Origin: Pseudomonas syringae KCTC 12500
GTDB taxonomy: Bacteria; Pseudomonadota; Gammaproteobacteria; Pseudomonadales; Pseudomonadaceae
Assembly (NCBI RefSeq): GCF_000507185.2
Contig: NZ_AYTM02000002.1
Location: forward strand, 1,821,501-1,885,500
Length of the DNA stretch: 64,000 nucleotides
Reading direction: 5' to 3'
Both the position numbers and the translations under genes were made by a program. Within the stretch, counting starts at the first letter, position 1; every line of letters starts with the position of its first letter. Below the pieces are notes generated by a model. The model was not told the origin of the DNA, did no database searches, and worked only from the letters and a program-made list of their open reading frames with translations. This document shows, one piece after another, positions 1-64,000 of this stretch.

Positions 1-2
1 AA

Positions 3-242
3 TCAGGCTCCAACAGTATCACTGCGGCGTTGGTTCACGACGAAGCTGACGGATACCGCCTTCTTTATAACTATCGGAATGATCCTAATCCCGGCGAACC
101 TGAGCTTCGGGGACATGTTGGCAGCGCAAACCTTTTGTTTACTAAATCACTAGATTGCGCACAGGGTGACTATTTTAACGGTTACGGTCGGCCCACCTAT
201 GGGCGAATGGAGCTAAGGAGAAAGAATGAACACATCAATTAA
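3..242 (+). CDS. CBASS effector, Cap15-like (S-2TMbeta) C-terminal part, 5' truncated
   Basis: The frame is open from the window edge to the TAA at 240-242, so this is the C-terminal ~79 residues of a longer protein. The visible part is rich in short beta-strand patterns (YRLLYNYRN, LRGHVGSANLLF, GDYFNGYGRPTYGRMELRR). The closing pattern 'L..G.Y.N....TYG.M.L.R' resembles the end of the beta-barrel of SMODS-associated 2TM effectors (Cap15), which disrupt the inner membrane on binding a cyclic nucleotide. The transmembrane half, if present, lies outside the window. The last 17 nt overlap the start of the CD-NTase gene, which implies translational coupling and supports a CBASS operon. The family call rests on a short fragment plus context; another beta-rich effector is possible. 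Confidence 0.55.
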   Translation, partial: SGSNSITAALVHDEADGYRLLYNYRNDPNPGEPELRGHVGSANLLFTKSLDCAQGDYFNGYGRPTYGRMELRRKNEHIN

Positions 243-1353
243 TGAACGAATTAGCCGTCTACGCTCCAGACGCTCGGGCCTTGATAGATCCTCTGTGATC
301 GCGATGGATGCGAAGGATTTCATCGTGAACCGAAGCCTCACAAAAGAGGCGTGGGAACATAGGGTTAAAGACAAGCCGAATACAACGTTTGCTTTAGGAG
401 CGATGCAGGAGGTAGATCCTACCTACACCCGCATCAGCATCGAAACCGCAGAACGGGTTAGCAACCAGTTGTCGAAGAGGACAAGCGGCAATCTCGAATT
501 CGAGCTTCAGGGATCAGTACCACTGAATGTCCATATTCGAGGGGTCAGTGATGTCGATCTTCTAGCGATAGAAGCTGACTTTCATACCTATGATGCCCGT
601 GGGAACATGAGTACATCGGGTCAGTACCGCTCACCGACCTCACGCACTTCAGTTGGAGTGTTAACCGCTCGCAGGGGGGAAATTAGTAAAGCTCTTCGTG
701 ATGCGTTTCCCGCTGCGACAATTGACACCTCTGGCTCTAAAGCCATCAAATTGCAAGGAGGGTCATTAGCACGTCCAGTAGATGTCGTGCCTTCCCACTG
801 GCATGACACCATCACTTATCAAGCCTCTGGTCAGAAATATGACCGCGCGGTCACTATCCTAGATTCGCATAAAAGTACCACGATTGAAAACTGGCCTTTC
901 CTGCACATCAAAAAGGTACGAGAACGATGTGAAACCACGGGTGGTGGGCTCCGCAAGTCAATAAGATTATGTAAAAACATAAGGGCAGAGCTCGAAGCAG
1001 AGGGAAAACCTGTAACGATCTCAAGCTTTGATATTGCCTCAATAATGTACCATGCCAACATGCATAGCCTCTCCGCTGGCGCCTACTATGAACTAGCGAT
1101 ATTGGCCGAGACCCAAAGATATCTGGATTATTTGTGGAACAATAAGGAAGAAGCGAGGCGAATAGTAGTACCTGATGGCTCCCGCTTTATCTTTAATACC
1201 GAGGACAAATTCAATGGCTTGCTGCATCTATCCGTAGCAATGGACAGTCTCCTCCGAGAGGTAGCCAAAGAGCAAAACCACCTTCTAAGCTTATCCGAAA
1301 AGCCTATGCTGGATGCCAGCAGGGTAGCTGTGACCAACGCGATCATTTTTTAA
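226..1353 (+). CDS. CD-NTase (cGAS/DncV-like nucleotidyltransferase) of a CBASS operon
   Basis: 375 aa. The nucleotidyltransferase signature is complete: G96-S97, then D109-x-D111 (SDVDLL), and a third acidic residue D186 in RPVDVVPSHW. This is the GS-x(11)-DxD arrangement of CD-NTases, which on phage infection make cyclic di- or trinucleotides that activate a partner effector. The C-terminal half is alpha-helical with no recognisable extra domain. The ATG follows a strong AAGGAG (215-220), and the start lies inside the upstream effector gene. Known Cap15 operons pair with similar synthases, which agrees with the neighbour. Codon use and base composition are clearly more AT-rich than the genes beyond 2 kb, fitting horizontal transfer. 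Nucleotide product and clade cannot be read from sequence alone. Confidence 0.82.
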   Translation: MNTSINERISRLRSRRSGLDRSSVIAMDAKDFIVNRSLTKEAWEHRVKDKPNTTFALGAMQEVDPTYTRISIETAERVSNQLSKRTSGNLEFELQGSVPLNVHIRGVSDVDLLAIEADFHTYDARGNMSTSGQYRSPTSRTSVGVLTARRGEISKALRDAFPAATIDTSGSKAIKLQGGSLARPVDVVPSHWHDTITYQASGQKYDRAVTILDSHKSTTIENWPFLHIKKVRERCETTGGGLRKSIRLCKNIRAELEAEGKPVTISSFDIASIMYHANMHSLSAGAYYELAILAETQRYLDYLWNNKEEARRIVVPDGSRFIFNTEDKFNGLLHLSVAMDSLLREVAKEQNHLLSLSEKPMLDASRVAVTNAIIF

Positions 1354-1819
1354 AGGTTGCGTGCAGCGTTTGGAGACCAGTACAGAGATCAATTGACCTG
1401 GGTGCAGACGCCATGCTCATGATTTATCCGCTGGCTACCAGTCATTGGTTAAGGTCGGGATTTTTGTATGACCACTTGGGTTCCAGTGCATGGTTGGCGA
1501 CATCGGCGATGAAGCGCTGGGTTCCATTCGGCTGCGTCTGAGGAATTCAGGCGGCGCCTCCCCTGACAATACTAGGATATTCCCAATACGCTCCGAAGGG
1601 CGCCTGCTGGGCAAAAATCGAATACCTCGCGTTGTCGGTGCAACAGATAACTGAAATCCGGGATGAGGTGGCGGCTATTCAAATGCGACACCCAGGTGGT
1701 ATTTAAAATACGCTTCCACCGAGTCTGTCAGCTTACAAAAAACGCCCATTTCTCTAGAGATTACATGCCCCAAGACCGGACGGACAGTACTTAAACCGGA
1801 AATTTACGCACCACATAAA
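1354..1819. other. Non-coding end of the genomic island
   Basis: About 470 nt between the CD-NTase stop and the tRNA fragment. I see no open frame with a ribosome binding site and no family resemblance. Base composition moves towards the host average. It probably is residual island sequence next to the attachment site. Confidence 0.5.
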
Positions 1820-1844
1820 GGTTCGAGTCCGTGTGGGCCCACCA
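1820..1844 (+). other. tRNA 3'-end fragment, probable att site of the island
   Basis: The segment reads like the 3' quarter of a tRNA: GG-TTCGAGT-CC T-loop core, T-stem 3' strand CCGTG, acceptor 3' strand TGGGCCC, discriminator A and CCA. The expected T-stem partner CACGG is absent upstream (AAAGG instead), and no D-arm or anticodon arm is found. It is therefore a fragment, not a gene. Integrases commonly use a tRNA 3' end and leave such a copy at the distal junction; the intact tRNA would start GGGCCCA and lie left of this window. Isotype not determined. Confidence 0.7.
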
Positions 1845-1850
1845 TACTCA

Positions 1851-1877
1851 AAGCCGCGCATTGCGCGGCTTTTGTGT
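1851..1877 (+). terminator. Rho-independent terminator after the tRNA fragment
   Basis: AAGCCGCGC-ATT-GCGCGGCTT forms a perfect 9-bp stem with a 3-nt loop, followed by TTGTGTTTTT. It lies 7 nt after the CCA of the tRNA fragment, so it is probably the native terminator of the tRNA used as integration site. Confidence 0.8.
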
Positions 1878-1905
1878 TTTTGGTGAGGTCCTCTCAGATA
1901 CAGTC

Positions 1906-1979
1906 CTGTAGTGGTCTAACTCCAGACACTCATTCAGGCGAGAATATCGCCAGATAGAAGTGTCTGATTACCACTACAG
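1906..1979. repeat. 74-bp nested palindromic element (MITE-like or IS-end remnant)
   Basis: Terminal inverted repeats CTGTAGTGGT (1906-1915) and ACCACTACAG (1970-1979) are perfect. Inside them CAGACACT (1923-1930) pairs with AGTGTCTG (1959-1966), and GGCGA (1937-1941) pairs with TCGCC (1947-1951). The whole block folds into one long interrupted hairpin. There is no coding capacity. It may be a miniature element or the two joined ends of a deleted IS. Confidence 0.6.
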
Positions 1980-2051
1980 CTGCCTGCATGACAGGGGCAG
2001 GTCAGCTTTTGCGCTCTCCCCTATCGCGGCCTTTCCCGGTGCGATTCAGGT

Positions 2052-2558
2052 TCAAGCCCGCTTCGGCAACTTCCAGTTCGGCCGGATGAAGTGGCAGGTA
2101 TACCCGTTCGGTATCCGCTCCAGATAATCCTGATGCTCCGGCTCCGCCTCCCAGAACTCCCTCGCGGGCTCGATTTGCGTAACCACACGCCCCGGCCACA
2201 GCTTGGAGGCGTCCACGTCAGCCGCGGTATCTTCGGCAATATCCCTTTGCTGTTCGCTCAGGTAGTAAATCGCCGAACGATAGCTTGGCCCAAGATCATT
2301 GCCCTGCCGATTAGGCGTGCTCGGGTCATGGATCTGGAAAAAGAACTCAAGAATCTGCCGGTAGCTGATTACCGCCGGGTCAAACACGATCTCAATCGCT
2401 TCGGCATGGTTGCCGTGGTTGCGGTAGGTGGCGTTCGGTACGTCACCACCGGTGTAGCCGACTCGCGTATGCAGCACGCCGGGGTAGCGTCGCAACAAAT
2501 CTTGCATGCCCCAGAAGCAGCCGCCGGCAAGGATGGCGGTTTCGGTTGGGTTGGTCAT
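2052..2558 (-). CDS. msrA: Peptide methionine sulfoxide reductase A
   Basis: 168 aa. It reduces methionine-S-sulfoxide in proteins and free Met(O), part of oxidative damage repair in the cytoplasm. The MsrA hallmark GGCFWG sits near the N-terminus (residues 12-17, catalytic Cys14), followed by the family pattern RVGYTGG and the conserved [12 protein letters not shown] block. Length fits the short MsrA class. The frame is open further upstream, but the start [13 protein letters not shown] is chosen because AAGGA precedes it at the right distance and the family begins here. It is transcribed alone, next to the island boundary, and is probably the first native chromosomal gene of the window. No msrB is adjacent. 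Confidence 0.92.
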
Positions 2559-2999
2559 GGTCTGTCCTTGCGGTTTATGGAGACAGGGATAGTTATGGGG
2601 TGATGCCGGGCAATACCAAGCCGGATGAAGTAAAAAACAGGATCGTGTTGCGGAACGAGTAAACGTTTTACAGAAGCCTTGGCGCCTTGCTCCGTTGCCT
2701 GCAGTTGCGTCAGACTCCGCTGGCTTGAGCGCTTGAGTCAGCGTTTCCAAGGTGGCTCGGTCGCTGACAACTCAGTAATCGGGTTTAGTTGACCCACTAC
2801 AAACCTGCCAACCAAACAACTATAAGCCCAATCCCCGCGCAAACCTGCCCACTCATCGACCCTCTCAATCACCCGATCAAAACATCCGATTAGCCATCCT
2901 CCGAAACATTCCGTAACGTTGTTTCCCGGTGCGACAGATGCGCGCACCGCTTGAGCTTTTAATCCCCCCGCTCAGCCCACGACCACGCACGAGCACACC
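2559..2999. other. Intergenic region between msrA and the FNT transporter
   Basis: About 440 nt between divergent genes. Several short frames cross it but none has a ribosome binding site or a recognisable product. It should hold the promoters of both neighbours; I could not single out convincing -35/-10 pairs. Confidence 0.4.
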
Positions 3000-3815
3000 A
3001 TGTCTTTGAACACCCCGCAGCAAATCGCTGAAATTGCCGTCGAAAGCGGCGTCAAGAAAGCCCACTTGGGCCTGCCGTCGTTGATGATCCTGGGCTTTCT
3101 GGCAGGGGCTTTCATCGCCCTCGGGTTTCTTCTCGATATTCATGTCAGCACCATGATCCCTCACGAGTGGGCGTCGCTGGGCAATCTGCTTGGCGCTGTG
3201 GTGTTTCCGGTCGGGCTGATTCTGGTGGTGCTGGCTGGCGGTGAGTTGCTGACCGGCAACATGATGAGCCTGCCCATGGCGCTGTTCGCCGGGCGTATCG
3301 GTCTGGGTCAGTTGGTGCGCAACTGGGTGCTGGTGACGCTGGCCAATCTGATCGGCGCGCTGTTCGTCGCCTATTGTTTCGGCCATGTGGTGGGGCTGAC
3401 TGAAGGCGCCTTCATGGCCAAGACTGTGGCCATCGCCAATGCCAAGGTGGGGGCCAGCTTCGAACAGGCTTTCATCTCGGGTATTGGCTGCAATTGGCTG
3501 GTGTGCCTGGCGGTGTGGCTCAGCTACGCGAGCAAGGACGTGATCGGTAAAGTGGTCGGCATGTGGTTTCCGGTGATGGCATTCGTAGCGATCGGCTTTC
3601 AGCACATCGTCGCCAACATGTTCGTCATTCCTGCAGCGATCTTTGCCGGCGCCTTGAGCTGGGCGCAGTTCGGCGACAACTTCGTTCCGGTATTTTTGGG
3701 CAACGCGGTGGGCGGCGCGGTGTTCGTCGGCCTGGCTTATCACTTGGCCTTCTTCAACGCGGCGACCAAGCCTGTTGAAATGTCCAGGACCAGCGGCGCG
3801 CAAACATCGGAATAA
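3000..3815 (+). CDS. Formate/nitrite transporter (FNT) family channel
   Basis: 271 aa with six predicted membrane spans. FNT proteins are pentameric inner-membrane channels for small monovalent anions such as formate, nitrite or hydrosulfide. The family blocks are visible: LAGGELLTGNMM (FNT signature loop), GIGCNWLVCLAVWL and GFQHIVANMF, the last carrying the conserved pore histidine region. The ATG at 3000 has only a weak upstream purine stretch but starts the protein where the family does. The gene stands alone with no nirBD, pfl or fdh genes beside it, so the physiological anion cannot be inferred. A hairpin follows at 3839-3865. Confidence 0.88.
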   Translation: MSLNTPQQIAEIAVESGVKKAHLGLPSLMILGFLAGAFIALGFLLDIHVSTMIPHEWASLGNLLGAVVFPVGLILVVLAGGELLTGNMMSLPMALFAGRIGLGQLVRNWVLVTLANLIGALFVAYCFGHVVGLTEGAFMAKTVAIANAKVGASFEQAFISGIGCNWLVCLAVWLSYASKDVIGKVVGMWFPVMAFVAIGFQHIVANMFVIPAAIFAGALSWAQFGDNFVPVFLGNAVGGAVFVGLAYHLAFFNAATKPVEMSRTSGAQTSE

Positions 3816-3838
3816 TCCGGTCCTACTCCATACAGACG

Positions 3839-3865
3839 CTGCGGTCATAAGAGATGACGACCGCA
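3839..3865 (+). terminator. Possible terminator hairpin after the FNT gene
   Basis: CTGCGGTC (3839-3846) pairs with GACCGCAG (3858-3865). No proper T-tract follows, so termination efficiency is doubtful. Confidence 0.35.
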
Positions 3866-3954
3866 GGTTCTGCGGGGGTGAGTATCAATGCGCCTCAACA
3901 GGCCGCAAACCCCAATAGCGGAGAGCACCGCCTGAGCTCAGAGGACGAGATCAA

Positions 3955-4587
3955 TCAAGGTGCCGTACGCCGCTCAGCCTGATTCATGTATTCCATCGAA
4001 ACCTGACTCAACGCCACCACACCCACCATCCCCTCCCCCAATTCAACCTCGACCCCCATACCCCGCAACCCGCCCACTGCCGTCCATTCCTCAAGCGCCA
4101 ACCCGTGCAACTTCAAAAACGCTTCGCGCCTGCACCATGCCTTGGCGAACGCAATCGTGCGAACCGACTCGGGCAAGCCTGACAGGCCGGTAGCAACCTC
4201 AGCCCCCAGATAATCCTGCGCGACAGCATGCCAGTCCGGCACCGTCTGAACCTGCATCAAGTCCACGCCCACTGCGCCTTGAAGATTGATGGCAGCCAGA
4301 GAGAATCCAGCCTCGTGGCTGATGGAAAACCCTGGCACCGGCAGCCCGTCGATAAGCAATCGCGGCGCGACACCTGGGGCGCTGATGAACGTGATCGCCC
4401 CGGATGGCAATTCGAGCCACTGTTCCACGGCGGTACGCACACAAGCCCGAATGCGTTTTCTGGCTTCATCCCTTGCACCGCCCGGTCGGGTGACGCAGCT
4501 GACCAGTAATACGTTCTGCCGAGGGAAAGGCTTTGGCGGGGCAAGCCGGCCATCTTCATCGAATGCCCAGCTCGCCCCGCGTTTCAT
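3955..4587 (-). CDS. 4'-phosphopantetheinyl transferase
   Basis: 210 aa. It should move phosphopantetheine from CoA to the carrier-domain serine of the upstream synthetase. The family pattern is present: SISHE (residues ~88-92), GVDL for the first metal-binding aspartate, and KAWCRREAFLKLHG for the (W-x-x-K/R)-E-A-x-x-K motif. In Sfp-type enzymes the aspartate is followed by a glutamate two residues on (DxE); here it reads DLM, so one usual metal ligand is missing or substituted. The start overlaps the stop of the Pls/PosA-like gene by 4 nt (ATGA), so the two are co-translated and this enzyme is probably dedicated to that synthetase. Assignment to the family is firm; activity depends on the altered DxE. 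Confidence 0.85.
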   Translation of the reverse strand: MKRGASWAFDEDGRLAPPKPFPRQNVLLVSCVTRPGGARDEARKRIRACVRTAVEQWLELPSGAITFISAPGVAPRLLIDGLPVPGFSISHEAGFSLAAINLQGAVGVDLMQVQTVPDWHAVAQDYLGAEVATGLSGLPESVRTIAFAKAWCRREAFLKLHGLALEEWTAVGGLRGMGVEVELGEGMVGVVALSQVSMEYMNQAERRTAP

Positions 4588-7500
4588 GCCCTGTCAGGTG
4601 ACGCGGGGCAACCGGCCCAGCGGCTGCCGGCAGGGATGTGTTCGCCCTTCATGACCAGGGTCAGTGCGCCAAGGTGCGCATCGTTGCCGACGACCGCGCT
4701 ATAGAGCACGGCGCTGCGCGGGCCCATGTACACGCGTTCGCCGATGCTGACGTGGTCGATTTTCATGACTCGGTCTTCGAACAGGTGGGTCTGTGGGCAA
4801 GCGCCGGCGTTCAATTCGCTGTCTGCGCCGATACTGACGCAGTCGAATTCGGTGATGTCGGTCGTGTCCATGTAAACCCCGCGACCAATCTTGCAGCCGA
4901 GCACATTGAACGCCAGTGGCAACCACGGTGTGCCGCGCAGGTAGCGCATGAAGTTTGGCGCGGCCATGCCTTCATACAGACTGGTGATGCCCTCTGAAAG
5001 CCATACGAAGGGCGTCCACATCAGGTCAGCGCGTTTGCGATAGCGGCCCATGACCAACCACTTCAAGGCAACGATCAGCAGAAAGTTACCCACGCTGTAC
5101 GCCATGCCGATGACGGCGAGGTAGGCCAGCACGGCGCCCCAGCGATCGTTGTCAGCGAGTGGCATCAGGTCAAGCATCACCGTGTAGCCAACGGCGATCA
5201 CCACCGCGTGCGGCGTGACAATGCGCACGCCTTCGACAAGGCCGCGGGCCAGGCGGCGCAGCCGTGATGGCTTGAACGTCAGCGATTCAGGAGCGCCACT
5301 GACCTGCTCGCGGGCCGGCAGGTGGATCGGTGGGGAGCCCAGCCAGGTGTCGCCGTCGACTATTTTGCTGTTGTGCGGTGCGCAGGAATGGACGCCGATC
5401 AGGACGTTTTCCGGCAGCACCGTGCCATCAGCGATGTATCCGCCGTTGCCGACAAAGCTGCGATGGGACACGACAGTGGGTTGCATGGTCATCCAGCCGC
5501 CGTCGATGCGCTCATCACCAAGCATCACCGCATCGGCGATAAAGGTTTCATCGCCCAGGGTCAGCATGTCCGGGATGACGCCCTGTGCACTGGAGATCTC
5601 GGCGTCGCGCCCTACTTTCGCGCCCAACAGCCGATACCAGAAGGGCGAATACACCGTGGCGTAGATGCCGGACAGCACGTTGAGGCTCGCTTCCTGAATC
5701 TGGCTGATCAGCCATTTGGCGCAGTAGGTATTGCTGTGTACCTCATAACGGCCCGGTTTGAGGCGCGGGAAAACGAGCCAGCGCAATGCCGCCGACGCCA
5801 GGACGGTCGCGACAATCAGCAACGCACTGGCCGGGAAGGCGATCAGGAAATAGCGCGCCAGTTGTCCCAGTGGTCCGCTGCCCTCGAACCATGGCAAGAC
5901 GTTCTGCGTGTCGAACCAGTCGATCAGGAAGAAGGTCGGGAAGACCGGGATAAAGAATAACGTCGCGATCAGCAGTACGCCGAAGACGAAGAACAGTTTT
6001 TCTGCCCGCAAACGCGCAGGGCTGGTCACAGGCCGCGCCGGTTGACCGAGCGTATCGAACGCGCCGACATCACGCGCTGGCGAGCCCTGCCAGATGCGCC
6101 CAGCGGGAACTTCCCGACCGTCGGCCATGGCCGATTGGGCTTCCAGATGTCCCCACGGGCCTACAGCCGTATTGCCTTCCATGATCACGTAAGAGCCGAC
6201 ACAAGCATTGTCCTGCAAGGCGATACGCCCCAAATGCAACTGGCCCCGTTCAACGCGCGCACTTTCGAAGCTGACACCGTTGCCGACGCTGACCCCGTCG
6301 CCGATTTCCAGCAGGTCGTGAGCCCGTACTGTAGCCCCGCCGATAATCACGTCCTGCCCGATTTTCGCGCCCAGTGCGCGCAGCCACAGAGGATAAAGTG
6401 AAGAACCGCTCAGCAGATAAGTCGGCGCCGACTCGACCATGCGGTCTGCGGCCCACCAGCGAAAGTAAGTAACGCCCCACAGCGGATAGATCCCAGGCTT
6501 CAGGCGGCCGACGATCAGCCACTTGGCTGCCAGCGCGATGAAAAACTGCAGAACGGTGGCAATCAGAAACACCGAGATCGACGCCAGCGTCGCCAACGCG
6601 ACAGAGTCGTCAGGCGAGCCGGTGAGCAAGTGGTAGGTAAAGAACGGTGCGAGCCATTGGGTCATGCGCAGGCTGACCATGACCGGCAATGCCAGCGCCT
6701 GGGCCACGCCGCAGCGCCAGCGACGCCAGGCTGACGGAGGCGTCCAGTCCACCGGCGCGTCCATCTCTTGTGGCGCCTGGTCCAGCACTTCGGCAATCGC
6801 ACCGATACGCCGATGCTGGTAAATGTCGCGCACCGTGACTTGAGCGAAACGAGGATTGGCCCGCAGTGCCGAGGCCAGACGCGCAGCAAAGAAGGAATGC
6901 CCACCCAGATCGGTGAAAAAGTCCGCATCGCGGCGGATCGGCATGCCGGGGAACAGCGTGCTCAGCGCGGCAAACAGTGCAATCTCACCTTCGGTTTGCG
7001 CCACATCGGACTCTGCGCTGGCGGCCTTGGCATCGACCGTCAACGGCCGGGCCTTGAGCGTTTTGCGATCGATTTTGCCGGACGTGAGGCGCGGCATGCT
7101 GTCGAGCAGTTCGAAGTGTCCCGGGACCATGTACGGCGGCAACTGCGCCTGCAGGGTTTTGCGCAACTGACTCGTGAATGCGGAAGGCGTCGAGGTGTCG
7201 CTCACCAGGTAGGCAATCAGCTGATCAACGCCCGCCTCGTTGCGCAACAGGACGGCAACGGTGCCCACGCCAGGCTGTTGCGCCAACAGCGATTCAATCT
7301 CGCCCAGTTCGACGCGAAAGCCCCGAATTTTTACCTGATCGTCGGCCCGCCCGAGGCACTGCACCTGCCCGTCATCGTCGATCCGGGCAAGATCGCCGGT
7401 TCGATACAAGCGCGCATCGTGATAGCCGGTGGACCATGGGTTCGGCAGGAATTTTTCCTGGGTCAGGTCCGGCCGACCGAGATATCCCTCAGCCAGGCCG

Positions 7501-8624
7501 GGGCCGATGATGCACAGCTCGCCGACTTCGCCACGCGGCAGCAGGCTGGGCGCCAGGGTGCTCCCGACCGCAGGGTCGTTGGCGATGACCAACAGCCCGT
7601 AATTGGGTAACGGTGTGCCAATCGACACCGGGCGACCACGCGACAGACGCGCCAGGCTGGCCGATACAGTGGCTTCGGTAGGGCCGTAGGTGTTGAACAT
7701 CTGCCGGTTCGGCGTTGCCCAGCGATCGACCAGCGATTCAGGGCACATCTCGCCGCCCAGATTGATCAGGCGCAGGCCGGGAACGTCTTCGCTGAACAGC
7801 GCCAGCAAAGTGGGCACCGCATGCAAAACGCTGATGCGCTGCTCATTCAGCAAACGCGGCAGGGTTTCCGGGTCACCGCTGGTTTCCTTCGGACCTATCC
7901 ACAGCGTCGCGCCCACCAGATAGGCAATCCAGATTTCTTCGAAGGACATGTCGAAGGCCACGGAAAAGCCCTGGTAAACCCGGTCGCTTGCCCGAATGCC
8001 GAGTATCGCGTTCTCGCTGCGCAGAAAATGGCAGATGCTGCGCTGGGAAATCACAATGCCCTTGGGCTTGCCCGTAGAGCCGGAGGTATAGATGACATAG
8101 GCAGGATGGTCGGGAAGCACACCACTGCGGCGCACCAACGCTGCGTCGGTCGGCGTCAGCAGGTGTTCGGCAGTCCACACCTTCAAGCCGGTATCGGCCA
8201 ACACCGGCATCAACGCATCACAGGAAACCAGCCCGACTGCGCTGGCGTCGTCCAGGCAAATCTGCAGGCGCTCCACCGGCGTGTCCTGATCCAAGGGCAG
8301 CCAGGCAGCGCCCGCCTTGGCAATACCGGCCTGCATGACCAACAGCTCGATGCCGCGTGGCAGCCACAGACCGACGATATCCCCCGGACGAAGACCCGCG
8401 CTGATCAGCGCAGAAGCCACCTGATCGGCCTGCTGGTCCAGCTCGCCATAACTGATCTGACGCTCGCCGAAGATCAATGCCACATGCTGCGGATTGCGCC
8501 GGGCACTGGCTTCCAGCAGATCGGCCAGCACTTCCTCACGTAGCAGCTCAGGTTGAATAGGACCGTAAATCACGTCCAGCGATTGTTCGTTCTGGCCTAG
8601 CGTCGACAGGTTCAGGTTATTCAT
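4584..8624 (-). CDS. Pls/PosA-family single-module NRPS with membrane-bound C-terminal domains
   Basis: 1346 aa. Residues ~30-525 are an adenylation domain (YTSGSTGKPKG 179-189, YGPTE 313-317, YRTGD ~407-411, catalytic Lys517 in GKIDRK). Residues ~545-615 are a thiolation domain with Ser577 in LGGHS. Then come three membrane segment clusters (~643-700, ~874-950, ~1135-1190), each followed by a left-handed beta-helix hexapeptide-repeat domain (~752-845, ~1001-1095, ~1244-1330). There is no standard condensation, epimerisation or thioesterase domain. This is the layout of epsilon-polylysine synthetase Pls and polyornithine synthetase PosA, which join one amino acid through its side-chain amine. 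A hand-read specificity pocket is about D-M-E-H-I-L-T-V; the acidic third position would suit a basic substrate, but this is a guess. Coupled to the PPTase gene. Confidence 0.85.
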   Translation of the reverse strand: MNNLNLSTLGQNEQSLDVIYGPIQPELLREEVLADLLEASARRNPQHVALIFGERQISYGELDQQADQVASALISAGLRPGDIVGLWLPRGIELLVMQAGIAKAGAAWLPLDQDTPVERLQICLDDASAVGLVSCDALMPVLADTGLKVWTAEHLLTPTDAALVRRSGVLPDHPAYVIYTSGSTGKPKGIVISQRSICHFLRSENAILGIRASDRVYQGFSVAFDMSFEEIWIAYLVGATLWIGPKETSGDPETLPRLLNEQRISVLHAVPTLLALFSEDVPGLRLINLGGEMCPESLVDRWATPNRQMFNTYGPTEATVSASLARLSRGRPVSIGTPLPNYGLLVIANDPAVGSTLAPSLLPRGEVGELCIIGPGLAEGYLGRPDLTQEKFLPNPWSTGYHDARLYRTGDLARIDDDGQVQCLGRADDQVKIRGFRVELGEIESLLAQQPGVGTVAVLLRNEAGVDQLIAYLVSDTSTPSAFTSQLRKTLQAQLPPYMVPGHFELLDSMPRLTSGKIDRKTLKARPLTVDAKAASAESDVAQTEGEIALFAALSTLFPGMPIRRDADFFTDLGGHSFFAARLASALRANPRFAQVTVRDIYQHRRIGAIAEVLDQAPQEMDAPVDWTPPSAWRRWRCGVAQALALPVMVSLRMTQWLAPFFTYHLLTGSPDDSVALATLASISVFLIATVLQFFIALAAKWLIVGRLKPGIYPLWGVTYFRWWAADRMVESAPTYLLSGSSLYPLWLRALGAKIGQDVIIGGATVRAHDLLEIGDGVSVGNGVSFESARVERGQLHLGRIALQDNACVGSYVIMEGNTAVGPWGHLEAQSAMADGREVPAGRIWQGSPARDVGAFDTLGQPARPVTSPARLRAEKLFFVFGVLLIATLFFIPVFPTFFLIDWFDTQNVLPWFEGSGPLGQLARYFLIAFPASALLIVATVLASAALRWLVFPRLKPGRYEVHSNTYCAKWLISQIQEASLNVLSGIYATVYSPFWYRLLGAKVGRDAEISSAQGVIPDMLTLGDETFIADAVMLGDERIDGGWMTMQPTVVSHRSFVGNGGYIADGTVLPENVLIGVHSCAPHNSKIVDGDTWLGSPPIHLPAREQVSGAPESLTFKPSRLRRLARGLVEGVRIVTPHAVVIAVGYTVMLDLMPLADNDRWGAVLAYLAVIGMAYSVGNFLLIVALKWLVMGRYRKRADLMWTPFVWLSEGITSLYEGMAAPNFMRYLRGTPWLPLAFNVLGCKIGRGVYMDTTDITEFDCVSIGADSELNAGACPQTHLFEDRVMKIDHVSIGERVYMGPRSAVLYSAVVGNDAHLGALTLVMKGEHIPAGSRWAGCPASPDRA

Positions 8625-9094
8625 GGCAGCAGGTATTAGCTCGTCTGAAGGAGGTGCCTGAGATTTTCTGGTTATGAGCCGGTCCGTCAGCGATTGGCGC
8701 GAATTCTGTGGTGGTTACGTGTCCGGAATATGTCCGTTTTGATACATTTTGGCTGGAGCGCTGCAGCTCTCACCGAGGCAAGAGAACAGGCTGGCAAGGC
8801 GAATATGGCAAAGGCTGGCTGTACGAATCTTGAACAACAAAACGAAGGTGGCGGATTGCCCACCAGGTGTTCATGTGTCGGACTTGCAAAAAAGCAGAGG
8901 TCGTTGAACGGCGCCCTGGTCCGGGGCTACAGCTATACGCCGGTCCGGTTGATCCAGCAGGAATGCGATGTGAGAGTCACCCGCCACATTGCTGCGCGAG
9001 TTACAGCAGACGCCTCACACTTCGGGTTCAATGACTCACAGACCGTGATGAGCTCTCACGTAATCCGTGCCGCCTCGATGAGCACATCTAGACG
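8625..9094. other. Intergenic region upstream of the synthetase and fic genes
   Basis: About 470 nt between divergent genes. One frame of 134 codons crosses it but has no ribosome binding site and no family resemblance, so I do not call it. The region should contain the promoter of the Pls/PosA-like operon on the minus strand. Confidence 0.4.
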
Positions 9095-9158
9095 GTGAGC
9101 CGAATAATCACCACAATCGGCTCACTCCATGAGCCGATTAACTTTTTATTCGGCTCAC
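9095..9158. promoter_or_regulatory. Two palindromic operators upstream of fic
   Basis: Four copies of GTGAGCCGAWT form two inverted pairs: 9095-9105 with 9115-9125, and 9130-9139 with 9148-9158 (the third copy lacks its first base). The pair centres are 33-34 bp apart, about three helical turns, so both would face the same side of the DNA. The second palindrome ends 16 nt before the fic start codon. The fic product has a C-terminal winged-helix domain, so autoregulation is the simplest reading. Confidence 0.75.
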
Positions 9159-9174
9159 TGCATAGGCGGATACG

Positions 9175-10305
9175 ATGTCCGAACATCTCTGGATCTGGCA
9201 ACAGCCGAACTGGCCGCTCTTCCATTGGCGCGAAGAACGCCTTGCACCGTTGATACGAGCGTGCGCCAAGGCTCAAGGTCGCTTGCTGGGTATGAGCGGT
9301 GCAGTGGGTGGCGATGCGCAAATGTGCGAGGGCTTGAATGCCCTGCTGCAGAATATCGTCACTTCGTCCGCCATCGAAGGCGAGCGACTGAATGCAGATT
9401 CTGTCAGGTCGTCGCTGGCACGCCGCCTGGGGATCGCCGATGACGGCAAGCATAGCCCTCGCAGCGAGGGGTTGGCCGAGCTGATGCTGGACGCCACACG
9501 TGGTCATGATCAGCCACTTGACTTGCAACGTCTGTGTACCTGGCATCGCTGGCTGTTCCCGGAAGAGGACAGCTTTGTGTCTGCTCGCATCCTGGTTGGT
9601 CAATTGCGTAGCGACGAACCTATGCAAGTGGTCTCAGGGAGACTTGATCGACCCATCGTGCATTTTGAAGCGCCACCGCGGGCTGGACTTGAGCGGCAGC
9701 TGGAGGATTTTCTCGACTGGTTTGCCAGCAGTCAAAGTGATCCGACGCTCGATCCATTCGTGCGGGCAGGTATCGCGCATTTCTGGTTTGTAACCCTGCA
9801 TCCGTTTGACGACGGCAATGGTCGCCTGACTCGGGCCATTACAGACCTGGCGCTGACTCAGGGCGATCAGCAAGCCATACGACTGTTTGCCATGTCCGCC
9901 AGCATCCTTGCTGACCGCGCCGGCTATTACCACGTTCTGGAGACCAGTCAGAAAAGCACGACCGATATCACCGAGTGGCTGGAATGGTTCCTGCGCACAT
10001 TGTTGAAAAGCATTGAAAACGCCTTGGTTCATATAGAACGAGTACTGGGCAAAACGCGATTTTGGCAATTACATCGCGACAACGACCTGAGCGCCGAACA
10101 GGTCAAGGTGCTGAATCGACTGCTGGATGGCGGCGAGCGTGGCTTTGAAAACGGTCTGAGCGCAGCGCAGTATCAGGCAGTGGCTAAGGTCTCAAAGGCC
10201 ACTGCTACCCGCCACTTAAGTGATCTGCTTGCCAAAAACTGCCTGGTTCGCCTACCCGGTGGAGGCCGAAGCACTCGCTACCAGATCAATCTGCCCTTGC
10301 CGTAG
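9175..10305 (+). CDS. Fic-domain protein with inhibitory helix and C-terminal winged helix
   Basis: 376 aa. Fic enzymes usually transfer AMP to target proteins. The core motif HPFDDGNGRLTR spans residues 209-220. An N-terminal inhibitory motif SSAIEG (64-69, [S/T]xxxE[G/N]) precedes it, so this is a class II, self-inhibited Fic protein. The first ~60 residues match the DUF4172-type leader (LWIWQQPNWPLFHW). Residues ~305-376 form a winged-helix DNA-binding domain (SKATATRHLSDLLAKNCLV, then a wing and TRYQI). The ATG follows AGGCGGA. Two palindromic operators directly upstream suggest autoregulation. It converges with hipA, leaving 24 nt between stops. Target protein unknown; it may act as a stand-alone toxin-like or regulatory enzyme. 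Confidence 0.9.
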   Translation: MSEHLWIWQQPNWPLFHWREERLAPLIRACAKAQGRLLGMSGAVGGDAQMCEGLNALLQNIVTSSAIEGERLNADSVRSSLARRLGIADDGKHSPRSEGLAELMLDATRGHDQPLDLQRLCTWHRWLFPEEDSFVSARILVGQLRSDEPMQVVSGRLDRPIVHFEAPPRAGLERQLEDFLDWFASSQSDPTLDPFVRAGIAHFWFVTLHPFDDGNGRLTRAITDLALTQGDQQAIRLFAMSASILADRAGYYHVLETSQKSTTDITEWLEWFLRTLLKSIENALVHIERVLGKTRFWQLHRDNDLSAEQVKVLNRLLDGGERGFENGLSAAQYQAVAKVSKATATRHLSDLLAKNCLVRLPGGGRSTRYQINLPLP

Positions 10306-10329
10306 AACCCTACACAGCAGAAGGAGCTG

Positions 10330-11556
10330 CTAGCGCTTCAGACGTGAGCCACTGGTCGCATCGACTGTAGCATCCAGTTCCGCACCGGACAGAAACTGGC
10401 TGTAGTAATCATGCAGTTCGGTTTCCCAACCGGCCACCTCGTCCAGCGCCGCCTCGGCTTGTTCCTTGCTCAAGGCAAAGTGAGCGTGCTGACTGAGCAG
10501 ATTGCCTCGGTTGAGCCGCGACCCTTCGATGCCGACTGACATGGCAAGTGCCTGAGCAGGCCCTTCGTCCAGAATGGGCAGTACGTCGTACATCGGCGAT
10601 AACCTCCAGCCACCTTCTTTCCAGATGACTGCATGGTTACGGGGATGGTCATCGGCATTGCCGACCAGCACGTTGTAGGCCATGCGCCGATACAGCTCAT
10701 GCCGATCAACGTCAGGCGCACCACGACGATACAGCTCATCGGCGAGTGCCGCATATTGCCAGTCGAGGTGCGTACGGGCCTTCCACTCGGCGTCCAGCAA
10801 GGTCAAGCCGCTGAGCATCGGCAGTCGGCGGAAGCGATGGGTTTGCTCATCAAAAGCGCGGTCGAAACGCTCGACCAACAGTGTATTGATCCGCTCGCCG
10901 CGATACAGAGAGGTGTTGGCCGCCTGCAACCCTTTAAGCCCTGCGAAGGTCATGCAGGCGTGCTCAACGGAGGGCAGGTCATAGTGATCGAATTTGTCGC
11001 GAGGCTTGGCCAGAATCAGTTTTCTGTCGCCCAGATAAGTTCGCTTGGGGCGTGCGCCGCCAGCGGAAGATCGCTGATCCCTTACCTTCAGAACCTCCAG
11101 CTGCTCGGCACTGAGCTGGCTGTCATAGATCGCTTCACAGGCATCGATGAAATGATCGAGCCCTTTGGCACGAAAGGCCTTGGGAGGCGTCTGGCCCAGC
11201 CCGTCCTGCGCGACACGCGACAGGCCGGCCATGATATTGCCCGCTCTGTCGCTGTTGGGCGATTTGAGCAGCAGCTGTATCGAGTCCAACGGGCCTTTTT
11301 CAACCCGATGCAGCAACCGCTCTCCCCAACCATCGGGCATGGCATCATCGATAAAACCCGGGACGCCACCATTTTTAGTCACGGTGTAGGATCGCGTGGA
11401 CAGTGGATACCTGAAAGGATCCGGCACCCAGATGTTTTCCTGCACCGCATCCGGTGCATATTGGAATGTTCCGACGCCAGCCTGAATCGTCAGCTTGCCC
11501 AGCGTCAGTGTCTCTCCGCTGACAGGGCATTCCATGTAGATATAAGCCTGGGCCAT
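10330..11556 (-). CDS. hipA: HipA-family serine/threonine kinase toxin
   Basis: 408 aa. HipA toxins phosphorylate translation factors, classically glutamyl-tRNA synthetase, and cause growth arrest and persistence. Visible motifs are SSAGGARPKR (163-172, nucleotide-binding loop), the catalytic block NVLVGNADDHPRNHA (~295-309) and YDVLP (323-327, the metal-binding DFD equivalent). The N-terminal ~100 residues match the HipA N1 domain (GGVPGFIDDAMPDGWGERLL). The start codon overlaps the hipB stop by one base (TGATG), so the pair is one operon. All catalytic motifs are intact. The substrate of this subfamily cannot be read from the sequence. Confidence 0.9.
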   Translation of the reverse strand: MAQAYIYMECPVSGETLTLGKLTIQAGVGTFQYAPDAVQENIWVPDPFRYPLSTRSYTVTKNGGVPGFIDDAMPDGWGERLLHRVEKGPLDSIQLLLKSPNSDRAGNIMAGLSRVAQDGLGQTPPKAFRAKGLDHFIDACEAIYDSQLSAEQLEVLKVRDQRSSAGGARPKRTYLGDRKLILAKPRDKFDHYDLPSVEHACMTFAGLKGLQAANTSLYRGERINTLLVERFDRAFDEQTHRFRRLPMLSGLTLLDAEWKARTHLDWQYAALADELYRRGAPDVDRHELYRRMAYNVLVGNADDHPRNHAVIWKEGGWRLSPMYDVLPILDEGPAQALAMSVGIEGSRLNRGNLLSQHAHFALSKEQAEAALDEVAGWETELHDYYSQFLSGAELDATVDATSGSRLKR

Positions 11557-11879
11557 CAGAAGTCCTCCGGCTTGTGTCGAGGCAGGCGGACACGCTTTCG
11601 GTCGGCAGCTTCAAGCTGCTCGACACTGAACGACTCGTCATCCCGAAGCCCTTGAAACAATCGCTCCGACACCCCCAGCCCCCAGACCACCAGCATAAAG
11701 TCACGCAGCGATACGCCTTCGGCATTGCCTGCCTCGATACGTCGAAACGTACGAAGCGAGATGCCCAGCCTTTCGGCAAGATCGACCTGGCGGATGCCTT
11801 GCTGCAATCTGGTCTGCTTTACCAGCAGGGCAATGCGCAAAAGCGTGTCGGTGCACTGAACGGGGAAAAAAGCCTTCAT
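11556..11879 (-). CDS. hipB: HipB-like antitoxin, XRE-family repressor
   Basis: 107 aa. Residues ~16-70 form a helix-turn-helix of the XRE/Cro type (RQVDLAERLGISLRTFRRIEAG). The C-terminal tail is short and basic (ADRKRVRLPRHK). As antitoxin it should bind and neutralise HipA and repress the operon from upstream operators. It is the first gene of the pair and is translationally coupled to hipA. The start ATG at 11879 is plausible, though the ribosome binding site is weak. Confidence 0.85.
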   Translation of the reverse strand: MKAFFPVQCTDTLLRIALLVKQTRLQQGIRQVDLAERLGISLRTFRRIEAGNAEGVSLRDFMLVVWGLGVSERLFQGLRDDESFSVEQLEAADRKRVRLPRHKPEDF

Positions 11880-12189
11880 GAGCAGTTACCAGCGGGCAGG
11901 CGCAGGAGTTCGAGAAAAAACAAAGTAACACGGATAGCTACGTGGACCCGAAAATAATAGATCACGAAAGAACACATTAACCCTCATAAAGTGCCATTAA
12001 GTGACATCTTAATTACACATAAAAATCGTGATCACTGCCCTCAGCGCTTCATTCCTACACCTTAAGTGCGCAATGCCACGTCACTGATCATCGACATACC
12101 CCACCCATCCCCCATCAAAATGTGGCTTACTGAGGACTGCCATCATCCAATCAGGGAATCTCTTCCCTACCCTCGCGGTCTCTTAACGC
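11880..12189. other. hipBA promoter region and intergenic gap
   Basis: About 310 nt, AT-rich in its middle (11960-12030). Two adjacent direct repeats AAGTGMCATY lie at 11989-11998 and 11999-12008 and could be operator half-sites, but they are 110-130 nt from the hipB start. No gene is visible. Confidence 0.35.
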
Positions 12190-13275
12190 ATGACGAATTC
12201 GCGCTCTGCTTTCATACCCTCCTGGCTTCGCCCTGTTCTGCGTCCTTTGCTGGACCCGTATCGCCGTTATCGGCATGCGCGGCTGATCCACGCGGCGCGG
12301 ATTGCGGTGGGCCTGCTGGTGACTATTCTGCTGACCACTGGCCTCAACCTGCCCCATGGCGAGTGGGCGTCGGTGACCATGCTGATCGTGATCGGCGGTT
12401 TGCAGCATCACGGCAATATCGGCAAGAAGTCGGTCGAACGGGCCTATGGAACGTTGATCGGTGCCGGCCTCGGTCTGATCGTGGTGGTCCAGCAGGGCTA
12501 TCTGGAAATGCCGTTGCTGACCTACGCAATGATGTCGGTGATGTGCGGTTTCTTCGCCTATCACGCCATTGGCAAAGGCGGTTACACCGCGCTGCTGTCG
12601 GCGATCACGCTGTTCATCGTTGCCGGTCATGGTTACAACCCGATCAGTGACGGCCTGTGGCGTACCGTCGATATCCTGATTGGTATCGCGTTGGCCCTGG
12701 CGTTCTCCTTCGCCCTGCCGCTGTATGCGGTGTTTTCATGGCGCTACAACCTGGCCAGTGGTTTGCGTGACTGCGCCAAGGTCTACGGGCGCATCGTGCA
12801 GGGCCAGCCGGTTACCGCTGACGAGCATTTGAAACTGACCGCCAGGCTCAACGGCACGATGCTGCAATTGCGCTCGCTGCTGCCGTCGGTGTCCAAGGAA
12901 GTGAAGATGTCCATGGTCGAACTGGACGCCATTCAGGGTCACTTCCGCATGTGTCTGAGCACCCTGGAGATTCTCGCCAATATTCGCCCGGCGAACCTGA
13001 ATCAGCTTGCTGACGAGCCACTCAAGGCCTCGTTGGACGCTGACTACCGCCAGATTCGCCGGCAACTGATCGGCATGGCGCGCGCCCTGCAAACCGGGGC
13101 CACCGAGCGTCTGGAACGTACGACGGAAACACCAGAGACACCAGCGACACCTGCAGTGAAGGCCGTCATCCCTACCGAGCTGAAGGGCTACCACTTGATG
13201 ACCCAGCAGTTGGCGCTCAACCTCGACGGCCTGCAGGCGCGTCTGGCCAAGACCGCCAAACGCTGGAAGTTTTAA
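12190..13275 (+). CDS. FUSC-family inner-membrane protein (YccS/AaeB-like)
   Basis: 361 aa. The N-terminal half contains about six closely spaced hydrophobic segments (~34-185), starting with AARIAVGLLVTILLTTGL and the conserved HGEWASVTMLIVIGG and ERAYGTLIGAGLGL blocks of the fusaric-acid-resistance / aromatic acid exporter family. The C-terminal half is soluble and helical. Such proteins are linked to efflux of aromatic acids or other weak acids, but the substrate here is unknown. It lies 10 nt before an Lrp-type regulator on the same strand, so the two are probably co-transcribed. The length is about half that of full AaeB, as is usual for single-FUSC proteins. Confidence 0.8.
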   Translation: MTNSRSAFIPSWLRPVLRPLLDPYRRYRHARLIHAARIAVGLLVTILLTTGLNLPHGEWASVTMLIVIGGLQHHGNIGKKSVERAYGTLIGAGLGLIVVVQQGYLEMPLLTYAMMSVMCGFFAYHAIGKGGYTALLSAITLFIVAGHGYNPISDGLWRTVDILIGIALALAFSFALPLYAVFSWRYNLASGLRDCAKVYGRIVQGQPVTADEHLKLTARLNGTMLQLRSLLPSVSKEVKMSMVELDAIQGHFRMCLSTLEILANIRPANLNQLADEPLKASLDADYRQIRRQLIGMARALQTGATERLERTTETPETPATPAVKAVIPTELKGYHLMTQQLALNLDGLQARLAKTAKRWKF

Positions 13276-13285
13276 GGAACCGCCC

Positions 13286-13747
13286 GTGCCCGATACCCGC
13301 CCGCCTGTGCTGGATGAAATCGATCGCCAGCTGATTGCCGCGCTGCAAATCAACGCGCGCGAAAGCGTCGCCATGCTCGCCCGGCAACTGGGCATCGCCC
13401 GCACCACCGTCACATCGCGGCTCGCACGCCTGGAAAGCAGCAAAGTGATTACCGGTTACGGCGTGCGCCTTGGCCAGCGCGTGGTCAGTGGCGGGTTGCA
13501 GGCGTATGTCGGCATCACCGTGCAACCCCGCTCGGGCAAGGAAGTGGTGCGGCGCCTCAGTGCCATGGCGCAGGTTCAGCAACTCTGTGCGGTGAGTGGC
13601 GAGTTCGATTATGTCGCCTGGCTGCGCACGGATTCTCCCGAGCAACTGGACCAGTTACTGGACCTGATCGGCAGCGTGGATGGTGTCGAGAAGACCACGA
13701 CCTCGATCATCCTCAGCAGCAAGATCGACCGCGGCCAGCCGGTGTAA
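13286..13747 (+). CDS. Lrp/AsnC-family transcriptional regulator
   Basis: 153 aa. Residues ~8-60 form an AsnC-type winged helix (DEIDRQLIAALQINARESVAML, ARTTVTSRLARLE); residues ~70-145 are an amino-acid-sensing RAM/AsnC domain (VSGEFDYVAWLRTDSPEQLD). These regulators assemble as octamers and respond to amino acids. The GTG start follows AAGGAAC. The gene sits between the FUSC gene and davBA on the same strand, so lysine or a related amino acid is a reasonable but unproven ligand and davB a likely target. Confidence 0.88.
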   Translation: MPDTRPPVLDEIDRQLIAALQINARESVAMLARQLGIARTTVTSRLARLESSKVITGYGVRLGQRVVSGGLQAYVGITVQPRSGKEVVRRLSAMAQVQQLCAVSGEFDYVAWLRTDSPEQLDQLLDLIGSVDGVEKTTTSIILSSKIDRGQPV

Positions 13748-13898
13748 CTGAACGCCTCGATCGATCAACCATACAAACCGACCAGCAGATTCGTCACTTA
13801 GCCAAAACAAACAGCATATCGACGACACTTTGCGTCTTATTAACGTGTCCGCCCTTCTCTAGACTGTTGTTTTTCGCCGTTGCCCATCAAGGTCCGTC

Positions 13899-15578
13899 AT
13901 GAAGAACAACCGTCACCCCGCCAACGGCAAAAAGCCAATCACCATGTTCGGCCCCGATTTCCCCTTCGCCTTCGATGACTGGATTGAGCACCCGAAAGGC
14001 TTGGGCAGCATCCCTGTGGAGAACCACGGCGCTGAGGTGGCAATTATCGGTGCCGGGATAGCCGGTCTGGTGGCGGCCTACGAATTGATGAAGATGGGCC
14101 TCAAGCCGGTGGTGTACGAAGCCTCGAAAATGGGTGGCCGCCTGCGCTCGCAGGAGTTCGAAGGCGCCAAAGGCATCATTGCCGAACTGGGCGGCATGCG
14201 CTTTCCGGTGTCCTCGACAGCGTTCTTCCATTACGTCGACAAGCTGGGCCTTGAGTCCAGGCCCTTCCCCAACCCGCTGACTGCGGCGTCCGGCAGCACC
14301 GTTATCGACCTGGAAGGCACCACCTACTACGCACAGATGCTCTCGGACCTGCCGGCGCTTTTTCAGGAAGTCGCCGACGCCTGGGCCGACGCCCTGGAAA
14401 GCGGCTCGCAGTTCGGTGACATCCAGCAGGCCATCCGCGATCGCGATGTGCCGCGCCTCAAAGAACTGTGGAACAAGCTGGTGCCGTTATGGGACGACCG
14501 CACGTTCTATGACTTTGTCGCGACCTCCAAGGCCTTCGCCAAGCTGTCTTTCTTTCACCGCGAAGTATTCGGCCAAGTGGGCTTCGGCACGGGCGGCTGG
14601 GACTCGGACTTCCCCAACTCGATGCTGGAAATCTTCCGCGTGGTGATGACCAACTGCGATGAGCACCAGCATCTGATCGTCGGCGGCGTGCAGCAAGTGC
14701 CGGTTGGCTTGTGGAGCCATGTACCCGAGCATTGCGCGCACTGGCCCAAGGGCACCAGCCTGTCGTCGTTGCACCGCGGCGCACCACGTCCCGGCGTGAA
14801 GCGCATTGCACGCGCCGAGGATGGCAGTTTTGCGGTGACTGACAATTGGGGCGACACCCGGCAGTACGCGGCCGTGCTGACCACCTGCCAGAGCTGGCTG
14901 CTGACCACGCAGATCGAGTGCGAAGAGTCGCTGTTTTCGCAGAAAATGTGGATGGCCCTGGACCGCACCCGCTACATGCAGTCCTCGAAGACCTTCGTGA
15001 TGGTTGACCGCCCATTCTGGAAGGACAAGGACCCGGAAACCGGCCGCGACCTGATGAGCATGACCCTCACCGACCGGCTGACCCGTGGCACTTACCTGTT
15101 CGATAACGGCGACGACAAACCCGGCGTGATCTGCCTGTCCTACTCCTGGATGGGCGATGCTCTGAAGATGCTCCCGCAGCCCATCGAGAAGCGGGTGAAG
15201 CTGGCGCTGGACGCCTTGAAGAAGATCTACCCGAAAGTGGACATCGCAGCGCGGATCATCGGTGATCCGATTACCGTGTCATGGGAAGCCGATCCGCACT
15301 TCCTGGGTGCGTTCAAGGGTGCGCTGCCGGGCCATTACCGCTATAACCAGCGCATGTACGCACACTTCATGCAGCAGGATATGCCCAGCGAGCAGCGCGG
15401 CATGTTCATCGCCGGCGACGATGTGTCCTGGACACCGGCGTGGGTCGAAGGCGCTGTGCAGACTTCACTGAACGCCGTGTGGGGGATCATGAACCACTTC
15501 GGCGGCAAGACTCACGCCGAGAACCCCGGCCCCGGTGATGTGTTCCACGAAATCGGTCCGATTGCACTGGGCGACTGA
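13899..15578 (+). CDS. davB: L-lysine 2-monooxygenase (flavin-dependent)
   Basis: 559 aa. It oxidatively decarboxylates L-lysine to 5-aminovaleramide, the first step of the Pseudomonas aminovalerate route. The FAD dinucleotide-binding motif IIGAGIAGL (~49-57) is followed by the VYEASKMGGRLRS block of flavin amine oxidases. A second FAD contact is GMFIAGDDVSWTPAWVEGA near the C-terminus. The N-terminal stretch KKPITMFGPDFPFAFDDWI and overall length match the lysine monooxygenase rather than the plant-pathogen tryptophan 2-monooxygenase IaaM, which belongs to the same superfamily. It is followed after 15 nt by davA, which supports the assignment. Confidence 0.9.
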   Translation: MKNNRHPANGKKPITMFGPDFPFAFDDWIEHPKGLGSIPVENHGAEVAIIGAGIAGLVAAYELMKMGLKPVVYEASKMGGRLRSQEFEGAKGIIAELGGMRFPVSSTAFFHYVDKLGLESRPFPNPLTAASGSTVIDLEGTTYYAQMLSDLPALFQEVADAWADALESGSQFGDIQQAIRDRDVPRLKELWNKLVPLWDDRTFYDFVATSKAFAKLSFFHREVFGQVGFGTGGWDSDFPNSMLEIFRVVMTNCDEHQHLIVGGVQQVPVGLWSHVPEHCAHWPKGTSLSSLHRGAPRPGVKRIARAEDGSFAVTDNWGDTRQYAAVLTTCQSWLLTTQIECEESLFSQKMWMALDRTRYMQSSKTFVMVDRPFWKDKDPETGRDLMSMTLTDRLTRGTYLFDNGDDKPGVICLSYSWMGDALKMLPQPIEKRVKLALDALKKIYPKVDIAARIIGDPITVSWEADPHFLGAFKGALPGHYRYNQRMYAHFMQQDMPSEQRGMFIAGDDVSWTPAWVEGAVQTSLNAVWGIMNHFGGKTHAENPGPGDVFHEIGPIALGD

Positions 15579-15593
15579 CAGAAGGAAAACCCC

Positions 15594-16388
15594 ATGCGCG
15601 TTGCGCTGTATCAATGCCCGCCATTGCCGCTGGATGTCAGCGGCAACCTGACTCGCCTGGAACAGCAGGCTCAGGCCGCCGCCGAGCAAGGGGCACAGGT
15701 GCTGATTTGTCCGGAAATGTTCCTCAGCGGCTACAACATCGGCGCTCAGGCTGTTGGTGAGCTGGCGCAGGCGCAGGACGGTCCGGCAGCGACGCGCATT
15801 GCCGCCATCGCACAGGCCAGCGGCATTGCGATCCTCTACGGCTATCCGGAACGCGCTGCCGATCGGCAGATCTACAACGCTGTGCAGTTGATCGACAGCC
15901 AGGGCACACGCCTGTGCAACTACCGCAAGACGCATCTGTTCAGCGATCTGGACAAGTCGATGTTCGCCGCAGGCGACGATCATTACCCGGTGGTCGAATT
16001 GAATGGCTGGCGCTTGGGCCTGCTGATTTGCTACGACGTGGAATTCCCTGAAAACACCCGTCGGCTGGCCCTGGCAGGGGCCGAGTTGATTCTGGTCCCC
16101 ACCGCAAACATGCTGCCTTACGATTTCGTCTGCGACGTGACGGTTCGGGCGCGGGCCTTCGAGAATCACTGCTACGTGGTGTATGCCAACTACTGCGGCA
16201 GCGAGGGCGCGATTCGTTACTGCGGGCTCAGCAGCCTCTGCGCGCCGGATGGCAGCCGCCCATTGCTGGCAGGTCAGGACGAAGCGCTGCTGGTCGGCAC
16301 GCTGGACAAGTCACTGCTGGCCCAGGCCAGAACCGCGAACGACTACTTCATGGATCGCCGCCCGGCGCTTTATACGTCGCTGACTTGA
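15594..16388 (+). CDS. davA: 5-aminovaleramide amidohydrolase (nitrilase family)
   Basis: 264 aa. It hydrolyses 5-aminovaleramide to 5-aminovalerate plus ammonia, the second step after DavB. The nitrilase-superfamily triad is visible: Glu41 in LICPEMFLSGYN, Lys112 in YRKTHLF and Cys146 in LLICYDVEFPE. The start is 16 nt after the davB stop and is preceded by AGAAGGA, so the two genes form an operon. The davDT genes for the following steps are not in the window. A REP-containing repeat array begins ~120 nt downstream. Confidence 0.9.
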   Translation: MRVALYQCPPLPLDVSGNLTRLEQQAQAAAEQGAQVLICPEMFLSGYNIGAQAVGELAQAQDGPAATRIAAIAQASGIAILYGYPERAADRQIYNAVQLIDSQGTRLCNYRKTHLFSDLDKSMFAAGDDHYPVVELNGWRLGLLICYDVEFPENTRRLALAGAELILVPTANMLPYDFVCDVTVRARAFENHCYVVYANYCGSEGAIRYCGLSSLCAPDGSRPLLAGQDEALLVGTLDKSLLAQARTANDYFMDRRPALYTSLT

Positions 16389-16511
16389 TCAGATTAGCCG
16401 GATGGATAATTCCCACGCAGGAGCGTGCGGAATAATCCTATAACTATCGTGCCCACGCTCCGCGACCATCGTCATACACAAGCCCGCTTTTGATTCTGGC
16501 CGGAGCCCGTA

Positions 16512-16643
16512 GCGAACTTGTTCGCGAAGACGCTCGCTCAGGCGATAGATTTTTGGAAACCTTAACGGCACCTTCGCGGACAAGTCCGCTCCTACGCCCG
16601 TTGGGCAGAATCAAAACGGCCTCCTGCCCGAGGGGCGTAGGAG
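16512..16643. repeat. First unit of the ~130-bp REP-containing tandem array
   Basis: This unit carries the same order of motifs as the units beyond the IS: palindrome GCGAACTTGTTCGCG, GAAGACGCTCG, then TTCGCGGACAAGTCCGC, ACGCCCGTTGGGCAGAATC, and GTAGGAG at the end. The IS110 element separates it from the remaining units, so the array was continuous before insertion. Confidence 0.85.
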
Positions 16644-16666
16644 ATTCTATGGTTTTGGGAAAGCCC

Positions 16667-17614
16667 TCAAGCCACTTTTGTTTGATATTCGCTCTGGTTC
16701 TTTAACAGAGCGAAGACTACTCGAGCCAACTTTCGGGAGAGCATGACCAGCGCTTGAGTTGTACTAAAGCCACGCTTTCTCTGCTCTTCATAAAAAGGCT
16801 TCCAGGCCGGCGTACGGCTCCCGGACATAGCCGCGTTGTGCAGCAACCGTCGGGCTTCTGGATCGCCGCGTTTGGTCAATCGACGAGGTCCATCACTTTG
16901 CCCTGATTTGGATACTCTCAGGTCCAGCCCAAGAAACGCGATAAAGGCGTTCGCTCCGCTGAACTCGCCTCGCTGAAAAGAAGTGACCAAACGAGCTGCA
17001 GTCAGAAAGCCGATCCCCTCTACTTTCATACAGCGGTTGACCTGCCTCATCAGCCCGGCTTCCTGCAGTACATCGCGAATCTTCTTTTCAACGAGCGCCT
17101 CAAATCGTTTCATCGAGTTGACCTGATTGGCGAACGCTGTTCTCAGAAAAGGCTCGTTGGTCCAGCTTTGTACCAGGCCAGTACGAGCCTGAACCAAGGC
17201 TGCACGACGTCGGAACAGGCTCAGAAGCTGCCGATAAAGCGGGCTCGCAGGTATCCAGGGCCGCAACTCATCAAGCTCGTTTTTCAGGTATCGGGCCAAC
17301 AAACGAGCATCTTGGGCATCGGTTTTGGCGCGTATGTTGACGCCTTTACGGTAATGACTGAGCTGATAGCCATCCACCATATAAATGTCACAGCCTGCTT
17401 CGTGGGCCGCATCCGCGAACAGGACGTGATAGACGTTAGTGGCTTCGATGGCGATGGCGCAGCTGCTCGCCAAGGCCTTCAGCCATTGGGTGATGGCGAC
17501 TTTGGTATTGGGGATTGCCTCAAGTCGATCATATTGATCGTGGTAGATCACCAGCTCATTCTTGGCGACATCTACACCGATGATCGGTTTTTGCAGAGTA
17601 ACCCGCATTGCCAT
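16667..17614 (-). CDS. IS110-family DEDD transposase, copy 1
   Basis: 315 aa. The N-terminal RuvC-like DEDD domain begins IIGVDVAKNELVIY (first Asp) and includes IAIEATNVYH (Glu) and AKTDAQDARLLARYL (Asp-x-x-Asp). The C-terminal Tnp_IS110/IS116 domain has VEGIGFLTAARLV, NAFIAFLGLDLR and the serine-containing AAMSGSRTPAWKPFYEE region, where the catalytic serine of IS110 recombinases lies. These enzymes act with a guide (bridge) RNA encoded in the IS. The protein is full length and identical to copy 2, so it is probably active. The ATG is preceded by GAGGAGGCGTT. Confidence 0.95.
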   Translation of the reverse strand: MAMRVTLQKPIIGVDVAKNELVIYHDQYDRLEAIPNTKVAITQWLKALASSCAIAIEATNVYHVLFADAAHEAGCDIYMVDGYQLSHYRKGVNIRAKTDAQDARLLARYLKNELDELRPWIPASPLYRQLLSLFRRRAALVQARTGLVQSWTNEPFLRTAFANQVNSMKRFEALVEKKIRDVLQEAGLMRQVNRCMKVEGIGFLTAARLVTSFQRGEFSGANAFIAFLGLDLRVSKSGQSDGPRRLTKRGDPEARRLLHNAAMSGSRTPAWKPFYEEQRKRGFSTTQALVMLSRKLARVVFALLKNQSEYQTKVA

Positions 17615-17640
17615 AACGCCTCCTCGGGGATAAGGTTTAC

Positions 17641-17810
17641 AGACTTGAAGGGGCCACCCAGAGGCGCAGGCTTGTTTCTATCGTAGGTTGTGAGCCTTAA
17701 GCATTCTTTATCGGCGCTTGGGTGAAAGGAGGAGGGGTGAAATCTCCTACGGGTCTGTACTGCGCGAACAGTCAGAAGCGAACTAAGTCCCTCCTCCTCC
17801 CTTCAAGTCT
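17641..17810 (-). ncRNA. Candidate bridge RNA of the IS110 element, copy 1
   Basis: On the transposase strand the ~170-nt segment is closed by a perfect stem, AGACTTGAAGGG (17799-17810) with CCCTTCAAGTCT (17641-17652). A 9-bp stem GGAGGAGGG/CCCTCCTCC (17789-17797 with 17728-17736) bounds a first loop. In it AGTTCGCTT (17776-17784) equals the left target half, and GTAGGAG (17744-17750) is the complement of the right half CTCCTAC. The second loop carries AGAATGCT (17700-17707), close to the IS end AGAAT-CT, and ACAAG (17671-17675), complement of the other end CT-TGT. This matches the target-loop and donor-loop plan of IS621-type bridge RNAs, including the CT core. Expression is inferred. Confidence 0.75.
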
Positions 17811-17819
17811 TACCATACA

Positions 17820-18535
17820 AGCGAACTTGTTCGCGAAGACGCTCGCTCAAGCGATGCATGTTCGGAAAGCTTAACGGCCCCTTCGCGGACAAGTCCGCTC
17901 CTACGCCCGTTGGGCAGAATCAAAAACGGCCTCCTGCCCGAGGGGTAGGAGCGAACTTGTTCGCGAAGACGGTCGTTCAGGCGATGCATGTTCGAAGGCT
18001 TGGCGGCCCCTTCGCGGACAAGTCCGCTCCCTACGCCCGTTGGGCAGAATCAAAAACGGCCTCCTGCCCGAGGGGTAGGAGCGAACGTGTTCGCGAAGAC
18101 GGTCGTTCAGGCGATGCATGTTCGGAAGGCTTGGCGGCCCCTTCGCGGACAAGTCCGCTCCTACGCCCGTTGGGCAGAATCAAAAACAGCCTTCTGCCTG
18201 AGGGGTAGGAGCGAACGTGTTCGCGAAGACGGTCGTTCAGGCGATGCATTTTCGGAAAGCTTGACGGCCCCTTCGCGGACAAGTCCGCTCCTACGCCCGT
18301 TGGGCAGAATCAAAACGGCCTCCTGCCCGAGGGGTAGGAGCGAACTTGTTCGCGAAGACGGTCTTTCAAGCGATGCATTGTCGGGAAGCTTAACGGCCCC
18401 TTCGCGGACAAGTCCGCTCCTACGCCCGTTGGGCAGAATCAAAAACAGCCTTCTGCCTGAGGGGTAGGAGCGAACTTGTTCGCGAAGACGGTCTTTCAAG
18501 CGATGCATTTTCGGAAAGCCTGGCGGCCCCTTTGC
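17820..18535. repeat. Tandem array of ~130-bp REP-containing repeats
   Basis: The palindrome GCGAAC(T/G)TGTTCGCG recurs at about 17821, 17951, 18081, 18211, 18340 and 18470, giving five full units and a partial sixth with a 129-130 bp period. Each unit also holds the opposing REP CTTCGCGGACAAGTCCGC and the sequence CCGTTGGGCAGAATCAAAA. Several long frames cross the array because the repeat has few stops; they are not genes. With the unit left of the IS, the array had seven units. Confidence 0.9.
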
Positions 18536-18632
18536 GTCCTCTATTTCGCAGCTTTGAGCAGCAGGCTCGCGATCAGGTCAGCTAATCCGCTAGCATGACG
18601 CTTCGCCTCGCACAGCTTTCCGGACGCCCCTC

Positions 18633-20921
18633 ATGCCTGCCGCACACGCCACTGACACTCAACGCCTCACGCTGGCCAACGGTCTGAATGTGGTGCTGTG
18701 TCACGAGCCACGGCTCAAGCGCTGTGCGGCCTCGTTGCGTGTGGCAGCGGGCAGTCACGACGCGCCTCGGGCTTGGCCTGGGCTGGCGCATTTTCTGGAG
18801 CATCTGTTTTTCCTCGGCACCGAACGCTTCCCGGCCGGGGATAACCTGATGACCTTCGTGCAGCTTCATGGCGGGCAGGTCAATGCCAGCACCCGCGAGC
18901 GCACCACTGACTTCTTCTTCGAACTGCCGCAAGCCGACTTCGCCCAAGGGCTGGAGCGCCTGTGCGACATGCTTGCCAAGCCGCGCATGGACATCGCAGA
19001 TCAATTGCGCGAACGCGAAGTGCTGCACGCCGAATTCATCGCCTGGCTCGGCGATAGCGCATCCCGCGATCAGGCGCGCCTGCTGACAGCGATCAACCCA
19101 CAGCATCCGTTGCGTGGCTTTCACGCCGGCAATCGCTACAGCCTGCCAGTGCCCAACCCGGCTTTTCAGCAAGCGTTGAAAGACTTTTATCGAGGCTTCT
19201 ATCAAGCCGGACAGATGACCCTGTGCCTGACTGGCCCGCTGCCAATGGCTGAATTACAGGCGCTGGCGACAAACCACGGCGCAGTTTTCGCCAGCGGGGT
19301 GAAGCTCAAACAGCGCCCGCCTCCAGCATTGATGGCCGGCGCTCGACAGGCTGGCGAGCGAAACCATCTGCTGTTTGCTGTTGAGGACTTGCCGGACAAG
19401 GCTGACGAAGCGGTGGCCTTCTTCTGTCACTGGCTCAATGCAGCGCAGCCTGGCGGATTGGTTGCCGAGCTGATCCGCAGGGGCCTTTGCACCTCGCTGC
19501 ACGCCGCACCGCTTTACCAGTTCGGCGGGCAGCTTTTGCTGGATATAGAGTTTACGGGCGACCCGGCGAACGCGACCGCTATCAGCAGCCTGCTTTTCAG
19601 CTGGCTCGGCTTTTTCAAGGCTCACTGGCCAACGCGAATCGAGGAATACCACCGTCTCGAACAACGCCGTCTGCAGATGTGCGGAGCACTGGCTCTGGCA
19701 AACCATCACTGTCGCGAAACGCCCGCGCAGTGGAGCGAGCAAGGCCAAAAAGCCTTAAGCGTATTACTGTCGAAACTCACCGCTGATGTGGAGAACCTCG
19801 ATCCAGAGCCGCTCACTTGGCGCCTGCCAGCGCCGAATCCGTTTCTTGACAGGGCAGCGGACGACCCCGCTGAAGCCGCGCTGTACCTGCGCTGGCAACT
19901 GCCGTCCCCGCAGCCCGCTTTTTGGCGGATACTCGATGCGGCGCTCAAACCACTGGCCGAAGACGCACGTCAGGCCGGGGTCACCCTGACCTTCACTGCG
20001 TACGGCCCTTATTGGCAGCTTCAATTGAACGGCTTGCGCGAACCGATGGTGGCGGTCCTGCAACAAAGCCTGCAGCGCTTGCAGCACCCCGATGCACACA
20101 CGCTGGAACACGACGAGCCGGTATTGATCCCGATTCGTCAGTTGCTCAAGCAGCTTGCCGATCACTACCTGCGCAGTGACCCGGAGGTGGCCATAAGCGA
20201 CCTGCCAGACGTATGGGCGGCTTCGCGCTGGATCAGTTTAACCAGCGGTTTCGACCCGGCCCGCCAGTCAATGCTGGACGCGGTGTTGAATGCGGCACCC
20301 GGCGTTCGGCAAACCTCCCCGCCCGATCTGCCGACCATTCGCGCTGGCAAGCACTGGGCGACGCAAGCATCGTCCTCCTCGGAAGACGCCGTGCTGGTGT
20401 TCTGCCCCGCGCCCACGACTTCCATCGAAGATGAAGCCGCCTGGCGTCTGCTCGCGCACCTGGCCCAAGCGCCGTTCTATCAGCGGCTGCGGGTCGAACT
20501 GCAATTGGGCTACGCGGTGTTCAGTGGCCTCAGGCAGATCGACGGACGGACCGGTTTGCTGTTCGGCGTGCAATCACCCACCAGCAGTGCCCAACAGCTG
20601 TTTGCGCACATCGAGGCCTTTATCGGCAAATTGCCGCAACTGATTCGCGATGCAGATTTGCCTGAACAGGCAAGCGCCCTTGCAGCGCAGTTCGAGCCGT
20701 CGAGCCTGCCGCAGCAACAGCGTGCCGACCTTCAGTGGCAGGCTCAACTTGCCGGGCACCGGGGTGACCATGCGCAGACCTTGCAGGGGGCTCTGTCAAA
20801 TCTGGATACACACTCGTTGCTGGCCTCTGCGGATCAGTTGATCAGCGCCAAAGGGGGCTGGCTGATCGTGGCCAATCGCCCTGCCAGCGCGGCCGTTCCG
20901 CAATCCTTACCTGAACAGTAA
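18633..20921 (+). CDS. pqqF: PqqF, M16 zinc metallopeptidase of PQQ biosynthesis
   Basis: 762 aa. It is thought to cut the cross-linked PqqA peptide to release the Glu-Tyr precursor of pyrroloquinoline quinone. The inverted zinc motif HFLEH (53-57) sits in PGLAHFLEHLFFLGTERFP, with the distal zinc glutamate in the LREREVLHAEF block (~126-135). It is a pitrilysin-like protein with four degenerate M16 units; only the first keeps the catalytic motif. It precedes pqqA on the same strand by ~135 nt. The start MPAAHATDTQRLTLANGL puts the family's typical 'L.NGL.v.l..' strand at the beginning. Confidence 0.9.
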   Translation: MPAAHATDTQRLTLANGLNVVLCHEPRLKRCAASLRVAAGSHDAPRAWPGLAHFLEHLFFLGTERFPAGDNLMTFVQLHGGQVNASTRERTTDFFFELPQADFAQGLERLCDMLAKPRMDIADQLREREVLHAEFIAWLGDSASRDQARLLTAINPQHPLRGFHAGNRYSLPVPNPAFQQALKDFYRGFYQAGQMTLCLTGPLPMAELQALATNHGAVFASGVKLKQRPPPALMAGARQAGERNHLLFAVEDLPDKADEAVAFFCHWLNAAQPGGLVAELIRRGLCTSLHAAPLYQFGGQLLLDIEFTGDPANATAISSLLFSWLGFFKAHWPTRIEEYHRLEQRRLQMCGALALANHHCRETPAQWSEQGQKALSVLLSKLTADVENLDPEPLTWRLPAPNPFLDRAADDPAEAALYLRWQLPSPQPAFWRILDAALKPLAEDARQAGVTLTFTAYGPYWQLQLNGLREPMVAVLQQSLQRLQHPDAHTLEHDEPVLIPIRQLLKQLADHYLRSDPEVAISDLPDVWAASRWISLTSGFDPARQSMLDAVLNAAPGVRQTSPPDLPTIRAGKHWATQASSSSEDAVLVFCPAPTTSIEDEAAWRLLAHLAQAPFYQRLRVELQLGYAVFSGLRQIDGRTGLLFGVQSPTSSAQQLFAHIEAFIGKLPQLIRDADLPEQASALAAQFEPSSLPQQQRADLQWQAQLAGHRGDHAQTLQGALSNLDTHSLLASADQLISAKGGWLIVANRPASAAVPQSLPEQ

Positions 20922-21056
20922 CGGTCTTTTCTGCAGATTCCGAACCTGTCCAATTGTGAAATTGAGTAACATAGCTCCCTAAGCATCTGAACGTATGCCT
21001 CCAGCGATGCACTAAGATGTAGTCACCCAACGCTGCACTTATCCGAGGAGATTTTT

Positions 21057-21131
21057 ATGTCGTGGACTAAACCTGCTTACACTGATCTGCGTATCGGTTT
21101 TGAAGTCACCATGTACTTCGCAAGCCGTTGA
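21057..21131 (+). CDS. pqqA: PqqA, PQQ precursor peptide
   Basis: 24 aa, too short for ordinary gene calling. The peptide begins [11 protein letters not shown] and contains [11 protein letters not shown], with Glu16 and Tyr20, the two residues joined by PqqE and converted into PQQ. A strong GAGGAG lies 7-12 nt before the ATG. A hairpin with a T-tract follows 15 nt after the stop and separates pqqA from pqqB, which would allow excess PqqA over the enzymes. Confidence 0.97.
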
Positions 21132-21146
21132 TTTCAGTGCGCTGTG

Positions 21147-21173
21147 AAGCCTCGGTTCGCCGGGGCTTTTTTT
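21147..21173 (+). terminator. Terminator/attenuator between pqqA and pqqB
   Basis: AAGCCTCGG-TTCG-CCGGGGCTT forms an 8-9 bp stem with one G-T pair and a UUCG tetraloop, followed by seven T. It lies inside the pqq operon, so it probably reduces transcription into pqqBCDE. Confidence 0.85.
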
Positions 21174-21219
21174 ATGGTTATGGCTGTTTTTTATTTCAGA
21201 GCGTGTCCCGGGAGCTGTC

Positions 21220-22131
21220 ATGTACATCCAGATTCTAGGTTCTGCTGCTGGCGGTGGATTCCCCCAGTGGAACTGCAACTGCGTCAATTGCGCAGGTTTT
21301 CGCGACGGCAGCCTGCGTGCCCATGCGCGGACCCAGTCGTCCATTGCGCTGTCCGACGACGGTATCAACTGGGTGCTGTGCAACGCTTCACCAGATATTC
21401 GCGCGCAATTGCAGGGCTTTGCGCCGATGCAGCCCGGGCGCGCATTGCGCGATACCGGCATCAGCGCGATCGTGTTGATGGACAGCCAGATCGACCACAC
21501 CACCGGCCTGCTCAGCCTGCGTGAAGGCTGCCCGCATCAGGTGTGGTGTACCGACATGGTTCATGAGGACCTGAGCACCGGCTTCCCGCTGTTCGAAATG
21601 CTCAAGCACTGGAACGGCGGCCTGACCTGGAACCGCATCGAGTTGCAGGGCAGCTTCGTGATTCCGGCCTGCCCGAACCTGCGCTTTACGCCCTTCCCGC
21701 TGCGCAGCGCCGCCCCGCCCTACTCGCCACACCGTTTCGACCCGCACCCGGGCGACAACATCGGCCTGCTGGTCGAAGACACCCGCACTGGCGGCAAGCT
21801 GTTCTATGCCCCAGGCCTGGGCAAGGTCGATGAAGCACTGGCCGAGAAGATGCGTGACGCCGACTGCCTGCTGGTCGACGGCACCATGTGGGACGACGAC
21901 GAAATGCAACGCCGTGGCGTGGGCACGCGTACCGGCCGGGAGATGGGCCATCTGGCACAGAACGGCCCCGGCGGCATGCTGGAAGTCCTCGAAGGCTTCC
22001 CCGAGCAGCGCAAGGTGCTTATCCACATCAATAACACCAACCCGATTCTCGACGAAGACTCCCCGGAACGTGCGGAGCTGGTTCGTCGCAACGTCGAAGT
22101 GGCCTTCGATGGCATGAGCATCGAGCTTTAG
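21220..22131 (+). CDS. pqqB: PqqB, metallo-beta-lactamase-fold hydroxylase
   Basis: 303 aa. PqqB is an iron-dependent hydroxylase acting on the Glu-Tyr intermediate. It has the modified metallo-beta-lactamase pattern [15 protein letters not shown] in place of the usual HxHxDH, and begins with the very conserved [21 protein letters not shown]. The CxCxNC cysteine cluster that binds zinc is present (CNCVNC). The start lies ~47 nt after the pqqA terminator. Nine nt separate it from pqqC. Confidence 0.95.
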
Positions 22132-22139
22132 GAGCTGAC

Positions 22140-22895
22140 ATGAGCGACGCGACTGCGCTGTCCCCCGCCGAATTCGAACAGGCCTTGCGCGCCAAGGGTA
22201 CCTATTACCACATCTATCACCCGTTCCATGTGGCGATGTACGAGGGCCGAGCGACCCGCGAGCAGATTCAGGGCTGGGTCGCCAACCGTTTCTACTATCA
22301 AGTGAACATTCCACTCAAGGACGCGGCGATTCTGGCCAACTGCCCGGATCGCGAGATCCGTCGCGAGTGGATTCAGCGCCTGCTCGATCATGACGGTGCG
22401 CCCGGCGAAGACGGCGGCATCGAAGCCTGGCTGCGCCTGGGCCAGGCCGTGGGACTGGACCCGGACCAGCTGCGCTCGCAGGAACTGGTGCTGCCAGGCG
22501 TGCGGTTTGCCGTCGACGCCTACGTGAACTTCGCCCGCCGCGCCAATTGGCAGGAAGCCGCCAGCAGCTCGCTGACCGAACTGTTCGCACCGCAGATCCA
22601 CCAGTCGCGTCTGGACAGCTGGCCGCAGCACTACCCGTGGATCGATCCGGTCGGCTACGAATATTTCCGCACTCGCCTGGGTCAGGCCCGACGCGATGTA
22701 GAGCACGGCCTCGCCATCACGTTACAGCACTACACTACGTACGAAGGTCAGCAGCGTATGCTGGAAATCCTGCAGTTCAAACTCGATATCCTGTGGAGCA
22801 TGCTCGATGCGATGTCCATGGCCTATGAGCTGAACCGCCCGCCGTATCACAGCGTCACAGACCAAAGGGTCTGGCATAAGGGGATTACGCTATGA
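22140..22895 (+). CDS. pqqC: PqqC, pyrroloquinoline-quinone synthase
   Basis: 251 aa. It catalyses the last step, ring closure and eight-electron oxidation of AHQQ to PQQ, without a metal or cofactor. The sequence contains the family blocks [35 protein letters not shown] and [17 protein letters not shown], which supply the active-site His, Tyr and Arg residues. It is all-helical and of usual length. An AGGAG precedes the ATG, and its stop overlaps the pqqD start by 4 nt. Confidence 0.96.
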
Positions 22896-23176
22896 AGCAC
22901 GATCCGCAGTTCCGAGCGTTGACACCCAAATGGCATCAGGGCTATCGCTTCCAGTACGAGCCTGCGCAAAAGGCTCATGTGGTGCTTTACCCTGAGGGCA
23001 TGATCAAACTCAATGACAGCGCGGCCCTGATTGGCGGGTTGATCGATGGCAAGCGCAGCATCGCCGCCATCATTCACGAGCTTCATCAGCAGTTCCCCAA
23101 TGTTCCCGAACTGGGCATGGACGTCGACGAGTTCATGGAAGGCGCCAAAAAGAAAAACTGGATCGATCTTGTCTGA
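22892..23176 (+). CDS. pqqD: PqqD, peptide chaperone (RRE) of PQQ biosynthesis
   Basis: 94 aa. PqqD is the founding RiPP recognition element: it binds the PqqA leader and presents it to PqqE. The sequence has the usual [13 protein letters not shown] start, the beta-strand [17 protein letters not shown] and the helical C-terminus [25 protein letters not shown]. The ATG overlaps the pqqC stop (ATGA), and the 3' end overlaps the pqqE start by 8 nt, so the three genes are translationally coupled. Confidence 0.95.
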
Positions 23177-24338
23177 CATAGCACCCGTCACTAACACCCC
23201 GTACATACCGCCCACTCCCGAGGTCGGCCTGCCACTGTGGCTGCTCGCCGAGCTGACCTATCGCTGCCCGCTGCAGTGCCCGTATTGCTCAAACCCCCTG
23301 GATTTTGCCAAACAGGGCCAGGAGCTGAGCACCGAGCAGTGGTTCAAGGTCATGCAGGAAGCGCGGGAAATGGGTGCGGCGCAGATCGGCTTTTCCGGCG
23401 GCGAGCCGCTGGTACGCCAGGACCTCGCCGAACTGATCGCCGAGGCGCGGCGTCTGGGCTTCTACACCAACCTGATCACCTCGGGCATCGGCCTTACCGA
23501 AGAGAAGATCATCGCCTTCAAGGAAGCAGGCCTGGACCACATCCAGATCAGCTTTCAGGCCAGCGACGAGCAGGTCAACAACATGCTCGCCGGCTCGAAA
23601 AAAGCCTTCGCGCAGAAGCTGGAGATGGCCAAGGCGGTTAAAAAGCACGGCTACCCGATGGTGCTGAACTTCGTCACCCACCGGCACAACATTGATCGCA
23701 TCGACAAGATCATCGAGCTGTGTCTCGCGCTGGAAGCGGACTTCGTCGAACTGGCGACCTGTCAGTTCTATGGCTGGGCGCACCTGAATCGCCTCGGCCT
23801 GCTGCCGACCAAAGATCAACTGGTCCGCGCCGAAGCCGTCACCAACGAATACCGCGTCCGGCTAGAGGCAGAGAATCATCCATGCAAACTGATTTTCGTC
23901 ACTCCTGATTATTACGAAGAGCGTCCCAAAGCCTGTATGAACGGCTGGGGCAATATCTTCCTGACCGTGACACCGGATGGCACGGCGCTGCCCTGCCACG
24001 GGGCGCGGCAGATGCCGATCCAGTTCCCCAATGTGCGCGATCACAGCATGCAGCACATCTGGTATGACTCGTTCGGCTTCAATCGCTTTCGCGGTTACGA
24101 CTGGATGCCCGAGCCGTGCCGTTCGTGTGACGAGAAGGAAAAGGACTTCGGCGGCTGTCGCTGCCAGGCCTTCATGCTGACCGGCGACGCCGCCAATGCC
24201 GACCCGGTGTGCAGCAAATCCTATCACCACGGGATCATCACTCAGGCTCGTGACGAGTCCGAAACCGCTACTCAAACCATTGAAGAGCTGGCCTTTCGCA
24301 ATGACCGAAACTCACGACTCATCGCAAAATCCTCCTGA
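23169..24338 (+). CDS. pqqE: PqqE, radical SAM enzyme cross-linking PqqA Glu and Tyr
   Basis: 389 aa. The radical SAM cluster motif is C33-x3-C37-x2-C40 ([10 protein letters not shown]). The C-terminal SPASM region carries further cysteines ([24 protein letters not shown]). It forms the carbon-carbon bond between PqqA Glu16 and Tyr20. The frame is open upstream, but the homologues begin at SDIAP, so the start is the TTG at 23169-23171, inside the end of pqqD; a more upstream start would only add out-of-frame pqqD sequence. The 3' end overlaps the S9 peptidase gene by 38 nt. Confidence 0.93.
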
Positions 24339-26127
24339 ACGCCTGAGCGCCGCCCAAGCGGTCGCGGCAGGCGTTGACTTCGCCGAACTGGATGTCAGCT
24401 CGGCGGGCCTGTTCTGGAACGAATACCGCCCCGAAGACGGCGCCAGCCGCATCTGGCACTGGTACGCCAACAGCAAGCGCTGCCTGACGCCACAAGGCTT
24501 CAGCGTACGCAGCCGGGTGTATGAGTATGGCGGTGGTTCGTTCTGCCTCGCCGACGACGCCGTCGTGTTCGTCAATGAGCGCGACCAGCAACTGTATCGA
24601 CAGGCACTGGACGCCAGCGAGCCGGTGGCGCTGACCGAGGGCGACAAGCGCTACGGCGGCGTGTTCTTCAGCGGCGGCCAGATTCTGGCCGTTGAAGAGG
24701 ACCGCAACACGCATCGACTGGTGGCTATCGGGCTGGCTGACGGCAAGCGCCAGTTGCTGGCCGAAGGCGCTGATTTCTACTCATCGCCGATTGTCAGTGC
24801 CGACGGCGGACGCTTGGCCTGGATCGAATGGCAGCGCCCGCATCAGCCGTGGACCAGCACTCGCTTGATGTGTGCGACGAAACAGGACAACGGCAGTTGG
24901 GCCACTGCGCAGTGCATCGCAGGTGACGGTGCGCAAGAGTCTCTGCAACAACCGCGCTTCGATGCCCATGGGCGTCTGTATTGCCTGACTGATCGTGCAG
25001 GTTACTGGCAGCCGTGGGGCGAATCGCCTTCCGGGTTTGCGCCACTTCCCGCCCGTCCGGCGGATCATGCGTCAGCGCCTTGGCAAATGGGCAGCTGCAC
25101 CTGGCTGCCGATCAACGATGGTTACCTGGCGAGCTGGTTTGCAGACGGTTCAAGTGTTCTGGGGCTGTGCCAGGCCGACGGCAGCGTCGAGGATTTCAGC
25201 GCAGGCTACAGTCGCTTTCGCAGCCTCGCCATTGATGAAGAGTTCGTCTATTGCATTGCGGCCTCGGCCATACGCACCTCTGCGGTACTGGCCATTTCTC
25301 GCCACGACGCCAGTGTTCACGTACTTGCCGGAGGCGGGTCGCCGCTGCCGGCCGACCAGATCAGCCGTCCTCAGACGTTGCGTTACCCCAGTGGCGGGGC
25401 CGAGGCTTATGGCTACTTCTATCCGGCCATGACCGGCGCAGAAAAACCGCCGCTGGTGGTGTTCATCCATGGTGGCCCGACATCTGCCTGCTACCCGGTG
25501 CTGGACCCGCGCATTCAGTACTGGACACACCGAGGCTTCGCCGTCGCAGACCTCAATTATCGCGGCAGCAGCGGCTACGGTCGCGTGTACCGGCAAGGCC
25601 TGCACCTCACCTGGGGCGTGGCGGATGTCGAAGACGCCTGTGCAGTCGTGAAACATCTGGCCGAGCGCGGCCTGATTGACGAACGACAGGCTTTTATTCG
25701 CGGCGGCAGTGCAGGTGGCTACACCACGCTCTGCGCGCTGGCCTTCCACGACGTATTCCGCGCAGGTGCCAGTCTGTACGGGGTCAGCGACCCGGTGGCA
25801 CTGGCCAGGGCGACCCATAAGTTCGAGGGTGATTATCTGGACTGGTTGATCGGCGATCCCGACAAGGACATAGAGCGCTATCAGGCTCGTACGCCCCTGC
25901 TGCACGCCGACAGCATCAGCGTGCCGGTCATTTTCTTTCAGGGCGAACTGGATGCCGTGGTGGTTCCGGAACAGACCCGGTCCATGCTCAAGGCCTTGCA
26001 GGACAACGGTATCAAGACCGAAGCGCACTTCTATGCGGACGAGCATCATGGGTTCCGCAAGGCAAATAACCTGGCAGATGCGCTGGAGAAGGAATGGCGT
26101 TTCTATAGGGATGTGCTGGATGCCTGA
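24301..26127 (+). CDS. S9-family prolyl oligopeptidase-type peptidase
   Basis: 608 aa. An N-terminal beta-propeller (~20-350) is followed by an alpha/beta-hydrolase domain. The nucleophile elbow GGSAGGY holds the catalytic serine; the late motif ADEHHGF holds the histidine, and [10 protein letters not shown] the aspartate. It is a cytosolic serine peptidase of the dipeptidyl-aminopeptidase / acylaminoacyl-peptidase type. The start ATG at 24301 lies within pqqE, so it belongs to the pqq operon. In other Pseudomonas a peptidase gene at this place is called pqqM; a role in trimming PqqA is plausible but not shown here. A perfect hairpin ends the operon. Confidence 0.85.
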
Positions 26128-26137
26128 TCAGGCCGTG

Positions 26138-26165
26138 TGATCGTTCCCGCATCAGGGAACGATCA
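26138..26165. terminator. Hairpin at the end of the pqq operon
   Basis: TGATCGTTCCC (26138-26148) pairs perfectly with GGGAACGATCA (26155-26165) over a 6-nt loop. It lies between the converging S9 peptidase and yqaE genes and could terminate both, although T-tracts are poor. Confidence 0.6.
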
Positions 26166-26182
26166 GCGAGTGCGACGAGGTA

Positions 26183-26344
26183 TTACTTACGCGAAACGAT
26201 GATGTAGATCGCGTGGATGATGCCCGGGATATAACCCAGCAGGGTCAGCAGGATATTCAGCCAAAAAGCGCCAGCAAAGCCTACTTGCATGAACACGCCT
26301 ACCGGAGGCAGCAGAATGGCGAAAATGATACGAATGATGTCCAT
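26183..26344 (-). CDS. YqaE/Pmp3-family small membrane peptide
   Basis: 53 aa, too short for ordinary calling. It begins MDIIRIIFAILLPPVGVF and contains FWLNILLTLLGYIPGIIHAIY, the two-helix signature of the UPF0057/Pmp3 family. These peptides sit in the inner membrane and are linked to salt, cold or membrane-potential stress. CAGGAGCT precedes the ATG at a good distance. It is transcribed alone and converges with the pqq operon. Confidence 0.93.
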   Translation of the reverse strand: MDIIRIIFAILLPPVGVFMQVGFAGAFWLNILLTLLGYIPGIIHAIYIIVSRK

Positions 26345-26747
26345 GAAAAGCTCCTGATTGATTGGCTCTGATTGGCCATACAGCTAATCGACCCTGGCCG
26401 GCGGTGAGGGTTCAACCGGCTCTGGCACCGCGCCATTATTCTTTAGCGGGAGGGGCTCAGGACAAGCGTTGCAATGCGGACACAGCAGCGTGTGCTGCGA
26501 GCGGAAAGAAAACAGAATCGTCAAAACGCAAACAAAGAAAACCCCGCCGAAGCGGGGCTTTCCAGACTGTTTCCCTGATTTCCCTTTCACCCCGCCATCC
26601 TGGCAGGCTTCCCTACGTGTCCCTGTTATGTCTTGTTGCGCTTCCTGCGCTACGTCCATGAGCAAAGATTAACTTTGGATCCCTTTCTTGGGAAGAGGCC
26701 AATTGGCGTCACGTAGTGTAAGCAAATGCTTACAAGACTTTTCCGGG
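26345..26747. other. Intergenic region between yqaE and an acyl-CoA dehydrogenase
   Basis: About 400 nt. Three overlapping short frames cross it, but all run through the terminator hairpin at 26540-26560 and none has a family resemblance. It holds the yqaE promoter and the dehydrogenase terminator. Confidence 0.4.
26536..26559 (-). terminator. Terminator of the acyl-CoA dehydrogenase gene
   Basis: CCCCGC-TTCG-GCGGGG on the minus strand is followed by TTTTCTTTG. It lies ~190 nt after the dehydrogenase stop. On the plus strand it is followed by CTTTCC and may work weakly in both directions. Confidence 0.75.
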
Positions 26748-28526
26748 TCAGAATTGTGACGCCTTCAACAGGTACAGCGACTCGCTGCCCGCGCGCACCG
26801 AGGCATCCAGCGAGTGAATACGCGGCAGCAGACGTGCGAAGTAGAAGCGTGCGGTCCCCAGTTTGCTTGCGTAGAACTCCTCCTGCTGCTCTTTACCCAG
26901 TGCTGCCTTGGCCATCATGGCCCACATGTAGGCATACGCCGTGTAACCGAACAGATGCAGATATTCCACAGAGGCTGCGCCAATTTCATTGGGGTTGTTG
27001 CGCGAGCGATCCAGCACCCAGCCGGTCAGTTCATCGAGCATGTTCAAGGCTTTGCTCAGCGGCTGAGTGAACTCGCTGAGCGCGTTGCTTGAGCCGTTGA
27101 TGAACTGGCGGACTTCATCGGAGAACAACTGATAGAGCGCGCCATTCGAACCGACGATCTTGCGCCCGACCAAGTCCAGCGCCTGAATGCCGTTGGTGCC
27201 TTCGTAGATCTGCGTGATACGCACGTCACGCACCAGTTGTTCCTGGCCCCACTCGCGGATGTAGCCATGGCCGCCGAATACCTGCTGGCCATGGATGGTG
27301 GTTTCCAGACCGATATCACTCAGGAACGCCTTGGAGACCGGTGTCAGCAGCGCGGCCAGATCATCGGCACGCTTGCGCGCGGTATCGTCTTCGCTGAACT
27401 TGGCAATATCCAGTTGCAGAGCGACATAGCTGGAAAAGGCCCGGCCGCCTTCGTTGAAGGCTTTCATGGTCAACAGCATGCGACGCACGTCAGGGTGGAC
27501 GATGATCGGGTCAGCGGCTTTGTCCTTGTTCTGCGCACCGGTCGGGGCACGGCTCTGCAGACGGTCCTGCGCATACTCAACGGCGGCCTGATAAGAACGC
27601 ACGCCAGACGCAAGCCCTTGGATACCCACGCCGAGGCGCTCGTAGTTCATCATCGTGAACATCGCCGCCAGGCCCTTGTTCGGCTCACCGATCAGGTAAC
27701 CGGTGGCGGCATCGAAGTTCATCACGCACGTCGCCGACGCCTGGATGCCCATCTTGTGCTCGATCGAGCCACAACTGACGGTGTTGCGCTCGCCGATGCT
27801 GCCGTCGTCGCCAACCATGAACTTGGGCACCAGAAACAACGAGATGCCTTTCGGGCCGGGCGGTGCATCCGGTAACTTGGCCAGCACCAGATGGATGATG
27901 TTTTCGGTCAGGTCGTGTTCGCCACCGGTGATGAAAATCTTGCTGCCGGTGATCTGGTAAGCGCCGTCCGCCTGGGGTTCGGCGCGGGTGCGAATGATGC
28001 CCAGATCCGTACCGGCGTGAGCCTCGGTCAGGCACATCGACCCGGCCCAGACGCCTGAATACATATTGGGCAGAAATTTGGTCTTGAGCGCTTCGGTCGC
28101 GTGGGTGTCTATCGACACGCAGGCGCCGGAGGTGAGCATCGCGTACAGACCGAACGCCAGGCTGGCAGAGTTGAGCATCTCTTCGACCTGAGCCGACACC
28201 ACCTTGGGCATGCCCATGCCGCCAAATTCGGGGTTACCGCCCACACCGACCCAGCCGCCTTCGGCGTAGATCTTATAGGCCTCGGGAAAACCTGCAGGTG
28301 TGGTGACGACGGTGTCCTTCCAGTGGCAGCCCTCCTCGTCACCGTTGCGGCTCAGCGGCGCAATGGTCTTGCTGGTCACTTTACCGGCTTCTTCGAGAAT
28401 GGCTTCGACCGTTTCAGCGTCGACGGTTTCGGCCAGCTCGGGCAGTTGAGCCCAGAGCTTGGACACCTCGAAGACTTCATTGAGGACGAAGCGCATATCG
28501 CGCAGTGGCGCTTTATAGTCAGCCAT
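26748..28526 (-). CDS. Acyl-CoA dehydrogenase, long form (DmdC/FadE-like)
   Basis: 592 aa. It should oxidise an acyl-CoA thioester at the alpha-beta bond with FAD and pass electrons to ETF. The order N-domain (MADYKAPLRDMRFVLNEV), middle domain (MCLTEAHAGTDLG, GSKIFITGGEHDL), C-terminal FAD domain (GGHGYIREWGQEQLVRD, IYEGTNGIQALDLVGRK) and an extra C-terminal helical domain (~465-592) is that of the ~600-aa group that includes 3-methylmercaptopropionyl-CoA dehydrogenase. The start MADYKAP is chosen over an upstream in-frame ATG because it has a GAGG and matches the paralogue at 30716-32521. Substrate unknown. Confidence 0.88.
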   Translation of the reverse strand: MADYKAPLRDMRFVLNEVFEVSKLWAQLPELAETVDAETVEAILEEAGKVTSKTIAPLSRNGDEEGCHWKDTVVTTPAGFPEAYKIYAEGGWVGVGGNPEFGGMGMPKVVSAQVEEMLNSASLAFGLYAMLTSGACVSIDTHATEALKTKFLPNMYSGVWAGSMCLTEAHAGTDLGIIRTRAEPQADGAYQITGSKIFITGGEHDLTENIIHLVLAKLPDAPPGPKGISLFLVPKFMVGDDGSIGERNTVSCGSIEHKMGIQASATCVMNFDAATGYLIGEPNKGLAAMFTMMNYERLGVGIQGLASGVRSYQAAVEYAQDRLQSRAPTGAQNKDKAADPIIVHPDVRRMLLTMKAFNEGGRAFSSYVALQLDIAKFSEDDTARKRADDLAALLTPVSKAFLSDIGLETTIHGQQVFGGHGYIREWGQEQLVRDVRITQIYEGTNGIQALDLVGRKIVGSNGALYQLFSDEVRQFINGSSNALSEFTQPLSKALNMLDELTGWVLDRSRNNPNEIGAASVEYLHLFGYTAYAYMWAMMAKAALGKEQQEEFYASKLGTARFYFARLLPRIHSLDASVRAGSESLYLLKASQF

Positions 28527-28695
28527 GGCAAACCTCGTGAACACGGATCGAAATGCTTTGGGAAGCCGATCGATACATCCAGCGACGCAGATCAGCAGTC
28601 GAGTTCCACGAGTCTAACCGAACAACATTTCAGAGACATAGGGTCGTGTCATGACTGAATAGTCATAACAGGTCACGGGAAGTGCCAGGGTTTGA

Positions 28696-29994
28696 TCAGG
28701 TTGCGGCTTCAGTTGTGCGCACAGCGCCGCGTCGGTTCAACTGCCCGTAAGCCACCACACAATTGCGCCCGGCACCCTTGGCCGCATACAGCGCCTGGTC
28801 GGCGCTCTTGAGCACTTCTTCAGGCGTGCGATGCTCCGGCTGGCGTTCGGCAACGCCGATACTCACCGTCACCGACACGCTGCCAGCCTGCGCGCCACTG
28901 CGACGCTGCCGGCCTTGCTGATCGTCCTGGGGACGATCGTTCTTGTTGCGCAGCTGAATCTCGTAGCTGGCGATGGTCTCGCGGATGGCTTCCAGGTGCG
29001 GCATGCACTCATCGATACTCTTGGCAGCGAACACGATGGCGAACTCTTCACCACCGTAGCGATAGGCCTTGCCGCCACCATTGGTGATTTTCGACAGCTT
29101 GCTGGCCACCAGACGCAGCACCTGATCGCCCACATCGTGGCCGTGGGTATCGTTGAATTTCTTGAAGTGATCCACGTCACTCATCGCCAGCACATAGTTG
29201 CGACCCAGACGCTGCATGCGCTCATTGAGCGCCCGACGCCCAGGTAACCCGGTGAGCTCGTCACGGAAGGCCATCTGATAGGCCTCGTGAGCGACCGCAG
29301 CAGCAATCATCAGCATCACCTGACTGCAGAGGATGTTCAGCGTGAACGGCAGGATAAAGGTTTTCGGCAATGCCCAGAACAAACCCAGCAGGCCGACAAT
29401 CTGCGCCGCATGCAGCGGTCGCGGTTTTTCCAGGTATTGCCAGATCAGCACCGCGAAGGACACCAGAAACATCGCATAAGAAAGTTGAATCAGGCTCATC
29501 CATGCGCCATGCAGGGCAGGCCAGCGGATGTCCGCCAGCCAGACTTGCAGCTCGACCGGATAACTTTGCTCCAGTCCCACCGCCACGCCTCCCAGCGCTA
29601 CAAGCACCGCGAGCCGCGCGACCATGTCCTGGAACAGATGGGTTCGTTCCTCCCATGCCGCATACAGCCCGAACAGCACCGGCAGCAGCAGGCAGACCAA
29701 GTGAAAGATCACCGCCGCATCTTCGCGGACCTTGCCATGGTCACGGTAGTAATCGGTCTGAGTGTCTAGCAGGTAGTAGGCGATATACACCGTGAGCATC
29801 AGAAACAGCTCGCGCTGACGTCGATAAACAAAGCAGTACGCCCCGCCCAACAGCAGAACCAGGGTCGGAAGCACATTGAACAACGAAGTGAAGAAGACGT
29901 TCAGGTCTTTTACGTACGCAGCCGCGAGCCCCGCCACCAGCAAACCCAGTGAAGGCAGAAAATGACTCAAGCGTGCAGCTGATGGACGCAACAA
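28696..29994 (-). CDS. Membrane-bound diguanylate cyclase (GGDEF)
   Basis: 432 aa. Residues ~10-235 contain about seven hydrophobic segments without a recognised sensor name. Residues ~240-415 are a GGDEF domain: DELTGLPGRRAL, SDVDHFKKFNDTHGHDVGD and the active site GGEEF (314-318). It makes cyclic di-GMP at the inner membrane and so would favour sessile behaviour. The inhibitory RxxD site normally five residues before GGEEF is absent, so product feedback is not expected at that position. A Q/R-rich insertion (~350-370) interrupts the domain before SVTVSIGVAE. It lies between two acyl-CoA dehydrogenase genes on the same strand, apparently as a separate unit. Confidence 0.9.
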   Translation of the reverse strand: MLRPSAARLSHFLPSLGLLVAGLAAAYVKDLNVFFTSLFNVLPTLVLLLGGAYCFVYRRQRELFLMLTVYIAYYLLDTQTDYYRDHGKVREDAAVIFHLVCLLLPVLFGLYAAWEERTHLFQDMVARLAVLVALGGVAVGLEQSYPVELQVWLADIRWPALHGAWMSLIQLSYAMFLVSFAVLIWQYLEKPRPLHAAQIVGLLGLFWALPKTFILPFTLNILCSQVMLMIAAAVAHEAYQMAFRDELTGLPGRRALNERMQRLGRNYVLAMSDVDHFKKFNDTHGHDVGDQVLRLVASKLSKITNGGGKAYRYGGEEFAIVFAAKSIDECMPHLEAIRETIASYEIQLRNKNDRPQDDQQGRQRRSGAQAGSVSVTVSIGVAERQPEHRTPEEVLKSADQALYAAKGAGRNCVVAYGQLNRRGAVRTTEAAT

Positions 29995-30290
29995 AAGGGG
30001 TTATCTCCTACCCGGCATCTGGATGACTGGCTGGGCTGATGGCATTGTGCCCCTCCCCAGCAAACAATGCATCGGCAGGATCAACAAACAACTTAATTTC
30101 TGTAACGGCAGGAAGTGGGAAATGTTTATTGCGGGCGTCTAGCGCCCATGCGTTGGCATGCATTGGGTAACGCTCCGCGTCGTGCTGCAACGTCATGCTT
30201 TGCCTGTCATCACTGCACCTAAAAGCGCTTTTTTATCGCGATGTTACTGACGACGCAAATTGCGACGTAAGTGACGGCTGAGTCCTGGCG
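29995..30290. other. Intergenic gap upstream of the diguanylate cyclase gene
   Basis: About 300 nt with no recognised gene. The minus-strand frames crossing here have no ribosome binding site. It should carry the promoter of the cyclase gene, not resolved by eye. Confidence 0.35.
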
Positions 30291-30451
30291 CTGATCCGGG
30301 GGTAGCCTGGCAGGACGCCAGGCTAGCCGCACCGGGCCATGGAGGGCCCGTTGCGGCGACCCCCGGATCAGTGACAGGGCGAAGGAACCCGACGAAGTCG
30401 GGCCGGAAACGGAGCTGCGGGCTTTGCCTACTTTGTCCCCATCAAAGTAGG
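30291..30451. repeat. Multi-hairpin structured intergenic element
   Basis: The outer arms CTGATCCGGGGGT (30291-30303) and ACCCCCGGATCAG (30359-30371) are perfect complements. Between them lie TAGCCTGGC/GCCAGGCTA (30303-30311 with 30317-30325) and GCCGCACCGGGCC / GGGCCCGTTGCGGC (30326-30338 with 30344-30357), so the 81-nt block folds as a three-way junction. Two more hairpins follow: CCCGACGAAGTCGGG (30388-30402) and CCTACTTTG/CAAAGTAGG (30427-30435 with 30443-30451). A 121-codon minus-strand frame covers it but looks like a by-product. It resembles a dispersed repeat rather than a gene. Confidence 0.7.
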
Positions 30452-30668
30452 TCGCCGAGGGGCGAAAAGGAAGCTCAAGCCAGAAACAAACATCACTGAC
30501 ATCGCAGAACCGCCGTATGACGCAGAGCGTCACGAACTGCATTCCCACGCGTGCGTGAGGAACGAGAGGTGTCCTGGAGAACATCGTGACTATGCGCGGG
30601 GCCTGAGCGCCTTCTCAGGTCTCGCCGGGAATTCGAATACAGCCATGCGCTAAAACGCACCCATAAAA

Positions 30669-30696
30669 AAACCGCCTGATCAGCGATCAGGCGGTT
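30669..30696 (-). terminator. Terminator of the second acyl-CoA dehydrogenase gene
   Basis: AACCGCCTGATC and GATCAGGCGGTT make a 12-bp stem over a 3-nt loop. On the minus strand it is followed by TTTTT, 20 nt after the stop codon. A strong intrinsic terminator. Confidence 0.9.
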
Positions 30697-30715
30697 TTCA
30701 TGACGCCAGCGAAGC

Positions 30716-32521
30716 TTAGTAAGCCAGGCCGAAGTCTTCTTCTTTCATGTCCATCAGGTTGGCAGCACCCGACAGAATGGCCGCCACGTGGGTACGAGTA
30801 CGCGGCAGGATGCGCTGGAAGTAAAAACGCGCGGTCTGGATCTTGGCGCGATAGAACGCCTCGTCCGACGCACCGGCCGCCAGCTTCTCGGCCGCAACAC
30901 GCGCCATGTCGGCCCAGAAATACGCCAGGCAGGCATAGCCGGAGAACATGATGTAATCCACCGATGCAGCACCCACTTCTTCGCGATCCTTCATCGCCGC
31001 CATGCCCACTTTCAAGGTCAGGTCGCCCCACTCCTTGTTCAGCGCAGCCAGTGGCGTCACAAACTCCTGCACAACTTCGTTGCCTTCGTTGCTCTGGCAG
31101 AACTTGTGAACGATCTTGGTGAAGCCCTTGAGCGCTTCGCCCTGGGTCATCAGCACCTTGCGGCCCAGCAGGTCGAGCGCCTGGATACCGGTAGTGCCTT
31201 CGTACAGCATCGAAATCCGGCTGTCGCGAACGTTCTGCTCCATGCCCCACTCGGCAATGAAGCCGTGGCCGCCGTAAACCTGCACGCCGTGGTTGGCAGC
31301 TTCGAAGCCCACCTCCGTCATGAACGCCTTGGCGATCGGGGTCATGAACGCCAGCAATGCGTCAGCGGCTTTCTTTTGCTCCGGGTCTTCGCTGTACTTG
31401 ACGATGTCGACCTGTTTGGCCGTGAAGTACACCATGGCACGTGTGCCTTCGGCGAACGCCTTCATGGTCAGCAGCATGCGACGCACATCAGGGTGAACGA
31501 TGATCGGGTCAGCGGCTTTTTCCGGTGCCTTGGGACCGGTCAGCGAACGCATTTGCAGACGGTCACGGGCATATTGCAGACCACCCTGAAAGGCGACTTC
31601 GGCGTGCGCCAGACCTTGCAGTGCCGTGCCCAGACGCGCGGTGTTCATGAACGTGAACATGCAGTTCAGGCCCTTGTTGGCCGGGCCGATCAGGTAGCCG
31701 GTAGCGCCGTCGAAGTTCATCACACAGGTGGCATTGCCGTGAATGCCCATCTTGTGCTCGATGGAGCCACAATTCACCGCGTTACGCTCACCGATGCCGC
31801 CATCGGCAGCCGAGAGGAACTTGGGCACGATGAACAGCGAAATGCCTTTGGTGCCAGCCGGTGCGTCCGGCAGGCGGGCCAGCACGATGTGGACGATGTT
31901 ATCGGCCATGTCGTGTTCGCCAGCAGAAATGAAGATCTTGGTGCCGGTAACCTTATAGGTCCCGTCAGCCTGAGGCTCTGCGCGGGTACGCAGCATGCCC
32001 AGGTCGGTGCCGCAATGCGACTCGGTCAGGCACATGGTGCCGGTCCATTCGCCGGATACCAGCTTGGTCAGGTACGCGTCCTGCTGCTCGGGCGTGCCGT
32101 GCTCGGAGATCGTGTTCATCGCGCCATGCGACAGGCCCGGGTACATGCCCCACGACCAGTTGGCTTCGCCGATCATCTCGCTGACCGCCAGGCCCAGCGA
32201 CTCGGGCAGCCCCTGACCGCCGTGCGCGACGTCATGCGCCAGACTCGGCCAGCCGCCTTCGACGAACTGTTTGTAAGCCTGTTTGAAGCCGGTCGGCGTC
32301 TTCACGCCCGACTCGCTCCAGGTGCAACCCTCGGTATCGCCCACGCGGTTCAGTGGAGCCAGCACCTGCTCACAGAACTTGGCACCCTCTTCCAGAATGG
32401 CGTCGACCATGTCCGGAGTGGCGTCATGACAGGCTGGCAGACTCTGATAGTGCGCTTCATAGCCGAGCAGTTCATCACGAACAAAACGAATATCACGCAA
32501 GGGGGCCTTGTAGTCAGGCAT
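30716..32521 (-). CDS. Acyl-CoA dehydrogenase, long form, paralogue of the gene at 26748-28526
   Basis: 601 aa with the same domain order as the neighbouring paralogue: MPDYKAPLRDIRFVRDEL, MCLTESHCGTDLG, GTKIFISAGEHDM, GGHGFIAEWGMEQNVRDSRI, LYEGTTGIQALDLLGRK, and a helical C-terminal extension. Flavin and electron transfer to ETF are expected; acyl substrate not known. An upstream in-frame ATG would add 43 unrelated residues, so the start at 32521 (MPDYKAP), preceded by GAGGTTATCGCT, is preferred. The two copies are clearly diverged, so the duplication is old and their substrates may differ. Confidence 0.88.
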   Translation of the reverse strand: MPDYKAPLRDIRFVRDELLGYEAHYQSLPACHDATPDMVDAILEEGAKFCEQVLAPLNRVGDTEGCTWSESGVKTPTGFKQAYKQFVEGGWPSLAHDVAHGGQGLPESLGLAVSEMIGEANWSWGMYPGLSHGAMNTISEHGTPEQQDAYLTKLVSGEWTGTMCLTESHCGTDLGMLRTRAEPQADGTYKVTGTKIFISAGEHDMADNIVHIVLARLPDAPAGTKGISLFIVPKFLSAADGGIGERNAVNCGSIEHKMGIHGNATCVMNFDGATGYLIGPANKGLNCMFTFMNTARLGTALQGLAHAEVAFQGGLQYARDRLQMRSLTGPKAPEKAADPIIVHPDVRRMLLTMKAFAEGTRAMVYFTAKQVDIVKYSEDPEQKKAADALLAFMTPIAKAFMTEVGFEAANHGVQVYGGHGFIAEWGMEQNVRDSRISMLYEGTTGIQALDLLGRKVLMTQGEALKGFTKIVHKFCQSNEGNEVVQEFVTPLAALNKEWGDLTLKVGMAAMKDREEVGAASVDYIMFSGYACLAYFWADMARVAAEKLAAGASDEAFYRAKIQTARFYFQRILPRTRTHVAAILSGAANLMDMKEEDFGLAY

Positions 32522-32854
32522 AGCGATAACCTCTGCTGATGAATCCTGGAACGAATGACCGGGCGGTCGCTGGAGAGATACCCTCAAGCGCCAGACAATC
32601 TCGTATGCCTCGCGGTCAAACAGGTGTTTGAAACATACGTTTACGCCCAAACCTTGTCAATAGCGAAGCACGCACCATTCGTCCACGGCCCATGCATAAG
32701 CCACGCAGGCGTACGTCGTGCGGGGGCGAGAGAAGCGTAAGCAAAAGTCTAGTGGAGGGCGAAACCGGGTGCAGGTGAGATACAGGACAATGATGCGGAG
32801 AAATTCAGGAAGCAACGCCGTGCGCGGATGGCACGGCGGGATTTGACGCGAAAA
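32522..32854. other. Intergenic region upstream of the second dehydrogenase gene
   Basis: About 330 nt without a supported gene. It should contain the dehydrogenase promoter and the 3' end of the small gene on its right. No clear operator or hairpin stood out. Confidence 0.35.
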
Positions 32855-33151
32855 TCAGGCGTAGGTATCGATCAGCGTGCCGAGCATTTCATTGCTGGCT
32901 TTCTGCGCAGCCAGTCCGGCTGCAAACTGATCCTTTCCAGCCTCGAGTTCGACGATGTTGGACGGCAAGTCGGAACGCTGGCTGCGATCAACAGAGCGCA
33001 GGTTCTCGAGCTGAAAGTCAGAAGACTGGCTTCTGCCCGACACTTCGATATTGGAGCTGGCAATCTGGGTGGCCGCCTGATCCACACGACTTTGCCCGAC
33101 CTGCATTGCGCTAAGGCCTGGGTAGAGGGTGTTGTTCATGGTGATTTGCAT
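32855..33151 (-). CDS. Small conserved protein with flagellar-rod-like C-terminus
   Basis: 98 aa, no function assigned. The N-terminal part (YPGLSAMQVGQSRVDQAATQIAS) and the C-terminal helix (FAAGLAAQKASNEMLGTLIDTYA) follow the heptad-like pattern seen at the two ends of flagellar rod proteins such as FlgB/FlgC, where these helices pair. It is too short to be a rod protein. No flagellar genes are nearby. GAGG precedes the ATG at 33151 with correct spacing, so it is likely expressed. It lies alone between the dehydrogenase and the biotin genes. Confidence 0.6.
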   Translation of the reverse strand: MQITMNNTLYPGLSAMQVGQSRVDQAATQIASSNIEVSGRSQSSDFQLENLRSVDRSQRSDLPSNIVELEAGKDQFAAGLAAQKASNEMLGTLIDTYA

Positions 33152-33303
33152 AAGCCGATCCTCAGTTCAAAAAACGAACACGCCCATTGAAGCAGCATTT
33201 GCCCGGAAATACTCGACAAACAGACTAATGGCACTAGGCCGCACGATAGACTGACTCTTGAAAATCCGAAACTGTCTTACCGGTCAGCGACATAGCGGCG
33301 CTG

Positions 33304-33984
33304 TCAGCTCAGTACCTTTAAATCGAGATACTGCGCCACATTTTCGGCACTTGCCTCGTTCAAGCGCGGCACCTGCCCAAGACAAGGTGCAGGCAGACGC
33401 TCCACCAGCGTGGCGAGGTTTTCTTCAAGCCGCGAGGTGTCGGCATCCACGATGTTGGCCACCCAGCCTGCCAGCCGTAAACCGTCACGGGCAATGGCTT
33501 CAGCAGTCAGCACCGCATGATTGATACAGCCCAGGCGCACGCCCACCACCAGAATCACCGGCAGATCCAGAGCAATGGCCAGATCGGACAGCGTGCTCTG
33601 TCCGGACAGCGGCACGCGCCAACCGCCCGCCCCTTCGATCAGGGTGAAGTCGGCCTGTCTGGCGAGCATATGCCGCATGGGGTGCAGCACCGAGTCGACC
33701 GTCAACGCGACGCCAGCTTCGCGTGCTGCCAGGTGCGGAGCGATGGCCGGCTCGAAGGCCAGCGGATTGACTTCAGCGTAATCCAGCTCGACAGAACACT
33801 CGGCCAGCAACGCCAGGGCATCCGGGTTGCGCAGCCCGTGTGGCGTGACAAAACAACCGGACGCAACGGGCTTGCCGGCCGCCGTGCTCAGGCCGGACGA
33901 ACGGGCGGCATGCAGCAAACCGGCAGCCACCGTGGTCTTGCCAGCGTCGGTATCGGTTCCGGTGATGAAGTAGGCGGCAGTCAT
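33304..33984 (-). CDS. bioD: Dethiobiotin synthetase
   Basis: 226 aa. It closes the ureido ring of 7,8-diaminopelargonic acid with CO2 and ATP. The P-loop FITGTDTDAGKTT (5-17) is the family's signature, with AGKPVASGC and LIEGAGGWRVPL as the other active-site blocks. The start MTAAYFITGTDT is preferred to an upstream in-frame ATG because it matches the family. It is the last gene of bioBFHCD, 25 nt after bioC. bioA is not in this operon, as is common in Pseudomonas. Confidence 0.95.
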   Translation of the reverse strand: MTAAYFITGTDTDAGKTTVAAGLLHAARSSGLSTAAGKPVASGCFVTPHGLRNPDALALLAECSVELDYAEVNPLAFEPAIAPHLAAREAGVALTVDSVLHPMRHMLARQADFTLIEGAGGWRVPLSGQSTLSDLAIALDLPVILVVGVRLGCINHAVLTAEAIARDGLRLAGWVANIVDADTSRLEENLATLVERLPAPCLGQVPRLNEASAENVAQYLDLKVLS

Positions 33985-34009
33985 CTCAGCAGTCTTTCCT
34001 GTCAGTCCA

Positions 34010-34819
34010 TCAGTTTTTTTCAAGCACCGCGTACAGCACTTGATAGGTGGCGGGCAGTCCGGCGTCCTGGCGGAAGCCTTCATAGGCCTTAACCATGCCC
34101 ATGATCCGCTCGCGCCCGGTCAGGCCATTTGGCCGTCCGGGGTTGAGATTGTGCGCACCGAGCGCCTTCAACTCGTGCGTCAGGCTGCGCACATCCGGGT
34201 AATGCAGAACCTGCGGGCAAACATCGAGGCTGCGTACTTGCAAGCCGCTCGCCGCGCACAGCTGGCGATAGTCGTCCTCATGACGAAAACGGTTCACATG
34301 CACCCGGCCGTCCACAGCCTGCCAACTGTAGCGCAGCTCGTACAACGTACCGACACACAGGCTGGCAAAGGCGAATACGCCGCCTGGCTGCAATACGCGC
34401 TGAGCTTCACTGAGTACGGAGGCGAAATCGGCGCACCACTGCACCGCGAGGCTGGAGAAAATCAGCCCGCAGCTCTGGTCACGCAGCGGCAGGTGCTCGG
34501 CGTCACCCGCAATGAAGTGCTGTGCGCCACCCAAGGGTCGGGCATGACGCAACATGCCTTCGGCGATATCCAGTGCAATACCTTCGCTGCCAGTGAACGT
34601 CTGCGCCAGCGCCCGGCTGAAATAGCCGGTGCCGCTGCCCAGATCCAGCCAGCGGGACGGCTTGCATTGCGCAGGCAAACGCGCCAGCAGCTCATTACCG
34701 ACGTTGCGCTGCAGTTCGGCAACGCTGTCATAGCTGTCTGCCGCGCGGGAAAACGATGCGGCGACCTGACGTTTGTCAGGCAAGGCAGAAGGTGGTTTGG
34801 GGATTGAAAGATCAGTCAT
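34010..34819 (-). CDS. bioC: Malonyl-[ACP] O-methyltransferase
   Basis: 269 aa. It methylates malonyl-ACP so that the fatty acid machinery can extend it to pimeloyl-ACP methyl ester. The SAM-binding motif [14 protein letters not shown] and the later motifs [19 protein letters not shown] and [12 protein letters not shown] (the BioC-typical QW) are present. The start [10 protein letters not shown] overlaps the bioH end by 8 nt, so translation is coupled. Confidence 0.93.
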
Positions 34820-35543
34820 CGTCCAGCTCGTGCAGAAAGGCGTGGATCGCGGCCGCCACCCCATGAGGGTTTTCCAGCAGGAATGCATGACTGGCCTGCT
34901 CGATCAAACCCACTTCGACATCCGGCAACAAGGCCAGCAGATCACCTGCGGCCTCGGCGGGCACGAAGGCATCCAGCCCGGCGAACAGGTGCAGTTGCGG
35001 GCCACGATAGGTTTGCAGCGCACTGCGGGTGTCGAGTTGCCGGAGTATTTTCAGGCCGTCGATCAACGCCGTTTTCGACAGGTGCGGTGCGCTGGCCTTG
35101 AGCAGCCGCGCCAGACCGCGCGGGTCCTCTGCGCCTTGCGTGCATAACAGGCTGAAGCGCTTGAGGGTCAGGTCCGGATCATCGGCACAGCCAGCCAGAA
35201 ACGCCTCGAAATCCTGCGCGGGCATCGCATTCGGCCACGCCCCCTGGGTGACGAAGCAGGCGTTACTGGCCAGCGTCAGCAACCCGCAGCAACGGTCGCC
35301 GCGACGCGCTGCCAGTTCAGCCGCGAGCATGCCACCCAATGACCAGCCGCCCAGCCAGGCGTCGTCTGGCAGGTTGGTGTCCAGTTCGTCGAGCCAGTCT
35401 GGCAAATCGCAGCTGTCGATATCCGGCAATGGCTCGACTTCAACCCGCAGGTGCTCATCCAGCCCGCGCAACGCAGCGGCAAGCGGCTCCAGCGGCGAAA
35501 CGCCAAGGCCCCAGCCTGGCAACAGAATCAGACGATCACGCAT
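34812..35543 (-). CDS. bioH: Pimeloyl-[ACP] methyl ester carboxylesterase
   Basis: 243 aa alpha/beta-hydrolase. It removes the methyl group added by BioC. The nucleophile elbow is GWSLGG (Ser in [10 protein letters not shown]), preceded by LPGWGLG for the oxyanion region; the histidine is in [11 protein letters not shown] and the aspartate in FAGLDAFVP. The start [11 protein letters not shown] lies within the end of bioF, again overlapping by 8 nt. The order bioF-bioH-bioC-bioD supports the role. Confidence 0.93.
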
Positions 35544-36726
35544 GAACAGGCTCCGAGGAGTGGCTGGCATCCAGCAGCGGGTAGCACTGCTCCAGAGCGT
35601 TCAATAATAGCTGCACGTCGGCTTCGCTGTGCGCGGCAGACAACGTCACACGAAGTCGCGCGCTGCCCGCAGGCACGGTGGGCGGGCGAATGGCGGTGAC
35701 CAGCAGGCCGCGCTCGCGAAGCAATTGCGAGAGGCGCAAGGCGCGACCGGCATCACCGATCATGATCGGCTGGATCGGGGTAAAGCTGTCCATCAGTTGC
35801 AGCCCGATCTGCTCGGCACCGCGCCGAAACTGCTGGATCAGCCGGGTCAGATGCTCGCGACGCCAATGCTCGGTACGCAGCAGCTGCAGGCTTTTCAAGG
35901 TGGCGCAGGCCAGCGCGGGGGGCTGGCTGGTGGTGTAAATGTAAGGCCGGGCGAACTGGATCAGGGTTTCGATCAGTTCTTCACTGCCGGCCACGAACGC
36001 CCCGGAAGTGCCGAACGACTTGCCCAGGGTGCCGACCAGCACGGGCACGTCATCCATGCTCAGGCCAAAATGCTCGATGATACCGGCGCCGTTGGCACCC
36101 AAAGGGCCGAAGCCGTGGGCATCATCCACCATCAGCCAGGCCCCTTTGGCCCTCGTCGCCCGGGCCAGCGCGGGCAGATCGGCGATGTCGCCGTCCATGC
36201 TGAACACCCCGTCGGTCACCACCAGGGTATCGCCCACGGATTTTTCCAGGCGGGCTTCCAGGCTGCTCACATCGTTGTGCAGATAGCGCGAAAACCGTGC
36301 GCCGCTGAGCAGACCGGCATCCAGCAGCGAGGCGTGGTTGAGACGGTCTTCCAGCACCGTATCGCCCTGTCCGACCAACGCCGTCACCGCGCCGAGGTTG
36401 GCCATGTAGCCATTGGAGAACAACAGTGCGCGCGGACGGCCGGTCAGCTCGGCCAGCGCTTCTTCCAGTTCGTGGTGTGGCGCGCTGTGGCCGATCACCA
36501 GATGCGAAGCCCCGCCGCCCACGCCCCAGCGCTCGGCACCCGCCTGCCAGGCAGCGATCACCTCGGGATGATTGGCCAGCCCCATGTAATCGTTGTTGCA
36601 GAACGCCAGCAAAGGCTGGCCGTCGACGATGACCTGCGGCCCTTGCGGACTTTGCAGCAGCGGACGCTGACGATAGAGGTGGGCGGCGCGACGGGCATCG
36701 AGGCGCGTGCGGAGATCGAAAGACAT
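35536..36726 (-). CDS. bioF: 8-amino-7-oxononanoate synthase
   Basis: 396 aa PLP enzyme of the alpha-oxoamine synthase family; it joins pimeloyl-ACP with alanine. The PLP lysine is in [15 protein letters not shown]. Other family blocks are [38 protein letters not shown] and [11 protein letters not shown]. The start MSFDLRTRL is 64 nt after the bioB stop, and the gap holds a terminator-like hairpin, so bioFHCD may be transcribed at a lower level than bioB. Confidence 0.95.
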
Positions 36727-36758
36727 GCAGGCCCCGGTCCGGAAAATGACAATTCAAA

Positions 36759-36782
36759 ACGGGCCGGAACAGTCCGGCCCGT
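36759..36782 (-). terminator. Terminator-like hairpin between bioB and bioF
   Basis: ACGGGCCGGA and TCCGGCCCGT form a perfect 10-bp stem with a 4-nt loop. On the bio strand the stem is followed by TTTGAATT. It sits inside the operon and may act as a partial terminator or mRNA stabiliser. Confidence 0.65.
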
Positions 36783-36790
36783 GCAACGAA

Positions 36791-37849
36791 TCAGGCAGAG
36801 GCGGCGTCGTAGAACATCGAGCTGCTTTGCTGTTCGACCAGCGCCTGTTCGATAGCGGCCTGGTGCACTTCGTCGGCATGCCCTTCGCCCGCTTCGGGCT
36901 TGATGCCCAGACGCGAGAACAGCAGCATGTCCTTGTCGGCTTGCGGGTTGGCGGTGGTCAGCAGCTTGTCGCCGTAGAAAATCGAGTTGGCCCCGGCGAA
37001 AAACGCCAGTGCCTGCATTTGCTCGTTCATCGCTTCGCGACCGGCGGACAGGCGCACGTGGGATTTCGGCATGAGAATCCGTGCCACGGCGAGCATGCGA
37101 ATGAAATCGAACGGGTCGACATCTTCGGCGTTTTCCAGCGGCGTGCCGGCGACCTTGACCAACATGTTGATCGGCACCGACTCCGGGTGCTCTGGCAGGT
37201 TGGCCAGTTGAATCAGCAGACCTGCGCGGTCATCGAGGGACTCGCCCATGCCCAGAATGCCACCGGAGCAGATCTTCATCCCCGCATCGCGCACGTACGC
37301 CAGGGTTTGCAGGCGTTCGGCGTAGGTACGGGTGGTGATGATGCTGCCGTAGAACTCCGGCGAGGTGTCGAGGTTATGGTTGTAGTAATCCAGCCCGGCA
37401 GTGGCCAGCGCTTCGGTCTGTTCCTGATCGAGGCGGCCCAGGGTCATGCAGGTTTCCATGCCCATGGCTTTCACGCCTTTGACCATCTCCAGCACGTAAG
37501 GCATATCCTTGGCGGAGGGGTGCTTCCAGGCTGCGCCCATGCAGAAGCGGGTCGAACCAATGGCCTTGGCACGCGCGGCTTCTTCAAGCACCTTCTGCAC
37601 TTCCAGCAGTTTTTCTTTCTCAAGACCGGTGTTGTAGTGGCCGGACTGCGGACAGTACTTGCAGTCTTCCGGGCAGGCGCCAGTCTTGATCGACAGCAGC
37701 GTGGAGACTTGCACGCGGTTGGCGTCGAAATGAGCGCGGTGCACCGTTTGCGCCTGAAACAGCAGGTCATTGAATGGCTGTACGAACAGCGCCCTGACCT
37801 CGGCTAAAGTCCAGTCGTGACGCAAAGTGGCGGTGGTGCTGGCGCTCAT
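36791..37849 (-). CDS. bioB: Biotin synthase
   Basis: 352 aa radical SAM enzyme that inserts sulfur into dethiobiotin. The SAM cluster cysteines are C59-x3-C63-x2-C66 ([10 protein letters not shown]); the auxiliary [2Fe-2S] ligands lie in [15 protein letters not shown] and the later RLSAGRE arginine. The frame is open upstream, but AAGGAG stands before the ATG at 37849 and the family begins here. It is the first gene of the biotin operon, with a promoter and BirA-type operator at 37923-37977. Confidence 0.96.
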
Positions 37850-37922
37850 CGGGCGGCTCCTTGGTGTTTCTGGGCAATGCGCGAGGGCGGGAAAGACCCC
37901 AGGCGCTACACGGATGTCGGGC

Positions 37923-37977
37923 ATATTTAAGGAAGAGCCATGCGCTGTCAACCCAACTACCCGCACGAGGTTTACAT
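37923..37977 (-). promoter_or_regulatory. bioB promoter with overlapping BirA-type operator
   Basis: On the minus strand TTGACA (37946-37951) is followed after 17 nt by AAATAT (37923-37928), a good sigma-70 promoter. The plus strand reads TGTCAACC (37946-37953), 15 nt, then GGTTTACA (37969-37976), which matches the BirA operator TTGTAAACC-N15/16-GGTTTACAA except for one inner base and the two outermost bases. One half-site covers the -35 box, so biotin-bound BirA would block RNA polymerase. The site lies over the first codons of comF. Confidence 0.8.
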
Positions 37978-38674
37978 CTGGTTAAAAAACAAACAATCTT
38001 GTTTGTTATGTGATGAACGCAGTGAGGTGCCCACGCCTATCTGCGTGCCGTGCGAAGCAGAGCTGCCGTGGCTGGGCAACGCCTGTGTGTGCTGTGCCCT
38101 GCCGTTACCCCGTTCAGGCATGAGCTGCGCGCAATGCTGCAAGCAACCGCCTGGCTTTACTCAGGTCATCGCGCCCTGGCTGTACGATTTCCCGGTCGAC
38201 GGCTTGATCACCCGCTTCAAACATAACGGTAAATGGCCCATGGGACGACTGCTGGCGGAACTGTGCGCGCACTATCTGCAGCACCGTTTCGAGGAAGACC
38301 TGCCACGTCCCGACTGCCTCATTCCGGTGCCGCTGGCCATCAAACGCTTACGCCAGCGCGGCTACAACCAGGCGGCAATGCTGGCCGGCTGGCTGGGTAA
38401 ACAGCTGCAACTCCCCGTCGACGAAGAGCACGTATTGCGCAGCCGGGAAACAACCGCACAACAGGGCCTGGACGCCAAAGCCCGCAAACGCAACCTGCGC
38501 GGCGCCTTCACTCTGATTGATCCCGATTGGGTACAAGGCAGGCATCTGGCGCTGGTCGATGACGTGCTCACCACGGGCTCGACAGCCGACGTCATTGCAC
38601 GTCTATTGAGCAACGCCGGTGCGCGGCGGGTCGACGTGTATTGCCTGGCACGAACGCCAAAGCCGGGTGACTAA
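37940..38674 (+). CDS. comF: ComF-family phosphoribosyltransferase-like protein
   Basis: 244 aa. An N-terminal zinc-finger region with CxxC pairs (CLLC, CVPC, CVCC, CAQCC) precedes a type I phosphoribosyltransferase domain with the PRPP loop [12 protein letters not shown] (~205-216). ComF takes part in DNA uptake in naturally competent bacteria; in Pseudomonas the gene also goes under gntX. AAGGAAG precedes the ATG at 37940. It is divergent from bioB, and its first codons overlap the bioB operator and are AT-rich, with a perfect 8-bp-arm palindrome at 37988-38007. Confidence 0.88.
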
Positions 38675-38705
38675 TGGCCCCTGCGCGCCTGCTTTAATAT
38701 CGCTC

Positions 38706-38748
38706 CCACGCTCCAGCGTGGTAATGCCTTTCGGGACGCTCCGCGTCC
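38706..38748. repeat. Extragenic palindromes after comF
   Basis: CCACGCTCCAGCGTGG (38706-38721) and GGACGCTCCGCGTCC (38734-38748) are near-perfect palindromes of the short dispersed type common between Pseudomonas genes. They may end the comF transcript. Confidence 0.6.
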
Positions 38749-38807
38749 GGTTTTCGACGTCATGCACGTGAGCGATCATACTGCCCTCTCCCACTCGACC
38801 GCTCTGG

Positions 38808-39578
38808 ATGACCATGTCCCTACCCACCTTGCTGACGCAACACATGGTCCGCCGCCCGCAACGCATTGCGCTGTTGCAGCATATTGCCGAACAGGGCTCG
38901 ATCACCCGTGCGGCGAAAAGCGCAGGGCTGAGTTACAAAGCGGCCTGGGACGCCATCGACGAGCTGAACAATCTGGCGCAAAAACCGCTGGTAGAGCGCA
39001 GTGTCGGCGGGCGCGGCGGTGGCGGCGCGAAGTTGTCGGTCGAGGGCCAGCGAGTGCTGCGTCTCTATCAGCGCGTCCAGGCATTGCAGGCCCAGGTGCT
39101 GGAAGCCGCCGAAGACAGCAGCGATCTGGACTTGCTCAATCGCCTGACCCTGCGCACCAGCGCGCGCAACCAGCTGCTGGGGCGGATCGTCAGCATCACC
39201 CGTCAGGGGCACAACGATCAGGTTCGCCTGCAACTGGCTGACGAGGTGTTTATCGAAGCGCAGGTCACCCATGACAGCACCCTGCGTATGGAGCTGGAAA
39301 ACGGCACGGAGGTGGTTGCACTGATCAAGGCCGGCTGGCTGGAACTGCATGCAGACAACAGCAAAGAAACAAATGGAAACAATTGCCTGATCGGCCGAAT
39401 CGACAGCGTGACCGACGCTGAAGATGGCCCAAGCGAAGTACGCATCACACTGCCCGGCGGCCAGACGCTGTGCGCCCTGGCGACACCTGAGCACCTGCAT
39501 GCACAGCAGCTGAAAACCGGCGCCACGGTGCAGGCAAGATTCGCAGCTTCACTGGTGTTGCTGGGTATACCGTTGTAA
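38808..39578 (+). CDS. modE: ModE-type molybdate-responsive regulator
   Basis: 256 aa. Residues ~10-110 form a LysR-like winged helix (HIAEQGSITRAAKSAGLSYKAAWDAIDELNN, then the GRGGGGAKLSVEGQRVL wing). Two tandem molybdate-binding Mop/TOBE domains follow (~125-190 from TSARNQLLGRIVSI, ~195-256 from NCLIGRIDSV). This is the complete ModE layout. In other bacteria it represses modABC when molybdate is plentiful. No mod transport genes are in the window, so it acts in trans or on neighbours. Either ATG at 38808 or 38814 may be used; ribosome binding site weak. Confidence 0.88.
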   Translation: MTMSLPTLLTQHMVRRPQRIALLQHIAEQGSITRAAKSAGLSYKAAWDAIDELNNLAQKPLVERSVGGRGGGGAKLSVEGQRVLRLYQRVQALQAQVLEAAEDSSDLDLLNRLTLRTSARNQLLGRIVSITRQGHNDQVRLQLADEVFIEAQVTHDSTLRMELENGTEVVALIKAGWLELHADNSKETNGNNCLIGRIDSVTDAEDGPSEVRITLPGGQTLCALATPEHLHAQQLKTGATVQARFAASLVLLGIPL

Positions 39579-39656
39579 GCGCTGGCAGGTCATCACCGCG
39601 ACACATTTTCGTCATATGCGCGCACTAAGGTGGCTGCCATATTCGAGGGAGCCGTG

Positions 39657-41576
39657 ATGATGAAACTATTAGAAGAAAACCAAACCACCGATCTGGAAAA
39701 CATGGTCGGCGCAGACAAGGTCGGCCTCACCCGCCGCGGTTTCATCAGCGCCGGTGCCCTGTGTGGCGCAGCGATGTTTCTGGGCGGCAACCTGCTCAGC
39801 CGCACCGTCCTGGCGGACAGCGTCAGCGCGGCGTCTGGCACATTGCTCGGCTTTCAGAGCATTCCTGCTGCCACCGCCGACAGCATCAACCTGCCGGCAG
39901 GTTACACATCCTCGGTACTGATCAGTTGGGGCCAGCCGTTGCAGGCCGGCGGCCCGGCATTCGACCCGATCGGCAAAGGCACCGCCAAGGCCCAGGAAGT
40001 GCAGTTCGGCGACAACAACGACGGCATGTGCCTGTTCCCGATGCCAGGTCACAAAGACCGCGCGCTGATGGCGATCAACAACGAGTACACCAATTACCGC
40101 TACCTCTTTGATCACGGCAAAGAGCCGCAATCGGCTGAAGAAGTGCAAAAGGCGCTGGCAGCCGAAGGCGTGTCGGTCATCGAAGTCCAGCAGAAAAACG
40201 GCAAATGGCAGTTCGTGCAGGACTCGCCATACAACCGTCGCGTGCACGGCAACACGCCGATCGACCTGAGTGGCCCGGCAGCCGGTCACGATTGGCTCAA
40301 GACCGAGGCCGACAAGACCGGCACGCATGCGCTCGGGACTTTCCAGAACTGCTCCAGCGGGCAAACACCGTGGGGCACGTACCTGACGTGCGAGGAGAAC
40401 TTCACTGACTGCTTCGGCAGCAGCAATGCGGAGCAGAAATTCGATGCGGGCATGAAGCGCTATGGCGTTGTCGCCGCCAGCAAGGAGATCAACTGGCACC
40501 CGCACGACCCGCGCTTCGACGTGGCGAAGAACCCCAACGAGATCAACCGGCATGGCTGGGTGGTCGAGATCGATCCATTCGATCCCAAATCGACGCCGGT
40601 CAAGCGCACCGCGCTCGGCCGCTTCAAGCATGAGAATGCGGCGTTCACCCAAACCAAGGGCGGTCGCGCCGTGGTGTACATGGGCGACGACGAGCGTGGC
40701 GAATTCATCTACAAGTTCATCAGCCGTGACAAAATCGATCACCAGAACCCGAAAGCCAATCGCGACCTGCTCGATCATGGCACGCTGTACGTGGCGCAAT
40801 TCGACGCTGGCGACAACAACCCCGACCATCCGAAAGGCAAAGGCCAGTGGGTTGAGCTGACCCACGGCAAGAACGGCCTGGATGCCGCTGCCGGTTTCAA
40901 CAATCAGGCCGAAGTGTTGATTCATGCGCGCCTGGCGGCCAGCGTGGTCAAGGCCACGCGCATGGACCGCCCGGAATGGATCGTGGTCAGCCCCAAGGAT
41001 GGCCAGGTGTATTGCACCCTGACCAACAACATCAAGCGCGGCGATGAAGGTCAGCCGGTTGGCGGGCCGAATCCTCGTGCCAAGAATCAGTACGGTCAGA
41101 TCCTGCGCTGGCGTGAAGAAGGCAGTAACCCCTCGGCGATGGAGTTCGAATGGGACCTGTTCGTGGTCGCGGGTAACCCGACTGTGCATGCTGGCACCCC
41201 ACAAGCCGGGTCGAGCAATATCAACGCGCAGAACATGTTCAACAGTCCGGACGGCCTGAGTTTCGATCAGGCCGGTCGCCTGTGGATTCAGACCGATGGC
41301 GATTCCAGCAACAAGGGCGACTTCGCTGGCATGGGCAACAACCAGATGCTCTGTGCCGACCCTGCCAGCGGCGAGATTCGTCGCTTCCTGGTCGGCCCGG
41401 TCGGTTGCGAAATCACCGGTATCAGCTTTGCGCCTGACTACCGGACGATGTTTATCGGCATCCAGCATCCTGGTGAGAACGGCGGCTCTACCTTCCCCGA
41501 GCATTTGCCCAACGGCAAACCGCGCTCATCGGTGATGGTCATCACCCGGGAAGATGGCGGCGTTATCGGCGCCTGA
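39657..41576 (+). CDS. phoX: PhoX-family alkaline phosphatase, Tat-exported
   Basis: 639 aa from the ATG at 39657, which has GAGGGAG upstream. The N-terminus carries a twin-arginine signal (LTRRGFISAGALCGAAMF), so it is exported folded to the periplasm. The rest matches the PhoX/DUF839 fold, a calcium-iron phosphatase: NNEYTNYRYLF, GTYLTCEENFTD, GWVVEIDPFDP, HENAAFTQTKGGRAVVYMGDDERGEFIYKF, PDGLSFDQAGRLWIQTDGD. These enzymes release phosphate from organic esters in phosphate shortage. A degenerate Pho-box-like sequence lies ~40 nt upstream (about 39599-39616), too weak to rely on. Confidence 0.88.
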   Translation: MMKLLEENQTTDLENMVGADKVGLTRRGFISAGALCGAAMFLGGNLLSRTVLADSVSAASGTLLGFQSIPAATADSINLPAGYTSSVLISWGQPLQAGGPAFDPIGKGTAKAQEVQFGDNNDGMCLFPMPGHKDRALMAINNEYTNYRYLFDHGKEPQSAEEVQKALAAEGVSVIEVQQKNGKWQFVQDSPYNRRVHGNTPIDLSGPAAGHDWLKTEADKTGTHALGTFQNCSSGQTPWGTYLTCEENFTDCFGSSNAEQKFDAGMKRYGVVAASKEINWHPHDPRFDVAKNPNEINRHGWVVEIDPFDPKSTPVKRTALGRFKHENAAFTQTKGGRAVVYMGDDERGEFIYKFISRDKIDHQNPKANRDLLDHGTLYVAQFDAGDNNPDHPKGKGQWVELTHGKNGLDAAAGFNNQAEVLIHARLAASVVKATRMDRPEWIVVSPKDGQVYCTLTNNIKRGDEGQPVGGPNPRAKNQYGQILRWREEGSNPSAMEFEWDLFVVAGNPTVHAGTPQAGSSNINAQNMFNSPDGLSFDQAGRLWIQTDGDSSNKGDFAGMGNNQMLCADPASGEIRRFLVGPVGCEITGISFAPDYRTMFIGIQHPGENGGSTFPEHLPNGKPRSSVMVITREDGGVIGA

Positions 41577-41654
41577 TCGGCAATCAGGAAAAGGACGCAG
41601 ATCGCTCATCGTTATATAAAGGTCTGCTATTGATTCTGGCCGGAGGCCGTGGGA

Positions 41655-41732
41655 GCGAACTTGTTCGCGAAGAGGGCTGTATGATCGTCGAAAATGCATC
41701 GACTGAAACACCGTCTTCGTGAGCAAGCTCAC
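41655..41732. repeat. Inverted pair of REP sequences
   Basis: GCGAACTTGTTCGC (41655-41668) within GTGGGAGCGAACTTG, and GTGAGCAAGCTCAC (41719-41732) within TCGTGAGCAAGCTCACTCCCAC, face each other as in BIME pairs. It lies between the convergent phoX and phosphodiesterase genes. Unlike the two arrays it is single, and its left side reads GTGGGAG rather than GTAGGAG; no IS110 copy is present. Confidence 0.8.
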
Positions 41733-41844
41733 TCCCACAAGGATCTTTACTCCGCCTGATACTGCGCGTCGAGCCCCGCTTTCCGGGCTCATCAAGACTC
41801 GAGTATCACGCCGGGCGCAGAGCGTGGGAGCGATGAGTAATCAA

Positions 41845-42678
41845 TTAATCAATCAACCCGTTCACATCGTAGAACGGGTACGGCCCTTCATAGTCGCCGA
41901 ACACGGCGTTATGGCTGACAAACCCCTGCTCCGAATGCCAGCGGTGCAGCACGTAGCCTGCCGGTTCCAGATTGAAATGCGCAGGCGCGGCTTCGTCGAG
42001 GTCGAGGACAATCTGATGTGAGGTGCCAGGACAGATGCTTGCCAGGCTGCCTCCGAAACGTCGTTGCATCGGTCGATGCAAATGTCCGCACAGCAAACGC
42101 TCCACTTGCGGATGCTGGGCGATCACGCGCTCAAGCGCCGACGCGTTGCCGAAGGGTTCGCGGTCCATGTGCCCTATGCCGGTAATGAACGGCGGATGGT
42201 GCATGACGATCACGGTCGGCACGTAAGGACGACGGGACAGCTGCGCGTGCAACCAGTCCAGCTGACAGTAATCCAGTTGCCCGCCATGCTCGCCGGGAAT
42301 GGTCGTGTCCATGCCGATCAGGCGCACCGGGTATTTCTCCACCACCCAGTCCAGAGGTCCGCTGGCCGACAACGGCAGGTACACCTGCTCGGCAAACGCA
42401 GCCAGCAGGTTGTGCCGATCGTCATGATTGCCGGGCACCAGATAAAACGGCATCTGCAGACGTTCCAGCTCTGGCTTGAGTACGGCGTATTCGTCTTCGC
42501 GACCGAAGTCCACCAGGTCACCGCTGATCACCACGATGTCGGGGCGCTGCTTGCTGGCATTGATGTGCGCGACAGCGCGGCGCAACGCACTCAGAGTGTC
42601 GACCACGCCATAAGTCAGGCGGCCGTCGGCTTTGAGGTGCAGGTCACTGATCTGAGCAATGAGAAACGAACGATTCAA
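41845..42678 (-). CDS. Metallophosphoesterase (CpdA-like phosphodiesterase)
   Basis: 277 aa. All calcineurin-like motifs are present: ISDLHL, GDLVDFG, GNHDDR, MHHPP and CGHLHRP. The class includes cAMP phosphodiesterase CpdA and enzymes on glycerophosphodiesters. The likely start is the TTG at 42678 (NRSFLIAQISDLHL), after AGAGAGA; an upstream in-frame ATG would add 21 unrelated residues. It is the last gene of an operon with an ABC importer and LacI regulator, 25 nt after the ATPase gene, so it probably processes the imported compound, which could then be a phosphodiester. Confidence 0.85.
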   Translation of the reverse strand: MNRSFLIAQISDLHLKADGRLTYGVVDTLSALRRAVAHINASKQRPDIVVISGDLVDFGREDEYAVLKPELERLQMPFYLVPGNHDDRHNLLAAFAEQVYLPLSASGPLDWVVEKYPVRLIGMDTTIPGEHGGQLDYCQLDWLHAQLSRRPYVPTVIVMHHPPFITGIGHMDREPFGNASALERVIAQHPQVERLLCGHLHRPMQRRFGGSLASICPGTSHQIVLDLDEAAPAHFNLEPAGYVLHRWHSEQGFVSHNAVFGDYEGPYPFYDVNGLID

Positions 42679-42703
42679 AATAATCTCTCTACGAAAAACG
42701 AGT

Positions 42704-43735
42704 TCACGAATGCAGGGTAAACAGCACTTGCGGGTCGACACTCAGGGCAATGACTGCGTTGGCGGCGTAAATCACGTTGTCGGTGCTGTCCACCAGCAGC
42801 GGCTGCGGGCCACCGACATCGACCAGCAAGCGACTTTGCGCGCCCTGAAAAAACTGCCCGACCAGACGCCCATGAAGATGGCCGTTTCCAGACATCAAAC
42901 GCAGGTGCTCGGGGCGGCAGTAGACCGTGCCCGGTACGTCAGGCCCGTGCCACGGCAGCTCGCCACCGCTCACCTTGAGGCCTGACGGGGTGCGCTCGAC
43001 CACGCTGAACGCGTTCAGATTGCCGACAAACCCGGCGACGAACGCATTGGCAGGTTGTTGATAGATTTCCCTCGGCGTCGCCAATTGCGAGACGCAGCCT
43101 TTTTCCATGACCAGAATCCGGTCGCCCAGAGCCATTGCCTCGCCCTGATCGTGGGTGACGAACACCGAGGTGATGCCCAGCCCACGCAGCAACTGGTCCA
43201 GCTCACTGCGCAAGCGCTCGCGCAACTGCGCGTCCAGTGCCGCCAGCGGTTCGTCGAGCAACAGCACCCTAGGACGCGGCGCCAACGCACGGGCCAGAGC
43301 GACCCGTTGGCGCTGCCCGCCAGACAGCTCGTTGACGCGGCGATTGCCGTGGCCGGTCAAACCGACCAGTTCCAGCAACTCATCGCAACGCTTGTTGCGC
43401 TCGGCAGCCGACAGACCACGAATCTTCAGGCCGTAAACGATATTGCCGGCCACATCGAGGTTGGGAAACAACGCGTAGTTCTGAAACACCATGCCCACGT
43501 CGCGCCGCTCGATGGGCAGACGTGTCACGTCCTGATCATCGAACAACACCTGCCCGACGTCCGGACGTTCAAGCCCGGCAATCAGCCGCAAGGTGGTGGT
43601 CTTGCCGCAACCGGACGGACCGAGAATCGCCAGCGTTTCGCCGGGCTCGATGGTCAGGTGCAGATCCTTTACAGCAACGGTGCCGTCGGCAAATGCCTTG
43701 CGGCAGCCTTTCAGGCGAATGGTGGTTCCGCTCAT
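42704..43735 (-). CDS. ABC transporter ATP-binding protein (PotA/FbpC type)
   Basis: 343 aa. Walker A GPSGCGKTT (39-47), Q-loop in MVFQNYALFPN, signature LSGGQRQR, Walker B VLLLDEPLAALD and the switch histidine in VTHDQ are intact. A C-terminal TOBE domain (~280-343) marks the importer class that takes up polyamines, iron, phosphonates or related solutes. Its start overlaps the upstream permease stop by 4 nt. It energises the two permeases 43732-44526 and 44523-45392. Confidence 0.92.
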   Translation of the reverse strand: MSGTTIRLKGCRKAFADGTVAVKDLHLTIEPGETLAILGPSGCGKTTTLRLIAGLERPDVGQVLFDDQDVTRLPIERRDVGMVFQNYALFPNLDVAGNIVYGLKIRGLSAAERNKRCDELLELVGLTGHGNRRVNELSGGQRQRVALARALAPRPRVLLLDEPLAALDAQLRERLRSELDQLLRGLGITSVFVTHDQGEAMALGDRILVMEKGCVSQLATPREIYQQPANAFVAGFVGNLNAFSVVERTPSGLKVSGGELPWHGPDVPGTVYCRPEHLRLMSGNGHLHGRLVGQFFQGAQSRLLVDVGGPQPLLVDSTDNVIYAANAVIALSVDPQVLFTLHS

Positions 43736-44526
43736 CGGCTCTCTCCACGGGCAAGACGCGCGCTGATGGCCTGCAACGCAATCAGCAGCGGCACAATCAG
43801 CAACAGAAAAAGAAGGGTGTAGGCACTGGCGACTTCCAGTCGCGCCGAGGCGTAGCTGTCGGCCAGACCGACCGGCAGGGTTTTGGTCATCGGCGTGTGC
43901 AGCATCCAGGTCAGGTTGAATTCGCCCAGCGACAGGGTCACAACCATCAGCACACCGGCAAGAATGCCGGCTCGGCAGTTAGGCACCACCACACTGAAGA
44001 AACGCTTGATCGGCCCGGCGCCCAGACTGGCGGCCGCCTCTTCAAGCACCGGCAGTTGCTGACGCTGCATCACCGCCATGACCGGACGCACCAGGAACGG
44101 CAGGGTGAACAACACGTGGCCGACCAGAATGAACAACCAGCTGCTGCGAAAGCCGCCGAACTGGCCGTAGGTCAGGAGTAACGCGAGGGCGCTGGCCAGA
44201 CCGGGCATGGCGACGGGCAAGACCATCAATTCCTCGAAGGCCCGGCTGAAGCGATTGTTCATGCGCACCAGTGCATACGCAGCCGGAACCCCTACCAGGC
44301 ACACGCAGATTGCGCAGGCCACGGCCAGTTGCAACGACAGCCAGACGGTGGGTGAATAGGCCTGCCAGACCTGTACCAGCCAGTCGAAGGTCAGACCGCT
44401 CGACAGACCGAGAAAATAATTGCGCGTCAGGCCGGCCAGCAGCGACAGCACCACAGGCACCAGCATGAACGCACAGACCAACAGGGTGAACGCCAGTTGC
44501 GCCACGAACAACGGTGAACGTTTCAC
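43732..44526 (-). CDS. ABC transporter permease (PotC type)
   Basis: 264 aa with six membrane spans. The coupling loop EEAAASLGAGPIKRFFSVVVPNCRAGILAG is the EAA motif of binding-protein-dependent permeases. The N-terminus MKRSPLFVAQLAFTLLVCAFMLVPVVLSL is a first membrane helix. It overlaps both neighbours by 4 nt. It should pair with the other permease to form the channel of the importer. Confidence 0.9.
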   Translation of the reverse strand: MKRSPLFVAQLAFTLLVCAFMLVPVVLSLLAGLTRNYFLGLSSGLTFDWLVQVWQAYSPTVWLSLQLAVACAICVCLVGVPAAYALVRMNNRFSRAFEELMVLPVAMPGLASALALLLTYGQFGGFRSSWLFILVGHVLFTLPFLVRPVMAVMQRQQLPVLEEAAASLGAGPIKRFFSVVVPNCRAGILAGVLMVVTLSLGEFNLTWMLHTPMTKTLPVGLADSYASARLEVASAYTLLFLLLIVPLLIALQAISARLARGESR

Positions 44527-45392
44527 AGGACAACTCCCGATTTACCGACCATACGACGCGCCAGCAACAGCACTGCCCACGTAACCAGCCCGAGGATGAC
44601 TGACAGCGCAGCGGCCACCGTGAAGTTGGCGTAATTGGTGAACACGTTGTAGATCGCTACCGGCGTGACGTTCAGACGCGTGCCCAGGGTAAAGGCCGTG
44701 CCGAAGGCGCCCATCGACGTGGCGAAGCAGATCGCGCCGCAGGACACCAGCGCGGGCGCCAGCCCCGGAATGATCACATCGCACACCACCCGCCAATGAC
44801 CGGCACCCAGCGAATGCGCAGCTTCTTCAAGGCTGCGGTCCAGGCTTTCGCAAGCGGCCATGACTGTCAGAATCACGCGCGGAATCGAGAAATACAGATA
44901 GCCGATGAACAGCCCGGTCAGCGAGTAGGCGAACACCCAGCGCTCGCCCGCCAGGTGCAGCCCGAGCGCGGCGAAGATGCCCTGTCGACCGGCCAGCAGA
45001 ATCACCAGAAAGCCGACCACCACACCGGGAAACGCCAGCGGGAAGGTCAGCAAGGCCACCAGCGCAGAGCGTCCGAAAAAGTGGTTGCGGGCCAGAAACA
45101 CACCGCTGATGCCGCCGACCAGCAACGCCGCGAGCGTTACCACCAGCGCCAGCAGGCAGGTTTGCAGCAGACTGCCGAGGTACTGAGCACTGCTCAGGAC
45201 CTGCCAGTAACCGCTGCCATTGCCATCAGACCCTTGCGTACCGAGCATGATCAGGTGGGTCAGCGGCAGCAGCCAGAATGCCAGCAATACGGCCATCGCC
45301 GGGGCCAACGCCACCGCAGCGGTCGGGCGCAGCCGCAGCCTGAAAAATCCGCCCTTGCGCAGAGGCAGCGCTTGTTCCGGCGAGGCCGACAT
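44523..45392 (-). CDS. ABC transporter permease (PotB type)
   Basis: 289 aa, six membrane spans after a short basic N-terminus (PLRKGGFFRLRLRP). The EAA loop reads EEAAHSLGAGHWRVVCDVIIPGLAPALVSCG. The start codon overlaps the stop of the binding-protein gene by one base. It pairs with the downstream permease; the two are diverged, as in Pot/Fbp-type heterodimeric systems. Confidence 0.9.
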   Translation of the reverse strand: MSASPEQALPLRKGGFFRLRLRPTAAVALAPAMAVLLAFWLLPLTHLIMLGTQGSDGNGSGYWQVLSSAQYLGSLLQTCLLALVVTLAALLVGGISGVFLARNHFFGRSALVALLTFPLAFPGVVVGFLVILLAGRQGIFAALGLHLAGERWVFAYSLTGLFIGYLYFSIPRVILTVMAACESLDRSLEEAAHSLGAGHWRVVCDVIIPGLAPALVSCGAICFATSMGAFGTAFTLGTRLNVTPVAIYNVFTNYANFTVAAALSVILGLVTWAVLLLARRMVGKSGVVL

Positions 45393-46393
45393 TACTTCAC
45401 CTCACGCAGATAACGGGCAGCGAAAGCTTCCTGAACCGCGGCCATGTGCTGGTAGTCCACCACACCGGCGCGGGCGTAATCGCTGTCCGGCAGGAACTGT
45501 GCAGCCACTTCGGCAGGCATTTTCGAGCGCACTGGACGCAGATAGGCCTTGGCCCACAGCGCCTGCCCTTCGTCGGACAATACGAAGTCCAGCACCTTCT
45601 CGGCGTTGGCACGATGCGGTGCCTTGGCCACCAGGCTCATCACATACGGAACGCCGATGGTGCCTTCCTTGGGAATCACGAAGGCGACGTTGGCCTTGTC
45701 CTTGTAGCGAGCACGATAGGCATTGAAGTCATAGTCGACCAGAATCGGTAGCTCGCCGGACAGCACGCGTGCATAAGCGGTTTGCTTGGGCACGATGGGC
45801 GAGTTTTTCGCCAGTTTCTGGAAGTAGTCGATGGCCGGACCGAAATTGTCCAGCGTGCCGCCCATGGCCTGGTTGATCGCCACAGCAGAAACGTAACCGA
45901 CGAACGCACTGGACGGGTCGAGATAACCGACCATGCCCTTGTACTCGGGCTTGAGCAGGTCCGCCCAGCTTTGCGGCACCGGCAGACCGCCCAGTGCGTC
46001 GACGTTGACCATGATGCCGAGGGTCCCGGAGTGAATGGCGAACCAGTGTCCTTCGGGGTCTTTCAGGCCTGCCGGAATCTCGTCCCAGTGCTTGGGTTTG
46101 TAGGTGTCGACCACGCCGGCCTTCTGCGCCTGCAAGCCGAATGTCACGCCGTAATAGACCACGTCAGCGACTGGTGCGGCTTGCTCGGCAACGATCTGCG
46201 CCAGCGCCTGGCCGGAGTTCTTGTTATCCAGCGGCACCTGCACACCGGTGCTGTCGGCAATCGCCTTGAGCTGCGTTCCCCAGTCGGCCCATTCGGGCGG
46301 GCAGTTGTAGCAGATGGCGGTTTCGGCGGCCTGGGCGAGGCTGGCCGCACCGCATAACAGCAGTGCCGCGAGGGTTTTACTGAGGCTGAGCAT
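45392..46393 (-). CDS. Periplasmic substrate-binding protein of the ABC importer
   Basis: 333 aa with a Sec signal peptide (MLSLSKTLAALLLCGAASLAQA, cut before AETA). It belongs to the SBP_bac_6/PotD-FbpA fold group: PEWADWGTQLKAIADSTGV, VADVVYYGVTFGLQAQK, HSGTLGIMVNVDAL, DEGQALWAKAYLRPVRS. An AGGAG lies before the ATG. The substrate is not evident; the phosphodiesterase in the operon points to an organophosphate such as a phosphonate or phosphodiester, but iron and polyamine binders share this fold. A CYNC pair near the mature N-terminus is unusual. Confidence 0.87.
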   Translation of the reverse strand: MLSLSKTLAALLLCGAASLAQAAETAICYNCPPEWADWGTQLKAIADSTGVQVPLDNKNSGQALAQIVAEQAAPVADVVYYGVTFGLQAQKAGVVDTYKPKHWDEIPAGLKDPEGHWFAIHSGTLGIMVNVDALGGLPVPQSWADLLKPEYKGMVGYLDPSSAFVGYVSAVAINQAMGGTLDNFGPAIDYFQKLAKNSPIVPKQTAYARVLSGELPILVDYDFNAYRARYKDKANVAFVIPKEGTIGVPYVMSLVAKAPHRANAEKVLDFVLSDEGQALWAKAYLRPVRSKMPAEVAAQFLPDSDYARAGVVDYQHMAAVQEAFAARYLREVK

Positions 46394-47396
46394 GAAGCAT
46401 CTCCTGGTAGGGCTGGGTGCTTTCGCCGGGCCGGATGTGGCACGGCAGACAATGAGAAACAGGTACTGCGCCAGCAATCCGTGCCAGTAATTGGTCGATG
46501 ACGATGTGCGCCAGCTCGGCGATGGGCTGAACCACGCTGCACAAGGTCGGGTGCATCTGCGTGCCGAGGGCGATACCGTCGAAGCCGATCACCGACAGGC
46601 GCTCGGGAACGCCCCAGCCGTTGCGGCGCAATTCGGCAATCAGGCTGATGGCCAGCAGATCGTTGGAACAGACCAGCGCGCTGGGCGCGTCCGACCCACG
46701 TAGCAGCGGTTCGAGTGCAGCGAAATCGGCGCTGGTATGAGCAGGCATTTCAATCACCGGGCGAGCTTCAAGCCCACACTCGGCCATGGCGTCGCGATAA
46801 CCTTCATAACGCAGTCGGGCGCGGTCGGACTGCATGGCCGGGCCTGCGACCATGGCGACTCGCTGATGGCCTGCATCGATCAGGTATCGAGTAGCCAGCG
46901 CCATCCCCGCGCGGTTATCCACAGACACCGAGCTGTAATCAGGATTGTCGGTCTGGTGATAGGCCAGCACGAACGGGGTGTCTTCACTGATCAGGTCTTG
47001 CAGCACTCGGTTGTGCTCGGCGTCGGTCACCGTCAGCACCAGCCCGTCGACCCGTTGACGTAACAATTCCTCAACCACGGCGCTTTCACGCTCTGCGGTG
47101 TAGTCGGTGGTTGCCAGCAGCAGGTTATAACCCCGCGCCCGAGCCGCCCGCTCCATGGCCTGAAACTGCTCGGCAAACACCGGGTTGAGCAGGTTGGGCA
47201 CCACCACGCCAATCAGATTGGTGGTTTGCAGACGCAACTGGCGGCCCAGCCGGTTGGGACGAAAACCCAAGGCGCGGGCCGCGGCGAATACCCGCTCGCG
47301 GGTCTCCAAGCGCACGACGTCGGGGCTTGCGAAGGCACGTGCCGCCGTGGCTCGGGAAACCCCGGCCAGATGCGCTACCTCTTTCAGATCAGTCAT
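46377..47396 (-). CDS. LacI-family transcriptional regulator of the ABC operon
   Basis: 339 aa from the ATG at 47396; a GTG two codons earlier is also possible. The N-terminal HTH is TDLKEVAHLAGVSRATAARAF with the hinge helix GRQLRLQTTNLIGVV; the rest is a periplasmic-binding-like ligand domain (NLLNPVFAEQFQAMERAARARGYNLLLA, SALVCSNDLLAI, RLSVIGFDG). It is the first gene of the operon and its end overlaps the binding-protein start by 17 nt. A perfect LacI-type palindrome at 47408-47421 lies just before its start, so it probably represses the whole operon including itself. Confidence 0.9.
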   Translation of the reverse strand: MTDLKEVAHLAGVSRATAARAFASPDVVRLETRERVFAAARALGFRPNRLGRQLRLQTTNLIGVVVPNLLNPVFAEQFQAMERAARARGYNLLLATTDYTAERESAVVEELLRQRVDGLVLTVTDAEHNRVLQDLISEDTPFVLAYHQTDNPDYSSVSVDNRAGMALATRYLIDAGHQRVAMVAGPAMQSDRARLRYEGYRDAMAECGLEARPVIEMPAHTSADFAALEPLLRGSDAPSALVCSNDLLAISLIAELRRNGWGVPERLSVIGFDGIALGTQMHPTLCSVVQPIAELAHIVIDQLLARIAGAVPVSHCLPCHIRPGESTQPYQEMLHAQPQ

Positions 47397-47407
47397 TGTC
47401 ACTCGCT

Positions 47408-47421
47408 TGAGATCGATCTCA
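47408..47421. promoter_or_regulatory. LacI-type operator before the regulator gene
   Basis: TGAGATCGATCTCA is a perfect 14-bp palindrome with the central CG and TG...CA ends typical of LacI/GalR operators. It ends 12 nt before the ATG at 47396, so a bound repressor would block initiation or early elongation. Confidence 0.7.
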
Positions 47422-47590
47422 TTGACGGCGACTCTAGGCGCCGAACATGGCTATCTCGCTAACGACTCATGACTTTTTGATGACAAAAGAGAACCAAGGC
47501 AGATTAAACGGACGGGGTTTGGCGAAGCGGGACCGGTCTGCGTTACCATCAGCGTTCCGACGCGGCAACCTGCTGCGCGCAGGAGTAGTC

Positions 47591-48565
47591 ATGGCTCACC
47601 CGTTTGCAACACTTACTCCCGATCTGGTTCTGGATGCTGTCGAAAGCATCGGTTTTCTCAGCGATGCCCGCATCCTGGCGCTCAACAGTTACGAAAACCG
47701 CGTGTATCAGGTCGGTATCGAAGACGGCCAACCGCTGATCGCCAAGTTCTATCGCCCACAGCGCTGGAGCAACGAAGCCATCCTTGAAGAGCACAGCTTC
47801 ACCGCTGAACTGGTCGAGGTCGAAGTGCCGGTGGTCGCACCCATGGTGCACAACGGCGCAACCCTGTTCGAGCACGCCGGTTTTCGTTTCACGCTGTTCC
47901 CGCGTCGCGGTGGACGAGCGCCAGAGCCGGGCAACCTTGATCAGCTGTATCGCCTGGGCCAGTTATTGGGGCGTCTGCATGCCGTCGGCTCGACCAAACC
48001 GTTCGCCCACCGTGAAGCCCTGGGCGTGAAGAACTTTGGTCATGACTCGGTCAATTTTCTGTTGGAAAACGACTGCATCCCGCGCAGCCTGCTGCCGGCT
48101 TACGAGTCGGTGGCCCGCGACCTGCTCAAACGTGTCGAAGACGTTTACGCAGCCACACCGCACACCAACATCCGCATGCATGGCGACTGCCACCCCGGCA
48201 ACATGATGTGCCGCGACGAGATGTTCCACATCGTCGATCTGGACGATTGCCGCCTTGGCCCTGCCGTTCAGGATATCTGGATGATGCTGGCCGGCGACCG
48301 CCAGGAACGTCTGGGTCAGCTATCGGAGCTGATGGACGGCTACAACGAATTCCATGATTTCGACCCTCGCGAACTGGCCCTGATCGAACCGCTGCGGGCC
48401 CTGCGCCTGATGCACTACAGCGCCTGGCTGGCCCGTCGCTGGGATGACCCGGCCTTTCCGCACAGCTTTCCGTGGTTCGGCACGGAGCGTTACTGGGGCG
48501 ACCATATCCTGGCCCTGCGCGAGCAGATGGCCGCACTGAATGAAGAGCCGTTGAAACTGTTTTGA
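47591..48565 (+). CDS. srkA: Stress-response Ser/Thr kinase SrkA (YihE/RdoA)
   Basis: 324 aa. A choline-kinase-like fold protein kinase that in E. coli protects cells from stress-induced death. The catalytic loop RMHGDCHPGNMM and the metal-binding HIVDLDDCRLGP are present, as are the family blocks NSYENRVYQVG and AKFYRPQRWS at the N-terminus. AGGAG precedes the ATG at 47591, which is better than an upstream in-frame start. Monocistronic as far as visible; in E. coli it is followed by dsbA, which is not the case here. Confidence 0.93.
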   Translation: MAHPFATLTPDLVLDAVESIGFLSDARILALNSYENRVYQVGIEDGQPLIAKFYRPQRWSNEAILEEHSFTAELVEVEVPVVAPMVHNGATLFEHAGFRFTLFPRRGGRAPEPGNLDQLYRLGQLLGRLHAVGSTKPFAHREALGVKNFGHDSVNFLLENDCIPRSLLPAYESVARDLLKRVEDVYAATPHTNIRMHGDCHPGNMMCRDEMFHIVDLDDCRLGPAVQDIWMMLAGDRQERLGQLSELMDGYNEFHDFDPRELALIEPLRALRLMHYSAWLARRWDDPAFPHSFPWFGTERYWGDHILALREQMAALNEEPLKLF

Positions 48566-48783
48566 CCTGATGAGCGTGCAGAACGATAACCCCGACTATC
48601 GTGCGTCGCATGCAGTTCTGGACGCTCTGCGTCCGATCCTGAGCAAGCGGCGCGGCACAAATATCGAGAATCAGTCGAACCTGTGTATAACATCGAGCGC
48701 TCCAGCGTCAGTACAATCAAAACCATCCACCGCATCACCCCATAATAAAACCGGAATTTTCTGTATTAAAGGGACGACGCTCC

Positions 48784-49671
48784 ATGCAAGCTGCCAATCC
48801 ACGCCGTGGATATATTCTGGGCCTGAGTGCTTACATCATCTGGGGCCTGTTCCCCATCTACTTCAAAGCCATCGCCGCGGTTCCGGCCATCGAGATCATC
48901 ATCCATCGCGCGCTCTGGTCGGCGCTGTTCGGCTCGATTGTGCTGATGCTCTGGAAGCATCCCGGCTGGTGGCGCGACCTGCGCAACAATCCGCAACGCC
49001 TGGCGGTGCTGGCATTGAGCGGTACGCTGATCGCTGCGAACTGGATCGTCTATGTCTGGGCGGTGAACAACGGACGCATGCTTGAGGCCAGCCTGGGCTA
49101 TTACATCAACCCATTGGTCAATGTGCTGCTCGCCATGTTGCTGCTGGGCGAGCGCCTCAGACGCCTGCAAATGCTGGCGGTCGCCTTCGCCGCCATTGGT
49201 GTTGCCCAGCATGTCTGGCACGTTGGCAGCCTGCCGTGGGTGTCACTGGCGCTGGCGCTGACCTTCGCGTTCTACGGGCTGATCCGTAAAAAAGCCCCGG
49301 TCGCCGCCCTCCCCGGCCTGGTGGTGGAAACCTGGATGCTTGTGCCGCTGGCGCTGATCTGGCTGACGCTCAACCCGACGGCCGTGAGCGCCCAGCCAGA
49401 ATTCTGGACAACGACCCAAGCGATCTGGCTCGCCGCTGCCGGCCCGGTCACGCTGGTACCGCTGGTGTGCTTCAACGCCGCCGCACGCCATTTGCCTTTC
49501 ACCACCCTGGGCTTCCTGCAGTACATCGCGCCCACACTGGTACTGCTGTTGGCCGTGCTGCTGTATGGCGAACACCTGACCACCAGCACCATCATCACCT
49601 TCGCCTTCATCTGGACGGGGCTGGCCATCTACAGTGTGGATATCTGGCTGAAATCCCGCAGCCGTCACTGA
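48784..49671 (+). CDS. rarD: RarD protein, EamA-family transporter
   Basis: 295 aa with ten membrane spans in two EamA repeats. The N-terminus RRGYILGLSAYIIWGLFPIYFKAI and the blocks IHRALWSALF, NWIVYVWAVNNGRMLEASLGYYINPL and TLGFLQYIAPTLVLLLAV are characteristic of RarD, linked in literature to chloramphenicol sensitivity and a putative permease role. The substrate is unknown. The start is preceded by AAAGGGA. No partner gene is adjacent. Confidence 0.92.
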   Translation: MQAANPRRGYILGLSAYIIWGLFPIYFKAIAAVPAIEIIIHRALWSALFGSIVLMLWKHPGWWRDLRNNPQRLAVLALSGTLIAANWIVYVWAVNNGRMLEASLGYYINPLVNVLLAMLLLGERLRRLQMLAVAFAAIGVAQHVWHVGSLPWVSLALALTFAFYGLIRKKAPVAALPGLVVETWMLVPLALIWLTLNPTAVSAQPEFWTTTQAIWLAAAGPVTLVPLVCFNAAARHLPFTTLGFLQYIAPTLVLLLAVLLYGEHLTTSTIITFAFIWTGLAIYSVDIWLKSRSRH

Positions 49672-49734
49672 TCAAAAAACAGTCAACACCTCGCAGACCA
49701 CGCAGCACGTGGGCTGCAAGAGGTTCTCCAAAGG

Positions 49735-49855
49735 TTATCCACAGGCAGACTGACCTTATCTGTGCACAAGCCATTGAAACTGTTGAATTTTTGATCAATA
49801 CACGCCAGGCCACGGCGGGTGTGGCGCGCAAGGCTATTCCCCCAGGTTATCCACA
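49735..49855 (+). promoter_or_regulatory. Pair of perfect DnaA boxes
   Basis: TTATCCACA occurs at 49735-49743 and 49847-49855 in the same orientation, each inside the identical 16-mer GGTTATCCACAGGCAG, 112 bp apart. A related GGTTATCC is found inverted just to the right (about 49872-49882). They lie between the convergent rarD and gcvR genes. DnaA binding is inferred from the consensus only. Confidence 0.65.
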
Positions 49856-49892
49856 GGCAGGTGCACGATTAACTTGGATAACCAGAAACCGC

Positions 49893-50459
49893 TTACTCCT
49901 TGGCTCCCAGCACCAACTCCACCATCAAATCATCCGCCAGGGTCTCGAGCGCCGTTTGCAGGTCATCCAGGGACAATTCCTGCGGGACGCCCAGCACTGC
50001 TTTGGCCTGGAACAGCAGTTCGCTGCTCATGGGCGCGGGGGACACGTCGGTGATCAGGTGTTCGACGTTGACGCCCTGCCCGGCCAGCAAACGGGTGATG
50101 TCGCGCACGATGCCGGGGCGGTCGTTGCCGACCAGTTCCATGCTGATCAGGCGGGTGGTATCGGACGTCTCGACCACGCTCTCGGCCAGCAACATGCGGA
50201 TGCCATGGGCTGACAGGCCGTTCAGCGCCTTGATCAGGTCGTCATACTTTTCGGCCTCGACACCTACCTTGAGGATCCCGGCAAATTGCCCGGCCATGCG
50301 CGACATGCGGCTTTCCAGCCAGTTGCCGCCATGCTCGGCAATGCACCGCGCGATGCGTTCGACCTGGCCCGGTTTATCGGGGGCAACCAGCGTTACGACG
50401 AGATGATCCACGGTCAATTCCTCTTTCTGCACAGATGGTTTGGAGACAGCGTCGGTCAT
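49893..50459 (-). CDS. GcvR-like protein with two ACT domains
   Basis: 188 aa from the ATG at 50459. Two ACT domains are visible: DHLVVTLVAPDKPGQVERIARCIAEHGGNW (~18-95) and RLISMELVGNDRPGIVRDITRLLAGQGVNV (~102-180). This is the layout of GcvR, which antagonises the glycine cleavage activator GcvA in E. coli. A GTG at 50411 after GAGGAA is an alternative start that would remove 16 residues. It is divergent from glcB. The regulatory target here is not known. Confidence 0.8.
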   Translation of the reverse strand: MTDAVSKPSVQKEELTVDHLVVTLVAPDKPGQVERIARCIAEHGGNWLESRMSRMAGQFAGILKVGVEAEKYDDLIKALNGLSAHGIRMLLAESVVETSDTTRLISMELVGNDRPGIVRDITRLLAGQGVNVEHLITDVSPAPMSSELLFQAKAVLGVPQELSLDDLQTALETLADDLMVELVLGAKE

Positions 50460-50734
50460 ACCAGTATAGGCATGCCCTGGGGGCAGCTCGCACACGGTAA
50501 ATCGTGTACCGTTTGCCACGCTTTATGGAACAATCCTGAATGCTTTTGGGAACACGCTGAATAATCATCGTGACCCGATATGAATATCCAGTCGTTTAGT
50601 GACATATTCAGCGACGTTTTCACGCGACGACGGCTCATGTAGTATCCCGAATCGCGCACTACATGACACCCGGATCAATAACAGAGCGCTCCCCGAGTGT
50701 GCTCGACCCTGCTGAGCAGAGTGAGGCAAGTGCA

Positions 50735-52912
50735 ATGACTGAGTACGTTCAAGTCGGTGACCTGCAAGTCGCCAGAGTCCTGTTCGACTTCGTGCAGAAC
50801 GAAGCCACCCCCGGAACCGGCGTCGACGCCACTGCGTTCTGGGCCGGTGCAGACAAACTGATCCATGACCTTGCGCCGAAGAACAAGGCACTGCTCGCCA
50901 AACGTGATGAGTTACAGGCGAAAATCGACGCCTGGCACCAGTCGCATGCAGGGCAGGCTCACGACGCCTCGGCCTACAAAGCCTTCCTTCAAGAGATTGG
51001 CTACCTGCTGCCAGAAGCAGCGGACTTCCAGATCACCACGCAAAACGTCGATGAAGAAATCGCCACCATGGCGGGTCCGCAACTGGTCGTGCCGGTGATG
51101 AACGCCCGGTTTGCGCTCAATGCGTCAAACGCCCGCTGGGGTTCGCTGTATGACGCGCTCTACGGCACCGACGCCATCAGCGAAACAGGTGGCGCGGAAA
51201 AGGGTAAAGGCTACAACAAGGTGCGTGGCGACAAGGTGATTGCTTTCGCTCGTGCCTTTCTCGATCAGGCAGCGCCTCTGTCAGCAGGTTCACATGCCGA
51301 CTCGACGGCTTACAAGCTGATCGACGGCAAGCTGGTCGTCAGTCTCAAGGGTGGCAGCAATACCGGCCTGCACGATGACGCTCAACTGGTCGGTTTTCAA
51401 GGCGATGCCCTGGCGCCGTTTGCCTTGCTGCTCAAGCACAACGGCCTGCACTTCGAACTGCAGATCGACGCCGCCAGCCCGGTCGGTCAGACCGATCCGG
51501 CGGGCGTGAAAGACATCCTCATGGAAGCTGCGCTGACCACCATCATGGACTGCGAAGACTCCATCGCCGCTGTGGATGCCGACGACAAAGTGGTTGTCTA
51601 CCGCAACTGGCTGGGCCTGATGAAGGGCGATCTGGCCGAGTCGGTGTCCAAGGGCGGAGAAACCTTCACCCGCACCATGAACCCGGACCGCGTCTACACC
51701 ACGCCAGAGGGCGGCGAAGTCACCCTGCACGGTCGCTCGCTGTTGTTCATTCGCAACGTGGGCCACTTGATGACCATCGATGCGATTCTCGACAAACACG
51801 GCAACGAAGTGCCGGAAGGCATTCTCGATGGGCTGCTGACCAGCCTCGCCGCCATCCACAACCTCAACGGCAACACCTCGCGCAGCAACAGCCGCAGCGG
51901 CTCGATGTACATCGTCAAACCGAAGATGCACGGCCCGGAAGAAGCGGCATTCACCAACGAACTGTTCGAGCGTATCGAGCAGGTGCTGGGTTTGCCGCGT
52001 AACACCTTGAAGGTCGGGATCATGGACGAGGAGCGCCGCACTACGGTCAACCTCAAAGCCTGCATTCAGGCCGCCAGCGAGCGCGTGGTGTTCATCAACA
52101 CCGGTTTCCTCGACCGCACCGGTGACGAAATCCATACCTCCATGGAAGCGGGTCCGGTGGTGCGCAAGGCACAGATGAAAGCCGAGAAGTGGATCGCTGC
52201 TTACGAGAACTCCAACGTCGACATCGGCCTGAAATGCGGCCTGCAAGGTCGCGCACAGATCGGCAAAGGCATGTGGGCCATGCCGGACCTGATGGCGGCG
52301 ATGCTGGAGCAGAAAATCGCTCATCCACTGGCGGGTGCGAACACAGCCTGGGTCCCCTCGCCTACCGCGGCTGCGCTGCACGCCCTGCATTATCACAAGG
52401 TCGACGTGTTCGCCCGGCAGGCCGAACTGGCGCAACGCGAGCAAGCCTCGGTGGATGACATTCTGACCATTCCGCTGGCACCGAACGCTGACTGGACCCC
52501 GGAAGAAATCCAGAACGAACTGGACAACAACGCACAAGGCATTCTTGGTTATGTTGTGCGCTGGATCGATCAAGGCGTGGGGTGTTCGAAAGTACCGGAC
52601 ATCAACGACATCGGCCTGATGGAAGACCGCGCCACGCTGCGCATCTCCAGCCAGCATATGGCCAACTGGCTGCGTCATGGTGTCGTCAGCGAAGCTCAGG
52701 TTCTGGAAAGCCTCAAGCGCATGGCCCCGGTGGTGGATCGCCAGAACGCCAACGACCCGCTGTATCACCCGCTGGCACCCGACTTCGACAACAACATCGC
52801 CTTCCAGGCGGCGGTCGAACTGGTGATCGAAGGCACGCGACAGCCTAATGGCTATACCGAGCCGGTACTGCATCGTCGCCGTCGGGAGTTCAAGGCCATC
52901 AACGGCCTGTAA
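50735..52912 (+). CDS. glcB: Malate synthase G
   Basis: 725 aa. It condenses acetyl-CoA and glyoxylate to malate in the glyoxylate shunt. The length and sequence fit isoform G, not A. Family blocks include [40 protein letters not shown], the glyoxylate/Mg region [37 protein letters not shown] and the acetyl-CoA site [14 protein letters not shown]. The start [13 protein letters not shown] at 50735 follows GTGAGG and matches the family; a longer frame adds 24 unrelated residues. It stands alone. Confidence 0.96.
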
Positions 52913-52978
52913 CGCGTCGCACACCTTCCTTGCAGGTTCTGGTGCTCACCGGACCAGAACCTGCAACGGCTCACCGCC

Positions 52979-53425
52979 TCAACTTATCCCCAACTCCCGC
53001 TTGACCAGCTTCACCAACTGCCTGGTATTGAGCGGTTTGAGAAGGAAGTCCACCACGTTCAGGTGCATGGCATCGATGGCATCGCGCACGTTGGCGTCGC
53101 CGGAAACAATGATGATCGGCAGTTCGGCGCGGTCCGACTCACGAACCTTGCGAATCAGATCCAGCCCGTCAAAAGGAGCCATCCGCAGGTCGGTGATCAG
53201 CAGTCCGATGGACTGACGCGAGTGGATCATCTGCAGCGCAGTATCGCCACCGGGCGCGGTCATGCAGCTGATGTCATTGAGGCTCAGAATTTCGGCCAGC
53301 AGTTCGCGCGCGTCGCTGTCGTCATCGACGATCAGGACCCGTTGCGGGGCGCTGCGGTCGGGCGTGAGCATGACCTCATGGAGGGCATCGCGCTCATCGT
53401 CGCTCAGAATATCGTGGTCAATCAT
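52979..53425 (-). CDS. Stand-alone receiver-domain response regulator
   Basis: 148 aa. After ~25 variable residues comes one receiver domain (VLIVDDDSDARELLAEIL, phosphorylation site Asp in LLITDLRMAPFDG, switch Ser in IIVSGDA, Lys in FLLKPL). There is no output domain, so it acts through protein contacts or as a phosphate relay. The start MIDHDILSDDERD is chosen because upstream in-frame codons give an unrelated peptide. It is divergent from the DUF294 gene; no histidine kinase is adjacent. Confidence 0.88.
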   Translation of the reverse strand: MIDHDILSDDERDALHEVMLTPDRSAPQRVLIVDDDSDARELLAEILSLNDISCMTAPGGDTALQMIHSRQSIGLLITDLRMAPFDGLDLIRKVRESDRAELPIIIVSGDANVRDAIDAMHLNVVDFLLKPLNTRQLVKLVKRELGIS

Positions 53426-53656
53426 TGCAGTCTCATCATTCCCTGAACTAATCCGACAGCAGATACGGGTCAATCTGCGATGCATTTCGTCGGCATCCTG
53501 GCCAGTCTTCGCTCGCAATCCATTGCGCTCGTCAAATCAGTTATGTCGCAAGCAGCACGGCGGTGTCACGGGGTTCAAGGTAAGACTTACGTCCAATGGG
53601 CACCTGGCTGCAAGCGGCCGACCATGAGCACCAATAACAAGAACGCGGAACAGGCC

Positions 53657-55591
53657 ATGAGCAAGGCAGATGCTTTCACCCAGGCAGGCAAGACAGCCGT
53701 GCTGCAGAACATACACGGCACCATGCAGTTTCTGCAAAAATTCCCGCCGTTCAATCAGATGGAAAACGCTCATCTGGCGTATCTGGTCGAGCAGTGTCAT
53801 CTGCGCTTCTACGCTGCAGGTGAAAGCATCATCAAGCCTGGCGACGGGCCGGTGGAGCACTTTTACATCGTCAAGCAGGGTCGCATCGTCGGCGAGCGTC
53901 CGCATTCTGCCAAAGGCGGTACGGAAACGACATTTGAAATAACCACAGGCGAGTGTTTTCCGCTCGCCGCCCTGCTCGGCGAGCGCGCCACGCGCACCGA
54001 GCATCTGGCTGCCGAGGACACCTTCTGCCTACAGCTGAACAAGCAGGCGTTCATCAAACTGTTCGCGCTTTCCACAACCTTTCGCGACTTTGCCCTGCGC
54101 GGTGTCAGCAGCTTGCTGGACCAAGTCAATCAACAGGTCCAGCAGCGCGCTGTCGAAACCCTCGGCACGCAGTACTCTTTGAACACCCGGCTGGGTGAAC
54201 TTGCCATGCGCCATCCGGTGATGTGCAGCCCGGAAACGCCCATGCGCGACGCCGTGCGGCTGATGCACGAGCAGCAAGTAGGCAGCATCGTGATTGTCGA
54301 CGAGCGGCAGTCGCCGCTGGGGATCTTTACCCTGCGCGACCTGCGTGAGGCGGTTGCCGATGTGAATGCCGACTTCAGCGCGCCGGTCAGGCACACCATG
54401 AGCCTGTCGCCTTTCCACCTGAGCCCGGACGCCAGTGCCTTCGACGCCGCCATCGCCATGACCGGTCGGCACATCGCCCACGTGTGCCTGGTCCGCGACG
54501 GGCGATTGTGCGGCGTGGTGTCGGAGCGGGATCTGTTTTCCCTGCAACGGGTCGACCTGGTGCACCTGGCGCGGACCATCCGCAACGCGCCACGTATTGA
54601 AGCGCTCGCCGGCTTGCGGGGCGATATCGTCCAGTTGGTCGATCGCATGCTCGCCCACGGCGCGTCTTCAACCCAGATAACCCAGATCATCACCCTGCTC
54701 AACGACCACACCGTATGCCGGGTGATCGAGCTGACGCTTGCAGAGAAAGGCGACCCTGGCATTGCCTTCAGCTGGCTGTGCTTTGGCAGCGAAGGCCGTC
54801 GCGAGCAGACGCTGCATACCGATCAGGACAACGGCATTCTGTTCGAAGCGCGTGATGCAGCCGAGGCAGAGCAGATTCGCAACGTACTGCTGCCGATTGC
54901 CGAACGCATCAATCAGAACCTCGCGCAGTGCGGTTTTACCCTGTGCAAGGGCAACATCATGGCCGGCAACCCCGAACTGTGCCTGTCCCGACTCGAATGG
55001 TCGCAGCGCTTCTCGACGTTTATTCGCGAGGCGACGCCGGAGAACCTGCTGGCCTCGAGTATCTATTTCGATCTGCGCGTGGTCTGGGGTGATGAAAGCA
55101 GCGGCGAGCAACTGCGCCGCAGCATTCTCGATCAGGTCGCAGATAACCGGCTGTTCCAGCGCATGATGGCTGACAACGCATTGCGCCAGCGTCCGCCAGT
55201 GGGTCGTTTCAAGGATTTCGTGTTGGCCCGCAAAGGCAGTGAAAAGGACACGCTGGACCTCAAGGTCGAAGGCCTGACGCCCTTCGTCGACGGTGCGCGC
55301 CTGCTGGCGCTGGCCAACGGTATCGGCGTGAGCAACACGCAGGAACGCTTGCGCCAACTGGTCGAGCGCGAAGTCATCGACCCGCTTGACGGTGCCGCGT
55401 ATGAAGAGGCTTATCACTTCATTCAGCAGACTCGCATGCAGCAGCACCAACTGCAAAGCCGCCAGAACCTGGCGTATTCCAACCGCATCGACCCGGACAC
55501 ACTCAACCATCTGGACCGGCGTATTCTGCGCGAATCGTTTCGCCAGGCGCAGCGATTGCAAACCAGCCTGACCCTGCGTTATCAACTATGA
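53657..55591 (+). CDS. Cyclic-nucleotide-binding/CBS/DUF294 nucleotidyltransferase-like protein
   Basis: 644 aa from MSKADAF (an in-frame ATG 11 codons earlier is also possible). Order: cNMP-binding domain (~30-150, FYAAGESIIKPGDGPVEHFYIVKQG), two CBS motifs (~175-300, MRDAVRLMHEQQVGSIVIVDE and AFDAAIAMTGRHIAHVCLVRDG), DUF294 nucleotidyltransferase-like region with GSEGRREQTLHTDQDNGI, and the DUF294 C-terminal helical domain. The same layout in gamma-proteobacteria is found next to acetate or carbon-metabolism genes with a DnaQ-like exonuclease. Its stop overlaps the exonuclease start by 4 nt. Ligand and reaction unknown. Confidence 0.88.
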   Translation: MSKADAFTQAGKTAVLQNIHGTMQFLQKFPPFNQMENAHLAYLVEQCHLRFYAAGESIIKPGDGPVEHFYIVKQGRIVGERPHSAKGGTETTFEITTGECFPLAALLGERATRTEHLAAEDTFCLQLNKQAFIKLFALSTTFRDFALRGVSSLLDQVNQQVQQRAVETLGTQYSLNTRLGELAMRHPVMCSPETPMRDAVRLMHEQQVGSIVIVDERQSPLGIFTLRDLREAVADVNADFSAPVRHTMSLSPFHLSPDASAFDAAIAMTGRHIAHVCLVRDGRLCGVVSERDLFSLQRVDLVHLARTIRNAPRIEALAGLRGDIVQLVDRMLAHGASSTQITQIITLLNDHTVCRVIELTLAEKGDPGIAFSWLCFGSEGRREQTLHTDQDNGILFEARDAAEAEQIRNVLLPIAERINQNLAQCGFTLCKGNIMAGNPELCLSRLEWSQRFSTFIREATPENLLASSIYFDLRVVWGDESSGEQLRRSILDQVADNRLFQRMMADNALRQRPPVGRFKDFVLARKGSEKDTLDLKVEGLTPFVDGARLLALANGIGVSNTQERLRQLVEREVIDPLDGAAYEEAYHFIQQTRMQQHQLQSRQNLAYSNRIDPDTLNHLDRRILRESFRQAQRLQTSLTLRYQL

Positions 55592-56301
55592 ACCTGTTCG
55601 AATGGCTCAAACCACGGCCGAAAAAGACACCCTTGCACGCGCATCAACTGGATCGCCTGGAGCGGCTGCCGGTGTGCGCGAACCTCAGCGACAGGTCACT
55701 GCGTGAACAGCGCTGGGTCGTGCTCGACCTGGAAACCAGCGGCCTGAATATGAACCGTGATCAGGTGCTGTCCATTGGTGCGGTAGTGATTGAAGACGGC
55801 GCCATCGATCTGGGCCAGCAGTTCGAGCGCACGCTATTGCGCGTCGACCACAAGATCAGTCCGGCCGTTCTGATTCATGGGCTGGCGCCTAGCGCGATTG
55901 CCGCTGGCAGTGAGCCGGTCGAAGCCTTGCTGGACTTCATGGAGTTCGTCGGTGACAGCCCGATTCTCGGCTTTCATGCGCCATTCGATCAGCACATGCT
56001 GTCACGCGCCTTGAAGGAAAGCCTGGGCTATCGCTTGCAGCATGCGTTTTTCGACGTCGCCGAAATAGCCCCGATGCTGTGCGAACACGCCAACCTGCGT
56101 CATGCCGGGCTGGATGACTGGACTCGTTTCTTTGGTCTGCATGCCGAAGAGCGTCACCATGCCAGCGCCGATGCGCTGGTCACCGCAGAACTGGCGCTGA
56201 TCCTGTTCAGCCACGCCCGTCGTCAGCAGATCGACAGCCCCTTGCGGCTGGAGGAAGCACTCGGGCAGTGGCGCAGGCGCAGACAGTCGCATTCGTTCTG
56301 A
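55588..56301 (+). CDS. DnaQ-like 3'-5' exonuclease
   Basis: 237 aa. The DEDDh exonuclease motifs are visible: ExoI VVLDLETSGLN (D-x-E), ExoII LGFHAPFDQHML (D), ExoIIIe HHASADALVTAEL (H-x5-D). This is the epsilon/RNase T fold. It lacks a polymerase partner domain. It is translationally coupled to the upstream CBS/DUF294 gene, a pairing known from several gamma-proteobacteria; the biological substrate is not established. It converges with the zapA-like gene, leaving 25 nt. Confidence 0.9.
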   Translation: MNLFEWLKPRPKKTPLHAHQLDRLERLPVCANLSDRSLREQRWVVLDLETSGLNMNRDQVLSIGAVVIEDGAIDLGQQFERTLLRVDHKISPAVLIHGLAPSAIAAGSEPVEALLDFMEFVGDSPILGFHAPFDQHMLSRALKESLGYRLQHAFFDVAEIAPMLCEHANLRHAGLDDWTRFFGLHAEERHHASADALVTAELALILFSHARRQQIDSPLRLEEALGQWRRRRQSHSF

Positions 56302-56326
56302 CTGCGACTGCGTCAGCGCCTCACGT

Positions 56327-56629
56327 TCAGTTCGGGGCGATGGTCTTGGCGATCACATCCACCGTCGCTTCGACCTGCTCCCGGTAGCGCTTGAGCTCGA
56401 CCTTGTGCAGTTGCTCAAGCTCGATCTGCTGCGAACAAAGGTTCAGCGCAGCAAGGACCAGCAGACGGTCACCGATCAACGTCGGGTATTTGCGCTTGGT
56501 GTCGGCCAGCGATGCATTGAGCATCGCAGCGGCCTTCATGAGCGTCAGGTCTTCGCCAGCCGGCGCCTTGACCGAGTACTCATTGCCCAGAATGGTGAGA
56601 ACGGTTACACCGCTGCCATCGACGTTCAT
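56327..56629 (-). CDS. ZapA-like cell-division protein
   Basis: 100 aa. The N-terminal beta domain VTVLTILGNEYSVKAPAGE followed by the helix LMKAAAMLNASLADTKRKYP, the GDRLLVLAALNLCSQQIEL core and a long coiled-coil helix is the ZapA pattern; ZapA bundles FtsZ filaments. In Pseudomonas the canonical zapA is flanked by the 6S RNA gene ssrS and the formyl-THF cyclo-ligase gene; neither is here. The sequence also seems unlike the canonical Pseudomonas ZapA as I remember it, so this may be a paralogue. It overlaps the upstream coiled-coil gene by 4 nt. Confidence 0.8.
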   Translation of the reverse strand: MNVDGSGVTVLTILGNEYSVKAPAGEDLTLMKAAAMLNASLADTKRKYPTLIGDRLLVLAALNLCSQQIELEQLHKVELKRYREQVEATVDVIAKTIAPN

Positions 56630-56859
56630 GCGCCGACAGCACTTGCGCTGGTCGCGCGATCAACCAGTGCCTGGATGCGCGCGGCAGTGCTGCCATGCTT
56701 CTCTTCCTGCTCCATCAGACTCAGTTGCAAGTTCTCGTTCTCGTCCTTGGCTTTTGCCAGCTCGGCACTGAGCTGTGCATTTGTTTCCTGAAGGGCCTGG
56801 TTCTGCTGCACCAGATCGCCGACAAGTTGTTCCAATTGGCTAAGGGAGGCTTCCAACAT
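56626..56859 (-). CDS. Small coiled-coil protein (TIGR02449/ZapB-like)
   Basis: 77 aa, almost entirely one coiled coil with leucine heptads (LSQLEQLVGDLVQQNQALQ, LSAELAKAKDENENLQ). Such proteins accompany zapA in Pseudomonas and are thought to serve cell division. The ATG at 56859 (MLEASLSQ) has GAGAAA upstream; an in-frame start 8 codons earlier exists. Its end overlaps the zapA-like start by ATGA, so the two are co-translated. Confidence 0.78.
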   Translation of the reverse strand: MLEASLSQLEQLVGDLVQQNQALQETNAQLSAELAKAKDENENLQLSLMEQEEKHGSTAARIQALVDRATSASAVGA

Positions 56860-57270
56860 TTTGATTTCTCGAGCAAATTTCAACGGGCGCGTACGATAAA
56901 GAAAAGTCGCTGCGCATACCAGCGCTCACCGCTCTGTCATCACATCGACACATCGATAACGTAGACGCGTAGGGGGCTTGTGACTCCTTATTCGGTATCC
57001 GGTTCCTGCTGTTCGTCAGACCGTCTGAAACTGCGACAAGTGCGCGCAGGCTATGGGCAGACTGCCATCTCGGAAAAAGCCTACGCCCCGTTTTTTCAAG
57101 GGCTTGCGCCCGACCCGGGAGAGAAATGAAGAAATCGTCACGATTAAGTCACGCCCAATACGTGCCTATCGGCTCAAGACTTTAGTCGCACGTCCGATAG
57201 GCACCCCACTTACGGCTTTATCCCCGTCTCTAAATCGCATGGAACGCGTCAATGACCCTGGAAGCTTTCT
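56860..57270. other. Intergenic region between the zapA-like pair and the chemoreceptor gene
   Basis: About 400 nt between divergent genes, holding both promoters. I see no 6S RNA-like fold and no supported gene. A short frame at 57053-57289 has no ribosome binding site. Confidence 0.4.
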
Positions 57271-58896
57271 ATGTCCCTGCGAAATATGAACATCGCGCCC
57301 CGAGCGTTTCTTGGATTTGCCATGATCGGCACCCTCATGCTGATTCTGGGCGTCTTTGCGCTGTCACAGATGAGCAAGATTCGCAGCGCCACCGAGGTGC
57401 TGGCCGACAGCAATGTGCCCAGCATCAAGAGCCTCGATCGCTTCGCTGAAGTCAGTATTCGTCTGCGGGTGCTGTCCTACCGATTGCTGGTCAACCGCGA
57501 TCCGGAAACCCAGCAGAAAACCATCGAACTCATGGCGATGCGCAACAAGCAGATCACTGACGCTCAGGCCGTTTACGAGAAGCTGATCAGTGGCCCCGAC
57601 GAGCGCGACCTCTATAGCCAGTACGTGCAGCTGCTGGGCCAGTATCGCCAGCTTGAAGAGCGCCTGAAAACGCTGACCCGTGCCAACAACATCGACGAAC
57701 TGCAGGGCTTGCTCAACAACGAAATGGTCAGCAACTCCGACCAGATGAACGTTGTGCTGCGCAAACTGGTGGAGATCAATACAACGCAGTTGAATGCGGT
57801 CAAAGAACAGGCCTCCGTCGAGTATGACTCGGCATTCAACATGGTGATCGGGTTGCTGATCGCCGCCACACTGCTGACGATCGTGTTTGCCTGGATGCTG
57901 ATCAAGAGCATTACCACACCGATCGCCACCGCACTGCTAGCAGCGGAGACCATTGCGCAAGGCAACCTGACCAAGCCGATCAGTATCGACGGCAGCGATG
58001 AAGCCGGTCGTCTGCTGCTGGCCATGAAAACCATGCAGGACAAGCTGCGCGATACCTTGCAGGGTATTTCCGGCTCGGCCACGCAACTGGCCTCGGCAGC
58101 CGAGGAGCTGAACGCCGTCACTGACGAAAGCGCACGCGGGCTGGTGCAGCAGAACGATGAAATAGAACAGGCTGCCACTGCGGTCAACCAGATGACCAGC
58201 GCCGTGGAAGAAGTGGCGCGCAACGCCACCAGCACCTCGCAGGCCTCGCGCAGCGCGGCGACCTCTGCAGGCGATGGCCGCGACCTGGTTCAGGAAACCG
58301 TCAGCGCCATCGAGCGCATGAGTGGCGACGTGCAAGGCACTGCCGAGCTGATCATCAGCCTGGCCAATGAGTCGCGTGACATCGGCAAGGTGCTCGACGT
58401 GATTCGCGGCCTGGCCGACCAGACCAACCTGCTGGCATTAAACGCCGCCATCGAAGCCGCACGTGCCGGTGAAGCTGGACGTGGTTTTGCCGTCGTCGCC
58501 GACGAAGTGCGTGCCCTGGCACACCGCACCCAGCAATCGACCAGCGAAATCGAACGCATGATCAGCAGCATTCAGACCGGCACGGAACAGGCTGTCAGCT
58601 CGATGCGCAACAGCACTGAACGCGCCGAATCGACCCTGAACATCGCCAAGGGCGCGGGCCAGGCACTGAACACCATCAACAGCGCGGTCGAAGAGATCAA
58701 CGAACGTAACATGGTCATCGCCAGCGCCGCCGAAGAACAGGCACAGGTCGCCCGCGAAGTGGACCGCAACCTGGTCAACATCCGCGACCTGTCGGCACAA
58801 TCCACCAACGGCGCCAACCAGACCAGCGCAGCCAGCACCGAGCTGTCACGCCTGGCAATCGACCTCAATGGCATGGTGGCGCGCTTCGCGCTTTGA
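57271..58896 (+). CDS. Methyl-accepting chemotaxis protein with four-helix-bundle sensor
   Basis: 541 aa. A first membrane helix (~10-32), a periplasmic helical sensor (~33-185, 4HB_MCP type), a second membrane helix (~188-210), a HAMP domain (~211-265) and a cytoplasmic signalling domain. The hairpin tip reads [44 protein letters not shown], the CheA/CheW contact region. No C-terminal CheR-tether pentapeptide is present (ends VARFAL). GGAAG stands before the ATG. The ligand is unknown. The second REP array begins ~40 nt after the stop. Confidence 0.92.
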
Positions 58897-58934
58897 TGCT
58901 TGAAAACGGGCGTTTTATTTCCGGAAGCTATGTT

Positions 58935-59197
58935 GTGTGAAAGCCAGTCTTCGCGAACAAGTTCGCTCCTACGCCCTTCGGGCAGAAGCAGACCGTGAGC
59001 CCTCAGCTTCTGGCCGCAGGCCGTAGGAGCGAACTTGTTCGCGAAAAACACTCTCACGCCCTACGGCAGAAGCAAACCGTGACCCCTCAGCTTCTGGCCG
59101 CAGGCCGTAGGAGCGAACTTGTTCGCGAAAAACACTCTCACGTCCTGCGGCAGAAGCAAACCGTGATCCCCCAGCTTCTGGCCGCAGGCCGTAGGAG
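58935..59197. repeat. REP array 2, left part (84-bp period)
   Basis: GTAGGAGCGAACTTGTTCGCG recurs with an 84-bp period (GTAGGAG at 59023, 59107, 59191), each unit also holding CAGCTTCTGGCCGCAGGCC and CGGCAGAAGCAAACCGTG. The leftmost REP at 58949-58970 is inverted. The last unit is split by the IS110 copy at 59198. Confidence 0.88.
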
Positions 59198-59220
59198 ATT
59201 CTATGGTTTTGGCAAAGCCC

Positions 59221-60168
59221 TCAAGCCACTTTTGTTTGATATTCGCTCTGGTTCTTTAACAGAGCGAAGACTACTCGAGCCAACTTTCGGGAGAGCATGA
59301 CCAGCGCTTGAGTTGTACTAAAGCCACGCTTTCTCTGCTCTTCATAAAAAGGCTTCCAGGCCGGCGTACGGCTCCCGGACATAGCCGCGTTGTGCAGCAA
59401 CCGTCGGGCTTCTGGATCGCCGCGTTTGGTCAATCGACGAGGTCCATCACTTTGCCCTGATTTGGATACTCTCAGGTCCAGCCCAAGAAACGCGATAAAG
59501 GCGTTCGCTCCGCTGAACTCGCCTCGCTGAAAAGAAGTGACCAAGCGAGCTGCAGTCAGAAAGCCGATCCCTTCTACTTTCATACAGCGGTTGACCTGCC
59601 TCATCAGCCCGGCTTCCTGCAGTACATCGCGAATCTTCTTTTCAACGAGCGCCTCAAATCGTTTCATCGAGTTGACCTGATTGGCGAACGCTGTTCTCAG
59701 AAAAGGCTCGTTGGTCCAGCTTTGTACCAGGCCAGTACGAGCCTGAACCAAGGCTGCACGACGTCGGAACAGGCTCAGAAGCTGCCGATAAAGCGGGCTC
59801 GCAGGTATCCAGGGCCGCAACTCATCAAGCTCGTTTTTCAGGTATCGGGCCAACAAACGAGCATCTTGGGCATCGGTTTTGGCGCGTATGTTGACGCCTT
59901 TACGGTAATGACTGAGCTGATAGCCATCCACCATATAAATGTCACAGCCTGCTTCGTGGGCCGCATCCGCGAACAGGACGTGATAGACGTTAGTGGCTTC
60001 GATGGCGATGGCGCAGCTGCTCGCCAAGGCCTTCAGCCATTGGGTGATGGCGACTTTGGTATTGGGGATTGCCTCAAGTCGATCATATTGATCGTGGTAG
60101 ATCACCAGCTCATTCTTGGCGACATCTACACCGATGATCGGTTTTTGCAGAGTAACCCGCATTGCCAT
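59221..60168 (-). CDS. IS110-family DEDD transposase, copy 2
   Basis: 315 aa, identical in protein sequence to copy 1, with the DEDD residues (GVDVAKNE, IEATNVYH, KTDAQDARL) and the C-terminal domain intact. Preservation of the protein while the DNA shows a few silent differences suggests both copies are recent and functional. Downstream of its 3' end only 23 nt remain to the IS edge. Confidence 0.95.
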   Translation of the reverse strand: MAMRVTLQKPIIGVDVAKNELVIYHDQYDRLEAIPNTKVAITQWLKALASSCAIAIEATNVYHVLFADAAHEAGCDIYMVDGYQLSHYRKGVNIRAKTDAQDARLLARYLKNELDELRPWIPASPLYRQLLSLFRRRAALVQARTGLVQSWTNEPFLRTAFANQVNSMKRFEALVEKKIRDVLQEAGLMRQVNRCMKVEGIGFLTAARLVTSFQRGEFSGANAFIAFLGLDLRVSKSGQSDGPRRLTKRGDPEARRLLHNAAMSGSRTPAWKPFYEEQRKRGFSTTQALVMLSRKLARVVFALLKNQSEYQTKVA

Positions 60169-60194
60169 AACGCCTCCTCGGGGATAAGGTTTAC

Positions 60195-60364
60195 AGACTT
60201 GAAGGGGCCACCCAGAGGCGCAGGCTTGTTTCTATCGTAGGTTGTGAGCCTTAAGCATTCTTTATCGGCGCTTGGGTGAAAGGAGGAGGGGTGAAATCTC
60301 CTACGGGTCTGTACTGCGCGAACAGTCAGAAGCGAACTAAGTCCCTCCTCCTCCCTTCAAGTCT
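60195..60364 (-). ncRNA. Candidate bridge RNA of the IS110 element, copy 2
   Basis: Sequence equals the copy 1 candidate. Closing stem at 60195-60206 with 60353-60364; target-loop segments at 60330-60338 (AGTTCGCTT on the minus strand) and 60298-60304 (GTAGGAG); donor-loop segments at 60254-60261 and 60225-60229. The target in array 2 is the same motif as in array 1, as the segments predict. Confidence 0.75.
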
Positions 60365-60373
60365 TACCATACA

Positions 60374-60557
60374 AGCGAACTTGTTCGCGAAAAACACTCT
60401 CACGCCCTGCGGCAGAAGCAAACCGTGATCCCTCAGCTTCTGGCCGCAGGCCGTAGGAGCGAACTTGTTCGCGAAAAACACTCACGCCCTACGGCAGAAG
60501 CAAACCGTGATCCCCAGCTTCTGGCCGCAGGCCGTAGGAGCGAACTTGTTCGCGAAA
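60374..60557. repeat. REP array 2, right part
   Basis: Continues the 84-bp repeat after the IS: REP palindromes GCGAACTTGTTCGCG at 60375, 60459 and 60540. The last ends 13 nt before the RAYT pseudogene stop. The array has five units in all when the IS is removed. Confidence 0.88.
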
Positions 60558-60569
60558 GCTGCCCGTGCC

Positions 60570-61028
60570 TCAAACCCAGATAGCATCCCACAGCGGGTAA
60601 TCCTCAAGCTTTTTAACCAAGCCCGCACGTAAAGGATTGGCCACGATATAACGGGCTATCGGCGCAATATCCTTTTCGTCGCGGATTGCTCTGTCGTGGT
60701 ACCCGGATTGCCACAAAGCGTGACGACGGACACACCGTTTTCCAACTGCAATCGAGCTTCGGGCCTTTAATTATTTCATCAAGCTGGGCAAATCACCGGC
60801 CTTGAGTTCAAAAAGCCAGTGGAGATGGTCAGGCATGACTACCCATGCCATAGACTTGACCAGCCCCTGCTCTTCGCAACGCTTCATTTCTCGTACGAGC
60901 AGCCGTCCCAGCTGCATTTCGGCGAACACAGGTACACGGCCCTTCGTCACTGAAGTGACCATGTAAATCTGACCGACTGCCGAGTATCTGCCTTTGCGCA
61001 GGTGTCGTGTCGTTGCGCAATCAGGCAT
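60570..61028 (-). pseudogene. REP-associated tyrosine transposase (RAYT) with an in-frame stop
   Basis: The frame from 61028 encodes the start of a Y1/HUH transposase (HLRKGRYSAVGQIYMVTSVTKGR, then the HUH motif MPDHLHWL) and meets TAA at 60771-60773. The same frame then continues without a gap to TGA at 60570-60572 and holds the rest of the family: RSSIAVGKR, LWQSGYHDRAIR with the catalytic Tyr, and DIAPIARYIVANPLRAGLVKK. One point mutation (for example CAA to TAA) therefore explains the break. RAYTs move or maintain REP sequences; this one borders REP array 2. Confidence 0.88.
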
Positions 61029-61152
61029 TCCATCGCCCTCCAGAACCGGTTCAACGTTGAACCTTAGCGTCTGTAGGGCGATGAGCAGAGCGAATGTTTT
61101 ACAGCCTGTGAGAGATGCTTTCTCGTCGTGGGCATTTGCAAACCGGACTTTT

Positions 61153-62256
61153 TTAAAGCCTCACACTCGCAAACGTCGACTCATTACGCGCCTGACTCAG
61201 AGCCGACATCGGCCCGGACAACGGAGCGAGCACCAGGGCCTGCGGGATTGGCATCATCGCGACCTGCTGTGCGGTGTTGGACCCTACGCGCTCGTCACGT
61301 GGCGGGATGCCGAAGTATTCGCGGTAGCATTTGGAGAAGTGCGGTGTCGACACGAAGCCGCACACCGACGCCACTTCGATGATCGACATCGGTGTCTGCT
61401 TGAGCAGCTGTCGGGCGCGAATCAGGCGCAGTTTCAGGTAGTAGCGCGAAGGCGAACAGTGCAGGTATTTCTGGAACAACCGCTCCAGCTGCCTGCGCGA
61501 AACGGCGACATACACAGCCAGTTCGTCAAGATCGATCGGCTCTTCAAGATTGGCTTCCATCAGCGCCACGATTTCCTGCAGCTTCGGCTGATTGGTGCCC
61601 AGCATGTGCTTGAGCGGCACGCGTTGATGGTCCTGTTCGTTGCGAATGCGCTCGTAGACGAACATCTCGGAAATGGCTGCCGACAACTCGCGCCCATGAT
61701 CACGACTGATCAGGTGCAGCATCATGTCCAGCGGTGCGGTGCCGCCCGAGCTGGTGAAACGATTGCGGTCCAGCGTAAACAGCCGGGTGCTCATCGACAC
61801 GCGCGGAAAGGCTTCCTGCATCGAGGCCAGACATTCCCAATGCACGCTGCACTCGAAACCATCCAGCAAACCCGCACACGCCAGCGCCCAACTGCCGGTG
61901 CACACGGCGCCCAGACGACGCGACTGACGCGCCTGGCCCTGTAGCCAGCTGACATGTTCACGCGTGACGGAGCGTTGAATACCGACACCGCCGCAGACGA
62001 TGACGGTATCGAGCAAAGGAGCCTTGTGCATCGCCGCATCCGGCGTGATCTGCAGACCATCGCTGGCCCAGACCTGGCCGCCGTCGACACTCAGCGTGGT
62101 CCAGCGATACAACTCGCGGCCCGACAGCTGGTTGGCCATGCGAAGGGGTTCTACCGCCGATGCGAGGGAGATCAGGGTGAAGTTATCCAGCAGCAGAAAG
62201 CCGATGGACTGTGGCGCGCGATTCTGGGGTTGAGTCCCTTGATTGAACGATGTCAT
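61153..62256 (-). CDS. gbdR: GbdR, glycine-betaine-responsive AraC/GlxA-family activator
   Basis: 367 aa. An N-terminal DJ-1/GATase1-like domain (SIGFLLLDNFTLISLASAVEPLRMAN, VIVCGGVGIQ, GAVCTGSWALACAGLLDG) is followed by a C-terminal AraC HTH pair (VSRRQLERLFQKYLHCSPSRYYLKLRLIRARQLL, EVASVCGFVSTPHFSKCYREYFG). It closely matches GbdR, which activates choline, betaine and dimethylglycine catabolism and uptake. AGGAG precedes MTSFNQG at 62256. A cbcX-like gene follows divergently, which supports the role. Confidence 0.92.
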   Translation of the reverse strand: MTSFNQGTQPQNRAPQSIGFLLLDNFTLISLASAVEPLRMANQLSGRELYRWTTLSVDGGQVWASDGLQITPDAAMHKAPLLDTVIVCGGVGIQRSVTREHVSWLQGQARQSRRLGAVCTGSWALACAGLLDGFECSVHWECLASMQEAFPRVSMSTRLFTLDRNRFTSSGGTAPLDMMLHLISRDHGRELSAAISEMFVYERIRNEQDHQRVPLKHMLGTNQPKLQEIVALMEANLEEPIDLDELAVYVAVSRRQLERLFQKYLHCSPSRYYLKLRLIRARQLLKQTPMSIIEVASVCGFVSTPHFSKCYREYFGIPPRDERVGSNTAQQVAMMPIPQALVLAPLSGPMSALSQARNESTFASVRL

Positions 62257-63038
62257 CACACTATCTCCTCTCATATGGCATACGGTTGGCCCCAGTACAG
62301 GCTCTTGTTGTAGCCCTCGTCACTGAAGGCGCTGTGATGACATCGCAAATCCCATGCCGGAATTTGATCGCTCATTCAAGAACACCCGAAAGCGACGTCG
62401 CGAAGCGTCTAACCGGCTGCGACCCACTTACCTGTTTGCGACAGCGAGGCCGCGGATCGCGCAGCTCGATGAGCAGTTCGGTAGCACTTGACGGAAACGA
62501 CCAAAGGGTCTTGTCACGCCGAGTGCTACTCAAGGCACACCTCGAGGAAACGCTGCGCAGGGTAGACGCTCGCGCTAAAAAGTGGCGGCCTGCAGGGCGC
62601 GTGATCGAAAAGCGCGCAGCCACCAAAAATGACACCCTACATGGCGTGACCACTGCCGGATCCGACCCGATAATGAACTTGTCGGCGTTACTCCCCTCCA
62701 AAACACCGCGTTCGCGCAGGCACCGACCTGCCAACCGACCGCTGCCGATCTGCGCAGCGACTGTGTAACGTACTGGCCGTTTTTTCGCAGTTCCGACACT
62801 GCAACCGGGCGTGCGTACGATGCAACGAATCTGTAAGCGACCTTGCGCGCACTGGATACGACGCCTCCTGCACTGGATACGACGCCCCCTGTAGGCGTTT
62901 GATTTTCCCTGTTACATGATCGGTTCCGACTCGATCGCCCGGCGCAGTGATGGAGCTTCGCGAAAAGCCTCGCCAACCCATAAGCCGCGTCAGCGTTCAC
63001 CTGCTGATGACTAAAAGAAACTCACAGGAGTCCACCCC
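62257..63038. other. Intergenic region between gbdR and the betaine-binding protein gene
   Basis: About 780 nt. Several medium frames run through it, but they overlap the tandem repeat at 62849-62890 and lack ribosome binding sites. It should hold both divergent promoters. No RNA gene was recognised. Confidence 0.45.
62849..62890. promoter_or_regulatory. 21-bp tandem direct repeat, candidate GbdR/AraC-type site
   Basis: GCACTGGATACGACGCC followed by YCCT occurs twice head-to-tail (62849-62869, 62870-62890) with one mismatch. The 21-bp period is two helical turns, as for direct-repeat half-sites of AraC-family activators. It ends 148 nt before the cbcX-like start. Confidence 0.5.
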
Positions 63039-63986
63039 ATGAAAGGTTCCAAATCGTTGCTGTTGGCCGCTACGCTCTGTATGCCGGTGCTAGCCCAGGC
63101 AGCCGAGCCAGAGGCCTGTCATACGGTCAACTTCTCCGATGTCGGCTGGACTGACATTACCGTCACCACTGCGGTAACCAGCGCCGTACTCGAGTCACTG
63201 GGTTACAAGACCAAAACCACCATGATTTCCGTACCGGTGACCTACAAGTCGCTGGCCGACGGCAAGAACATGGACGTGTTCCTCGGCAACTGGATGCCGA
63301 CCATGGAAAACGACATCAAGCCCTATCGCGAAGCAGGGACCGTCGAAACCGTGCGTGCCAATCTGGAGAACGCCAAGTACACCCTCGCGGTGCCGGAAGC
63401 GCTTTACGACAAAGGTCTGCATGACTTCGCCGACATCGCCAAATTCAAGAAGGAACTGGGCGGCAAGATCTACGGCATCGAGCCTGGCAATGACGGCAAT
63501 CGCCTGATCCAGAGCATGATCGACAAGAACGCCTTCCGCCTCAAAGACGCAGGTTTCAAGGTCGTGGAGTCCAGCGAAGCCGCAATGCTGTCGCAGGTCG
63601 ACCGCGCCGTGAAACGCAAAAACGATGTGGTGTTCCTCGGCTGGGAACCGCACCCGATGAACACCCGTTTCAAGATGAAATATCTGACTGGTGGCGATGA
63701 CTTCTTCGGCCCCAACTATGGCCAGGCGACGATCTACACCAACACCCGCAAAGGCTACAGTCAGGAGTGCAGCAACGTAGGTCAGCTGCTCAAGAATCTG
63801 TCCTTCACGCTGAACATGGAAAGCACCCTGATGGGTAACGTGCTGGACGACAAAATGAAGCCTGATGCCGCCGCCAAGGCGTGGATCAAGAAAAACCCTC
63901 AAGTACTCGACACCTGGCTCGCAGGCGTGACCACCGTCGATGGCAAGCCAGGCCTGGAGGCCGCCAAAGCCAAGTTGACCCAGTAA
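63039..63986 (+). CDS. cbcX: Choline/betaine-type ABC transporter substrate-binding protein
   Basis: 315 aa with a Sec signal peptide (MKGSKSLLLAATLCMPVLAQA, cut before AEPE). It belongs to the OpuAC/ChoX family: VNFSDVGWTDITVTTAVTSAVLESLGY, MDVFLGNWMPTMENDIKPY (aromatic cage tryptophans), YGIEPGNDGNR and VVFLGWEPHPMN. These proteins bind quaternary amines such as choline, betaine or carnitine. CACAGGAG precedes the ATG. Partner cbcW/cbcV genes would lie beyond the window edge. The symbol is by resemblance and proximity to gbdR; choX, caiX or betX-type specificity is possible. Confidence 0.85.
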   Translation: MKGSKSLLLAATLCMPVLAQAAEPEACHTVNFSDVGWTDITVTTAVTSAVLESLGYKTKTTMISVPVTYKSLADGKNMDVFLGNWMPTMENDIKPYREAGTVETVRANLENAKYTLAVPEALYDKGLHDFADIAKFKKELGGKIYGIEPGNDGNRLIQSMIDKNAFRLKDAGFKVVESSEAAMLSQVDRAVKRKNDVVFLGWEPHPMNTRFKMKYLTGGDDFFGPNYGQATIYTNTRKGYSQECSNVGQLLKNLSFTLNMESTLMGNVLDDKMKPDAAAKAWIKKNPQVLDTWLAGVTTVDGKPGLEAAKAKLTQ

Positions 63987-64000
63987 GCCGACAGCAGGCG

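Follow-up and report, generated by a model that had tools for sequence, protein, structure and literature searches.

The window analysed here, a stretch of 64,000 nucleotides from the genome of Pseudomonas syringae KCTC 12500, contains an IS110-group element inserted at a REP sequence, and it raises the question of how the element finds that particular REP variant. A preliminary description, made from the letters of the window, had proposed that the 5' non-coding end of the element folds into a bridge RNA with target guides directed at the REP and donor guides directed at the element's own ends. This reading is supported by our analysis. We give a probability of about 93% to the interpretation that the element is an IS621-like member of the IS110 group, that its LE encodes a bridge RNA of ~170 nt that guides insertion into one REP variant, and that the left guide of this RNA changes with the REPs of the host. 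Coordinates below are window positions, and the element, its gene, its RNA and its half-sites are all read on the minus strand.

The element measures 1176 bp (16644..17819), with ends defined by the CT cores and by the differing outer flanks of seven copies in its own genome; the range of 17641-17820 given in the preliminary description is right for the RNA. From the sequence, the CT core lies at 17820..17821 on the left side and at 16642..16643 on the right side. Right flanks start with CT in all 168 parsed copies for which they could be read, and the left CT, which is part of the search anchor, is judged from the element's own copies. The core is flanked by the REP half-sites AAGTTCG (left target, 17822..17828) and CCTAC (right target, 16637..16641), both also seen in the genome copies, and the joined flanks read CAAGTTCG-CT-CCTACGCC. 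In all seven copies, the left flank ends in AAGTTCG-CT and the right flank starts with CTCCTAC, while the sequence farther out differs. A second one of these copies is in the window (59198..60373, minus strand), with 3 differences in 1176 positions and the same REP variant. The element has a long LE (205 nt ahead of the ATG) and a short RE (~23 nt past the stop), as in the IS110 group and opposite to the IS1111 group, and, again as in the IS110 group, it has the CT core at both ends and a short subterminal inverted ATA/TAT repeat around the donor, here CCATA/TATGG. The outer base of this repeat covaries in the 168 copies that have both ends (CCATA/TATGG in 91, ACATA/TATGT in 67), with CCATA/TATGC as the exception in 10.

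Several further features of the surroundings were recorded. The element is bordered by a tandem REP array of 5.5 copies of a 130-bp unit (17820..18536, no strand assigned), and REP-containing tandem arrays adjoin both window copies, the second with units of 84 bp (58971-59197) and 81 bp (60374-60557). Another copy in the same genome (G000:C2:23551-24825; L007, L008) carries an internal tandem duplication of 80 bp near the 3' end of the transposase gene; as 80 is not divisible by three, its reading frame should shift at the duplication. Rfam matches in the window comprise an RsmY sRNA (26538-26659, minus strand, 133 bits) and, barely over the cut-off of 43, a TwoAYGGAY RNA (30275-30387, plus strand, 46.2).

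The transposase/recombinase (16667..17614, 315 aa) matches both DEDD_Tnp_IS110 and Transposase_20 in Pfam (PF01548 and PF02371, both over cut-off), and its solved relatives in a PDB search are IS621 (8wt6, E 1.2e-20) and ISCro4 (9t56). It thus has the DEDD RuvC-like domain and the Tnp domain with a conserved serine that mark the IS110 group. When placed by eye on the phmmer alignment, D15, E57, D99, D102 and S237 align with D11, E60, D102, D105 and S241 of IS621, whose essential residues are named in PMC11208158.

The region ahead of the gene is predicted to form an RNA (17642..17809) in which an outer stem encloses a target loop and a donor loop. This bears out the closing stem and two internal loops that had been proposed for the transposase strand: the minimum free energy is -72.3 kcal/mol against a mean of -59.0 for shuffled sequences (z -2.8), and none of 200 shuffles was as low. 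The outer stem is formed by CCCCTTCAAGTC (17642-17653), its closing arm, and GACTTGAAGGG (17799-17809). In the first loop, which is the target loop, the stem joins 17789-17800 to 17728-17737, and a hairpin between the two target guides occupies 17754..17776. The left target guide with core, AGTTCGCT (17777..17784), is identical to positions 17820-17827 of the insertion site. The preliminary description had given this match as the nine bases AGTTCGCTT; since the joined flanks read as above, the true match is 8 nt and the ninth base (T) belongs to the IS. In the 7-nt left guide, six positions and both core bases match, and the guide T faces the first A of AAGTTCG as a mismatch. The complementarity of the right target guide GTAGGAG (17744..17750) to the right half CTCCTAC is exact, as had been proposed, and CTCCTAC is present in the element's own seven copies. 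Both guides in order, the left-target 8-mer upstream of the right-guide 7-mer, occurred in 16 of 400,000 first-order Markov sequences of the same composition. The target of this element would be AAGTTCGCTCCTAC.

The donor guides, which had been said to fit the two IS ends around a CT core, fit more loosely than that. The right donor guide ACAAG (17671..17675) is the exact complement of CTTGT at the start of the LE. The left donor guide AAAGAATGC (17701..17709) fits the RE end loosely: AAAGAAT agrees with ATAGAAT at six of seven positions and is followed by GC instead of CT. It is nearly invariant in a 21-row alignment, and the donor loop and the donor ends vary little among the copies.

To place these guides in a wider context, we collected relatives of the transposase. 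At E 1e-60 or better they occur in 21 of 149 genomes of the genus, the element's own included, and at 1e-80 in 50 of 398 genomes, with at most five candidates per genome scored. The named holders among the best 120 of 783 protein matches include, as protein matches, P. syringae, P. gingeri, P. frederiksbergensis and P. koreensis, and a single-protein scan of genome contigs gave one relative, from P. gingeri, with a transposase 78% identical (L039; genome G070, also L010). With 120 further stretches fetched, 172 copies were parsed in 47 Pseudomonas genomes; these are the 50 with matches less G282, G355 and G389. Three stretches held no element by the anchor (L036, L090, L132), four were duplicates (L008, L009, L030, L039), and L159-L188 and L209-L230 stand outside the counts, ten of them having been inspected by eye. 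In the copies read from P. gingeri and the other Pseudomonas, the end sequences, donor loop and CT core are the same as in our element; what differs is the left target guide, in most cases in agreement with the REP variant at the site.

The predicted two-loop fold of the LE is conserved among these relatives. When each of the 21 distinct target loops was folded by minimum energy, the outer stem, the target stem and the donor arm formed in all 21 and the inner hairpin in 20 (L018, in which the donor loop is lost, stands apart from the fold set and the alignment), so the absence of a conserved fold, named beforehand as grounds for rejecting the bridge RNA, is not what is found. The target stem is GGAGGAGGAGGG/CCCCTCCTCC in our element and elsewhere starts with GGGGTGGTGGG or GGGGTGGGCGGG; as these alternative starts carry fitting partners, the paired positions change together, and one of them is U-A or C-G among related sequences. 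RNAalifold on the MAFFT alignment showed double changes in only three of 30 pairs, owing to poor alignment of the target stem from clade to clade, and the folding of single sequences gives the clearer view. The covariance model of the RNA, R1, has seven matches in the element's own genome. Shortened RNA regions were seen in L018 and L221 (G091) and in L222 and L228 (G065); the G091 copies lack the donor loop and retain the target loop and an open transposase frame.

Next, we compared the guides with the flanks. In 136 of 152 copies, two bases separate the left guide from the conserved TCTGA anchor that follows it. The match of the guide to the insertion flank is perfect (7 of 7) in 84 of the 172 copies and exact or by wobble only in 101; a score under 5, as expected if the same loop occurred at unrelated targets, is rare (four copies). 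The 22 distinct loops, set against their modal flanks, matched at 133 of 154 positions, where permutation gave a mean of 110.9 (sd 3.5) and none of 20,000 permutations was as high. Counted by genome, the 47 genomes matched at 295 of 329 positions against a permutation mean of 256.0 (0 of 20,000). Different target loops at correspondingly different sites, the observation that the preliminary description had asked for, are thus found across the genus.

Agreement of this kind could arise from common descent, as close relatives share guides and REPs and the independent changes are far fewer than 172. When flanks were shuffled within three clades of the transposase tree, which hold 44 of the 47 genomes (G005, G009 and G080 left out), the match remained at 276.5 of 308 against 245.0 (0 of 50,000 shuffles). 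The element's own clade alone (19 genomes) gave 125.5 of 133 against 112.2, the second clade (17 genomes) 109 of 119 against 96.6, both with 0 of 50,000, and the third (8 genomes) 42 of 56 against 36.2, with 142 of 50,000. The 'clade A' of the test by genome is a split by target-stem type with 21 genomes, two of which, G009 and G080, the tree places outside the own clade. As the association holds within clades, it argues against protein and REP simply having been inherited together, with the reservation that the clades still contain close relatives. The variation in the RNA is concentrated in the left guide, with a mean pairwise difference in the 21-row alignment of 0.452 (45% of positions) against 0.079 (8%) in the donor-loop strands, 3% in the right guide and 25% in the remaining RNA; loop and stem columns are partly misaligned there, which inflates the figures for the left guide and the remaining RNA. 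Between our element and that of P. gingeri (G070), the guide loop differs at six of 12 bases and the RNA outside it at 12 of 109. On these alignments, the predicted left guide is complementary to its target and covaries with it.

The right guide does not appear to track its flank clearly. It hardly varies, and there are exceptions: the right guide of G080, GTGAGAG, faces CTCCCAC in 6/6 copies, and that of G070, GTGGGAG, belongs to a copy at CTCCCAC, while most of the listed G070 AAGCCGG sites are CTCCTAC. The left guide has misfits too, and the fit is imperfect in some clades. In G005, G127 and G382, the loop reads AAGCTCG with an extra T, yet nine of 12 parsed copies lie at AGGCTCG, an A-C mismatch. 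At least one mismatch between guide and flank was found in each of G066, G212, G244, G300, G363 and G091, and the single copy in G333 has the guide AAGCCGG at the site AAGCCAG. An rG:dT mismatch is described at the IS621 target by Durrant et al. (PMC11208160); this precedent would cover the cases of guide G and target A, not the A-C ones.

Two individual copies are of note in their own right. L046 (G185), one of the four copies scoring under 5 of 7, has a left flank that is not REP-like next to the IS; ahead of its CT stand 16 bases that are also found in the right flank (CTCCCACATTTGGTAG), with a REP-like half-site, CAAGCCC, close upstream of this repeat. This looks like an imprecise insertion or a rearrangement. 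L218 (G022, a copy on C9 that stands outside the counts) has the guide AAGCTTG at the flank AAGCTTG, an exact match; the counted copy of G022 lies at AAGCTCG.

The REP variants themselves differ strongly between hosts. Seven site variants were counted in 22 of the 47 genomes. The element's own site, AAGTTCGCTCCYAC, is present 153 times in its genome, compared with 0-9 times for the remaining 21, and AGGCTCGCTCCYAC is found 0 times in its own genome and 1000 and 1041 times in two genomes with the guide AGGCTCG. The variant AGGCTCG is absent from the element's own genome and numbers 304-1041 in the five genomes of the set with that guide; some further genomes have it in quantity too (784 in G124). 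For RAATTCG, the count is 262 in G018, where the guide reads CAATTCG, and no more than one in any of the other 21. Tests of abundance took in 20 of the 22 scanned genomes (the guides of G080 and G216 were left out), with the misfit genomes G005, G127, G382, G066, G212, G244, G300, G363 and G091 outside the test of the commonest variant. The variant that fits the guide is the commonest in 16 of the 20 genomes (permutation mean 4.0, maximum 12, 0 of 100,000), where 'commonest' means the commonest of the seven, which were chosen from guides and flanks already seen. When the element's own genome (G000) and G018 were set aside, this held for 14 of 18 (mean 4.3, maximum 13, 0 of 100,000). In the exceptions, the guide's variant ranks second (G039, G251 and G295) or third (G124).

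This correspondence is what would be expected if the element inserted into any REP and guide and flank agreed only because one REP variant dominates each genome. The positions of the copies speak against it. The 20 genomes contain 92 parsed copies, 88 in the seven classes and four outside, and 81 of the 88 lie at the guide's variant, where abundance predicts 51.6 (0 of 200,000 simulations). Where another variant is commoner, in the four exception genomes, 21 of 23 copies still lie at the guide's variant against 6.2 expected (0 of 1,000,000 simulations); these simulations assume independent copies, an assumption that inheritance of copies may violate. G124 is an example, with six of seven copies at AAGCTCG (107 sites) in the presence of 784 AGGCTCG sites. 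Site choice follows the guide and not abundance. Abundance alone also gives no reason for target letters in the RNA, and we regard it as a highly improbable explanation.

Another possibility is that the transposase itself recognises REP hairpins by protein-DNA contact, the likeness of the loop to the REP being due to shared ancestry or to a REP fragment captured in the LE. REPs are palindromic hairpins whose recognition by transposase domains was proposed in older work (PMC1525189), and REP-targeting elements and their REPs can be co-inherited in related genomes. Recognition by protein does not, however, account for covariation that persists under shuffling within transposase-tree clades, for copies that pick the guide's variant where another REP variant outnumbers it (the 21 of 23 above), or for a guide that in most copies keeps one register of a conserved fold. 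We consider it very unlikely, if slightly less so than abundance alone. The folded 5' end might also be no more than a regulatory 5'-UTR or sRNA without a targeting guide, as the transposase of ISPpu9 is regulated by two sRNAs and a structured 5'-UTR (PMC8450116). Such regulation predicts neither guide-flank covariation nor copies that follow the guide, and the two roles can coexist; as the whole explanation, it has the smallest chance of the three, close to none.

Under the favoured bridge-RNA reading, the recombinase would use the two loops of the RNA, the first to pair with the REP half-site variant AAGTTCG-CT-CCTAC and the second with the IS ends after their joining (RE-LE), and strand exchange at the CT core would bring the circular IS into REPs. 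Formation of the circle, a promoter at the RE-LE junction, binding of the RNA, cleavage by the serine and CT strand exchange would proceed as described for IS621, and by this analogy the element in the window is probably transcribed and able to recombine. Across Pseudomonas, the donor loop stays nearly fixed while the left target guide shifts to fit host REP variants.

The element is of an already known type. The insertion of IS621 into E. coli REPs, a predicted bridge RNA of ISPpu10 and guide-target covariation across thousands of IS110 elements are in print (Durrant et al. 2024, PMC11208160), as is the insertion of ISPpu9 and ISPpu10 at one point of the Pseudomonas REP with a 2-bp repeat (AG for ISPpu9; PMC1525189). 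With IS621, as described in PMC11208160 and PMC11208158, it shares an IS110-group recombinase with aligned catalytic residues, the CT core, a long LE with a two-loop RNA, left and right target guides, putative donor guides, a REP target and the ATA/TAT subterminal repeat. Unlike IS621, it belongs to another genus with another REP sequence, its protein is distant (77 bits, phmmer), it is known from its sequence, and its predicted fold has an outer stem that closes both loops and no separate 5' stem-loop. It also resembles, by description, ISPpu9 and ISPpu10 of Pseudomonas putida, which are IS110-family elements that use one REP point (PMC1525189, PMC8450116), with sRNAs of ~180 nt at ISPpu9 (PMC8450116).

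The orphan ssr9 units of ISPpu9, which are flanked by A and B boxes (PMC8450116), read like an LE RNA with both IS ends and without a transposase. This gave the idea of mini-elements that consist of a bridge RNA only, which we rejected for the present data. R1 has 129 matches in 24 genomes, and in 124 of the 126 copies parsed there, the RNA adjoins 230 or more codons uninterrupted by a stop; of the remaining two, one has stops and one is at a contig end. Within the sample of 149 genomes, R1 matches occur in 27, six of which have no transposase match (G046, G065, G095, G102, G142 and G146). The copies inspected in G095, G102, G142 and G146 run into contig ends, and the RNA region in G065 is shortened. 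Two of the three copies in G046 are short elements of 677-680 bp (L225, L227), and in the one whose sequence was read, the transposase contains a run of N, an assembly gap.

How the guides changed within the genus can be followed on the transposase tree. The tree has 47 rows. Its 18 guide labels could not be accounted for with fewer than 17 changes; at least 22 are required, and the labels are clustered (shuffled mean 33.9). Two copies in G289 (L050 and L141) differ by one base in the guide loop, one in the hairpin, none of 829 transposase positions and six in the final 120 bases, a stretch that takes in the gene's 3' end. Their guides differ by G for A, wobble lets the same site accept both, and both lie at AAGCTCG. 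We lean towards the view, with some reserve, that the bridge RNA of this one subfamily is a fast-changing host-range module in which the left guide is repeatedly rewritten to match whichever REP variant a new host has, with the donor loop kept constant. Selection for available sites may drive these changes. If this is true, natural genomes record a stepwise, possibly adaptive reprogramming of an RNA-guided recombinase, the G289 pair included.

Bridge RNAs can be reprogrammed in the laboratory (PMC11208160). In open-licence literature other than preprints, judged by titles and the openings of abstracts, we found no report beyond the 2024 papers of bridge-RNA guides that track host REP variants within a genus. 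What is added here is a natural record, within one genus, of guides that change to fit host REP variants, with one element family set in many REP landscapes and with data that separate guide-directed choice from site abundance. The collection provides matched pairs of guide and target that include mismatches, wobbles and shifts of register and can be taken straight to assay, and the natural retargeting of an RNA-guided transposon thus becomes a directly testable question.
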